DNA from: a virus
DNA: 35,430 nt
Virus record (IMG/VR): IMGVR_UViG_3300046011_007439
Location: 1 to 35,430 of that record
Direction: 5' to 3' (one strand)
Part shown: piece by piece, positions 1 to 35,430 of the stretch
Numbering within the stretch: position 1 is the stretch's first letter
How the letters are laid out: every line of letters starts with the position of its first letter
Notes under the pieces: generated by a model
What the model saw: only the letters and a program-made list of their open reading frames with translations
The model's database searches: none
What the model was told of the DNA's origin: nothing
Made by a program: the position numbers and the translations under genes

Positions 1-345
1 CGAGGCCCGAGCCGCAGCGCGGGCAGTCGTGATCTCGGAAGGGACGGCAACACCCGCCTCGGCAAAGCGGACGATGTACCAGTCGGTTGAATCGAGGTAG
101 GCGCGGGCTTGGCGGTTGGTGGCGGCTTGAGCGAGGGCGGCGATCTCCTCGGCTGTGGGCGCGGGTGGCGGAGGCAGGGCCACGAACGCGCCTCCTTCGA
201 CCTTGTGCGTCGAGTCGCGCATGGTTCCGGTGGGGTCGGCGAGCAGGGATTCGCCCTCGCCGATCTGGGCCTCGGCTTGGTCCTCGGGACAGGAAACCAT
301 GCGCAGGATCTGGCCGGTGGTCGTGGAGTAGATAGCGTGGTTCAT
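1..345 (-). CDS. Tail-end protein, C-terminus cut by window edge (partial)
   Basis: The frame is open from an ATG at 345 to the window edge (115 codons seen, no stop). The ATG overlaps the stop of the upstream gpJ-like gene (ATGA), so translation is probably coupled. The N-terminus is a short polar domain (MNHAIYSTTTGQILRMV). A Pro/Ala linker follows, then an ARAYLDSTDWYIVRFAE segment. Similar DWY.VRFAE segments occur in small proteins encoded after tail-tip or fibre genes of siphoviruses. Inferred role: tail-fibre-associated or fibre-assembly protein. The exact family cannot be fixed because the C-terminus is missing. Confidence 0.75.
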   Translation of the reverse strand, partial: MNHAIYSTTTGQILRMVSCPEDQAEAQIGEGESLLADPTGTMRDSTHKVEGGAFVALPPPPAPTAEEIAALAQAATNRQARAYLDSTDWYIVRFAEAGVAVPSEITTARAAARAS

Positions 346-3092
346 TTCTTTGTTTCCATCAGGGTTACGAGCCTGTGCGATACGGATGAATCGATGGATG
401 GACTTGAGCCGTTCCCGACCAGATAAGCCTCCAGTGTGTAGGAATGCGTGCCGGCTGATGGCTGATCTATTAAGGGTGTCTGGGTTGGCATATAACTGGC
501 CTCCCACTCCCATAAAGTGGCGGAGGCGTTTCTTCGGAATCGCATGAGAACTCCCTCGTACGCTGCAGGGTCCTGCACCCTAAAAGATAGGTTTATGAAT
601 ACTGGTCCACCCGATGACGTGATGACTGCCGTCTGGACAGTGCACCATGCGCCATATCCCGTAGATGCCGTGCCGTAGGTTACCGCTGCGGTATAAGCAC
701 TCACCGGCACCGTCACCGCATTATTAGCGATCTTGAGCGTGGTCACATTCAAGTCGCCGATCTTGGCTGTGCCGATCTGGGCATCGCCGATTTTAGCCGA
801 GGTAATGGCCGCGTCGGCAATCTTGGCCGTTGAAATCACCCCGTTGGCGATGTTGGCACTCGTCGCGATGATCTCGTTTGTCCCCACCTTGGCGGCCGTG
901 ATCGAGTTGGCTTGGAGCTTGGGCGTGCTGATCGAGTCATCGGCAATCTGGGTGCTGGTGATTGAGGCAGCCGGAATGTCCACAGCCGACGCGGTCGCAC
1001 TCGTGCCGCCCACCCATGCCGACTTGTTGCCCGACGCATCGACCGCACGCACCCAATAAAACCGCACGGCACCGGCCGCCAGCCCTTGGCGCACGTAGTC
1101 GGTCCCATAGATGCGCGCCGACGCCGCAGTGCCTGCGTTGGGCACAGGCGTGGAGGCGGTGAACTCGTACACCTCCACATAAGCCAAATCAGCATCCGTG
1201 GGGTTTACCCAGATAACCCGCGCACCCTGATAAATCCCGCTCACCGTCACCCCCGTTGGCACAGCTGGGGCGGTCGTGTCGCCGGCGGCGGTCACGTAAC
1301 CGGACACCACCCACGCCGACGTCGCGCCCACGGTGTTCTCGGCACGGATGCGCGAGCGGTAGGAGATGCCCGGGCGCACGCCTGGCAACGCGGCGGTGTT
1401 GGCATCGCCTGGCAGAGTTGCCCATGGGGTGAAGCCTGCGTCACCGCTCACCTGATATTCCAACACCTGCCGCGTTCCCGAACCGCTCCAAAACACGCTG
1501 GATGGCGGCGTCCAGGTTGCTGTGATGCGCGAGAGCGCCGTGCCGTCGGGCTGCGTGGTGGAGGTGCTCGATACCGTCAGGGCGCTCGGGGCAGAGGTGG
1601 TGTAGGCCGTGGGGAGCGTCGTGTTGGGCGCCAAGTCCACCGTCGTCTCTTCGCCACTCGACCAGTCGTAAACCCCGGAAGCAGTCTCACGCAGCGAGAG
1701 CGAAATCATCAGCGCCGCCGGTTCGCCGTCCTGCACGAAGCTCCACGCGGTCACCTCGAAGGGCTTCACGCTCCAGCCGTAGCGCGGCAACGTGACGTTG
1801 ACGATATCACCGCAGCGCAGGCCGATCGCGTTCAAGTTGCACAGCAGCGTGCAACTGATCTCCTGGCGGGTGCGCTCAAGCTCGATTTTCGCCAGGCGCT
1901 GCGCCATGCTGGTTGAGAGCGTGCACGGTAGCGGCATGTCACGCCACGAGCGCACGCCGTTATCCTGTGAAAGGTAGGTCGCATTAACCACCGGAGGAAA
2001 GTCGGCGGTCTGCCACTGGTTCGCCTCGGCAATGAACGTGCCCTTGACTCCGTTGCAGCGATCGCGCGCCGAGAGCTTGGTCGAGATACTGATCGGCCCC
2101 GCCAAGTGATCCTGCGTCAGGGTGAGCGTCGGCGCACGCCAGCCGGCCGCGTGGTGCGTCCACAGCCCGCCCGAATACGTGAGGATTCCGCCCGAGGCGC
2201 TCAGCAGTTGCCCGATCACATCCTCGGGGCGCGCCGAACTGTCGATAATGGTGTTTGTGGTGTAGCGCGCCTCGGTGCCGCCACCAGTTAAACTCACCGA
2301 TTCATCGCTCAAATTAGCGGCGGCGATGAAGGCCACATCGTCGATTTCGCCAGCGATAATTCCCACCCCCAGCACGGTGTCGGTCAGGTAATCACGCAGG
2401 CAAAGCGCGGGGTTGGTCGAGTAAACGGTGGTGGCGGTGCGCGGATCGTACACCTTTCGCCCCTGCACGATGGCCGTGACGGTAGGAATGCCGTCGGTGT
2501 AAATGCTCTGGTTATACTTTAGCCGCACGTACAGGTAAGCGATGCCGCGCAGCCGGTGGGCGGATGTCCAGATGTCCGGGCACTCGGCGACCAGTTCGGT
2601 GCTGGCTGCCTGCGAGGTGGTGCCGCTGAAAACGCGGATCCGGGCATGATCGGCAAAGCGCCCGCCGACCTCGCCGGTTCCAGAATCCCAAGTGAGTGCC
2701 TCGCCATTGAAAAATAATTGCTCCACCGCGTTGATCTCGTGGCTGGCGAAGGGGACGATCAGGTGCAGGATGTCGTTGCCCGTGCCGCTTGAGTGAATGA
2801 GCGCGTAGGGTCCGCCCACCTTCTGCCGCCCATAGATGATACGGCGAGCTGCAGCGGCGTCACGGTAGTTGGTTTGCAGCCCGGTATCACCCAGCGCGCC
2901 GGACGTCTTGGGGGCTTTAGGGCCGAACGACTTGGAGGCGAGGTAAGCCGTTGCAACGAACGTGCCCCAGTAAATTGCACTCACCGCAAGCGAGGCGAGG
3001 ACCGTACCAGCAGCCATGGCGCCAATGACGATGCCGCCCGTCACGGCGCTGGCGGCCAAGTAAGCGATAACGAGAGGGATTGCGGGGGGCAT
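342..3092 (-). CDS. Tail tip / host-specificity protein, gpJ-like
   Basis: A 916-aa protein at the end of the tail module, the position of lambda gpJ (central tail fibre, host recognition). The first 60 residues are hydrophobic (an Ala/Gly-rich helix pair). A gpJ-like tip domain follows, with motifs such as RRIIYGRQKVGGPYALI and FNGEALTW. Two fibronectin-III-like domains lie around residues 490-710 (SALTVSS..., APAVPTGVTVSG...). A string of I..AKI.D repeats follows at about 715-805, then a beta-rich C-terminus that is the likely receptor-contact end. The first ATG of the frame is used; there is no strong ribosome site. The function is family knowledge; the receptor is unknown. Confidence 0.92.
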   Translation of the reverse strand: MPPAIPLVIAYLAASAVTGGIVIGAMAAGTVLASLAVSAIYWGTFVATAYLASKSFGPKAPKTSGALGDTGLQTNYRDAAAARRIIYGRQKVGGPYALIHSSGTGNDILHLIVPFASHEINAVEQLFFNGEALTWDSGTGEVGGRFADHARIRVFSGTTSQAASTELVAECPDIWTSAHRLRGIAYLYVRLKYNQSIYTDGIPTVTAIVQGRKVYDPRTATTVYSTNPALCLRDYLTDTVLGVGIIAGEIDDVAFIAAANLSDESVSLTGGGTEARYTTNTIIDSSARPEDVIGQLLSASGGILTYSGGLWTHHAAGWRAPTLTLTQDHLAGPISISTKLSARDRCNGVKGTFIAEANQWQTADFPPVVNATYLSQDNGVRSWRDMPLPCTLSTSMAQRLAKIELERTRQEISCTLLCNLNAIGLRCGDIVNVTLPRYGWSVKPFEVTAWSFVQDGEPAALMISLSLRETASGVYDWSSGEETTVDLAPNTTLPTAYTTSAPSALTVSSTSTTQPDGTALSRITATWTPPSSVFWSGSGTRQVLEYQVSGDAGFTPWATLPGDANTAALPGVRPGISYRSRIRAENTVGATSAWVVSGYVTAAGDTTAPAVPTGVTVSGIYQGARVIWVNPTDADLAYVEVYEFTASTPVPNAGTAASARIYGTDYVRQGLAAGAVRFYWVRAVDASGNKSAWVGGTSATASAVDIPAASITSTQIADDSISTPKLQANSITAAKVGTNEIIATSANIANGVISTAKIADAAITSAKIGDAQIGTAKIGDLNVTTLKIANNAVTVPVSAYTAAVTYGTASTGYGAWCTVQTAVITSSGGPVFINLSFRVQDPAAYEGVLMRFRRNASATLWEWEASYMPTQTPLIDQPSAGTHSYTLEAYLVGNGSSPSIDSSVSHRLVTLMETKK
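680..965 (-). repeat. Degenerate I-x-AKI-D repeat block inside gpJ-like gene
   Basis: On the minus strand this stretch codes for about nine degenerate units of roughly 9-12 residues (TQIADDSIS, PKLQANSIT, AKVGTNEII, AKIADAAIT, AKIGDAQIG and so on). Ile/Val recurs at fixed spacing, which suggests a beta-helical or trimeric shaft before the C-terminal domain. Limits are approximate. Confidence 0.7.
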
Positions 3093-3110
3093 GGTGTGGA
3101 GTAAAACGGG

Positions 3111-3533
3111 TTAAATCTTCCAGGCGTAAGCCACCTGATTGAGCGGGATGGTCATGAGCCCAGCCGGAGCGGGGAACGCGGCGCGGTGATCGACCACGAG
3201 GCCGATGCACAGCCGCGAATAGGCCCCGACGTGCGCCGCCACCATATCGCCCCGGCTGGCCATGCGGACGGGTATCTTGGCGAACCCATGCTCGGCCATT
3301 CGGTCGCCAACGAAGGATGCCAGGCTGAAACCGTGCCCCACGATCCGCGCGGCACCCAGCGCCGTCGTGTATTTGCCTCGGATTCCGACGGCGAGGTCGA
3401 TGCCGTGAAGCTCACGCACCCAGTCGGCGGCGAACAGGCAACAGTCATGCGCGCCCCACGCAAAGGGCGTCGACTGCCGATCCTGCACAAAGCGCCACAA
3501 TAGCGCCGGCCAATTATCGGGGCGCGTCTTCAT
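3111..3533 (-). CDS. Tail assembly protein with NlpC/P60-like Cys motif (DUF6950-like)
   Basis: A 140-aa protein that fits the DUF6950 type of phage proteins. The N-terminus has PFAWGAHDCCLFAADWV, the F.WG..DC cysteine motif of NlpC/P60-like peptidases. A downstream GDMVAAHV segment and a HRAAF segment could supply the His/polar partners. It lies just before the gpJ-like gene, the slot of lambda gpK, so it probably acts in tail-tip assembly or local peptidoglycan cleavage at infection. The start overlaps the stop of the upstream gene (ATGA at 3530-3533). The family assignment is by motif only. Confidence 0.8.
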   Translation of the reverse strand: MKTRPDNWPALLWRFVQDRQSTPFAWGAHDCCLFAADWVRELHGIDLAVGIRGKYTTALGAARIVGHGFSLASFVGDRMAEHGFAKIPVRMASRGDMVAAHVGAYSRLCIGLVVDHRAAFPAPAGLMTIPLNQVAYAWKI

Positions 3534-4108
3534 GCGGATTTAGGCAGCGGACGGCCCCAGTAAATCGTCTTATCCTGCAATCCCGCCACGTATTCGAGGC
3601 CGAGGTCGCCCGGGTAATCCATCTGTTGATCGATGTCGGTGTAGCGGCGCTCACGCGGACGCCCGAGGTCAATCAGGTTGTTTTCGAGCGTGAGCTTGAG
3701 CGTCCCCGACTCGCCGCCGTCGTCCGTGCTCATGACGTCCATGCGGCCGGCGAAGATCTGGACAGGGTCGGCGATCAGTTGCGCCGAAGAATTAAGGAAC
3801 CCCAGCCAAAGACGCCCCGGGCGTTGCTGGTAATTTTCAGAGAATGCCAAGGATAGGATATCGGACGGAATGCCCACCAAGCTCAGGGTCAGGCCCCGGG
3901 CGGAAACATCGCTCGTCTCCTCAATTTCGGAGACCCGCCCAAGCGTGGCCACGCCGGAAAAGTCGCGCCCGCTCCAAGTCAGCGTGCCGTAGCCACTCCA
4001 CACCCGCACCGGGGCGGTGGGGAACTCCAGTTCGCACAGCAGCACCGGACAGGTCTCGGTCGCGATCGCGGCGGCTTTGGTGGCAGGTGTGATGATGCGC
4101 GTACTCAT
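3530..4108 (-). CDS. Minor tail (distal tail / hub) protein, DUF2163-like
   Basis: A 192-aa protein. The frame is open further upstream, but the extra N-terminus is out-of-frame translation of the next gene, so the ATG at 4108 (MSTRIITPATK) is chosen; it lies 5 bp after the upstream stop. It resembles phage minor tail proteins with the pattern GRVSEIEETSDVSARGL, then IFAGRMDVM, ENNLIDLGR, RRYTDIDQQ and a C-terminal IYWGRPLP. Such proteins lie between tape measure and tip protein and probably form part of the distal tail or hub. Assignment is by pattern recognition; the structural role is inferred. Confidence 0.75.
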   Translation of the reverse strand: MSTRIITPATKAAAIATETCPVLLCELEFPTAPVRVWSGYGTLTWSGRDFSGVATLGRVSEIEETSDVSARGLTLSLVGIPSDILSLAFSENYQQRPGRLWLGFLNSSAQLIADPVQIFAGRMDVMSTDDGGESGTLKLTLENNLIDLGRPRERRYTDIDQQMDYPGDLGLEYVAGLQDKTIYWGRPLPKSA

Positions 4109-4113
4109 AGCGG

Positions 4114-4728
4114 TTAGTTCGCGTAGGTGGTGGCCGTGCTGGAGCCGACCGCATCGGCAAAGCTCAGGGTCAGCCCATAGCGACGGGCCAAGTCGATGTC
4201 CCAGGACACCGCCGAGTCGGAGAGCATGAACAGCCCGCGTGGGCTGTTGTAGGTGACCGCCGTGCCGCTGGCATGCGCCGCCCGCAGACGCGGGAACACC
4301 TGCACACTGGTGGCCGAATCCACGAAAATCACCTTGTGCAGCGTGCCCGCGATCTGGAGCCAATCGCCCACGGCAAAGGTGCCTGTGCCTCCGGCGAGCG
4401 GCAACGTGATCGAGCCCGCAACCGCACCGGCGCCCACAGTGACGACGCCAGCCACGGAGCCGCGGGGGAGCGGATTGGCAAAGTCACCCAGCCATACCGT
4501 GCCGCGCCCTGCGGAGAGCAGCCAGGCCACGAGATCCTCGCCGTCGACTCGCTTGAGCGGGGCGATTTTATAGGTCAACTCCAAGCGTTCGCCCGGATGG
4601 TGGTAGCGTTGCACCGCATAGCTGAAGGGTGAAATTGCCGACGCGGTCGCACGGCGGGCAAGCCACGAGATTTGCGTGGTCTTGGCACTGAGGGCCGTGG
4701 GGGCGGCGAGCGGGAATGTGATCGGCAT
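4114..4728 (-). CDS. Tail protein of unknown role between tape measure and tip genes
   Basis: A 204-aa protein starting MPITFPLAAPTAL. It is mostly beta-prone with no membrane segment. A central Gly/Val-rich part (residues about 95-130) looks like a beta-sandwich or insertion domain; a WLLSAGRGTVWLGDF segment precedes it and SWDIDLARRYGLTLSFA follows. It lies in the lambda gpM/gpL-like slot just after the tape measure gene, so a distal-tail role is likely. I do not recognise a named family. Confidence 0.7.
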   Translation of the reverse strand: MPITFPLAAPTALSAKTTQISWLARRATASAISPFSYAVQRYHHPGERLELTYKIAPLKRVDGEDLVAWLLSAGRGTVWLGDFANPLPRGSVAGVVTVGAGAVAGSITLPLAGGTGTFAVGDWLQIAGTLHKVIFVDSATSVQVFPRLRAAHASGTAVTYNSPRGLFMLSDSAVSWDIDLARRYGLTLSFADAVGSSTATTYAN

Positions 4729-4752
4729 GGCGAGCGGGTGGCGGTTTTAGGG

Positions 4753-6519
4753 TTAAGCGTAGGCGCGGCGGTAAGATCCACCCCGGCGCACGCTGTCGCT
4801 GACGGCCTCTTTGATTTGTTTGATCATCACCGGCATCTGCGCCGAAAGCTCCGAGCGGGTGACGCCATTGGTGAAGTGCAGGTTAATCACCTGCGTGTCC
4901 CCGCCACCGCCGCCACCGGACGAAGCGGCGTCCATGGACTGCGCAGTGACATCGGCCGGCGTGATGGTGCCGCCACCGCCCGGGTTAAAGATTTCGGGGC
5001 CCTCTTCGCCCACGAGGTAAGGCTTGGAGCCGTCGCGGTAACCGCCCTCAGCTGCCGGGGCACCGAACAGCCCGGGCATACCCGAAGCGCTGGAGATGGC
5101 GCGCATGAGCGGGATGACGATCTGGGCACGGATCAGGGCGGCAACCAGGTCGCGCATGATCGCGGTCCCGAGCTCCTTCATGCCGAGTTTGCCGGTCATG
5201 ACCATATCGGTGAGTGCACCGGTGAGGTGGCCCTCGATCTGATTGGCGCAGTCGGCAAACGCCTTCTGAAGCGGGTTGAGTGACTTGCGCAGCTTCTCGA
5301 TGCGCTCGGTCTCGGTGGCATCGGCGAGCGCCTTGCCGACGCGCGCGTAGGTGTCGGCGGTGAGGTTGCCCGCCGCCTGGAGTTCGGCGGCGATCTTCAG
5401 GTTCTCCTGTGCCTTTTCCACGGGGGTGGCGTAGGCGTCGGTCATCGCCTTGCCCGCATCGATGCTTGCCTTGGTCTGGGCCTCGATGTCCTGCGAAACA
5501 CTCGCCCCCACGCGCTTGGCGTCGGCGTTGAGCTTCTTGGTGAACTCCATTTCATCGGCAAACAGCTTGCCGTGGAGTTTGCGCTGAGCATCGAGCCGCT
5601 CCTGATCGCGGGCCTTGGCAGCGGCTGCATCATAAGCCGCAGCACGCGCAGCGGCGGCCGGATCTGGTGCGGCAACTGCCTCCATGCTGGCAGGAGCGCC
5701 CGCAACCGCTCCCGTTGCAGTGACTGGAGCGGTGCCCGCCAGTGTACCACGCATGGCGATGATCGCCGCATTATAGGGGGCAAGCGCCTTGTCGAGAATA
5801 CCGCTGTTCAACACCTTGGCGGTGCCTAGTGAGGCCATGTACTTGAGCGCCTCCGCCATGCGTGTGAGTTTGTCGCCCGCATCATCCAAGGTCTTCAGCT
5901 GCGCATCATCGAGCCGGATCTTCTTGGTCGACTCAGCCAGCGAGTCGTAGCCCTGCTCGCTCAGTTGCTTGAGTGTCGCGATCAGCTTGGGTGCATTCTT
6001 CGCCCCAAAAATATCCATCGCCGCATTGAGCGCTGCCTGCCGATCGCTCGCCATGTTGATGCGGCTGGCGATCAACTCAAACTGACGCTCGGGGGCGAGC
6101 GCCTGAAGCCCCGCAGCGGAGAGGTTCAGCTTTGCGAGGCTTGCCGTCATGCCCTCGTTTCCATCGCGTGCATCCTGCACGCTTTGGCGCATCTTCACCA
6201 TGGCCTTGCTGACCTCCTCCATGGAGACGCCGGAATCCATCGCCGCCAAGCTGAGCACTTGGAAGGCCTCGGTGCTCATGTCGGCCTGCGCGGACAAGTC
6301 GGTGATCTTTGAGCCGAGGTCGATTCCGATCTTGGCCACGAAGGCCAGCGCGCCAGCCGCTACCGCCACGCCGGCAAAGGCGGTCTTCATCGCGTCCAGC
6401 GAGGGCTGGATTTTCTTAGTCTGAATCTCGATGGAGCGGAGCTCCTGATTGACCGCTTGAAATCCCTTGGTTTCGGCGAGCGCCTTGAGGATGACTGATA
6501 CTTTGATTTGGCTGGCCAT
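4753..6519 (-). CDS. Tail tape measure protein
   Basis: A 588-aa protein that sets tail length and is probably ejected with the DNA. It is helical and Ala/Lys/Glu-rich, with a hydrophobic stretch near residues 50-66 (VAVAAGALAFVAKIGIDLG). The C-terminus has the lambda-type tape-measure signature: DLVAALIRAQIVIPLMRAI, then the typical YLVGEEGPEIFNPGGGG loop. It is the longest gene of the tail core and follows the tail chaperones, the standard order. At roughly 0.15 nm per residue a tail near 90 nm is expected (inference from known phages). It ends with Tyr/Arg-rich GGSYRRAYA. Confidence 0.93.
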   Translation of the reverse strand: MASQIKVSVILKALAETKGFQAVNQELRSIEIQTKKIQPSLDAMKTAFAGVAVAAGALAFVAKIGIDLGSKITDLSAQADMSTEAFQVLSLAAMDSGVSMEEVSKAMVKMRQSVQDARDGNEGMTASLAKLNLSAAGLQALAPERQFELIASRINMASDRQAALNAAMDIFGAKNAPKLIATLKQLSEQGYDSLAESTKKIRLDDAQLKTLDDAGDKLTRMAEALKYMASLGTAKVLNSGILDKALAPYNAAIIAMRGTLAGTAPVTATGAVAGAPASMEAVAAPDPAAAARAAAYDAAAAKARDQERLDAQRKLHGKLFADEMEFTKKLNADAKRVGASVSQDIEAQTKASIDAGKAMTDAYATPVEKAQENLKIAAELQAAGNLTADTYARVGKALADATETERIEKLRKSLNPLQKAFADCANQIEGHLTGALTDMVMTGKLGMKELGTAIMRDLVAALIRAQIVIPLMRAISSASGMPGLFGAPAAEGGYRDGSKPYLVGEEGPEIFNPGGGGTITPADVTAQSMDAASSGGGGGGDTQVINLHFTNGVTRSELSAQMPVMIKQIKEAVSDSVRRGGSYRRAYA

Positions 6520-6521
6520 GG

Positions 6522-6995
6522 TTATTTTTTAGCCGCTCGGTTTGCCTTGGCCGTGGCCTTGATGACCGCGGCGTTCACTTCGGCGGCGAAGCCCGCCTCG
6601 ATCTCGCTCATGCTCTCAGCCAGCGCAGGCCGCGCAAACGGGCGAGCGCTCACGTGCTTGCTGCCGAACTCGACCACGTGGGCGTAGGCCGATGCACGGG
6701 TGCGCACTTGGCGCTTGGTGCCGTCGGGCTCGGTCTGCATCACCACCACCCGCTTGCCGCTGGGGCGGATGTTGGCGGTCGCCTCGCCGGCACGGTCCAC
6801 CTTGACCGTCACGAAGATCGAATCGGCGAGCAGTCCGGAGTCCTTGTTTCTCCCGGCATTCTGCTTTTCGCGAAACATCACCGGACCGGCCGCAGTGGTG
6901 AGCGCCTTCTTCAAGATCCTGCGCTGCAAGTCCAGGTTCAGCGACGACATCGCCTCAAGTGCACCGGCAAAGCCCTCTGTTTTTATTTCGAGCAT
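6522..6995 (-). CDS. HK97 gp10-like tail/head-tail completion protein
   Basis: A 157-aa protein resembling the HK97 gp10 family: a helical N-terminus (ALEAMSSLNLDLQRRILKKAL), a TAAGPVMFREKQNAG segment, a basic beta core, YAHVVEFGSKHVSARPFARPAL and a helical Lys/Ala tail. In many siphoviruses this family joins head and tail or completes the tail and is encoded before the tail tube gene. Here it lies between the tail chaperones and the tape measure. Its start overlaps the end of the frameshifted chaperone reading frame by 13 bp. Confidence 0.83.
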   Translation of the reverse strand: MLEIKTEGFAGALEAMSSLNLDLQRRILKKALTTAAGPVMFREKQNAGRNKDSGLLADSIFVTVKVDRAGEATANIRPSGKRVVVMQTEPDGTKRQVRTRASAYAHVVEFGSKHVSARPFARPALAESMSEIEAGFAAEVNAAVIKATAKANRAAKK

Positions 6996-7578
6996 GGTTT
7001 TTCGGTTTTGGGGAAGGCGGCGCGGAATTCGGCCATGATCTGGGCGGGGGTCTTTTTGCGCTTAGGCCGAGGCATAAAGTCGGCCGAGGTGTAGTGCTGG
7101 CGGTTGGATTTTCTCAGGCCGTGCAAAGAGCACTCCCAAGCGTAGCGCTTCGCCTCTTTCCTGACGGCGGCCTCCTCATAGCAGCGCCACTCCGAAGCGG
7201 TGAGGGCGAGCAGTTCACCCTCACCGAGCTGAATGCCGAGATCTACGCGGGCGTAGGCGAGGAACTCGGCGCGGCTTTTTTTGCCTTGGTCTCGGCAGCA
7301 GCCTCGAAGGCGGCACCGATGGCCGAAGCCACCCGTGCCAGCGCCTCATCGTCGGCGTCGAGTGCCTCCACGAGATCGGCAGGGGTGACGTAGCCAGCCG
7401 ATTCCGGCAGCATCGCCCACGCAAAATCGAACATCGCACGCATGGAGCGGGCGGGATCGGTCAGCGCGGCGATTGCCGGGGGGTTGGCCAGCCCTTGCAG
7501 CCGGTAATGGGCTGCAAGGTTCCAGCGCAGCGGGTGGGCGATTTCCGCGATGATGAGGGTGACGGCGGGGGTGCTCAT
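6983..7578 (-). CDS. Tail assembly chaperone, long form made by -1 frameshift
   Basis: A -1 slip on the A7 run at 7276-7282 joins codons 1-101 of the short form to a second open frame that runs to TAA at 6983-6985. The predicted fusion is 198 aa. The extension begins SRAEFLAYARVDLG, continues through LLALTASEWRCYEEAAVRKE, and ends with a basic PRPKRKKTPAQIMAEF segment. That second frame has no good start of its own and is coherent protein, which supports a fused product like lambda gpG-T. The end overlaps the start of the gp10-like gene by 13 bp. Frameshift efficiency cannot be read from sequence. Confidence 0.85.
7235..7270 (-). promoter_or_regulatory. Frameshift-stimulating nested hairpin
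   Basis: The minus-strand RNA can form an outer 6-bp stem (GCCGAG at 7270-7265 with CTCGGC at 7240-7235). Inside it is a 5-bp stem (CTACG at 7256-7252 with CGTAG at 7247-7243, loop CCCG). The outer stem starts 5 nt after the slippery run, the usual spacing for -1 frameshift stimulators. The zero-frame TAG lies within the inner stem. Confidence 0.75.
7243..7578 (-). CDS. Tail assembly chaperone, short (zero-frame) form
   Basis: A 111-aa protein directly after the tail tube gene and before the tape measure, the slot of lambda gpG. It is helical throughout: an N-terminal helix (VTLIIAEIAHPLRWNLAAHY), a middle part with DPARSMRAMFDFAWAMLPES, and an Ala/Lys-rich C-terminus. The zero-frame stop (7243-7245) comes soon after a run of seven A residues at which a -1 shift would add a second domain. 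Short and long products together normally guide tail tube polymerisation on the tape measure (family knowledge). Confidence 0.88.
   Translation of the reverse strand: MSTPAVTLIIAEIAHPLRWNLAAHYRLQGLANPPAIAALTDPARSMRAMFDFAWAMLPESAGYVTPADLVEALDADDEALARVASAIGAAFEAAAETKAKKAAPSSSPTPA
7276..7282 (-). promoter_or_regulatory. -1 ribosomal frameshift slippery heptamer A_AAA_AAA
   Basis: On the minus strand the codons read GCA AAA AAA GCC, giving a perfect A AAA AAA heptamer in the zero frame. It lies ten codons before the zero-frame stop, and the stimulatory hairpin begins 5 nt downstream. Confidence 0.88.
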
Positions 7579-7587
7579 GTCTCAGGA

Positions 7588-8004
7588 TCAGGAACCAGGA
7601 GCGACGCCGGTGGGCTTGAGTTTGAACTTCTGGGTGTCCTTACCCTCGATCCCGAAGTTGTCGTTTTCGACTGACTCGACGATGGCGTTAAAAATGACGT
7701 CATCCGTGGTGGTGACGCGGCCCGGAGTAACCACCTTGAACTTCATCGAAGTACCCACGCCAGCGCGCAGCGCATCTTGGCCGGCATCGGTGGCGATCAC
7801 CAGGATCGAGCCGGAGCACTCGCTCCACTCTTTTAAGCCGGAGGGCTCAAACTCCTTGATGCCGGAAGCGGAGCCGTGAGTGGTCACATCGATGGGCGAC
7901 GTGGCACTGAGTACGGGAGGAACGATATCGAGCAGGCCGTTGATGGGAACGTAGGCAGCGGTCACGAAGACCGAGAGTGTGACGCCGAAGGTTTTTGAAG
8001 GCAT
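7588..8004 (-). CDS. Major tail (tube) protein
   Basis: A 138-aa beta-rich protein (MPSKTFGVTLSVFVTAAYVPI...) directly before the frameshifted chaperone genes and after the tail terminator candidate. That is the conserved place of the tail tube subunit. Features include DVTTHGSASGIKEFEPSGL and a core with TSMKFKVVTPGRVTTTDDVIFNAIVE, which resembles phage tube proteins with a long beta hairpin. It is smaller than lambda gpV (about 246 aa), so it is a single-domain tube protein without an Ig-like C-terminal domain. A single tube gene without a sheath gene supports a non-contractile tail. Confidence 0.85.
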   Translation of the reverse strand: MPSKTFGVTLSVFVTAAYVPINGLLDIVPPVLSATSPIDVTTHGSASGIKEFEPSGLKEWSECSGSILVIATDAGQDALRAGVGTSMKFKVVTPGRVTTTDDVIFNAIVESVENDNFGIEGKDTQKFKLKPTGVAPGS

Positions 8005-8045
8005 GGGTGTGGGTGGTTAGCGGGTTAAAAAAACGGGTCGGGAAA

Positions 8046-8441
8046 TCAGGCGGGGCGGTAGTGAACGCGCAGGTCGCACGAAGCGCGGGGGCCGTCGGCG
8101 GGCTCAGGCTCATCGTCGCGGCTGGCATCGTGTAAAACCGCGTCAATCACCGTCGTGCCGAGGACGCCACGGAATCCGTTGAGCGCATCGAGGACGGCAG
8201 CGCGCAGGGTCTCGACGGCGTAGTAGTCGGCAGCGTAGGCGTCGACCTGAACCAGTGCCACGGCGAGCCCATCGGCCCCGCCGTGGGTGTTGCCGCGTTG
8301 GTCGCTGATGACGTTGAGCACGAGCACGGGGGTGGGCGCATTCTGCGGAGCCCGGCGCCAATGCACCGACGCGCCCACACCCACCAGCGCGGGGAGCGCG
8401 GCGAGGTGATCGGCAAAGTCAGTGCGGGCGGTGGCGTGCAT
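8046..8441 (-). CDS. Tail terminator, DUF3168-like
   Basis: A 131-aa protein with the layout of the DUF3168 tail-terminator family: an N-terminal helix (RTDFADHLAALPALV), then VLVLNVISDQRGNTHGGADGL, a strand-helix VALVQVDAYAADYYAVETLRAAVLDAL, and a C-terminal strand ASCDLRVHYRPA. Such proteins cap the growing tail tube and join it to the head. The ATG follows the upstream TAA without any gap. Confidence 0.85.
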   Translation of the reverse strand: MHATARTDFADHLAALPALVGVGASVHWRRAPQNAPTPVLVLNVISDQRGNTHGGADGLAVALVQVDAYAADYYAVETLRAAVLDALNGFRGVLGTTVIDAVLHDASRDDEPEPADGPRASCDLRVHYRPA

Positions 8442-8786
8442 TTAGGAAACAGGCTGAGTGACTCCGGCGAGGTGCTTGCAGGTGAGGATGAGTTTTGAGC
8501 GGTAGGCCCCCTCGGGCGTGACTGAAACGATCTCGTAGGTCTTGCCCTCGACACTGAGCCGCCCGCCCACCTCCAGCCATTCGGCAAAGTGAGAGAAGAA
8601 CCCCACCTCTGCTTGAACACGCCGAGACCCGACAGAATCGACCACCACCGCAGATTGCTTGCCCGAGTCGCGCCCCACATGGAGCGAGACGGGCGGGGCG
8701 TAGTCGTTGCGCGGCGCACCGCTCGGGCCCTTGGTCTGGCGCAAGGCGAAGTAGCGAGCAGGCAGGTTCAGTTTACCGGGATTCAT
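8442..8786 (-). CDS. Head closure / head-tail joining protein
   Basis: A 114-aa protein of the head-tail joining type (Phage_H_T_join-like). It has an N-terminal NLPARYFALRQTKG, a beta core with VVVDSVGSRRVQAEVGFFSHF, and GGRLSVEGKTYEIVSVTPEGAYRSKLILTC, the usual 'defined after position, recast as equation' small beta-barrel pattern. It seals the portal/connector and binds the tail. The start overlaps the end of the preceding small membrane gene by 14 bp. It is encoded far from its usual partner, the connector at 15228-15848. Confidence 0.78.
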   Translation of the reverse strand: MNPGKLNLPARYFALRQTKGPSGAPRNDYAPPVSLHVGRDSGKQSAVVVDSVGSRRVQAEVGFFSHFAEWLEVGGRLSVEGKTYEIVSVTPEGAYRSKLILTCKHLAGVTQPVS

Positions 8787-9000
8787 GGTGATGGGAGGTG
8801 CGAATGCGGAGCTCGATCACCTGCGCCTCGACGGCGACCAGGCGGGTGCGCACTTCGAGGATGTCGCGCGCGTGGCCTTGGCCGTAGACGCTCTCCACAG
8901 CGAGCCCCTTGGTCAGCTGGTGCACGCTGTAGAGCGTCCACCCCGAGAGCGGGATAATGATGCTGTTGATGGCAATAAGAAGGAGTTCCGTTTGGGTCAT
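8773..9000 (-). CDS. Small membrane protein with coiled coil, i-spanin or holin-accessory candidate
   Basis: A 75-aa protein with one N-terminal membrane helix (LLLIAINSIIIPLSGWTLYSV, residues about 6-26) and a helical, probably coiled-coil tail (RDILEVRTRLVAVEAQVIELRIRT). One TM plus periplasmic coiled coil is the layout of inner-membrane spanins; XhlA-like holin partners look similar. It is coupled to the lipoprotein gene before it by ATGA (8997-9000). The lysis role rests on context and topology, not on a recognised family. Confidence 0.7.
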   Translation of the reverse strand: MTQTELLLIAINSIIIPLSGWTLYSVHQLTKGLAVESVYGQGHARDILEVRTRLVAVEAQVIELRIRTSHHHESR

Positions 9001-9203
9001 TTGCGGAGGGCTTCGAGGTCGGCGATTGTGTTGAGTGCTTCGGTTGTGAAATTGGGGGCGCAGCGCATGGCGTCCTCGTAATCAGGCATGGCCTTGAGGT
9101 GCGGCAGGTTGCTCGGCGCCGTGCAGCCCGCGGTGAGGGCAAGTGCGAGGGCACACCCAAGGGCTCGAAGTGATACGGATGCGGTCGGCTTCATTGTCGG
9201 CAT
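8997..9203 (-). CDS. Small lipoprotein, outer-membrane spanin (Rz1-like) candidate
   Basis: A 68-aa precursor. The signal sequence ends in the lipobox LTAGC (Cys27), leaving a mature chain of about 42 residues with Pro near the N-terminus. The ATG at 9203 is given; the ATG at 9194 (MKPTASVSLRALG) would give a more typical basic n-region. The 5' part overlaps another reading frame (9082-9321) by 122 bp, and the stop overlaps the next gene (ATGA). A short lipoprotein next to single-TM proteins in a lysis-like cassette suggests an o-spanin, which would fuse inner and outer membranes at lysis. Confidence 0.75.
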   Translation of the reverse strand: MPTMKPTASVSLRALGCALALALTAGCTAPSNLPHLKAMPDYEDAMRCAPNFTTEALNTIADLEALRK

Positions 9204-9321
9204 GGGCTTTGGCGCGGCGCCCTTCGGCTAGCTGTGCCCCGACCAGCTCAGCCAACTGCGCGGCGGCCGGGACCGCTTTGCAGATGGCCAGGATGATCGA
9301 GGCGAGCGCGGCTAGGTTCAT
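9082..9321 (-). CDS. Small hydrophobic/amphipathic protein overlapping the lipoprotein gene
   Basis: A 79-aa frame with a hydrophobic N-terminus (LAALASIILAICKAV), then an Ala/Lys/Glu-rich part (LAEGRRAKAHADNEADRIR). The ATG overlaps the stop of the holin candidate (ATGA, 9318-9321), which supports real translation. The last ~40 codons lie in the other frame of the lipoprotein gene, so the Pro/Cys/His-rich C-terminus may be under little constraint of its own. Overlapping TM-protein and lipoprotein frames recall Rz/Rz1. Function otherwise unknown. Confidence 0.6.
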   Translation of the reverse strand: MNLAALASIILAICKAVPAAAQLAELVGAQLAEGRRAKAHADNEADRIRITSSPWVCPRTCPHRGLHGAEQPAAPQGHA

Positions 9322-9704
9322 TTGGCGGAAGGTGCGGCCGGGGGGATGATCTTAATCGAGAGCACCCAATCGAGCAGGTAGGCCACCTTGCTGCCAACCG
9401 GGCTGTGGAACCAGGCCACCAGTCGATCAAGCATCGCGTTGTCATTGGTGCCGGGAGTCAGGTCGATCACCCAGTGCACGAGGCTGAAGGCCGGCTTGGC
9501 CCAGATGCGGGCGCTGCCGATCACCGTGATCACCGTGGCAATCCACGGGTGCGACTGGGCCAGCGAGAGCAACAGGTTGAGGATGATGTTTTGCGCTTCG
9601 ACCGGCAGGACGGCAGAGGCATCTCCGGCGGCAATTGATTGGGCACTGGCTACGGTGGCCAGTCCGAGGACAGCGAGAGCAAAAAGGGCGAATTTGGATT
9701 TCAT
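9318..9704 (-). CDS. Holin-like membrane protein with N-terminal signal sequence
   Basis: A 128-aa protein. The chosen ATG (9704) gives MKSKFALFALAVLGL, a signal-like helix with a possible cleavage site ASA-QS near residue 22. Two more hydrophobic segments follow (about 52-67, HPWIATVITVIGSARIW, and 104-121, KVAYLLDWVLSIKII). A Pro-rich tail with one Lys ends it. Three potential membrane segments next to a hydrolase gene fit a holin, possibly one with an N-terminal signal-anchor (pinholin/SAR-like). No family was recognised. The frame extends upstream but only as a shadow of the lipoprotein gene. Confidence 0.68.
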   Translation of the reverse strand: MKSKFALFALAVLGLATVASAQSIAAGDASAVLPVEAQNIILNLLLSLAQSHPWIATVITVIGSARIWAKPAFSLVHWVIDLTPGTNDNAMLDRLVAWFHSPVGSKVAYLLDWVLSIKIIPPAAPSAK

Positions 9705-9730
9705 GGATGGGTTATTGGTTGGCGGAGGAG

Positions 9731-9832
9731 TCAAACGAGAGAGGCGGCGTATGCGGTGATCAGGATCAAAACGGCACAGGTCCAAAACAGTGGCGTGTGC
9801 GCATTGAAGTCGGGATCGACGGGGATGAGCAT
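9731..9832 (-). CDS. 33-aa single-TM peptide in lysis cassette
   Basis: A short frame from ATG at 9832 to TGA at 9731-9733, filling the gap between the lipoprotein and holin-candidate genes. A polar N-terminus (MLIPVDPDFNAHTP) precedes one membrane helix (LFWTCAVLILITAYAASLV). Gene spacing (12 bp upstream, 26 bp downstream) suits the compact cassette. It could be a holin regulator or accessory. Small size limits confidence. Confidence 0.5.
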   Translation of the reverse strand: MLIPVDPDFNAHTPLFWTCAVLILITAYAASLV

Positions 9833-9844
9833 GGCGGAGATCGG

Positions 9845-10024
9845 CTACAGGCTGAGATAAACGATCTGCCCATCGACAACGCCCACCGGCTGGGTGGTCG
9901 CCTCGTAGCGGCATGGAGGAGGGGTGGGTAACGTGACCGGCTGCGGGGTTGTGCAACCGGTGAGGATCACGAGGCCGAGCAGCAGCACGGCGATGAGGGA
10001 GAGGCGGAGCTGGCGGGATTTCAT
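9845..10024 (-). CDS. Small Pro-rich lipoprotein, second o-spanin candidate
   Basis: A 59-aa precursor (MKSRQLRLSLIAVLLLGL...) with a basic n-region, a strong hydrophobic core and lipobox LTGC (Cys24). The mature part is 36 residues and Pro-rich (TTPQPVTLPTPPPC), typical of Rz1-type outer-membrane spanins. The start overlaps the stop of the hydrolase gene (ATGA, 10021-10024). The longer upstream frame is a shadow of that gene. Confidence 0.75.
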   Translation of the reverse strand: MKSRQLRLSLIAVLLLGLVILTGCTTPQPVTLPTPPPCRYEATTQPVGVVDGQIVYLSL

Positions 10025-10455
10025 AGTTTTAACAGCCAGGCGCTGGATGCTTCTGCGGGCGTGAGGGTGAGCAAGTGGCCGGACTGGGGCTCGATCACCA
10101 CAAGCCCATGGTCGCTGGTGAGGGCGACGTTGACCGCATGCCCGCCACGGCCGGCCGCCACATACCACAGGATGCCAACCGGCATGGCCGCGCCGGAATT
10201 GGGGCTGGTGCGGCGGTGGCAGATGCGTGCGAAGGCGGCGAACAGGTCGGCGAAATCGTCGCAGTCCCAGTTTTCAGCCTTGTAGCTGGTGCACCCGAGC
10301 TGGAACAGGCAGGACCGAAACCAGGTATAGAATTCGCCCGTGAGCCAGTCGCGAGTGGGCGGCTGGTAGGCGCTATCGGCCAGCGGCGCGGCGGCGTGCG
10401 ATAGGCCCGCGCGGGCGATGGCGAGACCAAGGGTGATGCGATCGGCGGTCTTCAT
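10021..10455 (-). CDS. Transglutaminase-like cysteine hydrolase, endolysin candidate
   Basis: A 144-aa protein with a Cys-His layout: Cys65 in WDCDDFADLFAAFA, His106 in GRGGHAVNVAL, and a possible third residue at Glu122 in VVIEPQSG. C[DE]D[FY]A followed by GHA is the pattern of transglutaminase-like/papain-fold peptidases. It heads a cassette of membrane proteins and lipoproteins, so a peptidoglycan-degrading role is plausible but inferred. The ATG at 10455 follows the upstream stop by 4 bp; an ATG at 10488 (11 residues longer) would overlap the upstream gene by 29 bp. No classic lysozyme or amidase motif is seen. Confidence 0.7.
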   Translation of the reverse strand: MKTADRITLGLAIARAGLSHAAAPLADSAYQPPTRDWLTGEFYTWFRSCLFQLGCTSYKAENWDCDDFADLFAAFARICHRRTSPNSGAAMPVGILWYVAAGRGGHAVNVALTSDHGLVVIEPQSGHLLTLTPAEASSAWLLKL

Positions 10456-10459
10456 GCGA

Positions 10460-10603
10460 TCAGCTGCCAAGGCTCGCGTCGTATTCATCGTAAGCCAGGC
10501 GGGTGGCCTCAGGGTCCCACTCGCTGCCGTCGGGCAAGAGCACCTGGATCTTGGTGCCGTCCGGGTGGATCAGGTGACTCTTGGTTTCGTCAACGGCTGG
10601 CAT
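10460..10603 (-). CDS. 47-aa acidic protein of unknown function
   Basis: An ATG at 10603 opens a 47-codon frame ending TGA at 10460-10462. The product (MPAVDETKSHLIHPDGTKIQ...) is acidic and has a repeated HPDGTKIQ / LPDGSEWD pattern, then a helix ending YDASLGS. It fills the gap between the fibre-like gene and the hydrolase gene. There is no signal or TM segment. Not recognised. Confidence 0.6.
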   Translation of the reverse strand: MPAVDETKSHLIHPDGTKIQVLLPDGSEWDPEATRLAYDEYDASLGS

Positions 10604-10615
10604 GGTGGGAAGCGG

Positions 10616-12271
10616 TTAATTTTTGAGGTACGAACTCGACGCAAGGAATGCCGTCTGGAGCGTCGCGCCGTTGACGAAAACCACGCGGTGGTAACGGGTG
10701 GTGATCAGCACCACAGCCTCAGCGACGCCGTCGGCGGCAACGGCAATGTCAGCGGTGGCGCGCCGCCAGGTGGTGCCGTCGGTCGAATGATCCACACGCA
10801 ACGTCCCAGCGTGCGAAGCGTAGGCACGCGCAACGAAGCGGGTATTTGAAATAGTCGAGCCGGCATCACGGCTGGCCCCCGTATAGGTGGCACCGGCGGC
10901 GAGGACGGTGGACGACTCGGAGTTTACCGTGTTCGAAGTGCCGCCGAGCGTGACCGTCGTGGTAGGAGCGGAGGCCACGCGCACATCCATGTAGGCGGCA
11001 GCGCCTGACGCATCGACTCCGGAGATCTGCACCTTGTTGATGCCAATATCGAGGGTACGGAAAAACCCGAGGCTGCAGCGGGTCGTGCTCGCCGGGGCGG
11101 TAACACCGTTATGAACCGAGAAGAAGAAATAGAGCCGCACGTCCTCTGGAGGCAGCGAGTCGATCGCGGTGCCGCGAGGATTCCAGGCAAGGCCGTTGGT
11201 CTGGCTGGCAGGTGTAGCGTCGGAAAAAGCCTCGATCTGGCAGTCCCCATAAAACTGGTTGACCACACCCAGCGGGGCAATGTCGGTGGTCGCCGTGACC
11301 GATAACGCACCGCTGGACCAGCCCTTGCGCTGAGTATCCTTGATGATCGAGGTTGCGCTGGTGCCGTTGCGGATGAACGCGACGTAGTTCCAGCCATACG
11401 CGGTCAGCGTTCCCGAGGCGCTGCCCGTCCACGCCTTGCCGGTCATTGTCAACGTGAGGGTGCCGCTCGTTGCCCCCGCGTTTATACACGTGAACGTCGT
11501 GGTCGCTAGATTGTTGGCGTTGCTCTGCGTCAGCAGCGAAACCACACCGTTGACGATGGCAGCCGTATCACTGGAAGCCGACACCGTCGCGGCCTCGGCA
11601 ATCGAGAAGATCGGCGCGCCGCCCAAAAACGTAACCGTTGCGGTGGTCGTGCTGCGCGTCCAGCTGCACGCGAAGACCGGCGAGAATGTGATATTGTTGC
11701 CCGAGACTGCGGTGATGACATAGCGGCCAGGGTGCGACAGCGCCGCGCCTTGGATACCGCCGAGCATCATGGCCTGGCCGATATTCTCAGCCGTAAAGCC
11801 GTGGCCGGCAGGCAGGGTCACGGTGATGAGGAGGCCGGTGGCATCGGTGGTAAACGGGACGCCTTCACCAATGAGATCGGCGAGCATCGCAACGCAGTGT
11901 TGGTTCACGATATGCTGGCTGCGGCTCATGCGGAACCGCGCCATGTGCGCCCCATTGGCGAAACCAACGGAGCGGAACAGCGTCTCAGCGCCGGGATTGG
12001 TGCCGGAGTCGATGTTGAGGTTAGAGTACGCCTGACCAGCGGTCATTCCCGAGCCGATCGCCCCAAGCTGCACCACCTCCTCGGAGATGATGCCCGAGCC
12101 GGTGCGCGTGAAAGAGCAGTCAATGACATTGGCGCTGGCTTGCCGGGTAGAAAGGGCCCCATCAACCAACGCGGGCGGCAACTGCGCGGTGGTGATTGTC
12201 GGCTGGTAGGTCGCCCACGAGGTGGCGAGCAGCTGCGAGAAAAGAGCGATGAGCAGGAGGAATCGTTTCAT
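10616..12271 (-). CDS. Large beta-rich fibre-like protein with Sec signal peptide
   Basis: A 551-aa protein starting MKRFLLLIALFSQLLATSWAT, a typical Sec signal peptide; the longer upstream frame is a shadow of the neighbour. The rest is Thr/Ser/Gly/Ala-rich and beta-prone, with no further TM. Features include NITFSPVFACSW, RLYFFFSVHNGV and a C-terminal beta domain ending ASSSYLKN. It is encoded 5 bp after another signal-bearing fibre-like gene, inside the structural region. It could be a fibre, a virion decoration or an exported surface protein. No family recognised; the signal peptide is unusual for a virion protein. Confidence 0.75.
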   Translation of the reverse strand: MKRFLLLIALFSQLLATSWATYQPTITTAQLPPALVDGALSTRQASANVIDCSFTRTGSGIISEEVVQLGAIGSGMTAGQAYSNLNIDSGTNPGAETLFRSVGFANGAHMARFRMSRSQHIVNQHCVAMLADLIGEGVPFTTDATGLLITVTLPAGHGFTAENIGQAMMLGGIQGAALSHPGRYVITAVSGNNITFSPVFACSWTRSTTTATVTFLGGAPIFSIAEAATVSASSDTAAIVNGVVSLLTQSNANNLATTTFTCINAGATSGTLTLTMTGKAWTGSASGTLTAYGWNYVAFIRNGTSATSIIKDTQRKGWSSGALSVTATTDIAPLGVVNQFYGDCQIEAFSDATPASQTNGLAWNPRGTAIDSLPPEDVRLYFFFSVHNGVTAPASTTRCSLGFFRTLDIGINKVQISGVDASGAAAYMDVRVASAPTTTVTLGGTSNTVNSESSTVLAAGATYTGASRDAGSTISNTRFVARAYASHAGTLRVDHSTDGTTWRRATADIAVAADGVAEAVVLITTRYHRVVFVNGATLQTAFLASSSYLKN

Positions 12272-12276
12272 GAGTT

Positions 12277-14523
12277 TCAGTAGAGATACCAGTTGGCGGA
12301 GGCGTCGGAGGTGATCGACCAGGACGCCCCCGTGGTGATCAGGGCAGAGGTGTCGCCCTCGAAGAGATCGGACCCGGCGCGGGAAAGGGTGACGGTGCCG
12401 CTGGTGCGGTTGATGATTTCGAGCTGCACAGGACGGGGGCTGGCGGCGTTGGCGGCGGGGAGCGTGAGGGTGATGCCGCCAGCTCCGGTGCACACGATCA
12501 CGGCATCGGCGGCAGTGAGGGCGCCGGAGGTTGTGACCACGCGGGAGGTGGCACGAGGCTGGCTGGCTGCGATCGCGGCGGCCTGCGCAGCGGCGGAGGA
12601 TCCGAGTGTTTCGTACCCAGCTAGCGCAGTGGCCAGAGAGGTTGCGTCAGGCATGGCCACCCAGCCGGTGTTACCGGTGCCAGTGACTTTGGAGTAAACG
12701 GCGGTCCCCGCTGCGCCGTCCATGCGCAGGAAAATTGAGCTTACTGGGGCGGTGGTTACGCCTTCAGGCGAGCCGGAGCCGCATAGGATGTTGGCAGCGT
12801 CTAAACCAACGAGACCGTTGAGAGTGATGACGCCACCTTTACCTCCTGCGGTAGTGCCTGATGCGGATGCTCCGTTAAGGGTAAGCGTGCCTCCGGAGCC
12901 GCCAGCGCCTCCGTTAGCGGAGGCGGTATCGTTAGCACCTGCGCCACCGCTTAACCCGATGAACCCAGTGTTCCCGCCACTGCCTCCAATAAAACCATTG
13001 GATGCGCCACCACCGTTACCGGCCAAGGCTATAATTGCGGTTACAGCGCTACCTCCGGCACCACCAGTCCCCCCAGCACCGCTGGAAGTACCGCCCGCGC
13101 CACCTGAGGTGGTTATTAACTGCGCGGCATTACCCCCCGCACCACCATTCCCAATTCCTCCAGCGCCTCCGTTACCGGTGGTGACTGAGATTAAACTATT
13201 GGTACCAGACAATCCGCCGCCAGCGCCCCCGCTACCAGTGGACCCCCCCGCTCCTCCGCTACCGCCTACCACGCGGAAAAAACCGGATGAGAAGCCACTG
13301 AATATAGATCCGGCGTTACCCCCAGAGCCTCCTGAGGAGCCTCCTGCCCCACCAGCGCCACCTTGTATGCTTAGTAGATTAGCTGATGATGATGTACCAA
13401 TACTGCCCCCGCTTCCACCAGCACCTCCAGCACCACCAGCACCACCAATACCAGCGGTTATGGCGATCATACGAGCCTGTCCACCGGTTAAAACAGAACC
13501 ACCAGCTCCGCCTGCTCCACCAGCTCCCGCTGGACCTCCTGAACTCCCGGATATGGTTATCAACCCTGTGTTTCCAGTTACCAGTGCCGTGCCTCCAGCC
13601 CCCCCAGAAAAGTTGCCATTGGCTCCTCCTCCACTACCCCCTAGAAATTGGAATGTTGGCCGTGAAGCGATAAACCCACCAGCCCCACCATTACCTGTTC
13701 CACTCGCGGCGTTGGCCCCACCGTTACCCGTTATGGCGGAGTTCCAGAAGGCGGTGAGGAATCCCCCCGCTGCGCCGACAGTACCGCTGCCTCCTAACGC
13801 TGGTCCAGGAGTCCCAGCTTGCGCTATGGACCACGGAATGCACTGGGTCCTCCATGCTCCAACAGCGTATTGCCGCAGCATCATTAGCTGGGTTGAAGAC
13901 AGACCAGCAGTTGGGGATGTAGTCGTAAGGCCACCCAAAACAACAGACCCATTTACAAGAGTAACTTGGTAGGAGAATCCAGGTGCTGGTGAGCTTGGGT
14001 CTGTAAAGTTAACGGTAATTCCTGTTCCATCTACATAGTATTTAGCCCCGTTTGCTGCAGGCGTGATCGTCTGCGTGGTGGTAACTACGATCTCAAGCGG
14101 CTGGTAGGTCGTCGCCGCCGTGGCCGCAGGAAGCGCACCGACGATGCGCGAGTCATCGCCTGCGGCGACGGTGCCGGTCGTGGTGCCGATGTTGAGCGAT
14201 GCGGCTCCGCCGAGGGATGGCTTGCCAGTGAGATCTGAGTAGGCGCCCGTAGTTGCAACGGTTGCCAGCGATGCCGCGTTTAATTTGGCATCGAGGGCGG
14301 CCTGCAAGCCCGAGGTCGCGGCGATGGGCAGCGCGGCGGCCGGGACGGTCAGCGTGCCACCGTTGGCGACGGTCAGGGTTTTGCCGCTGGGCACGGTCAA
14401 ATCCTCGGTAAGCGCATTGCCCGAGATCGTTTTGTTTACGGTCTTGGTGGCCGTGGTTGTCTGCGAATTTGCAGTGATGGCCAACAGCAGCGACCCGATA
14501 GCAAGTAGGCGGAGGCGTTTCAT
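12277..14523 (-). CDS. Tail-fibre/adhesin-like protein with Sec signal and polyglycine repeats
   Basis: A 748-aa protein. Residues 1-20 (MKRLRLLAIGSLLLAITANS) form a signal peptide. Residues 75-140 carry tail-fibre-like text (TTGAYSDLTGKPSLGG, TVAAGDDSRIVGALP). Residues about 250-570 are a Gly-rich region of GGAGG blocks separated by short hydrophobic or polar loops, resembling the polyglycine-II sandwich of phage adhesins such as S16 gp38. The C-terminus (ITLTLPAANAA... to WYLY) looks like a beta-rich fibre tip. The start at 14523 shares one base with the upstream stop (TGATG). Likely receptor binding; export is unexplained. Confidence 0.78.
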   Translation of the reverse strand: MKRLRLLAIGSLLLAITANSQTTTATKTVNKTISGNALTEDLTVPSGKTLTVANGGTLTVPAAALPIAATSGLQAALDAKLNAASLATVATTGAYSDLTGKPSLGGAASLNIGTTTGTVAAGDDSRIVGALPAATAATTYQPLEIVVTTTQTITPAANGAKYYVDGTGITVNFTDPSSPAPGFSYQVTLVNGSVVLGGLTTTSPTAGLSSTQLMMLRQYAVGAWRTQCIPWSIAQAGTPGPALGGSGTVGAAGGFLTAFWNSAITGNGGANAASGTGNGGAGGFIASRPTFQFLGGSGGGANGNFSGGAGGTALVTGNTGLITISGSSGGPAGAGGAGGAGGSVLTGGQARMIAITAGIGGAGGAGGAGGSGGSIGTSSSANLLSIQGGAGGAGGSSGGSGGNAGSIFSGFSSGFFRVVGGSGGAGGSTGSGGAGGGLSGTNSLISVTTGNGGAGGIGNGGAGGNAAQLITTSGGAGGTSSGAGGTGGAGGSAVTAIIALAGNGGGASNGFIGGSGGNTGFIGLSGGAGANDTASANGGAGGSGGTLTLNGASASGTTAGGKGGVITLNGLVGLDAANILCGSGSPEGVTTAPVSSIFLRMDGAAGTAVYSKVTGTGNTGWVAMPDATSLATALAGYETLGSSAAAQAAAIAASQPRATSRVVTTSGALTAADAVIVCTGAGGITLTLPAANAASPRPVQLEIINRTSGTVTLSRAGSDLFEGDTSALITTGASWSITSDASANWYLY
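12814..13790 (-). repeat. Gly-rich (GGAGG)n coding repeat region
   Basis: About 320 codons of repeated GGxGG blocks alternating with 6-12-residue loops such as ARMIAITAGI, SANLLSIQ, SGFFRVV and NSLISVTT. Glycine codons vary (GGT, GGA, GGC mixed), so this is protein-level repetition more than a perfect DNA repeat. Base composition is visibly less GC-rich than in the neighbouring genes. Confidence 0.8.
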
Positions 14524-15221
14524 CAGTTGAGGCGGACCCAGATTTTGAGGTTGGTGACGGCGTTTGCGTCGTCGGGTAGGACGAGCCCGCCATCGGCATT
14601 TTCTGCGGTGACTCCGTCCCATGTTTGCAGCTGCCACGTGGAGAGCGCGCCAGCCTGCGAAACGAGGCACGGGGTCATGAGCACCAGCCCAGTGGTTGCC
14701 ACGCCGTCGAGGCTGGTGGCAGTGCCGCCGGTCAGGGCCGAGCGGAAGATAAGGCGCTCTGCCAGTGCGGCAGTAAGAGCGGAGGTAGATTCACCGGGTG
14801 CCGGTTCGTCGCCGGTGATGTAGTCATTATCGCAGCGCAGCGGAACGGCCTCAGAGCTCCAACCAGTGCTGTGGATTACCTCGGCCGCCAGCTGCACGAA
14901 ATCCGGCTCGGTTGGTGGCAGACCAATTCCGGCGAAGAGGTCGGCAAGCGCCTCGGTGTTAAGCGAAATTGTGCCTGTGTAAGTGGTAGAATCTAGCGTG
15001 AGGGCAGCCGTTGCAACCAGTGCGCCAGCATACAGCCCGCGGGCTTTGATCCCGATCGACAAGGTTCCGCCTGAAAAGGTGGCCGGCACGCCGGCGGAAT
15101 AGAGCACCACCTCAACGGCGACGGTGTCGCGGCGCTTGAGGATGGCCGGAATGAGCGGGTAGCCATCGGCCCCGATCCCGATCATGCGCCCGGTGTCCTT
15201 GTCGAATTTGAGCGTGAGCAT
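14523..15221 (-). CDS. BppU-like baseplate/receptor-binding-associated protein (tentative)
   Basis: A 232-aa protein. The N-terminal half (MLTLKFDKDTGRMIGIGADG, then LKRRDTVAVEVVLYSAGVPA and IGIKARGLYAGALVATAAL) reads like the N-terminal beta domain of BppU/DUF2479-type baseplate proteins. The C-terminal half has a helix, then GVVLMTPCLV-like strands and WQLQTWDGVTAENADGGLV, ending LKIWVRLN. It begins the fibre block and is fused by TGATG to the polyglycine fibre gene. The role in anchoring fibres is inferred. Confidence 0.6.
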   Translation of the reverse strand: MLTLKFDKDTGRMIGIGADGYPLIPAILKRRDTVAVEVVLYSAGVPATFSGGTLSIGIKARGLYAGALVATAALTLDSTTYTGTISLNTEALADLFAGIGLPPTEPDFVQLAAEVIHSTGWSSEAVPLRCDNDYITGDEPAPGESTSALTAALAERLIFRSALTGGTATSLDGVATTGLVLMTPCLVSQAGALSTWQLQTWDGVTAENADGGLVLPDDANAVTNLKIWVRLN

Positions 15222-15227
15222 GGTGAT

Positions 15228-15848
15228 TTATGCGACCCAGCCGCCGACGCGCTGGTGTTGGATGAGCGTGCCGAGGCCGTAGGGCAGTTCGTTGACGATG
15301 TTGCCGATATTCAGCGGCAGGCGTTCCTCGTGCCACAGGGCGGCGAGTAGGAGCACGGCGTGCTTCATGCCGTCGGGGCACAGCCCGAGCGCATGTCCCG
15401 CTACGTAATCGACGGTCAGCGCATCGGGGCGGTCGTAGAGTGCGAGCTCCGTCAGGGCCGATGTTACAAAAGCCGCACCGGGGAGCATGTCGCCCATCTC
15501 CACCAGGAGCGCGGCGATTGCTGGCACGCTGGTAACCGTGACCCGTGCCGAACCGTCGGCCGGCCAATACTTGATCGCCGTGATCGCGGTGACGGGGCCG
15601 CGGGCGAAGTGCAGCATGGCGTCGGCCTGCACCTCGGAGGCGGTGAACAGTTCGCGGTAAGTGGCGGGAGCCATGCCGCGCCCGGTCGCACCTTCGACAA
15701 ATTCGCGGGCCGTGTTGAGCAGCGCCGCCAGCTGCGTGATCGCCGCCCCATCCATCACCGAAGGCAGGCGCAAGTGCGCGATCAATTCCGCCGTGGTGAT
15801 CGGCGAGTTGGCGGCAGTCGTCGGGGTGATGGTGGCCAGGTGCGACAT
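15228..15848 (-). CDS. Head-tail connector, gp6 / phiE125 gp8-like
   Basis: A 206-aa helical protein with the pattern of phage gp6-like connectors: TTAELIAHLRLP near the N-terminus, AALLNTAREFVEGATGRGM, then TYRELFTASE and a beta part (VTAITAIKYWPADGSARVTV), and a C-terminal helix (GMKHAVLLLAALWHEER). It forms the ring attached below the portal. It follows the capsid gene and a small gene, the expected order. Its usual downstream partners (head closure, tail terminator) are about 6.4 kb further on. Confidence 0.83.
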   Translation of the reverse strand: MSHLATITPTTAANSPITTAELIAHLRLPSVMDGAAITQLAALLNTAREFVEGATGRGMAPATYRELFTASEVQADAMLHFARGPVTAITAIKYWPADGSARVTVTSVPAIAALLVEMGDMLPGAAFVTSALTELALYDRPDALTVDYVAGHALGLCPDGMKHAVLLLAALWHEERLPLNIGNIVNELPYGLGTLIQHQRVGGWVA

Positions 15849-15851
15849 TTT

Positions 15852-16058
15852 TTAGGAGCGCTTGCGGGAAGGGCGGGCGGTGGCGGTCTCGATCACGGGG
15901 CGGGCCTCGGCGGTCTCGATGGCGGCAGCCGTGCGCGCAAAGCGGGCAAGCCCTTGAGCAACGAGAGAGAGGGCGATCGCCTCGCTGGTTTCGTGGGCGA
16001 CACCGGCAGGGCAATGGATGCCGCCGATCAGGATGTCGGAGTTAGGCGTGATTTTCAT
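15852..16058 (-). CDS. Small protein following the capsid gene (DUF7302/FluMu-like, tentative)
   Basis: A 68-aa protein. The ATG at 16058 (MKITPNSDILIGGIHCPAG) is preferred; an ATG at 16097 would add 13 residues. The N-terminal 40 residues (DILIGGIHCPAGVAHETSEAIALSLVAQGLARF) follow a pattern seen in short proteins encoded next to phage capsid genes. The C-terminus is a low-complexity Ala/Arg/Thr tail. Function unknown; a capsid-accessory role is inferred from position. Confidence 0.65.
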   Translation of the reverse strand: MKITPNSDILIGGIHCPAGVAHETSEAIALSLVAQGLARFARTAAAIETAEARPVIETATARPSRKRS

Positions 16059-16130
16059 GGGCTTAGAGATGGGCTTAAAGGAGCCGCCCGCCCCCATGGG
16101 CGAGAAGCTCGATGAGCCAACCGCTCAGGC

Positions 16131-17429
16131 TTAGGCGCCGAGAGCGTCCAGCATCGCGGCAAACGACTTCGGGCGAACCACGCCGCCGTCGTAGTAGCTG
16201 GAGGCAACCAGCGTATAGAGACCGCCGATGGCGTTGGTCTTGTCGCGGACCATCTCCAGGCTGACGCCGCCCCAGTAACCAATGAAGTAATCATTGAAGT
16301 CACCGAAGATGATGGCCGAGCAGGTGGAGCCAGAGGAGCCCTTGACCAGCGTGCGGCTCACGGCGTTGGTGAACAGCGGCTGGTAGCCGTTGATCAGGCC
16401 GGAATCGCCGAGGATGTAGCTGGCATCAGTGCCGGACGGATTGCGCAGGGTCTGCTTGAGCTTACCGCGGATCTGACCGTTCGAGACGTAGCGCAGGTTA
16501 CCGAGAAGCGCGTTCTGGGTATCAACAGCGGTTTCGAGGGCGATGATGTGCGCATTGGTCGGGGCGAGACCGTTGGTGCCGCCGGCAACCGAGCCGATGC
16601 CAGCGGTGGCAACGATGCCCGTGGCCTCACTGGTGCCAGTGCCGTGGAAGAAGGCAGCCGCTTGAATGGCCAGCATCTGGTTGGTCAGGTGCGAGCGAAG
16701 GAGCGTCTCGATTGCGCTGGAGGACTGCTTGAGGAGCAGCTCGCTGATGTCGATGTAAGCGGGGAGGCGCTTGGGCGACAGGGAGAGCATCGCCGTGGTG
16801 GGCGAGACTTCATCAGCGGCGGCATTCTCGGTCTTCTTGGCGGGGTTGGTGCCAGCGATGAGGCGGGGCAGATCCAGATTGCCGGTGAGGCCTTCGAGCA
16901 CAGTGGCACCAGCTTGGCGCATCACGGAGGCGTTGAAGAAGTCATCCAGCAGGCCGCGCTTTTCAGTGGCGACAGTGTGGCCACCTTCGGCGGCGGTGGT
17001 GGTCATATCGCGGCGCTCGGCACCTTGAGCACCACGGCGAACGAGGATGCGGGGCAGCATGATGCCGCCGGTCTCCAAGCCAGCGGCGCGGGCCTCGCGC
17101 TCGCCCTCTTGGATCATTTCAGCCTCGACGCCGTCGATGGGCTGCACAGCGGCACCCTTGGCGCTGCGGTGCATGTGGCGAAGGAGCTTGCCCATGTCGA
17201 AGCCAGCGACGTTGCGCTCTTCGCCCTGGGAGAGCTGGGGAACTTGAGCGCCGGCCACCTGTAGGCGGCGAGCTTCGGCGTGGATCACGGCGTCATTGTC
17301 GCCGATCTCGGTGGAGATAGCGTCAAGGCGGGAACGGCCTTCGGTGGTGGTGGTGTCGAGGGTCTGCGCCTCCTTGCGGAGGTTGATGGTGCGCTCAGAG
17401 CGCTCTTTGATGATGTTCTTAGTGGACAT
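16131..17429 (-). CDS. Major capsid protein, HK97 fold
   Basis: A 432-aa protein. The N-terminal ~110 residues are helical and charged (RSERTINLRKEAQTLD, RSRLDAISTEIGD), the delta/scaffold domain that the prohead protease removes. The body shows HK97 capsid features: LVRRGAQGAERRDMTTTA, a P-domain helix (SPKRLPAYIDISELLLKQSS, then TLLRSHLTNQMLAIQAAAF), and a C-terminal IIFGDFNDYFIGYWGGVSLE. The start at 17429 is chosen because the upstream part of the frame is a shadow of the protease gene. It lies directly after the protease, as in HK97-type operons. Confidence 0.92.
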   Translation of the reverse strand: MSTKNIIKERSERTINLRKEAQTLDTTTTEGRSRLDAISTEIGDNDAVIHAEARRLQVAGAQVPQLSQGEERNVAGFDMGKLLRHMHRSAKGAAVQPIDGVEAEMIQEGEREARAAGLETGGIMLPRILVRRGAQGAERRDMTTTAAEGGHTVATEKRGLLDDFFNASVMRQAGATVLEGLTGNLDLPRLIAGTNPAKKTENAAADEVSPTTAMLSLSPKRLPAYIDISELLLKQSSSAIETLLRSHLTNQMLAIQAAAFFHGTGTSEATGIVATAGIGSVAGGTNGLAPTNAHIIALETAVDTQNALLGNLRYVSNGQIRGKLKQTLRNPSGTDASYILGDSGLINGYQPLFTNAVSRTLVKGSSGSTCSAIIFGDFNDYFIGYWGGVSLEMVRDKTNAIGGLYTLVASSYYDGGVVRPKSFAAMLDALGA

Positions 17430-17473
17430 AATTGCGGGTGTTTTGGGTGTTGGGACGGGTTTGCGCGCAGGAC

Positions 17474-18145
17474 TTACTTGATCTGAAGCCCGAGTCGGGC
17501 GGCCTGCGCGCCCGTGATCGGAAATTGGTTGTCGGCGGGTGCCGTAGGTGCGGGGGCCGATGCCGCGCTGCGGTGCTCGGTGAGCGAGCGGAGCGCGGCA
17601 GAGGCGTCGGGATAGGCGGGGTACGTAACCGGGGAAACGTCGTAGAGGCGGGAAACCTTGGTGATCGTGCGGCGGGCCGTGGTGACCCCGTCGCGGGTCG
17701 ACTCTTCCCACTTCTGCCCCTCCTTGCTCACCGTGAAACCGAATGAGGATTGGTCGACGTCGCCGCGTGCCAGGGAAACCATCAGGTCGCGCCCCGCCTG
17801 CGTGTCCGGTGCCTCGAACTCATACCAGAGCCCGCGTGCGTCGGTGCCGATCTTGAGGGTGCCGACGCCCGCCTTGGAACGGGCAAGGATCAGGTTCGCG
17901 TCGTGATTAAACAGCGCCCGCACATCGTCCTTGAGGACTTCATCGAAAGCGCCGCCTTGGATCTGCTCGATCATGCGGTAGCTCTCGCCGCCTAGGTTCT
18001 CCGAGTCCGACGCGTACACGGCGGCATAGCCACGAACGAGGCGCTTGGCAGTGGCACCTTCGCCCTCGGTGCGCAGTTCGACGGCTCCCGTGGTGAAGCG
18101 GCGCTCGATGGTGGGGGCGGAAAATTGGGCGGGAGTGGTGCTCAT
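17474..18145 (-). CDS. HK97-family prohead protease
   Basis: A 223-aa serine protease (peptidase U35 / HK97 gp4 type) that cleaves the capsid scaffold domain. Motifs: RLVRGYAAVYAS near residue 36; His81 in VRALFNHDANLILARS; Ser133-Ser134 in GDVDQSSFGFTVS, the catalytic His and Ser regions. The Pro/Ala-rich C-terminus (ASAPAPTAPAD) is likely self-cleaved. The ATG at 18145 overlaps the portal stop (ATGA); sequence upstream in this frame is portal shadow. Confidence 0.92.
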   Translation of the reverse strand: MSTTPAQFSAPTIERRFTTGAVELRTEGEGATAKRLVRGYAAVYASDSENLGGESYRMIEQIQGGAFDEVLKDDVRALFNHDANLILARSKAGVGTLKIGTDARGLWYEFEAPDTQAGRDLMVSLARGDVDQSSFGFTVSKEGQKWEESTRDGVTTARRTITKVSRLYDVSPVTYPAYPDASAALRSLTEHRSAASAPAPTAPADNQFPITGAQAARLGLQIK

Positions 18146-19473
18146 GTGGCGGCGGGAGTGGGTTGGGGGTCGGCTGCGGGTTCGGAGGCCGGCGAGGGGA
18201 AGCCCGAAGAGGAGGAGTTGAGCGGGGCGCGGTAGTCGTCCATGCCCTGGGCATCGGACTTGGTGTAACCGAGCCATTCGCGGGAATCGTTGGGCGAGAA
18301 CACCCCCGAGGTGCGCATGGCGGCGATGAATGCGGCCTTGGCCGCTAGCGCCACGGCGGCGATCTCTTCGCGGTCGAAGCAGAAGCGCAGCCCCGAGCGT
18401 AGCTCGTCAGTGGTGAGCAGGGAGTAATCAAGGGACTGCTCCCAGTTCACCAGCCACGGGTTGAGGCAGTAGGCCAAGAGCGCCAGATTCATCTGCTCGA
18501 TGCCTGCGCCGAAGCTCGTGGCGGCGGTGGAGTCGCCAATCAAGACGGGCGGGATGCGGTAGAGGCGGGCGATCTCCTGGAGTTCGAAGCGGCGGGACTC
18601 GATCAACTGCGCATCGGCAGCACTCATGCCACCGACCGCCTTGAATTGAGCGCCCCAGAGGACGGGCGTGCGGCCGGAATTACCCGCGCCCTCATGCCGG
18701 GATGACCACTCCTTGCGGATGTCTTCGAGCTGCTCCTTGCGGGTGCCGGGAGGGGCTTCGATGATTCCGTTGAAGCGGGCCCCGTTCTTCACGAGCGCAC
18801 CGCTGGCCTCGCGCTGCGCGATGCTGGTTCCGATCGATTCACGCAGGAGGGAAATGGGGGATCGGCCCGCGATGCCGTCGGTAGAGAGGGCGCGGACGTG
18901 GATAATATCGAAGCGGGTGAGCAGGGCGCGCTCGTTGGCGACGCGGTAATCGATGAAGCGTTGGCCGGTGATGCGCTGCGGGGTCACATCGAGCGGGGAT
19001 AGCCACTCGATTTCGCCAGGCTGGCCTGAGCCGTCGCGGTGAATGCGGGCGTAGCCGTTGCCGCCAAGGCCGGCGCCGGTCTGCATGAGTTGGCGCAACT
19101 CGAAGGCGGTGTGCAGGTCGCAGGGGCGATCAATGGCGAAGCCTGCGGGGTGATCGAGAATCACCTCATCGCCGCGCTTAGTGCGGCGGACCAGTTGGCA
19201 AGGGAGCATGGCCACCATGTCGGCGAGCAAGCCGACGCAGGCCGTAACCGCCGCAACGCCCATGGCGGTGTGGGTGTTGACGACTGCACCCGATGCGGAC
19301 GACGCGCCGACAACCATCTCGATTGCGCGCTCGCTGGTGAGTGAGCTGCGGCGCTCGACCTCATCACGCAGGCGACGCTCGGCCACCAATGCGCGATTGC
19401 GCAGGGCGACCGGGTGCGAGCTGTTGTTGAGCAGGTGGAAATTTACCACGCCTCCAGCGTGCGAGGGCCCCAC
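18142..19473 (-). CDS. Portal protein, HK97 family
   Basis: A 443-aa protein forming the dodecameric DNA gate at the capsid vertex. It has the family pattern: AVTACVGLLADMVAMLPCQLV, then HTAFELRQLMQTGAGLGGNG, FDIIHVRALSTDGIAGRSPI, and a late RLYRIPPVLIGDSTAATSFG with CLNPWLVNWEQSLDY. The C-terminus is Pro/Ala/Ser-rich. The start is uncertain: GTG at 19473 is given, and a second GTG at 19449 (VNFHLLNN...), preceded by GGAGG, is also possible. It follows the largest gap in the structural operon (91 bp). Confidence 0.92.
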   Translation of the reverse strand: MGPSHAGGVVNFHLLNNSSHPVALRNRALVAERRLRDEVERRSSLTSERAIEMVVGASSASGAVVNTHTAMGVAAVTACVGLLADMVAMLPCQLVRRTKRGDEVILDHPAGFAIDRPCDLHTAFELRQLMQTGAGLGGNGYARIHRDGSGQPGEIEWLSPLDVTPQRITGQRFIDYRVANERALLTRFDIIHVRALSTDGIAGRSPISLLRESIGTSIAQREASGALVKNGARFNGIIEAPPGTRKEQLEDIRKEWSSRHEGAGNSGRTPVLWGAQFKAVGGMSAADAQLIESRRFELQEIARLYRIPPVLIGDSTAATSFGAGIEQMNLALLAYCLNPWLVNWEQSLDYSLLTTDELRSGLRFCFDREEIAAVALAAKAAFIAAMRTSGVFSPNDSREWLGYTKSDAQGMDDYRAPLNSSSSGFPSPASEPAADPQPTPAAT

Positions 19474-19564
19474 CTCAAACCAACTTCCCTAAGTGTCGAA
19501 GCGTGCCAACGTAGCGCGGTAGCCGCCCACTCTTGCCGAGATCATACAATTTCAAACGCCCCAA

Positions 19565-21415
19565 CTAAACCCATTTACAGCCCGCCCCCTGGTCCGGAGT
19601 CGTCAGGTTGTGCTGGCGAGCGGCAAAGGCCATGGCGAGCGCGGCCATGCCGTCGATGCGCCCCGAGCTGCGACCCTTGGCCAGCAGTCGACCGCCAGCG
19701 GTGCCGGTGATCACCGTGGTGGCGATGGCGTGGGCCGTGGCCATGGGGTTGCCGCCGTGCGACAGGGTGGCGGTGATGACGCGCCGCTCCAGCTCATCGA
19801 GCGGGGTGCTCATCTGGGTATAGCGCTGCGGGCAGATCAGCATGGGCAGGCCGTGCTCATCCTGGAGGCGTTGCCCGAGGCCCTGCGCCCAGCCGGGGTC
19901 GTAGGCGAAGTTTAGCACGGTGCCGGTGAGCTCGCCCAAGCGGGCGACGATGTCGCGCTCGATCTGGTTAACGTCGCTGATGGGTCCGGGTGTGAGCGAC
20001 AGCCAACCCTCACGCGCCCACAGGTCGTAGGGCTGGTTATCCCGCGAAATCCGGTCGGAGAGATCCGCCTCGGGTAACCAGAATTGCCACGCACACAGGA
20101 GCCGCTCGGGGTCGGCAGGGTCAACGGCGAGGGCGCAAAATGCCGAGGTGTCGGTGGTGCTCGCCAAGTCCATGCCGCACCACAGGGGCAGGCCGCGCAG
20201 CCGCTCCCAGCTGACGGGGTAGGTGATGGCTTGGCCGGGGTGGCCGCGTGCCCATTGGGCGGGGTCCAGCCAGCGGGCGGGGCCGGTGGTCTGCCAGCAG
20301 TTGAGCTGTTTGATTAAAAACTCACGGCGCGCCCCGGGCGAAACCCGAGCACCAACGGCGAGCTTGTGCATCTCGGAGGCGGGCTTGACCACGCCAAGCG
20401 ACGGGTTGGCTTTGATCCAGATGGCCGGATCATCCCAGCGGTCGGTGGCGTCGATGGTCCAGATGGCTCCAAAATAAAACGCGCCGTCGCCGTCATCGCC
20501 TCGGTAGGTGCCGCGCTCCACCGAATCCAGCAGGCGGCAGCACCGCTGCTGTTGCTCCATGCAAATCCCCTCGGGGTTGTCGCCTGCCGTGGTGATCTGC
20601 AAAACCAGCGGCGAGAAAGCCGCACCGAACGCGGAATTGATGACATCCCACAGGCCACGGTCAGGCCACGCGTGCAGCTCGTCCATGATGGCCAGCTCGG
20701 GGCGCAGGCCGTCGAGGGTCGATTTATCGGCACCGAGCGGACGCCAGTCGGAGTCGCTCGGGTTGTGGGTAAGCCGGTTGTGACGCTCACGGAATAGGCG
20801 GGCCCAACCTTGGGCGGTGCGCAGGAGGCGGCAGCCGTCGCGCCACACGATGTTGGCCTGCTCCAATTTGGTGGCGACCGAGTACACCTCGCAGCGTGCA
20901 CCGGGCGGCGGGAAGGCGAGCTGATAAAGCCCGAGCGGGGCGACGAATCCCGTCTTCCCATTTTTGCGGGCGACCTCGATATAGGCGTAATTGAACCGGC
21001 GCCGGCGTGGGTCGGAGCGGTGCCGCCAGCCGTAGAGCATGGCGACAATCCACCGCTGCCAGTCCAGCAGCTTTAGGGTTTTTCCAGCGAGCGGACCTTC
21101 GAGGCCCTTGAACTGCTCAGCAAAAGCGGAGGGGCGAGCGGCAAGGGTGCAGTCGTAAACGTAGGGATAGGCCGGATCTGAGGCGGCGCGCTGGAGATCG
21201 AGCGCGTGACGACGGGCGGCGAGGTGAATCCACCGGTTGTGTTGCTTCGGGCTTTCGACGATGTGCGCAAAATAAGCGCGGGCCGGATCGTTGGCGGCGA
21301 GGGGCTTGAGGTGATCCGCCGTGAAATGCCAGGGGCGAGCGCGAGGGCGGCGCTTTTTTGCTGATTTCTTGGGCTGGGCGCGGGCCGGTTTCTTCCGCCC
21401 GGTCGCCGTAGTCAC
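19565..21415 (-). CDS. terL: Terminase large subunit (Terminase_1 type)
   Basis: A 616-aa DNA-packaging motor. ATPase: Walker A-like VARKNGKTG (148-156) and Walker B LAIMDELHAW (241-250, Asp245-Glu246), with VLQITTAGDNPEG as coupling motif. Nuclease: acidic residues Asp416 (GMDLASTTD), Asp506 (AYDPGWA) and Asp588 (GRIDGMAALAMAFA). The N-terminal 28 residues are Lys/Arg-rich. The GTG start overlaps the upstream stop (GTGA, 21412-21415). The sequence falls with HK97/phiE125-like TerL proteins, which often pair with a P27 small subunit and an HNH protein, as here. Confidence 0.95.
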   Translation of the reverse strand: MTTATGRKKPARAQPKKSAKKRRPRARPWHFTADHLKPLAANDPARAYFAHIVESPKQHNRWIHLAARRHALDLQRAASDPAYPYVYDCTLAARPSAFAEQFKGLEGPLAGKTLKLLDWQRWIVAMLYGWRHRSDPRRRRFNYAYIEVARKNGKTGFVAPLGLYQLAFPPPGARCEVYSVATKLEQANIVWRDGCRLLRTAQGWARLFRERHNRLTHNPSDSDWRPLGADKSTLDGLRPELAIMDELHAWPDRGLWDVINSAFGAAFSPLVLQITTAGDNPEGICMEQQQRCCRLLDSVERGTYRGDDGDGAFYFGAIWTIDATDRWDDPAIWIKANPSLGVVKPASEMHKLAVGARVSPGARREFLIKQLNCWQTTGPARWLDPAQWARGHPGQAITYPVSWERLRGLPLWCGMDLASTTDTSAFCALAVDPADPERLLCAWQFWLPEADLSDRISRDNQPYDLWAREGWLSLTPGPISDVNQIERDIVARLGELTGTVLNFAYDPGWAQGLGQRLQDEHGLPMLICPQRYTQMSTPLDELERRVITATLSHGGNPMATAHAIATTVITGTAGGRLLAKGRSSGRIDGMAALAMAFAARQHNLTTPDQGAGCKWV

Positions 21416-21663
21416 TGGGTGAACAGGCCGGTTGACTTCGACTCAGGGGAGAGGGCGTAGGGCGACCAGTTGGGATGCGCAACCAACCAGGTGGCAGCAT
21501 CAGCGGGGCGGGCATACTTTTTGCGCATCACCGGCGCACCAGATAACCGCATGTCACGAATGAGCACACGGCAGGCGCGCTGATCGAAGCCAGGGAAGCC
21601 GAGCGCATCGAGGGCGTCGGGGAGTTCTTTGGGGGCGGAGAAGCGTTGGGCGGGTGTGATCAT
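21412..21663 (-). CDS. Small protein between terminase genes, possible DNA-binding fold
   Basis: An 83-aa protein starting MITPAQRFSAPKELPDAL. It has a helical part with FPGFDQRACRVLIRDMRLSG and then VMRKKYARPADAATWLVAHPNW. The Arg/Lys-rich helices suggest a small helix-turn-helix-like or excisionase-like domain, but I do not recognise a family. It is coupled to both terminase genes by 4-bp overlaps, so it may act in packaging. Confidence 0.65.
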   Translation of the reverse strand: MITPAQRFSAPKELPDALDALGFPGFDQRACRVLIRDMRLSGAPVMRKKYARPADAATWLVAHPNWSPYALSPESKSTGLFTQ

Positions 21664-22094
21664 GCGGCGGTGCCGTGGGCGGCGTTAAAAGACTCGGGGC
21701 CGACGGGAAGCGCGGCGGGTGTGTTGGGTGCGCCCAAGCGGGCACGGGCGGCAGGCGAAAGCCCCAGCTGGGTGGCAGTGGCGAGCAAGAGCTTGTGGGC
21801 AGAAGCGCGGGCGGCGTGGGCGGGGTGCAGGTAGCGCCCGCCGGTGGCTGCGGTGAGGATCGCGCCCTCGGTGCGCAGCTGATCGGTAAATAGGGAGACT
21901 TCCGCCGAGGCCTGAGCGTAGGCAGCAAGCAGCGCGGAATCGTGGTGCTGAATCGAGTCCTCAAGGAGGAGGGCGACGCGGTCGTATTCCTCGGCAGCGA
22001 GCGGGGACAGGTGCAGAGGAGCAGGCGGCACGCCGGGCGCGGTGCGGGCCTGTGCGGCGGATCCGGCCTGCGGTGCTGGGCCTCGTGCTCCCAT
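21660..22094 (-). CDS. terS: Terminase small subunit, P27-like
   Basis: A 144-aa protein starting MGARGPAP, the hallmark start of P27-family small terminases, followed by a Pro/Ala linker. The helical core is LSPLAAEEYDRVALLLEDS, LLAAYAQASAEVSLFTDQL, GGRYLHPAHAARASAHKLLL, and ends with TQLGLSPAARARLG, the typical C-terminal motif. It recognises phage DNA and regulates TerL. The ATG shares one base with the stop of the upstream lipoprotein gene. Confidence 0.9.
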   Translation of the reverse strand: MGARGPAPQAGSAAQARTAPGVPPAPLHLSPLAAEEYDRVALLLEDSIQHHDSALLAAYAQASAEVSLFTDQLRTEGAILTAATGGRYLHPAHAARASAHKLLLATATQLGLSPAARARLGAPNTPAALPVGPESFNAAHGTAA

Positions 22095-22318
22095 TAGCGG
22101 CTGGTTCCGATGAACTTCCCCTTGGCGTCGTAGTGCATCACCTCGGGTTTTCCGGTGGCGGCATTGGTGCGGACCTCATCGCGGCCGGCGTAGCGTCCTG
22201 ATGCGTCGGCGTGGTAGGTGGTCGGGATCGGGGCGGAGGTGGTGCCGGTTGAGGCGCAACCCGAAAGCAAAGCCGAAAAACTGGTAAGAAGAATGAGCGG
22301 TAGCGGTAAAGCTGTCAT
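22094..22318 (-). CDS. Small lipoprotein between HNH and terminase genes
   Basis: A 74-aa precursor. The ATG at 22318 gives MTALPLPLILLTSFSALLSGC with lipobox LLSGC (Cys21); an upstream ATG at 22345 would add nine polar residues. The mature part is about 54 residues, with a two-fold repeat-like pattern (YHADASGRYAG ... MHYDAKGKFIG). A lipoprotein inside the packaging module is odd. It might be a cargo (moron) gene such as a superinfection-exclusion lipoprotein, or a lysis part. No family recognised. Confidence 0.7.
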   Translation of the reverse strand: MTALPLPLILLTSFSALLSGCASTGTTSAPIPTTYHADASGRYAGRDEVRTNAATGKPEVMHYDAKGKFIGTSR

Positions 22319-22360
22319 ACGGGGCGACAAGTAACAGAATGGCACAAAAAAAACAACGCC

Positions 22361-22690
22361 TTATTTTTGGGCGCTGCGAGTGAGCCCGGCACGGCGGTCA
22401 GCGTGGGTCTTCTTGGCATGGCAGCGGCGGCACAGCGGCTGGTGGTTTTCCGGTGCCCAGAAGTGCGGATCGGCCTCGCCACGGGTGACGGGTGCAATGT
22501 GGTCAACCAGGCAGGCCAGCGTTGGCCGGTGGACTTTGGCGCAGGCAACGCACAGCGGATGGGTTGCGAGGAATTGGCGAGCGTAGGCCGACCAGCGCGG
22601 CGAGTAACCCCGACGCGATGCGCTTTCGCGGGTGTCGGGAGCACGCGGCGCAGGCGCTTGGCGGCCTAGGGTTGGCGGGCGGGTGGGCAT
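22361..22690 (-). CDS. HNH endonuclease
   Basis: A 109-aa protein with a complete HNH core: zinc Cys47/Cys50 (LCVAC) and Cys87/Cys90 (LCRRC), catalytic His64 (LVDHIAPV), Asn82 (APENHQPL) and His91 (CHAKKT). The N-terminus is basic. HNH proteins next to terminase genes (HK97 gp74 type) assist cos cleavage and packaging in related phages, so the same role is likely here. A free-standing homing nuclease is the less likely alternative. Confidence 0.9.
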   Translation of the reverse strand: MPTRPPTLGRQAPAPRAPDTRESASRRGYSPRWSAYARQFLATHPLCVACAKVHRPTLACLVDHIAPVTRGEADPHFWAPENHQPLCRRCHAKKTHADRRAGLTRSAQK

Positions 22691-22692
22691 GG

Positions 22693-23043
22693 TTATGGGC
22701 TGGCCTCCTTCTCAGCCCTCGCGGCGAGGATCAGCGCGATGCACGCAGCCTTTGAAAGCCGGGCGTCGCAGCCCTTGACGTAGGTGCCAGCCGGTAACTC
22801 GATGTAAACGCAGTATTCATCTGGCTGGCACAGGCGCTCGATTCTGAAAAGCGTGCGCTCTAGATACGGCAGCACGGCGTCCGTGGACTTGGCGAAGGTC
22901 AAGACGCTCGGGCACATCCAGACGATGCCGTTGTTAACCCATCGGCCATTCGGACCGGATTGGGTGTGCTGAAGATACCCAGCCACCTCGACGGCGAACA
23001 CCGCCGACAGCCCGGTGTCGTCAATTCGGTCGATGTTGCTCAT
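22693..23043 (-). CDS. Hypothetical phage protein (ABA-sandwich-like, tentative)
   Basis: A 116-aa protein. The N-terminal helix (DDTGLSAVFAVEVAGYLQH) and the C-terminal helix (SKAACIALILAARAEKEAS) flank a beta part with WVNNGIVWMCPSVLTFAKS and YCVYIELPAGTYVKG. This helix-strands-helix layout recalls the phage ABA-sandwich domain. Function unknown. The ATG overlaps the upstream stop by 4 bp (23040-23043). Confidence 0.65.
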   Translation of the reverse strand: MSNIDRIDDTGLSAVFAVEVAGYLQHTQSGPNGRWVNNGIVWMCPSVLTFAKSTDAVLPYLERTLFRIERLCQPDEYCVYIELPAGTYVKGCDARLSKAACIALILAARAEKEASP

Positions 23044-23399
23044 TTGCCGCCCTCCTTTCCTGCCTCAACGGCAAATTGCTCCAGGTACGGCAGGCGGCCA
23101 CGGTTGGAGTTAAAGCCCGATGGGCGGGGCTTGATTCCGGCCTCGTCGCGCCACTGGACCAGAACTTTAAGCGGGACCGATGCGGCGCGCTGGATGTCGT
23201 TGACCGAGTAGCCCTCGTGCAGGAGGGAAACCGCTCGGGGTTTTACGGGCGAATAATCACGGGGAGGTTTCCCGATCGTCATGGTGTCTAGGATTTGGTT
23301 TCTGAAGTTTTCTTTATTGAGGGTTCGGCGGGCGCGGGCGGCTTGTAGGCTCACTCGCCAGTCGCTGCCCGTGATCGTGTTGAATTGGTTCGGGGTCAT
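23040..23399 (-). CDS. HTH-domain protein, possible packaging or replication regulator
   Basis: A 119-aa protein. The ATG at 23399 shares a base with the stop of the primase gene (TGATG); the longer upstream frame is a shadow. The centre has a helix-turn-helix-like segment (PRAVSLLHEGYSVNDIQRAA, then VPLKVLVQWRDEAGIKP). The C-terminus is polar. DNA binding is inferred from that segment alone. Confidence 0.65.
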   Translation of the reverse strand: MTPNQFNTITGSDWRVSLQAARARRTLNKENFRNQILDTMTIGKPPRDYSPVKPRAVSLLHEGYSVNDIQRAASVPLKVLVQWRDEAGIKPRPSGFNSNRGRLPYLEQFAVEAGKEGGK

Positions 23400-25852
23400 C
23401 AGTTGGCCTCGATTAACCGCAGCCCTTGCACCACCTGCTGGCGGTCGCCGTTGGTGCGGAATCCCCACGCCCGCTCGCGCAGGTAGGCACACAGCTTGCG
23501 GCTGCTTCGGTAGCGCGGGCTTTCGCCGTTGTCTTCGCACCAGGCGAGGTAGGTTTTTAGCAGGCGCGAGGCCAGCACCTCATCGGCCGTGCTGCGCTCG
23601 GTGCGCTCTTCCAAGAACTGCGCGACCTGGTCGCTGTCGTCTTGGTAGTCTTTCACCGCTGCCAGCACCGCCGGCGGTGGGTTGAGCCCGCCACCGTCGG
23701 CCATGTCGAGGTAACCCCTGAGCGCCCAATTGAGGATGCCGGGTAGTTCTGCCCGCAGTTCGGCAAGGATCTCGTGGCGCGGCCGGCGCTTCTCGGGCGG
23801 GATGGTGTTCAGCCAGGGGATCAAATGGATGCGCCGCCATATGCCGTGGTCGGTGCCTTTGATCTCGGGCTTATGGTTACCCACCAGCCACAGCTTATGG
23901 GTGGGCTCGAAGTTGTAGGGCTTTTCGTAGGGGCGACGCGCGGTGATCGTGTCGCCACCCACCAGCGCCTTGATTGCGCTGTCGTTGAGCGTGCGGCTCT
24001 CGGGGATTTCATCTGTAACGCAGATTCGTTTACCTTCGAGCATCGCCTTCTTGTAATCGAAATTGTTGTCGGCCTGCTTCGCCAGCAGGGCCTCGATGCC
24101 GATCGTTACCATGTATTCGCCGGCAAGCATCTTGAGCAGCGCGGTGAACGTGCTCTTACCGTTGGCGCCGGAGCCGTAAAGGAAGTGCATGACGTCCTTG
24201 TCCACGAATCCGGTTAGGCTGTTGCCCACCGAACGGGCGAGGTAGGCGATCAGCTCGCGGTTGCCACTGAAAGCGAAGTCCAAGAACGCCGCCCACTTGG
24301 TGCACTGCGCGTCAGGGTTAAACGTGTAACCAGCGCTCATGGTGATCATGTCGCTGGGGCGGTGCTCACGAAAAACACCTTCGGAGAAATCCACCACGCC
24401 GTTCTCCACACACAGCAGGTGCGGCTTGCGGTCGTAGAGCGTCGCCTTGGTGCCGAGCAGTGACTCGGCGAACGCCAGGACGGCGACGATGTAGCTGCGG
24501 TTATAGAGCTTCTCCACCCGTCCCTCGAATTTCTTAATCACCGCCGCCCGCGCGTCCTTGGTGACTTCGGGCGGTGGCGGGCGCTTGGCGATGTCTTCGC
24601 GCACGCTGGCAATCTGCGCCTTGTAGGCCATGGCGATTGCATCGGCGCACTCGATGATGGTGCTGCTCATTTCGTCCTTGGCCCAGATGCCGTTTTCGTA
24701 GGTGCGCCAGCTCTTGGCGAAGTGGTCGTAAAGTTTGCGTCCGTTGACGATGGCTTGCCACAGGCGGGCGTCGCCGAGCTGGGAATCGTTGAGGCACTCG
24801 GCGATGAATTCGCGGGTGAGTTCCACATGGCGGATCTCGGCAGAGGGATCGGCGGTGAGGGATTCGTCGTTGGGCTGGTGGCGGGGGCTGTCGGCAAAGC
24901 GGATGCGGCCGCACCAGTTCTTGCGGAAGGCGGCGGCACGGGCGTCGAAACCGTTTTGTGCGGCGTAGTGCACGAGGGTGCCGACGCCGATCTGGGCCAA
25001 GCGGGCGCGGTGTTTGCTCACATACTCGCCGTGCTTTTCCTCGGGGCTCCACTCGTTGAGCAGTTGGCAGCCTGCTTCCAATCCGACCGCCGACCACACC
25101 GCCGAGGCGATGCGCAGCCAGGTGTCGTAGTCGGGGCGCGACGGGATGAACTTGAGCATCTCGCGCAGGTCGGCGGCGGTGCTTTCCAGGGGCGGGTGCC
25201 AAGCGGCGGCGCGGGCCGGTGCCACTTGCTCCGGGATAGGCAACGGGGTGGCGGCGTCGTTTAACCACAGGTCTTCGTCGCTCGAAACGAAGCAGAGGCG
25301 GAGCGGGTCCTTGGTGCTTTTGTCGATCTGCAGTCCGTAGGTTTTCAGGAAATAAGCCTCCGCCGCGGCGAAGCTGTCGCCGTGCCGGGTGCCGTCGATC
25401 AGCAGGCCGCACTTGAGGCCGCCGCCGCTCGGGGAAACAAAGCCGAAGATCAGGTAAGGATCGGAGCGCAGGAGCGGGCCGGTGCTGGTGAGGTCGAGCG
25501 CGGGGTTGTCCTTGCGGTCAAAGTCGCACTGGAGCACGCCGGAATGACTCAGGAACTTTTCGGCGAGCTGCACCTGTGCATCACGGGTGAGGCAGGCGCC
25601 CGACATCGTGAAGGCAGGCAGCGTGCGCTTGGCCTCTTGGTAGCCTTTCTCGTTCTGGCGTTCGAGGTGGCGGCGCAGCTTTACCAGCGGTTCTCCCCAG
25701 ATGCCGGCGCGGATGCGCTCGAGCACATCGAGCAAGGGCAACTGCTCGGTGGGTTCCGGCGTGAAGGCGCTCGGGAAAAAGGAGACCAGCGCCCCGAGCG
25801 CGGCGGCGGCCTCGGGACTGGCAACGGTTGGAGTGGTGGCGGTGGGTGTCAC
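23399..25852 (-). CDS. Primase-helicase (BT4734-like/PriCT plus D5/P4-type helicase)
   Basis: An 817-aa replication protein. The N-terminal part (to ~210) resembles a BT4734/VirE-N-like primase domain (GVLQCDFDRKDNPALDL, VSPSGGGLKCGLLIDG, DKSTKDPLRLCFVSSDEDLW). A PriCT-2-like helical region follows (DYDTWLRIASAVWS, ~235-310). The C-terminal half is a D5_N/SF3-type helicase: HLLCVENGVVDFSEG, Walker A FLYGSGANGKSTFTALL (~562), RICVTDEIPESRTLNDSAIK and LWLVGNHKPEIKG. It probably primes and unwinds at the phage origin. GTG start; 13 bp after the upstream stop. Confidence 0.9.
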   Translation of the reverse strand: MTPTATTPTVASPEAAAALGALVSFFPSAFTPEPTEQLPLLDVLERIRAGIWGEPLVKLRRHLERQNEKGYQEAKRTLPAFTMSGACLTRDAQVQLAEKFLSHSGVLQCDFDRKDNPALDLTSTGPLLRSDPYLIFGFVSPSGGGLKCGLLIDGTRHGDSFAAAEAYFLKTYGLQIDKSTKDPLRLCFVSSDEDLWLNDAATPLPIPEQVAPARAAAWHPPLESTAADLREMLKFIPSRPDYDTWLRIASAVWSAVGLEAGCQLLNEWSPEEKHGEYVSKHRARLAQIGVGTLVHYAAQNGFDARAAAFRKNWCGRIRFADSPRHQPNDESLTADPSAEIRHVELTREFIAECLNDSQLGDARLWQAIVNGRKLYDHFAKSWRTYENGIWAKDEMSSTIIECADAIAMAYKAQIASVREDIAKRPPPPEVTKDARAAVIKKFEGRVEKLYNRSYIVAVLAFAESLLGTKATLYDRKPHLLCVENGVVDFSEGVFREHRPSDMITMSAGYTFNPDAQCTKWAAFLDFAFSGNRELIAYLARSVGNSLTGFVDKDVMHFLYGSGANGKSTFTALLKMLAGEYMVTIGIEALLAKQADNNFDYKKAMLEGKRICVTDEIPESRTLNDSAIKALVGGDTITARRPYEKPYNFEPTHKLWLVGNHKPEIKGTDHGIWRRIHLIPWLNTIPPEKRRPRHEILAELRAELPGILNWALRGYLDMADGGGLNPPPAVLAAVKDYQDDSDQVAQFLEERTERSTADEVLASRLLKTYLAWCEDNGESPRYRSSRKLCAYLRERAWGFRTNGDRQQVVQGLRLIEAN

Positions 25853-25865
25853 GGAGTTTTATGAT

Positions 25866-27197
25866 TTAAGCGGCGCACGCTTGGCGGGTTTCGAGTTCGC
25901 GGTAGAAGGCGATGGCCTCGGGGGAAACGAACACCCCTGAAAACCAGTCTTTCAAAAACAGCCCGCGCAGGGAGCGCAGGCGGGACAGGGCAACATAGGC
26001 TTGGCCGGGTTCACGGGCGGCGCGGATGTCGATCAGGGCGGCATCGAGCGTGAGTCCCTGGCTTTTGTGGATCGTCATCGAGTAGGCCAGCCGGAGCGGG
26101 TATTGATGGAACTTGGCCGAGTCGTCGTCCTGTGGATCGAACTGCCAGGAGAACGGACCCACCACGATTTCCTTGCCGTCGTCCTTGCGGATCCGGATTC
26201 CGTCGGAGCTTTCGAGGGTCTGTTCGTCGAAGTTCAAAACCGTGCCGCATTCGCCGTTGGCGGCGATCATGGCACCGCCGCCGCTCTCGGTGAGGTTTGC
26301 TGTGAACATCACGCGAGCGGTGCGCTTGAGCAGGAGCGCCTGCGGGGTGACGAGGTTTTTGAGGAGGAACTCGATCTGATCGGAGGCCCCGGTGGTGCGG
26401 GCGTTGAACGTGCGGGCTTCCTCGTCCTCGATGTTTTCGAGTTGGTAGGAGTTCCACTTATCCACCTGAACGTTGTGGGTGAACAGCCGCGGGATATTGC
26501 GGGACGGGAAGCGGGCCACCCGGGTGGCGAGGATTTCCGCAGTCTTCCCGCTGATGCGACCGACGCGGAAGTCGTTGAGCGCATCGATAAAATCGGGTTC
26601 GTTCTGGCGAAAGATTTGCGAGAGGTAGCAGGGGACCAGCCCGCCGCCCTGCCACGCGGCAGAGCGGAAGGCCCAATCATAACGGCCGGTCTTGGCCACG
26701 GGGGGCAGTTGCAGGAAGTCGCCAACAGCCACCAGTTGCAGCCCGCCGAACGGTTTTAATGGGCACTCGCGCACCCGGCGGAAGTGGTGATCGAGGAAAT
26801 CGAGCAGGCGGCCGGGCAGCATGCTGACTTCGTCAATGACCACTGTGCGGGCGGAGCGGATCCGGTTATAAGCAGCGCGCCGGCTGCGGGTCATGCCCAT
26901 CTCTAAAAACACCGAGTAGTCGTCGAACGATTGGCCGGGGTTGGGACCGAGGCCGATGCCGGCGAAGCGGTAGATGGTGCGGGCGGTGATCGTCAGCCCG
27001 GTCTTTTCGAGGAACTGCTGTTGCAGGTTGAGCGCAGCGATCCCCGTCGTTGCGCACAGGTCAATGGGGCCCCGGGCACGGCCCACGATGGCCGCCATGA
27101 CGGTGCTCTTTCCCGTGCCAGCCATGCCGGTGATGAAGGCATTGGCCCCGCTCTCGACCAGTTCGACGGCGGCAAGCTGTTGGGTGGCCAGCTTCAT
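25866..27197 (-). CDS. PIF1/RecD2-like SF1 DNA helicase
   Basis: A 443-aa helicase with all main SF1B motifs: Walker A GMAGTGKST (24-32), Walker B VVIDEVSML (119-127), motif III GDFLQLPPV (159-167), IFRQ (motif IV), SMTIHKSQGLTLDAALID (motif V, ~378) and YVALSRLRSLRGL (motif VI). This PIF1/Dda-type enzyme moves 5'-3' on ssDNA (family knowledge). It adds a second motor beside the D5-type helicase and may serve replication restart or recombination. The start overlaps the stop of the preceding small gene by 4 bp. Confidence 0.92.
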   Translation of the reverse strand: MKLATQQLAAVELVESGANAFITGMAGTGKSTVMAAIVGRARGPIDLCATTGIAALNLQQQFLEKTGLTITARTIYRFAGIGLGPNPGQSFDDYSVFLEMGMTRSRRAAYNRIRSARTVVIDEVSMLPGRLLDFLDHHFRRVRECPLKPFGGLQLVAVGDFLQLPPVAKTGRYDWAFRSAAWQGGGLVPCYLSQIFRQNEPDFIDALNDFRVGRISGKTAEILATRVARFPSRNIPRLFTHNVQVDKWNSYQLENIEDEEARTFNARTTGASDQIEFLLKNLVTPQALLLKRTARVMFTANLTESGGGAMIAANGECGTVLNFDEQTLESSDGIRIRKDDGKEIVVGPFSWQFDPQDDDSAKFHQYPLRLAYSMTIHKSQGLTLDAALIDIRAAREPGQAYVALSRLRSLRGLFLKDWFSGVFVSPEAIAFYRELETRQACAA

Positions 27198-27415
27198 GCG
27201 GCCTCCGTTTCGGCCTCAGCCTGGGCGCGCAGGGCGGTGGCGGGGACGCCCTGCCATTTGTTGTTTTTGCTCTGCTTCTTGGCATGACCGCGCAGGAGGT
27301 GGCGGCGTTCTTTGATCGAGAGTTTATTGAAACGGCCGGGGCCGATCTGCAATCCACGCACCCAGCCGCGGGAGATGGCCTTTTCAATCTTCTTGGCAGC
27401 GCTTTTCAGGTTCAT
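27194..27415 (-). CDS. Small basic protein of unknown function
   Basis: A 73-aa, strongly basic protein (KSAAKKIEKAISRGWVRGL, KERRHLLRGHAKKQSKNNK) with an acidic Ala/Glu tail. Nucleic-acid binding is plausible from charge only. It lies between the resolvase and helicase genes with 4-bp overlaps on both sides, so it belongs to the replication operon. Confidence 0.65.
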   Translation of the reverse strand: MNLKSAAKKIEKAISRGWVRGLQIGPGRFNKLSIKERRHLLRGHAKKQSKNNKWQGVPATALRAQAEAETEAA

Positions 27416-27894
27416 GCGCGGGCTCCTTTCTCGGCGCGGACGCCGTAATCAGCGATCAGCAGGGCGTCGCAGGTGTCGAGGGTGGGTTTCAGCGCGGGGT
27501 AACGGCGCAGGGCTTCGGCACGCAGGGCGCGTTTGCGCTCGGGGCCTTTTTTGCCAGTCGTGCCGGTGATTCCAGCCTGCCAATCCTGCGGGCGGACCAT
27601 GATCGTGCGGACGCAGAAGGCGGCGAGAACACCCTCCCAGTAGCCGGCGGAGTGCCCCATCTTGAACATGGAGGAGCCGGGCAGGGATTTACCGGCGATG
27701 AAGCCGCCGATCTTTTCGAGGTAGGCGACGCAGTCCGTCGTGTTGACGTGGCAAATGGCGTCGCGGAGGGCTTCGATCGGGGGGACGTCGGCGGTCTTAT
27801 GGATGACGGGCAGGCCTTTGGGGGCGATGAAGCAGAGGGCACCATGCGCACCGGGGTCGATGGCGATGATGGTAAGTTGGGAGGCGGGAGTCAT
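27412..27894 (-). CDS. RuvC-like Holliday junction resolvase
   Basis: A 160-aa RNase-H-fold nuclease. Strand 1 holds IIAIDPGAHGAL (Asp13), strand 4 AYLEKIGG (Glu60), and the C-terminal helix LDTCDALLIADYG (Asp140/Asp143), matching the four acidic residues of the RuvC active site. Middle features include WEGVLAAF and VRPQDWQAGITG, typical of phage RuvC-like proteins. It probably removes junctions or branches before packaging. ATGA overlaps on both sides. Confidence 0.87.
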   Translation of the reverse strand: MTPASQLTIIAIDPGAHGALCFIAPKGLPVIHKTADVPPIEALRDAICHVNTTDCVAYLEKIGGFIAGKSLPGSSMFKMGHSAGYWEGVLAAFCVRTIMVRPQDWQAGITGTTGKKGPERKRALRAEALRRYPALKPTLDTCDALLIADYGVRAEKGARA

Positions 27895-28103
27895 GTGGTA
27901 GCGGGTGTTTGCGAGTGTTTGCAGTTGTTTGCGGGGATCGCCCGACCTAGCCCGTGCCAGCAGTGGGGGCAGTTGCCCTCGGGTGCTGGGTGGTTTGCCT
28001 GGTCGCTCTTGATGCGGCGGGCCATCAGGGCGATGCCGAGCGGGCGTAGGTAGGGCGGTTGCTTTTCGGCTTTGTGGAAATCTTCGGTGTAAAAGGTGAA
28101 CAA
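27891..28103 (-). CDS. Small zinc-ribbon-like protein (start uncertain)
   Basis: The frame ends TGA at 27891-27893, overlapping the resolvase ATG. Its start is unclear: TTG at 28103 gives 70 aa (FTFYTEDFHKAEKQPP...), ATG at 28025 gives 44 aa. The C-terminus has Cys45, Cys48, His50, Cys61 and His63 (NCPHCWHGLG ... NNCKH), which look like a zinc-binding knuckle. It lies in the early operon between a hypothetical gene and the resolvase gene. Function unknown. The frame runs on to 28313 but that part shadows the upstream gene. Confidence 0.5.
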   Translation of the reverse strand: MFTFYTEDFHKAEKQPPYLRPLGIALMARRIKSDQANHPAPEGNCPHCWHGLGRAIPANNCKHSQTPATT

Positions 28104-28144
28104 GTCGCCGGCGTGGTCTTGCGGATCGCGCGCGGCGGGCTCGG

Positions 28145-28573
28145 TTAAAACGGGTCGTGGCGGTAGGGCTTGGAGAGGAGCGGCAGTCGGTGGAGCAGGA
28201 TCAGGCGACCGGGGTCGCTCGCGCTCTCCACTGCCAGCCACGCATGGACGCCCGGGGGCGGCTCCATCCACACCCCGAGCTGGGTGCTGACTTGCTGGCG
28301 GGCGAGGAGCCATTCCTTGGCCGCCTCCGAGGGTTTCTCGGAGGCGAACTCGAAAGGGACATCCGGCCCCAGCTCAACCTTGGGATCTCCCAACCGGCGT
28401 TCCGGTGTGGTCGTGATGAGCTGGTCGCCCACATAGACCGCATCGCGGCGGGGTGGCAGTGCGGGAGCGGTGCGGATTACCGTGCCGACCGACGCGGTTG
28501 AGGCGGCGGCCGGTACGGGGGGCTTCACTTGGCCCGACTGCTTCTGTGCGAGGAGGTCTTTGAGCGAGGCCAT
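28145..28573 (-). CDS. Hypothetical early protein
   Basis: A 142-aa protein. The ATG at 28573 (MASLKDLLAQKQSGQV) is chosen because sequence further upstream shadows the neighbour. A Pro/Ala linker (residues 17-45) precedes a compact domain with DAVYVGDQLITTTPE, ASEKPSEAAKEWLLA and PGVHAWLAVESASDPGRLIL, ending KPYRHDPF. The short aromatic C-terminal tail could be an interaction tip. It lies 13 bp after the coiled-coil gene. Not recognised. Confidence 0.7.
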   Translation of the reverse strand: MASLKDLLAQKQSGQVKPPVPAAASTASVGTVIRTAPALPPRRDAVYVGDQLITTTPERRLGDPKVELGPDVPFEFASEKPSEAAKEWLLARQQVSTQLGVWMEPPPGVHAWLAVESASDPGRLILLHRLPLLSKPYRHDPF

Positions 28574-28586
28574 GGTGGGTTTTCGC

Positions 28587-29372
28587 TCAGTAGTCGTAAT
28601 CCTCGACCTTGGTCGGCACCGCGGACACAGCCTTGGCGGTGACGAGGGCCGCATTCTCCGCCCACACCCGCACGCCGGGCAGGTCTTGGCGGTGCTTGAT
28701 GATCGCCCGGATCGCCGCGTTGTTCGGCTCGATCGTGCAGAGGTCGGGGAAGGCAGCGAACAGGCGCTTGATGTCGGTGATCTCGAACTTCCAGTTCTTG
28801 CGCACCTGGATGCCGACGGGGGCGGCGGTGCTTTCGGCCACCGCCACCGCCTGCTGGCGAACCTCGAGCGCAGCCTGGTCGGCTTCGGCAGCGATTGCGT
28901 CCATGTCGCCCTCGAGGTTGCCGGTCTCGCCAGCACGGGCCGCGGCGAGGCGGTCGCGTTCGCGTTGCTCCTGCTCTTCGCGGATCAGGCGCTCCTGGCG
29001 TTCGGACTCCAAGCGGGCGGCGTTGGCCTTCTGTTGTTCGGCGCTCTGGTAATTGCCGATCAGGGTATTGAGTCGCTTTCCCTCAAGCTCGAGGTCTTCG
29101 ACGAAGGTTTTGCAGGTCTGGTCAATGGCGCGGCCGGCGGCGAGCACCGGGGCTTTGATCAGGTTGCGGCTGTCTTCGACCTGTTTGATCAGGGCTTTGA
29201 CGGCGACATAGGCCGATGACGCCTCTTTGACGGCAGCATGGTCGCGGATTTCGCGGCAGACTTTGGCGGCGGCCAGGGCCACCCGGCGCGCCTCGAAGGC
29301 GGCCGGGCAGATGTCCACCGTGGCGGCCTCGACGGGGCCGCTCAGGGTGAGTTGTTCAGTGACGAGTGACAT
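28587..29372 (-). CDS. Coiled-coil early protein, recombination-associated type
   Basis: A 261-aa protein. Residues about 25-150 are a long helical, charged coiled coil (EARRVALAAAKVCREIRDH, QVEDSRNLIKAPVLAAGR, SERQERLIREEQEQRERDR). The C-terminal domain has IQVRKNWKFEITDIKRLF, AAIRAIIKHRQDLPGVRVWAE. That C-terminal pattern (RK.WKFEI.D... A.R..IK....PGVR....E) recurs in phage early proteins next to recombinase or SSB-like genes. It has a good ribosome site, AAGAAAGGA ending about 6 nt before the ATG. Exact role unknown. Confidence 0.75.
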   Translation of the reverse strand: MSLVTEQLTLSGPVEAATVDICPAAFEARRVALAAAKVCREIRDHAAVKEASSAYVAVKALIKQVEDSRNLIKAPVLAAGRAIDQTCKTFVEDLELEGKRLNTLIGNYQSAEQQKANAARLESERQERLIREEQEQRERDRLAAARAGETGNLEGDMDAIAAEADQAALEVRQQAVAVAESTAAPVGIQVRKNWKFEITDIKRLFAAFPDLCTIEPNNAAIRAIIKHRQDLPGVRVWAENAALVTAKAVSAVPTKVEDYDY

Positions 29373-29388
29373 TGATGTCCTTTCTTGG
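29373..29388 (-). promoter_or_regulatory. Clear Shine-Dalgarno site before the coiled-coil gene
   Basis: Minus strand reads AAGAAAGGACATCA then ATG: a GGA core with upstream A/G richness and about 6-nt spacing. It is one of few good Shine-Dalgarno matches in the window; most other genes rely on overlap coupling. Confidence 0.6.
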
Positions 29389-29396
29389 GCGGGCAG

Positions 29397-30182
29397 TTAG
29401 TAGGCCGGGACCGGATCAACCGCGGGGGCGGCGGGTTCGGAGGCTTCGGCGAGGGCGGCTTTGGCAAAGCCGAGGGCCTCACCCAGGCGCTTGTCAGCAG
29501 CGGTGGGCTTGGCGTTCTTGGCGTGCACCGGCACCCAGTTGGCGATGAGCTTTTCGACGGCCTCGGGGTCGAGGTCGCCGAGGTCGACGCCGGCGTGTTT
29601 GCCCACGTGCACCTTGCAGCGCATCCAGTTATCGCGGCCCACAGCGCCGCCGTCCTCGTTGGTGGGCGTGGCGGCTTTGCGGTAGCTGGCACCGGCTCCG
29701 GCGGAGTCACCGCCTGCGGCTTTCTTGGCGTCGCGGTCCTTCTTGCGAGTGAAGGTGCCGGAGTTGGCGAGGGGTTCACCGATCTTGTGCGGGGTGCAGG
29801 CGATGATGTTGGCGTAGGTCTCGCCGTTGGTGCCCGCGCTGTGGGTGACGATCACGAATGCGGGCTTGCCGAGCAGGGCCTCGGTGTCGAACTCCTCGAG
29901 CTCTTGGGCGGTCAGGTCGCGGCCGAACCACTGTTTCAAAAACTTGCGGAAACTGGCCTTTTCGTTGAGCGAGGTGGTGAAGCCGCTCGACCAGACGCAG
30001 TGGGGGCGGTTGGGCGTGGTGCTCTTGTCGAGTTGGTCGATCTCGAAGACCAGGCGGAACTTTTCCTTGGGGCCGTACTCGGTTTCCTTGGTTTCGGGCG
30101 GGGTCACGTCCACGCACACGGCGCGGCCAGTGAATTCAGGACAGGGGGCGAAATTGCCGGACTTCTTTTCTGAGAGTTTCAT
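29397..30182 (-). CDS. OB-fold-like ssDNA-binding protein candidate
   Basis: A 261-aa protein. The N-terminal ~130 residues (GRAVCVDVTPPETKETEYG, EKFRLVFEIDQLDKS, FTTSLNEKASFRKFLKQWFG, TEALLGKPAFVIVTHSAG, YANIIACTPHK) follow a phage early-protein pattern likely to be an OB-fold ssDNA-binding domain. The C-terminal half is a Lys/Ala-rich linker plus WMRCKVHVGKHAGVDLGDL and LDPEAVEKLIANWVP, then an Ala/Pro tail. It lies with coiled-coil and resolvase genes, so a replication/recombination role is likely. The function is inferred. Confidence 0.7.
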   Translation of the reverse strand: MKLSEKKSGNFAPCPEFTGRAVCVDVTPPETKETEYGPKEKFRLVFEIDQLDKSTTPNRPHCVWSSGFTTSLNEKASFRKFLKQWFGRDLTAQELEEFDTEALLGKPAFVIVTHSAGTNGETYANIIACTPHKIGEPLANSGTFTRKKDRDAKKAAGGDSAGAGASYRKAATPTNEDGGAVGRDNWMRCKVHVGKHAGVDLGDLDPEAVEKLIANWVPVHAKNAKPTAADKRLGEALGFAKAALAEASEPAAPAVDPVPAY

Positions 30183-30219
30183 GATGATTTAAGCGGATGA
30201 GTTGGGTTGCTGGCGGAAA

Positions 30220-31122
30220 TTACAGGTTGTTTTTGGAGTCGGCCCCGGCGTCGTCGCGGCTGCCTTCGTCGGCGGCGCAATCGACCGTGCCCGAGGTGTT
30301 CGCTTTGCGGCCGGCGCGTGACTTCTTCTTGGCGGCGGCGGCTTCTGCTTTAGCTGCCTCCAGGCTGATGCGGAGTTTCTCAGCCCGGTCGTTAAGATGG
30401 GCATTGGTCTTGGTGATGACGTAGTTCGAGCCGGGGGCGCTCAGCACGGCTGGCGTGCAGTGCAACCACTGGAACCACGCCTCGACATCGCCGGTGATCT
30501 CGCTGTCGAGTAGGTTTTCGAGCCACTCCTCGGCTTCGTCCTTGGGGCGCAATTCGTTTGTTTCGTCGTCGCAGAAGATGCTGAAAAAATCGGAAGCGAA
30601 GTGGGTGGCATCTTCCTGGGTAACTACGCGCGGTCGTTCACCACAGCCGATGAGCGCGTCGGCCTTTTTGATTGCGACCTCGGTTGGATCGGTGGGCCAT
30701 TCCTTTGGAGCGGGCAGTGCCAAGAAGGGGATTACGTCGGCGTTGGCGGACTGTTGCTCGATGATCTCCATCACCATCTGACGGTCGCGCTCGGTCATGT
30801 CTTCCTCGGCAACGACTTCGCCACCCTCGCGCTTGCGGAGCGTCTTTCGACCGGCCTTGGGTTCGTCGAAGGTCCAAAAGCAGAGGTAGTCGCGCATCTC
30901 GAAGCCCGAAGTCACGCAACCGCGCAGGCGGTTTTCTTCGCTTTCGATGGCAGAGAGGCGGGCCTTGTAGTCGGCCTTGATGTGATCGAGTTCGGCGTTG
31001 GTCGAATCGATGCGGTTAAGAGCCATGGCCATCTCGAGGGCCTTGGCGTTGCGCTCTTCGAGCGTGTAATTGTAACGCAGCTGGCGGCGCGTTTCGTTGG
31101 CGGCAAGGGCGGTGGTGCTCAT
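30220..31122 (-). CDS. Hypothetical early protein with coiled coil
   Basis: A 300-aa protein; ATG at 31122, 4 bp after the stop of the preceding gene (31127). The N-terminal coiled coil (EERNAKALEMAMALNRID, LDHIKADYKARLSAIESEE) is followed by MRDYLCFWTFDEPKAGRKTL and an acidic middle part (DDETNELRPKDEAEEWLENLL). The C-terminus is Lys-rich (EAAAAKKKSRAGRKANTSG) and may bind nucleic acid. Not recognised. Confidence 0.72.
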   Translation of the reverse strand: MSTTALAANETRRQLRYNYTLEERNAKALEMAMALNRIDSTNAELDHIKADYKARLSAIESEENRLRGCVTSGFEMRDYLCFWTFDEPKAGRKTLRKREGGEVVAEEDMTERDRQMVMEIIEQQSANADVIPFLALPAPKEWPTDPTEVAIKKADALIGCGERPRVVTQEDATHFASDFFSIFCDDETNELRPKDEAEEWLENLLDSEITGDVEAWFQWLHCTPAVLSAPGSNYVITKTNAHLNDRAEKLRISLEAAKAEAAAAKKKSRAGRKANTSGTVDCAADEGSRDDAGADSKNNL

Positions 31123-31126
31123 GGGC

Positions 31127-31468
31127 TTAGTTGTCGGAGGGGAACGGGGCGGAGGTACGCGGCAGGTCGGCGATGGCGCGGGCCTCGTCGTGATTTTTGG
31201 CAATGCGCAGGTGAGCGATGCCGATGGTGATTCCGGCCTGTTCGGTCGGGTAGTGGATCAGGCCCACCGAGTTCGCCAGGGCGTAGGTGCTGTCGAGCTC
31301 GATGCTCTCGGAGAGCAGTTCGAGCAGTTCGACGAGCTTCTTGGCCTCGGTCTTGGCGGGCAGGGTGAGGATCTTCGATCCGATGTGCAGAGTGAGCACC
31401 CGGGTGATCGGGGGCAGAACGAGCCCCGACTTGACTTCGGGTGCGTTGGCTGGCGTGGTTGTGGTCAT
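31127..31468 (-). CDS. First gene of the long leftward operon, hypothetical
   Basis: A 113-aa protein. The ATG at 31468 is preceded by GATAGGAATAAT (an AGGA site with about 6-nt spacing), which decides the start; the frame upstream runs through the hairpin leader and is not coding. It has ITRVLTLHIGSKILTLPAKTEAKKLVELLELLS, then YALANSVGLIHYPTE and a basic-acidic tail. It looks like a small alpha/beta protein of unknown role. It follows the 97-bp leader that separates control genes from the long operon. Confidence 0.72.
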   Translation of the reverse strand: MTTTTPANAPEVKSGLVLPPITRVLTLHIGSKILTLPAKTEAKKLVELLELLSESIELDSTYALANSVGLIHYPTEQAGITIGIAHLRIAKNHDEARAIADLPRTSAPFPSDN

Positions 31469-31492
31469 ATTATTCCTATCGGTTGTTAGTTG

Positions 31493-31520
31493 AGCCCTCT
31501 GCTGTAACAGGGGGCTTTTT
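31493..31520 (+). terminator. Intrinsic terminator-like hairpin, + orientation
   Basis: AGCCCTCTG (31493-31501), loop CTGTAA, CAGGGGGCT (31508-31516): 9 bp with one G-U pair, followed by a T run to 31520. The U tract reads on the + strand, although the adjacent genes are on the minus strand. In minus-strand RNA the same hairpin (one C-A mismatch) sits in the 5' leader of the operon. Confidence 0.6.
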
Positions 31521-31565
31521 CGTGGCCGGTGATCGGCGCACGGAAAGTGGGTTGGTAGCGGTGGC

Positions 31566-31835
31566 CTAAGCCGCTTTGCGGGTTTCGAGGTAGGCGTCCA
31601 AGTCGGCACGCTTAACCAGGCGGACGCCGCGCTTACCGCTACGGCCGACGATCAAAACAGACGGCAGGCGCTTCGCCGGGTCTTCGGATTTGCAGATGCG
31701 GCAGAGCATCGAGGCGTCGATCCCGTAGGCCTGCTCGATGTCACGGGGGCGGAGCCAAACCGCGCCGTCGATCTGGCGAGTGGTGCGCTTGCGCTGCACG
31801 GGCGGGACAGTGGAGAGGGGAGAGGCGGCGCTCAC
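31566..31835 (-). CDS. Winged-helix DNA-binding protein (excisionase/MerR-like)
   Basis: An 89-aa protein with the excisionase-like layout: WLRPRDIEQAYGIDASMLCRI forms the helix-turn-helix, and LIVGRSGKRGVRLVKRADLDAYLE the wing and last helix. Such proteins act as recombination directionality factors or small regulators. GTG start overlapping the upstream CopG-like gene's stop (GTGA). The gene is last in the control operon before the hairpin leader. Confidence 0.8.
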   Translation of the reverse strand: MSAASPLSTVPPVQRKRTTRQIDGAVWLRPRDIEQAYGIDASMLCRICKSEDPAKRLPSVLIVGRSGKRGVRLVKRADLDAYLETRKAA

Positions 31836-32098
31836 GCAGCACCTCCAGCCAAGCGCAGGCGCTCAACATAGCTGAGCTCGGGGGCGCGGTGCACCTTGGG
31901 CGCCGGCGTGAACAGGTCGCGGGCTTGGGCGTGGTTTTTCTCGTCGCCCGCAATCGCCGCCTCGCACAGATCGTTGATCACCTGGCTGCGGGTGCGGCGC
32001 GTGTCGCCCGCCAAGCGGTCGATGCGGCGCAGGAGGGACTGGTCGAACTTCAAGCTGAGACCAATCCGAAGTTCATCACTGTAACGGCGGCGGCTCAC
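31832..32098 (-). CDS. CopG-like ribbon-helix-helix protein
   Basis: An 88-aa protein. The N-terminal RHH: beta strand GLSLKFD, helix QSLLRRIDRLAGDT, turn, helix RSQVINDLCEAAIAG. The C-terminal part (RDLFTPAPKVHRAPELSYVERLRL) is a separate short tail. GTG start with GTGA overlap to the 39-aa membrane peptide. It is a likely regulator, perhaps of the early operon; its operator is not evident. Confidence 0.8.
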   Translation of the reverse strand: MSRRRYSDELRIGLSLKFDQSLLRRIDRLAGDTRRTRSQVINDLCEAAIAGDEKNHAQARDLFTPAPKVHRAPELSYVERLRLAGGAA

Positions 32099-32214
32099 TT
32101 GGCGTCCTCCGATTGGATCTCGTCGAGGGCTTGGCGCATCGGCTTGTGGCAGAGGGCGCAGATGCCCACGAGCAGCACTACGCAGGCAACGGGGATGGCG
32201 ATGAGGAGGGTCAT
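32095..32214 (-). CDS. 39-aa single-TM peptide in the control operon
   Basis: A short frame from ATG 32214 to TGA 32095-32097, 5 bp after the RHH repressor stop and overlapping the next GTG (GTGA). The N-terminal membrane helix (LLIAIPVACVVLLVGICAL) precedes a polar tail with CHKPMRQALDEIQSEDAK. Tight coupling on both sides supports a real gene. It could signal, anchor, or exclude superinfection; nothing more can be said. Confidence 0.6.
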   Translation of the reverse strand: MTLLIAIPVACVVLLVGICALCHKPMRQALDEIQSEDAK

Positions 32215-32219
32215 CGGGA

Positions 32220-32429
32220 TCAGGCGGTGAGTCGCTTGGTGCGGCTGGCGATCACGGCAGCGATCACCTTAGCCGGGGTTTTGTTGGCCGAGAAAAACGA
32301 GGCCAAGGCAGCACGAATGATCTCGCTGTCCTTCAGTCCGCTATCTTCTGCGATCCGGGAAATCTCGGTGTGGAGATTGCCGAGTCGGACCGTTACTCGG
32401 TCGTTCTTTTGCTGTTTCGTATTGGGCAT
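32220..32429 (-). CDS. Ribbon-helix-helix regulator A of the divergent switch
   Basis: A 69-aa protein. RHH fold: strand RVTVRLGN, helix LHTEISRIAEDSG, turn LKDSE, helix IIRAALASFFS. ATG at 32429 is preferred; ATG at 32438 is possible, and a TTG at 32459 would lie inside the operator. It is divergent from a second RHH gene (32529) and shares a DRxxVRL strand and a [IV]IRAAL helix with it. Both genes carry the motif TCTGANNNTGTCTGACA next to their starts. Likely a repressor that controls the lysis-lysogeny choice. Confidence 0.78.
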   Translation of the reverse strand: MPNTKQQKNDRVTVRLGNLHTEISRIAEDSGLKDSEIIRAALASFFSANKTPAKVIAAVIASRTKRLTA

Positions 32430-32441
32430 ACACCCCATCAA

Positions 32442-32458
32442 TCTGACGCTGTCTGACA
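32442..32458 (+). promoter_or_regulatory. Operator copy A (TCTGACGCTGTCTGACA)
   Basis: A 17-bp motif with two TCTGA half-sites 10 bp apart (one helical turn). It matches operator copy B at 14 of 17 positions; the only differences are three adjacent bases between the half-sites. It lies 13-29 bp upstream of the ATG of the minus-strand RHH gene, a position suited to control it. Confidence 0.72.
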
Positions 32459-32470
32459 AGTGAAGACAAA

Positions 32471-32500
32471 TTTACGGGGTGAAAATCAACTTGCTATAAA
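32471..32500 (+). promoter_or_regulatory. Candidate promoter for + strand RHH gene
   Basis: A possible -35 TTTACG (32471-32476), 18-bp spacer, and -10 TATAAA (32495-32500). A start near 32507 would put operator copy B directly in the transcript start/leader region. Confidence 0.5.
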
Positions 32501-32512
32501 TTAAAGACTTAG

Positions 32513-32529
32513 TCTGATTTTGTCTGACA
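32513..32529 (+). promoter_or_regulatory. Operator copy B (TCTGATTTTGTCTGACA)
   Basis: The second copy of TCTGANNNTGTCTGACA, ending on the A of the ATG of the + strand RHH gene. It lies in the same orientation as copy A, 71 bp away. Binding here would block initiation of the + gene. Confidence 0.72.
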
Positions 32530-32882
32530 TGAAAACTAAAGACCGAATCAATGTTCGCCTTGAACCTCATCAGATAGAACTACTCGCGGAGGCAACTAAG
32601 CTATTGGGCAACAAGATGAAGGAGAGCCACGTTATCCGCGCTGCGCTCGATCATTACTTCTCTTGCCCTGAATCAGTTTTGCCAAACGGGAAGCCGCTTC
32701 CTCACATCGTCGTACCCTCGTCCCCAATGGAGATGGGAGTTAATGGAGTTCTTGTGCCTAAAAGACCATTTGGCGCGCCGGCAATTCCTGGGTTTATGCC
32801 TAAAGATGGCCTTATTCGCATGAAGGGATCACCCGAAATCAGAAATCCCCGAAAGAAAGATTCAGAGAAGGCCAGCGCCTAA
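32529..32882 (+). CDS. Ribbon-helix-helix regulator B of the divergent switch
   Basis: A 117-aa protein. RHH fold: strand RINVRLEPH, helix QIELLAEATKLLG, helix SHVIRAALDHYFS. A longer, Pro/Gly-rich C-terminal tail (about 70 residues, PNGKPLPHIVVPSSP ... GAPAIPGFMP) is unlike its partner. ATG at 32529 is chosen; a TTG at 32520 would lie in the operator. No Shine-Dalgarno site. Base composition is visibly lower in GC than the rest of the window. As the only + strand gene of the control region it is the main candidate for the maintenance repressor in lysogeny. Its stop overlaps the convergent gene's stop. Confidence 0.75.
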   Translation: MKTKDRINVRLEPHQIELLAEATKLLGNKMKESHVIRAALDHYFSCPESVLPNGKPLPHIVVPSSPMEMGVNGVLVPKRPFGAPAIPGFMPKDGLIRMKGSPEIRNPRKKDSEKASA

Positions 32883-33094
32883 CTCTGCTCCGTAGGCCAG
32901 CCCTTTTCCGCAATCTCTGACTCGGGCGCGTAGACTTTCGGCGGGATCAGGCCCTGTTCACGCACCCACGCCTTGAGCTCCTCCAGCTCAAGGATCGCAC
33001 GGCGGCCGATGCGCTTGGCGTCGACAAGGTTTTTTGCCTCGGAGAGCTCACGGCGGAAATAAAAGGCGCTGGGCTTGTAGGTGGGTTCGGGCAT
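32879..33094 (-). CDS. Excisionase-like winged-helix protein
   Basis: A 71-aa protein. The ATG at 33094 (MPEPTYKPSAFYFRREL) is chosen over longer options. FYFRRELSEAKNLVDAKRIGRRAILELEELKAWV fits a small winged-helix (AlpA/Xis-like) domain. It lies between the switch and the integrase, the usual place of an excisionase. The stop (TAG, 32879-32881) overlaps the TAA of the convergent RHH gene. Confidence 0.72.
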   Translation of the reverse strand: MPEPTYKPSAFYFRRELSEAKNLVDAKRIGRRAILELEELKAWVREQGLIPPKVYAPESEIAEKGWPTEQS

Positions 33095-33123
33095 GGGGTG
33101 GTTTTTGTCGACTAATTGGCCTA

Positions 33124-33144
33124 CACGTTTAGGCGTAAAACGTG
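33124..33144 (+). promoter_or_regulatory. Inverted repeat covering the start codon of the + lipoprotein gene
   Basis: CACGTTT (33124-33130), 7-nt spacer AGGCGTA, AAACGTG (33138-33144). The last three bases are the GTG start codon. It could be a repressor operator or an RNA hairpin that hides the translation start; the only SD-like AGG is in the loop. Confidence 0.6.
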
Positions 33145-33669
33145 AAACCAAAAACCTTTTTTCGCATAGCGTTGGCACTGCTTGGGATGGGCTTATGCGG
33201 TTGCGTCAATAATCGGCCGGTCGACGTCACCGCGGCATGGCGGGAAACGGTGATTCCCCCCGCGTTCAAAACCAACATCCGGCCAACGCTCAAGCTGGTC
33301 GGGTCGCAGGCGCAGCTCACGCAGATGGGGAATAGTTTTCTCATGAGCGACGGGAAGGTTTTTCACTCGATCTTCACGGGCGATGAGCAGGTGAGCGACT
33401 CGATCGATCTCATCGCCTCCCGCTTTGACACCTCGGTCAATTGGCTCGGCGGAAATACGACGGTGACCTACACCGCCACCGTTGCGGTAACGATTGGCGG
33501 CGAGCGCCACGTGATCACAGGCACCGGCAGCGATTCGACACGGCTGACGATCGACAATGCCGCCCGGACCGCCGTCGAGGGCGCGGTGATGAACATCGTG
33601 CGTGAGGTCCGCATGCTTCAGCAACGGGAGTCTAAGAAGATCGCTCCAGAGCAATCTCCAAAAAGCTGA
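33142..33669 (+). CDS. Lipoprotein, likely lysogenic-conversion (moron) gene
   Basis: A 175-aa precursor with a GTG start. The signal peptide (KPKTFFRIALALLGMG) ends in lipobox LCGC (Cys21). The mature domain (~155 aa) is beta-rich with MGNSFLMSDGKVFHSIFTG, DSIDLIASRFDTSVNWLGG, TVTYTATVAVTIGGERHVI and a C-terminal helix (NAARTAVEGAVMNIVREVRM), like a small envelope lipoprotein. It is transcribed against the phage operon next to the integrase, so it is likely expressed in the lysogen. No family recognised. It is followed directly by an inverted-repeat copy. Confidence 0.82.
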   Translation: MKPKTFFRIALALLGMGLCGCVNNRPVDVTAAWRETVIPPAFKTNIRPTLKLVGSQAQLTQMGNSFLMSDGKVFHSIFTGDEQVSDSIDLIASRFDTSVNWLGGNTTVTYTATVAVTIGGERHVITGTGSDSTRLTIDNAARTAVEGAVMNIVREVRMLQQRESKKIAPEQSPKS

Positions 33670-33690
33670 AAGCCGGAGAAGCCGGAGAAT
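33669..33690 (+). repeat. Inverted repeat R1 (two GCCGGAGAA units) after lipoprotein gene
   Basis: 22 bp, beginning in the last base of the lipoprotein stop codon, containing AGCCGGAGAAGCCGGAGAA. R3 (33920-33941) is its perfect 22-bp inverted copy; R2 (33769-33787) matches 19 bp inverted. Confidence 0.85.
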
Positions 33691-33730
33691 TTAGGCAGTT
33701 CCACCAACCTTTTTCTTTAGTAAGGTATTA

Positions 33731-33759
33731 CCTTTTCCTTATTAAAAGATAGGAAAAGG
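33731..33759. repeat. Inner 9-bp inverted repeat between R1 and R2
   Basis: CCTTTTCCT (33731-33739), 11-nt loop, AGGAAAAGG (33751-33759); perfect arms. It nests inside the R1/R2 pair, so single-strand or RNA forms could make a two-level stem. Confidence 0.75.
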
Positions 33760-33768
33760 ACTAAAATA

Positions 33769-33787
33769 CTCCGGCTTCTCCGGCTTT
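33769..33787 (-). terminator. Inverted repeat R2, 3' arm of a long terminator-like stem
   Basis: Complementary to R1 over 19 bp and followed on the + strand by a TTTT run, so R1-R2 can form a long stem with inner hairpin and U-tract after the lipoprotein gene. It also shares AAAATACTCCG at its left side with R3. Confidence 0.55.
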
Positions 33788-33919
33788 TGGACCGTCGGAC
33801 TGGGGGCAGAAGCCTTCAAAAATCGCCCTTGATGCCGATAATGAGCCTACTCGGGGCGGAAAGGGGAAGTTTTCGGGTGTTTTTATCGGCTGGGCGAAAA
33901 GGTTGGGAAAATACTCCGT

Positions 33920-33941
33920 ATTCTCCGGCTTCTCCGGCTTT
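33920..33941 (-). repeat. Inverted repeat R3 directly after the integrase gene
   Basis: A perfect 22-bp inverted copy of R1, 4 bp downstream of the integrase stop. On its own strand it stands in the same position and orientation relative to its gene as R1 does to the lipoprotein gene. Confidence 0.85.
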
Positions 33942-33945
33942 TCTC

Positions 33946-35154
33946 TCAAATCTCCGGAACCTTGCCCAAAGCGGACGCCGCCTGCGCAAGCTGGGTGTGG
34001 GTATAGCCGCGGTTCACGCTTTCGTCTTCGTGGCCGATTAACTGCATGCGCATGGACTCTTCGACGCCGGCATCAGCCAACCAGGTGGCCAGCGAGTGAC
34101 GCAGCGAGTGGATCGAGTAGGCCGCCAGCTTGCGCCCCTTGCCGTTGCCGGTCGCGAATTCCTGCACGATGCCGACGCGCGGCAGGATCGAGCGGCGGAA
34201 TTCGTTGGAGATGCGGCGGCGCTGGACCGTGGATAGCCTTGGCAGAAGCGGGCCCTTTCGCGGTTTTCCGGCATCGGCCCATCTCTGCGACAGGTGCGCG
34301 GCCAACGATACGTGTAATGGCAGCCAATGGGTGTCGTCTGTTTTGGTGCGGGTGAGGGTCATGCGCAGGCCGGCCAATTCGATCTGAGTCCAGTCGAGTT
34401 GCGCGGCCTCCTGTTGGCGGGCCCCGGTGTAACCGCAGACCATGATGAGCGTTTGCCAGTCAGGGTGGAGCGTGTGGGCCTTCCAGGTGGTGCGTTCGGG
34501 CGGGTGGTAGTCGGGGGCGGTGCAGCGTACGAGCTCGCGGAATTGCTCGAAGGTGTAGGCGCTGCGATGCTGCGCTGCTTTCTTGGCGCCCTTCACGTTG
34601 AGACCCTGCGCTGGGTTGACCTCGAAGATCCGTTGCATCGTCGCTTCGTTGAATGCCTGGCGCAGGATCATCAGGGTTTTGTTGATCGTGCTCGGGGCTT
34701 TGCCGGCGGCGACGTCAGCATCACGGAACTCCGCCACGCGCTTCGAGGTGATGTCGGCCATGGTCACGCCGTCGCCCATGAAACGGAGGAAATCGCGGAT
34801 CACGTCGGAATACTTGACCATGGATGCGGCCCCGAGGCTCTTCTCCCGGCTGCGCAGCCAGCGACGCAGGAAGTCGCCGGCCGGCTCAACCTCGGCAACC
34901 GTGACGCCGGAAAGGGCGTTGAGTTCGGCGAGGAATTTACGGCCGGCGTTCTCAGTCCATCGTTTCTCGCCGGCGGCGATGGCGGCGCGCTCGAAGGAGA
35001 TGGCCATTTGCTGAGCGCGGGCCTTGTCTGCGGTGCCGGTGCTGCGCTGCACCCGGCGAAACACGGGCAGGCCACGGGCGTCATTCTTTCCCGTTGGCAG
35101 CTTGTAGCACGCGAAGTAATGATCGGAGGTCTTCTTGAGTCGGACGGATGCCAT
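33946..35154 (-). CDS. int: Tyrosine-family phage integrase
   Basis: A 402-aa site-specific recombinase. Catalytic residues: Arg246 (GYTGARQQEAAQL), Lys271 (TRTKTDDTHWLPL), His349 and Arg352 (HSLRHSLATWLA), His375 (LIGHEDES) and Tyr384 (VNRGYTH). The N-terminus (SVRLKKTSDHYFACYKLP) is an arm-binding-like strand domain; a SAM-like core-binding domain covers about 90-190 (AEVEPAGDFLRRWL, TINKTLMILRQAFNEA). ATG at 35154 is preferred over a TTG at 35184, which would lie in the repeats. It integrates and, with an excisionase, excises the prophage. R3 follows its stop. Confidence 0.93.
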   Translation of the reverse strand: MASVRLKKTSDHYFACYKLPTGKNDARGLPVFRRVQRSTGTADKARAQQMAISFERAAIAAGEKRWTENAGRKFLAELNALSGVTVAEVEPAGDFLRRWLRSREKSLGAASMVKYSDVIRDFLRFMGDGVTMADITSKRVAEFRDADVAAGKAPSTINKTLMILRQAFNEATMQRIFEVNPAQGLNVKGAKKAAQHRSAYTFEQFRELVRCTAPDYHPPERTTWKAHTLHPDWQTLIMVCGYTGARQQEAAQLDWTQIELAGLRMTLTRTKTDDTHWLPLHVSLAAHLSQRWADAGKPRKGPLLPRLSTVQRRRISNEFRRSILPRVGIVQEFATGNGKGRKLAAYSIHSLRHSLATWLADAGVEESMRMQLIGHEDESVNRGYTHTQLAQAASALGKVPEI

Positions 35155-35172
35155 GGAGAGACATGACAACCG

Positions 35173-35191
35173 TAGTGGCAACAAGTGGCAA
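35173..35191 (+). promoter_or_regulatory. Tandem AGTGGCAA repeats upstream of int, arm-type site candidates
   Basis: Two AGTGGCAA copies start at 35174 and 35184, 10 bp apart. The first belongs to an 11-bp TAGTGGCAACA. They lie just upstream of the integrase start, where arm-type integrase sites and the int promoter are usually found. Confidence 0.55.
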
Positions 35192-35282
35192 GTTTTCCAA
35201 TGTTTCCCGTATTGCCTAGCCTAGCTAATCAACTGGAAAACAACGCTTTGCCGACTCCCTAAGGTTGCACCACTTTAAAGAT

Positions 35283-35317
35283 AAGCCCGTAATGCCTAAC
35301 AGCTTACGGGCTTTTTA
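35283..35317 (+). terminator. Strong intrinsic terminator near right end
   Basis: AAGCCCGTAA (35283-35292), 11-nt loop, TTACGGGCTT (35304-35313): a perfect 10-bp stem running into TTTTT on the + strand. No + strand gene ends just before it within the window. Confidence 0.8.
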
Positions 35318-35323
35318 TTGGGT

Positions 35324-35334
35324 TAGTGGCAACA
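35324..35334 (+). repeat. Third TAGTGGCAACA copy (possible attachment-site arm)
   Basis: An 11-bp perfect direct repeat of 35173-35183, 151 bp further right. It may mark the edge of the phage attachment region. The core sequence and host junction cannot be fixed without the other prophage end. Confidence 0.5.
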
Positions 35335-35430
35335 GGCCTGACCACTAGCGATTTTACGCATTCCTAGGTGACGGATACCCCACCCTATCGAAACTCGGTT
35401 TGTTTTTTTGAAGAGACCAAGTGCGTTCTT
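35335..35430. other. Right-end sequence without recognisable gene
   Basis: No coding frame, tRNA or repeat was recognised here beyond a T-rich stretch (35399-35409). It may be host DNA next to the prophage. Confidence 0.5.

Follow-up and report, generated by a model that had tools for sequence, protein, structure and literature searches.

A phage tail-fibre-like protein with a conserved predicted signal peptide and a paired candidate virion adaptor

On the accepted view, tailed phages assemble their virions in the cytoplasm. What a fibre-like protein that begins with a Sec signal peptide does in such a phage is the question raised by a gene in the window analysed here, a complete IMG/VR record of 35,430 bases. 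The phage is a tailed one, with recognisable terminase, portal, capsid, adaptors, tape measure and lambda-J-like tail protein.

The fibre gene and its glycine-rich shaft

The gene lies at 12277..14523, where the earlier note on this DNA had correctly placed it, and is on the minus strand, with its ATG at 14523 and its stop at 12279-12277. It encodes a distal tail-fibre-like protein of 748 amino acids with a predicted N-terminal Sec signal peptide. The ATG shares one base with the stop of the upstream gene P0004 (TGATG) and no further in-frame ATG occurs before codon 214, which makes the start firm. A false start from gene calling was rejected because of this overlap, the long ATG-free stretch and the lack of second-position changes in the signal codons described below.

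Five segments can be distinguished along the protein, all on the minus strand. The predicted signal peptide (residues 1-20; 14464..14523) is followed by a conserved mature N-terminal module, the proposed docking end (residues 21-58, Q..TKTVNKTISGNALTEDLTVPSGKTLTVANGGTL; 14350..14463). After a region of fibre-like sequence comes a glycine-rich block of about residues 241-570 (12814..13803), then a tail fibre/spike domain of the form GSGSPEG...GNTGW, which is C-terminal in many fibres (residues 580-623; 12655..12786), and finally a C-terminal domain conserved in close relatives with other shafts (residues 656-748; 12280..12558). The protein itself falls into no family in Pfam, NCBIfam or PHROGs. 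Residues 579-640 nonetheless have matches in 224 phage records (best E 1e-7), several of them annotated as tail fibre, tail spike or tail protein, which bears out an earlier impression of tail-fibre-like text, and relatives of the fibre match PHROG tail families. The protein has domains common to known fibres and spikes, adjoins tail and adaptor genes, and combines a conserved N-terminal end with a variable distal part, as a member of the tail fibres should. By eye, no C-terminal outer-membrane secretion signal was recognised on it.

Glycine makes up 36% of residues 241-600. The GGxGG blocks to which the earlier note had drawn attention are well beyond chance, with 24 motifs (overlaps counted); 2000 shuffles of this region gave 5.7 on average and never more than 17. 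They form 13 glycine-rich stretches with variable segments between. The block is missing from the closest relatives (L012, L013/L015), which keep the signal peptide, and it is therefore an exchangeable shaft; it is also missing from L016 and others. L013/L015 still keep the C-terminal domain, and close relatives of the fibre carry quite different shafts. The only other copy of the fibre, in L002, is identical over 5,628 bases.

In line with the comparison to S16 drawn in the earlier note, the protein might be a polyglycine-II sandwich adhesin of the S16 gp38 type, whether or not it is exported. The composition and the 13 stretches with variable segments between recall gp38, which has 10 glycine-rich motifs (PMC6851490), but 36% glycine over 360 residues compares with >50% over 73 in gp38. 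No solved gp38 was matched by sequence, a PDB search with the fibre returning no gp38 chain and only chance matches to glycine-rich linkers. Sequence similarity to gp38, as a protein of this type might show, was not found. Confidence in the predicted structure is low, with a pLDDT of 40 for the whole fibre and about 34 over the block. A polyglycine-II fold is for these reasons a tentative and rather unlikely reading; it concerns the fold of the shaft and does not compete with export.

Conservation of the signal peptide

In the N-terminus, MKRLRLLAIGSLLLAITANS|Q, a basic n-region leads into an h-region free of charges, and small residues form the cleavage motif, with predicted cleavage at S20|Q21. 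This N-terminus passes the home-made scorer by which signal peptides were called throughout this wholly computational analysis, in agreement with the Sec signal peptide already proposed for it. An initial protein search found relatives in other viral contigs, all of which start with a signal peptide that runs straight into the conserved module. The wider set comprises 38 loci, some of them near-identical contigs, and yields 29 distinct N-termini, those from bacterial genomes included. The same layout, an n-h-c architecture with small residues at -3 and -1 as in signal peptidase I substrates of the Sec route, is found in 28/29, as is the motif [AGS]|Q. When these 28 are aligned at the predicted cut, Lys or Arg stands near the start in 28/28 and an acidic residue in one, with A, L, V or G at -3, A, G or S at -1, and Gln throughout at +1; because a Gln was used to position the cut, it is the -3/-1 pattern that counts as independent. 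The h-regions are short. The signal sequences have diverged, yet the n/h/AxA layout is kept, and in L075, L094/L095, L103 and L105, where the mature N-terminus does not visibly resemble the module, the signal peptide and the Gln are still retained. Homologues starting downstream of the signal, which the earlier note had said would count against its reading, were looked for, and none occurs among the separate-gene homologues.

Substitutions within the signal codons point in the same direction. The second codon position sets hydrophobicity. Four close pairs differ at 25 bases, of which 13 fall at first, 0 at second and 12 at third positions, and this comparison, of small numbers and few pairs, fits selection for a hydrophobic segment and not for one sequence.

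Applied to 101 other genes of at least 200 amino acids in these loci, the same scorer gave 10 positives, namely the L096 fibre, eight genes directly downstream of a fibre and in the same cassette, and one adaptor (L090). Outside the fibre cassette, 1/92 genes of at least 200 amino acids scores, against 29/29 fibres (Fisher, 4e-27, a value overstated because the sequences are related). Among homologous tail proteins from phages of other hosts, the signal peptide is absent in 10/10, eight of them with the end domain (from Klebsiella, Acinetobacter, Escherichia and Pseudomonas phages) and two P0003-like (from Microcystis and Sphingomonas phages). Taken together, these sequence patterns make export and cleavage of the fibre very probable, and a signal peptide on a phage fibre gives no grounds for dismissal as a false prediction or a host gene.

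Gln at +1 of signal peptidase substrates is known in Bacteroidetes as the Q-rule (PMC5837995). As the cause of the Gln seen here it was rejected, only 1/22 predicted signal peptides having it in the host sample, a small one from a single Verrucomicrobiaceae MAG.

The next gene, P0003 (10616..12271, minus strand; 551 amino acids), also carries a signal peptide and would be the second exported protein of the cassette. In L013/L030 this signal peptide is conserved, with 86% identity, whereas the homologues from Microcystis and Sphingomonas phages have none. The C-terminal part of P0003 is XepA-like (XepA of PBSX; NCBIfam E 7e-8, below cut-off). Elsewhere, a second or third predicted exported protein follows the signal-peptide fibre at L070:5321, L071:6625, L081:5702, L082:6225, L089:5998, L091:6241, L096:6117, L102:4976, and L113:11787 and 12701. 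Such regularity suggests that the whole distal cassette may be exported. A long exported-looking protein with a possible protease-like motif also lies 3' of the fibre cassette at L013:8522-10240, and one is found in L012. Further along the minus strand of the window are a holin-like membrane protein with a signal-peptide-like start (9318-9704; VASAQ), to which a gene at L003:8289-8771 is similar, and two small lipoprotein-like ORFs at 8997-9203 and 9845-10024 (lipoboxes LTAGC and ILTGC), possibly outer-membrane spanins.

The putative upstream adaptor and its pairing with the fibre

P0004 (14523..15221, minus strand) encodes 232 amino acids without a signal peptide, and its stop is the one that overlaps the fibre start. 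A model built from 18 relatives (pLDDT 82) gives it an N-terminal beta domain (residues 1-131; 14829..15221, minus strand) like that of TP901-1 BppU and of phage neck and baseplate proteins, as would be expected of a BppU-type adaptor. Its structural matches include the Bas63 connector (Z 9.2), the Sf14 neck (Z 9.1), the baseplates of TP901-1 (4v96, Z 8.3) and 80alpha (Z 8.1), and the BppU N-domain itself (3uh8; Z 8.1 over 101 residues at 2.8 A). A Z near 8 is moderate, and the six best matches are all phage virion proteins. On this model, P0004 is a putative virion adaptor with a phage-adaptor fold. The C-terminal domain (residues 152-232; 14526..14768, minus strand) is conserved beside signal-peptide fibre genes elsewhere; the adaptor domain is absent from the phage collection and no cultured member was found. 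In L026 the adaptor opens instead with a segment that matches the anchor ends of tail-fibre families (phrog_1640, E 3e-28), and the signal-peptide fibre of that locus has a GDSL-lipase domain, as in tailspikes.

Loci were chosen by homology to the C-terminal domain of P0004, blind to the fibre N-terminus. In the first such search the next gene was a signal-peptide fibre in 17/17 loci, and in the broader one it was directly next in 31/38. The remainder comprise L096, with the signal-peptide fibre one gene further on; L090, which ends too early for the fibre to be read; L097-L100, in which a single polypeptide lacking a signal peptide comprises both adaptor and fibre; and L104, with the adaptor domain and no fibre. 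Wherever a separate gene is readable, a signal-peptide fibre follows in 32/33 loci, in one of them a gene later. The outer ends of the two proteins vary, and the C-terminal end of the adaptor and the N-terminal end of the fibre are conserved. In several loci the fibre is the sole fibre-like gene seen beside the adaptor.

Other arrangements of the pair were also seen. In L097-L100 (about 3400-4940) the adaptor C-domain runs in frame into the fibre end, a natural single-chain form. In L111 it sits inside a signal-peptide tailspike, and its role may therefore be that of a spacer, not a dock. The pair lies among head and neck genes in the window (10616-15221), near the capsid gene in L010 and L011 (about 5300-8000), and after the tail genes in L003 (5106-7623). 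Its role may differ between phages, as a neck fibre in some and at the tail tip in others.

Several phages of this family are integrated in Verrucomicrobiota genomes. The pair, or such a signal-peptide fibre, is present in a Verrucomicrobiaceae MAG (L034) and in the Verrucomicrobiota genomes G216, G328, G170, G308 and G337; a scan of the genome collection gave nothing with a 4-sequence alignment and one MAG with a 12-sequence alignment. In L113 the order is tape measure, tail genes, adaptor, fibre, two more exported proteins and then a gene that by eye resembles an integrase. From the hosts of these relatives, the window phage probably infects a member of the Verrucomicrobiota. The signal-peptide fibre is not universal there. 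The cultured verrucophage P8625 was reported without any signal peptides (PMC4642752), and four TerL-anchored Verrucomicrobiota prophage regions have no signal-peptide fibre in the stretches covered. Among such regions, L130 has a single-chain gene of 912 amino acids without a signal peptide. Together with P8625, the single-chain relatives that lack the signal peptide (L097-L100, L130) indicate that export is not required for such fibres generally.

A proposed split fibre and its alternatives

The explanation we favour, and consider probable, is that the tail fibre is split in two: its distal half would leave the cytoplasm by Sec, be matured, and join virions that already carry the adaptor, either at lysis or after it. 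It builds on features that were computed directly, namely the layout and conservation of the signal peptide, the pairing with the adaptor, the predicted adaptor fold and the swapping of shafts. From these we infer export, cleavage, docking of the two proteins, assembly outside the cytoplasm and a role in binding. In a tail (or neck) fibre made of two proteins, the fibre gene would encode the distal half, which faces the receptor, and P0004 the cytosolic adaptor, its BppU-like N-domain seated in the virion and its conserved C-domain presenting a docking site. Once the distal half had been exported by Sec to the periplasm, a cut by signal peptidase I would expose the N-terminal Gln and the conserved N-terminal module. 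The mature fibre would then meet adaptor-bearing virions when the cell lyses, or later, and the glycine-rich block would be one interchangeable shaft and binding region. The earlier note had left the choice between an exported surface protein, a fibre assembled after export and a signal-like start used otherwise. The second is now the best supported, because the signal peptide is conserved in diverged relatives and the gene is paired with a virion-adaptor-like one. The interpretation in that note holds in part.

An exported protein need not reach the virion. The fibre could instead remain in the periplasm or at the surface to block or modify the receptor, whether for superinfection exclusion, as a decoy or to modify the envelope, with a binding domain borrowed from tail fibres. 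The signal peptide is the feature under clearest selection, more exported genes follow the fibre in several loci, the window gene adjoins lysis-type genes, and phage lambda supplies a precedent in Lom, an exported protein whose gene lies among those for the tail (PMC12309495). The tie to a virion-adaptor-type gene in 31 loci, the fusion of adaptor and fibre into one chain in four, shaft swapping typical of receptor-binding fibres, and several loci in which no other fibre-like gene is seen beside the adaptor all speak against this, and the non-virion variants are, even taken jointly, unlikely. The conserved ends that would face each other, the variable outer ends and the single-chain forms that join both proteins in cis favour a virion fibre over a free exported protein; on these sequence grounds the fibre, if exported, would quite likely join virions.

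Alternatively, the hydrophobic start might stay uncleaved, either anchoring the protein in the membrane or holding the fibre in the virion as a hydrophobic helix, with no export at all. A hydrophobic N-terminus could in principle do so, and the AF2 model has a helix at residues 2-18. However, the short h-regions, the small -3/-1 residues and the Gln at +1 in nearly all N-termini fit poorly, as a diverging buried structural helix would not be expected to retain a cleavage motif, and this reading is improbable. Finally, the combination of a signal peptide with glycine-rich composition, common in cell-surface proteins, might suggest a host surface protein or moron acquired by this phage alone and unrelated to the virion, but the phage tail domains and a family that spans different phage types with the same adaptor neighbour leave this highly improbable, and synteny largely refutes it.

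For the split fibre, a broader proposition follows on which we judge the case evenly balanced: that at least some tailed phages of Verrucomicrobiota make capsid, tail and adaptor in the cytoplasm and the fibre in the periplasm via Sec, the parts being joined at or after lysis. A search of open-access papers gave no description of tailed-phage fibres with conserved signal peptides, though one may exist all the same. A conserved signal peptide on a distal fibre implies an assembly route unlike the textbook, wholly cytoplasmic one, and would make phage host recognition dependent on the Sec pathway and periplasm of the host. If true, free fibres could be shared or exchanged after lysis between virions from the same cell or neighbourhood.

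Several known systems resemble parts of this arrangement. S16 gp38 likewise has many glycine-rich motifs with variable segments between, while the fibre described here has no sequence match to it, a lower glycine fraction, another gene arrangement and a signal peptide. Fibres and spikes of Acinetobacter phage Loki and of Klebsiella and Escherichia phages carry the same GSGSPEG...GNTGW domain at or near the C-terminus; in contrast, 0/8 of the examined fibres with this domain have a signal peptide, and their N-termini look like those of ordinary virion proteins. The pIII adhesin of filamentous phages is likewise synthesised with a Sec signal peptide and joins the virion outside the cytoplasm, although filamentous extrusion differs from the building of a tailed virion and no homology is claimed. 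With BppU and BppL of TP901-1 no sequence similarity was found, the present fibre is much longer and modular, and BppL is not known to carry a signal peptide. The plan is nevertheless alike: an upper protein bound to the virion, whose N-domain is of the same type, is followed by a separate receptor-binding protein.
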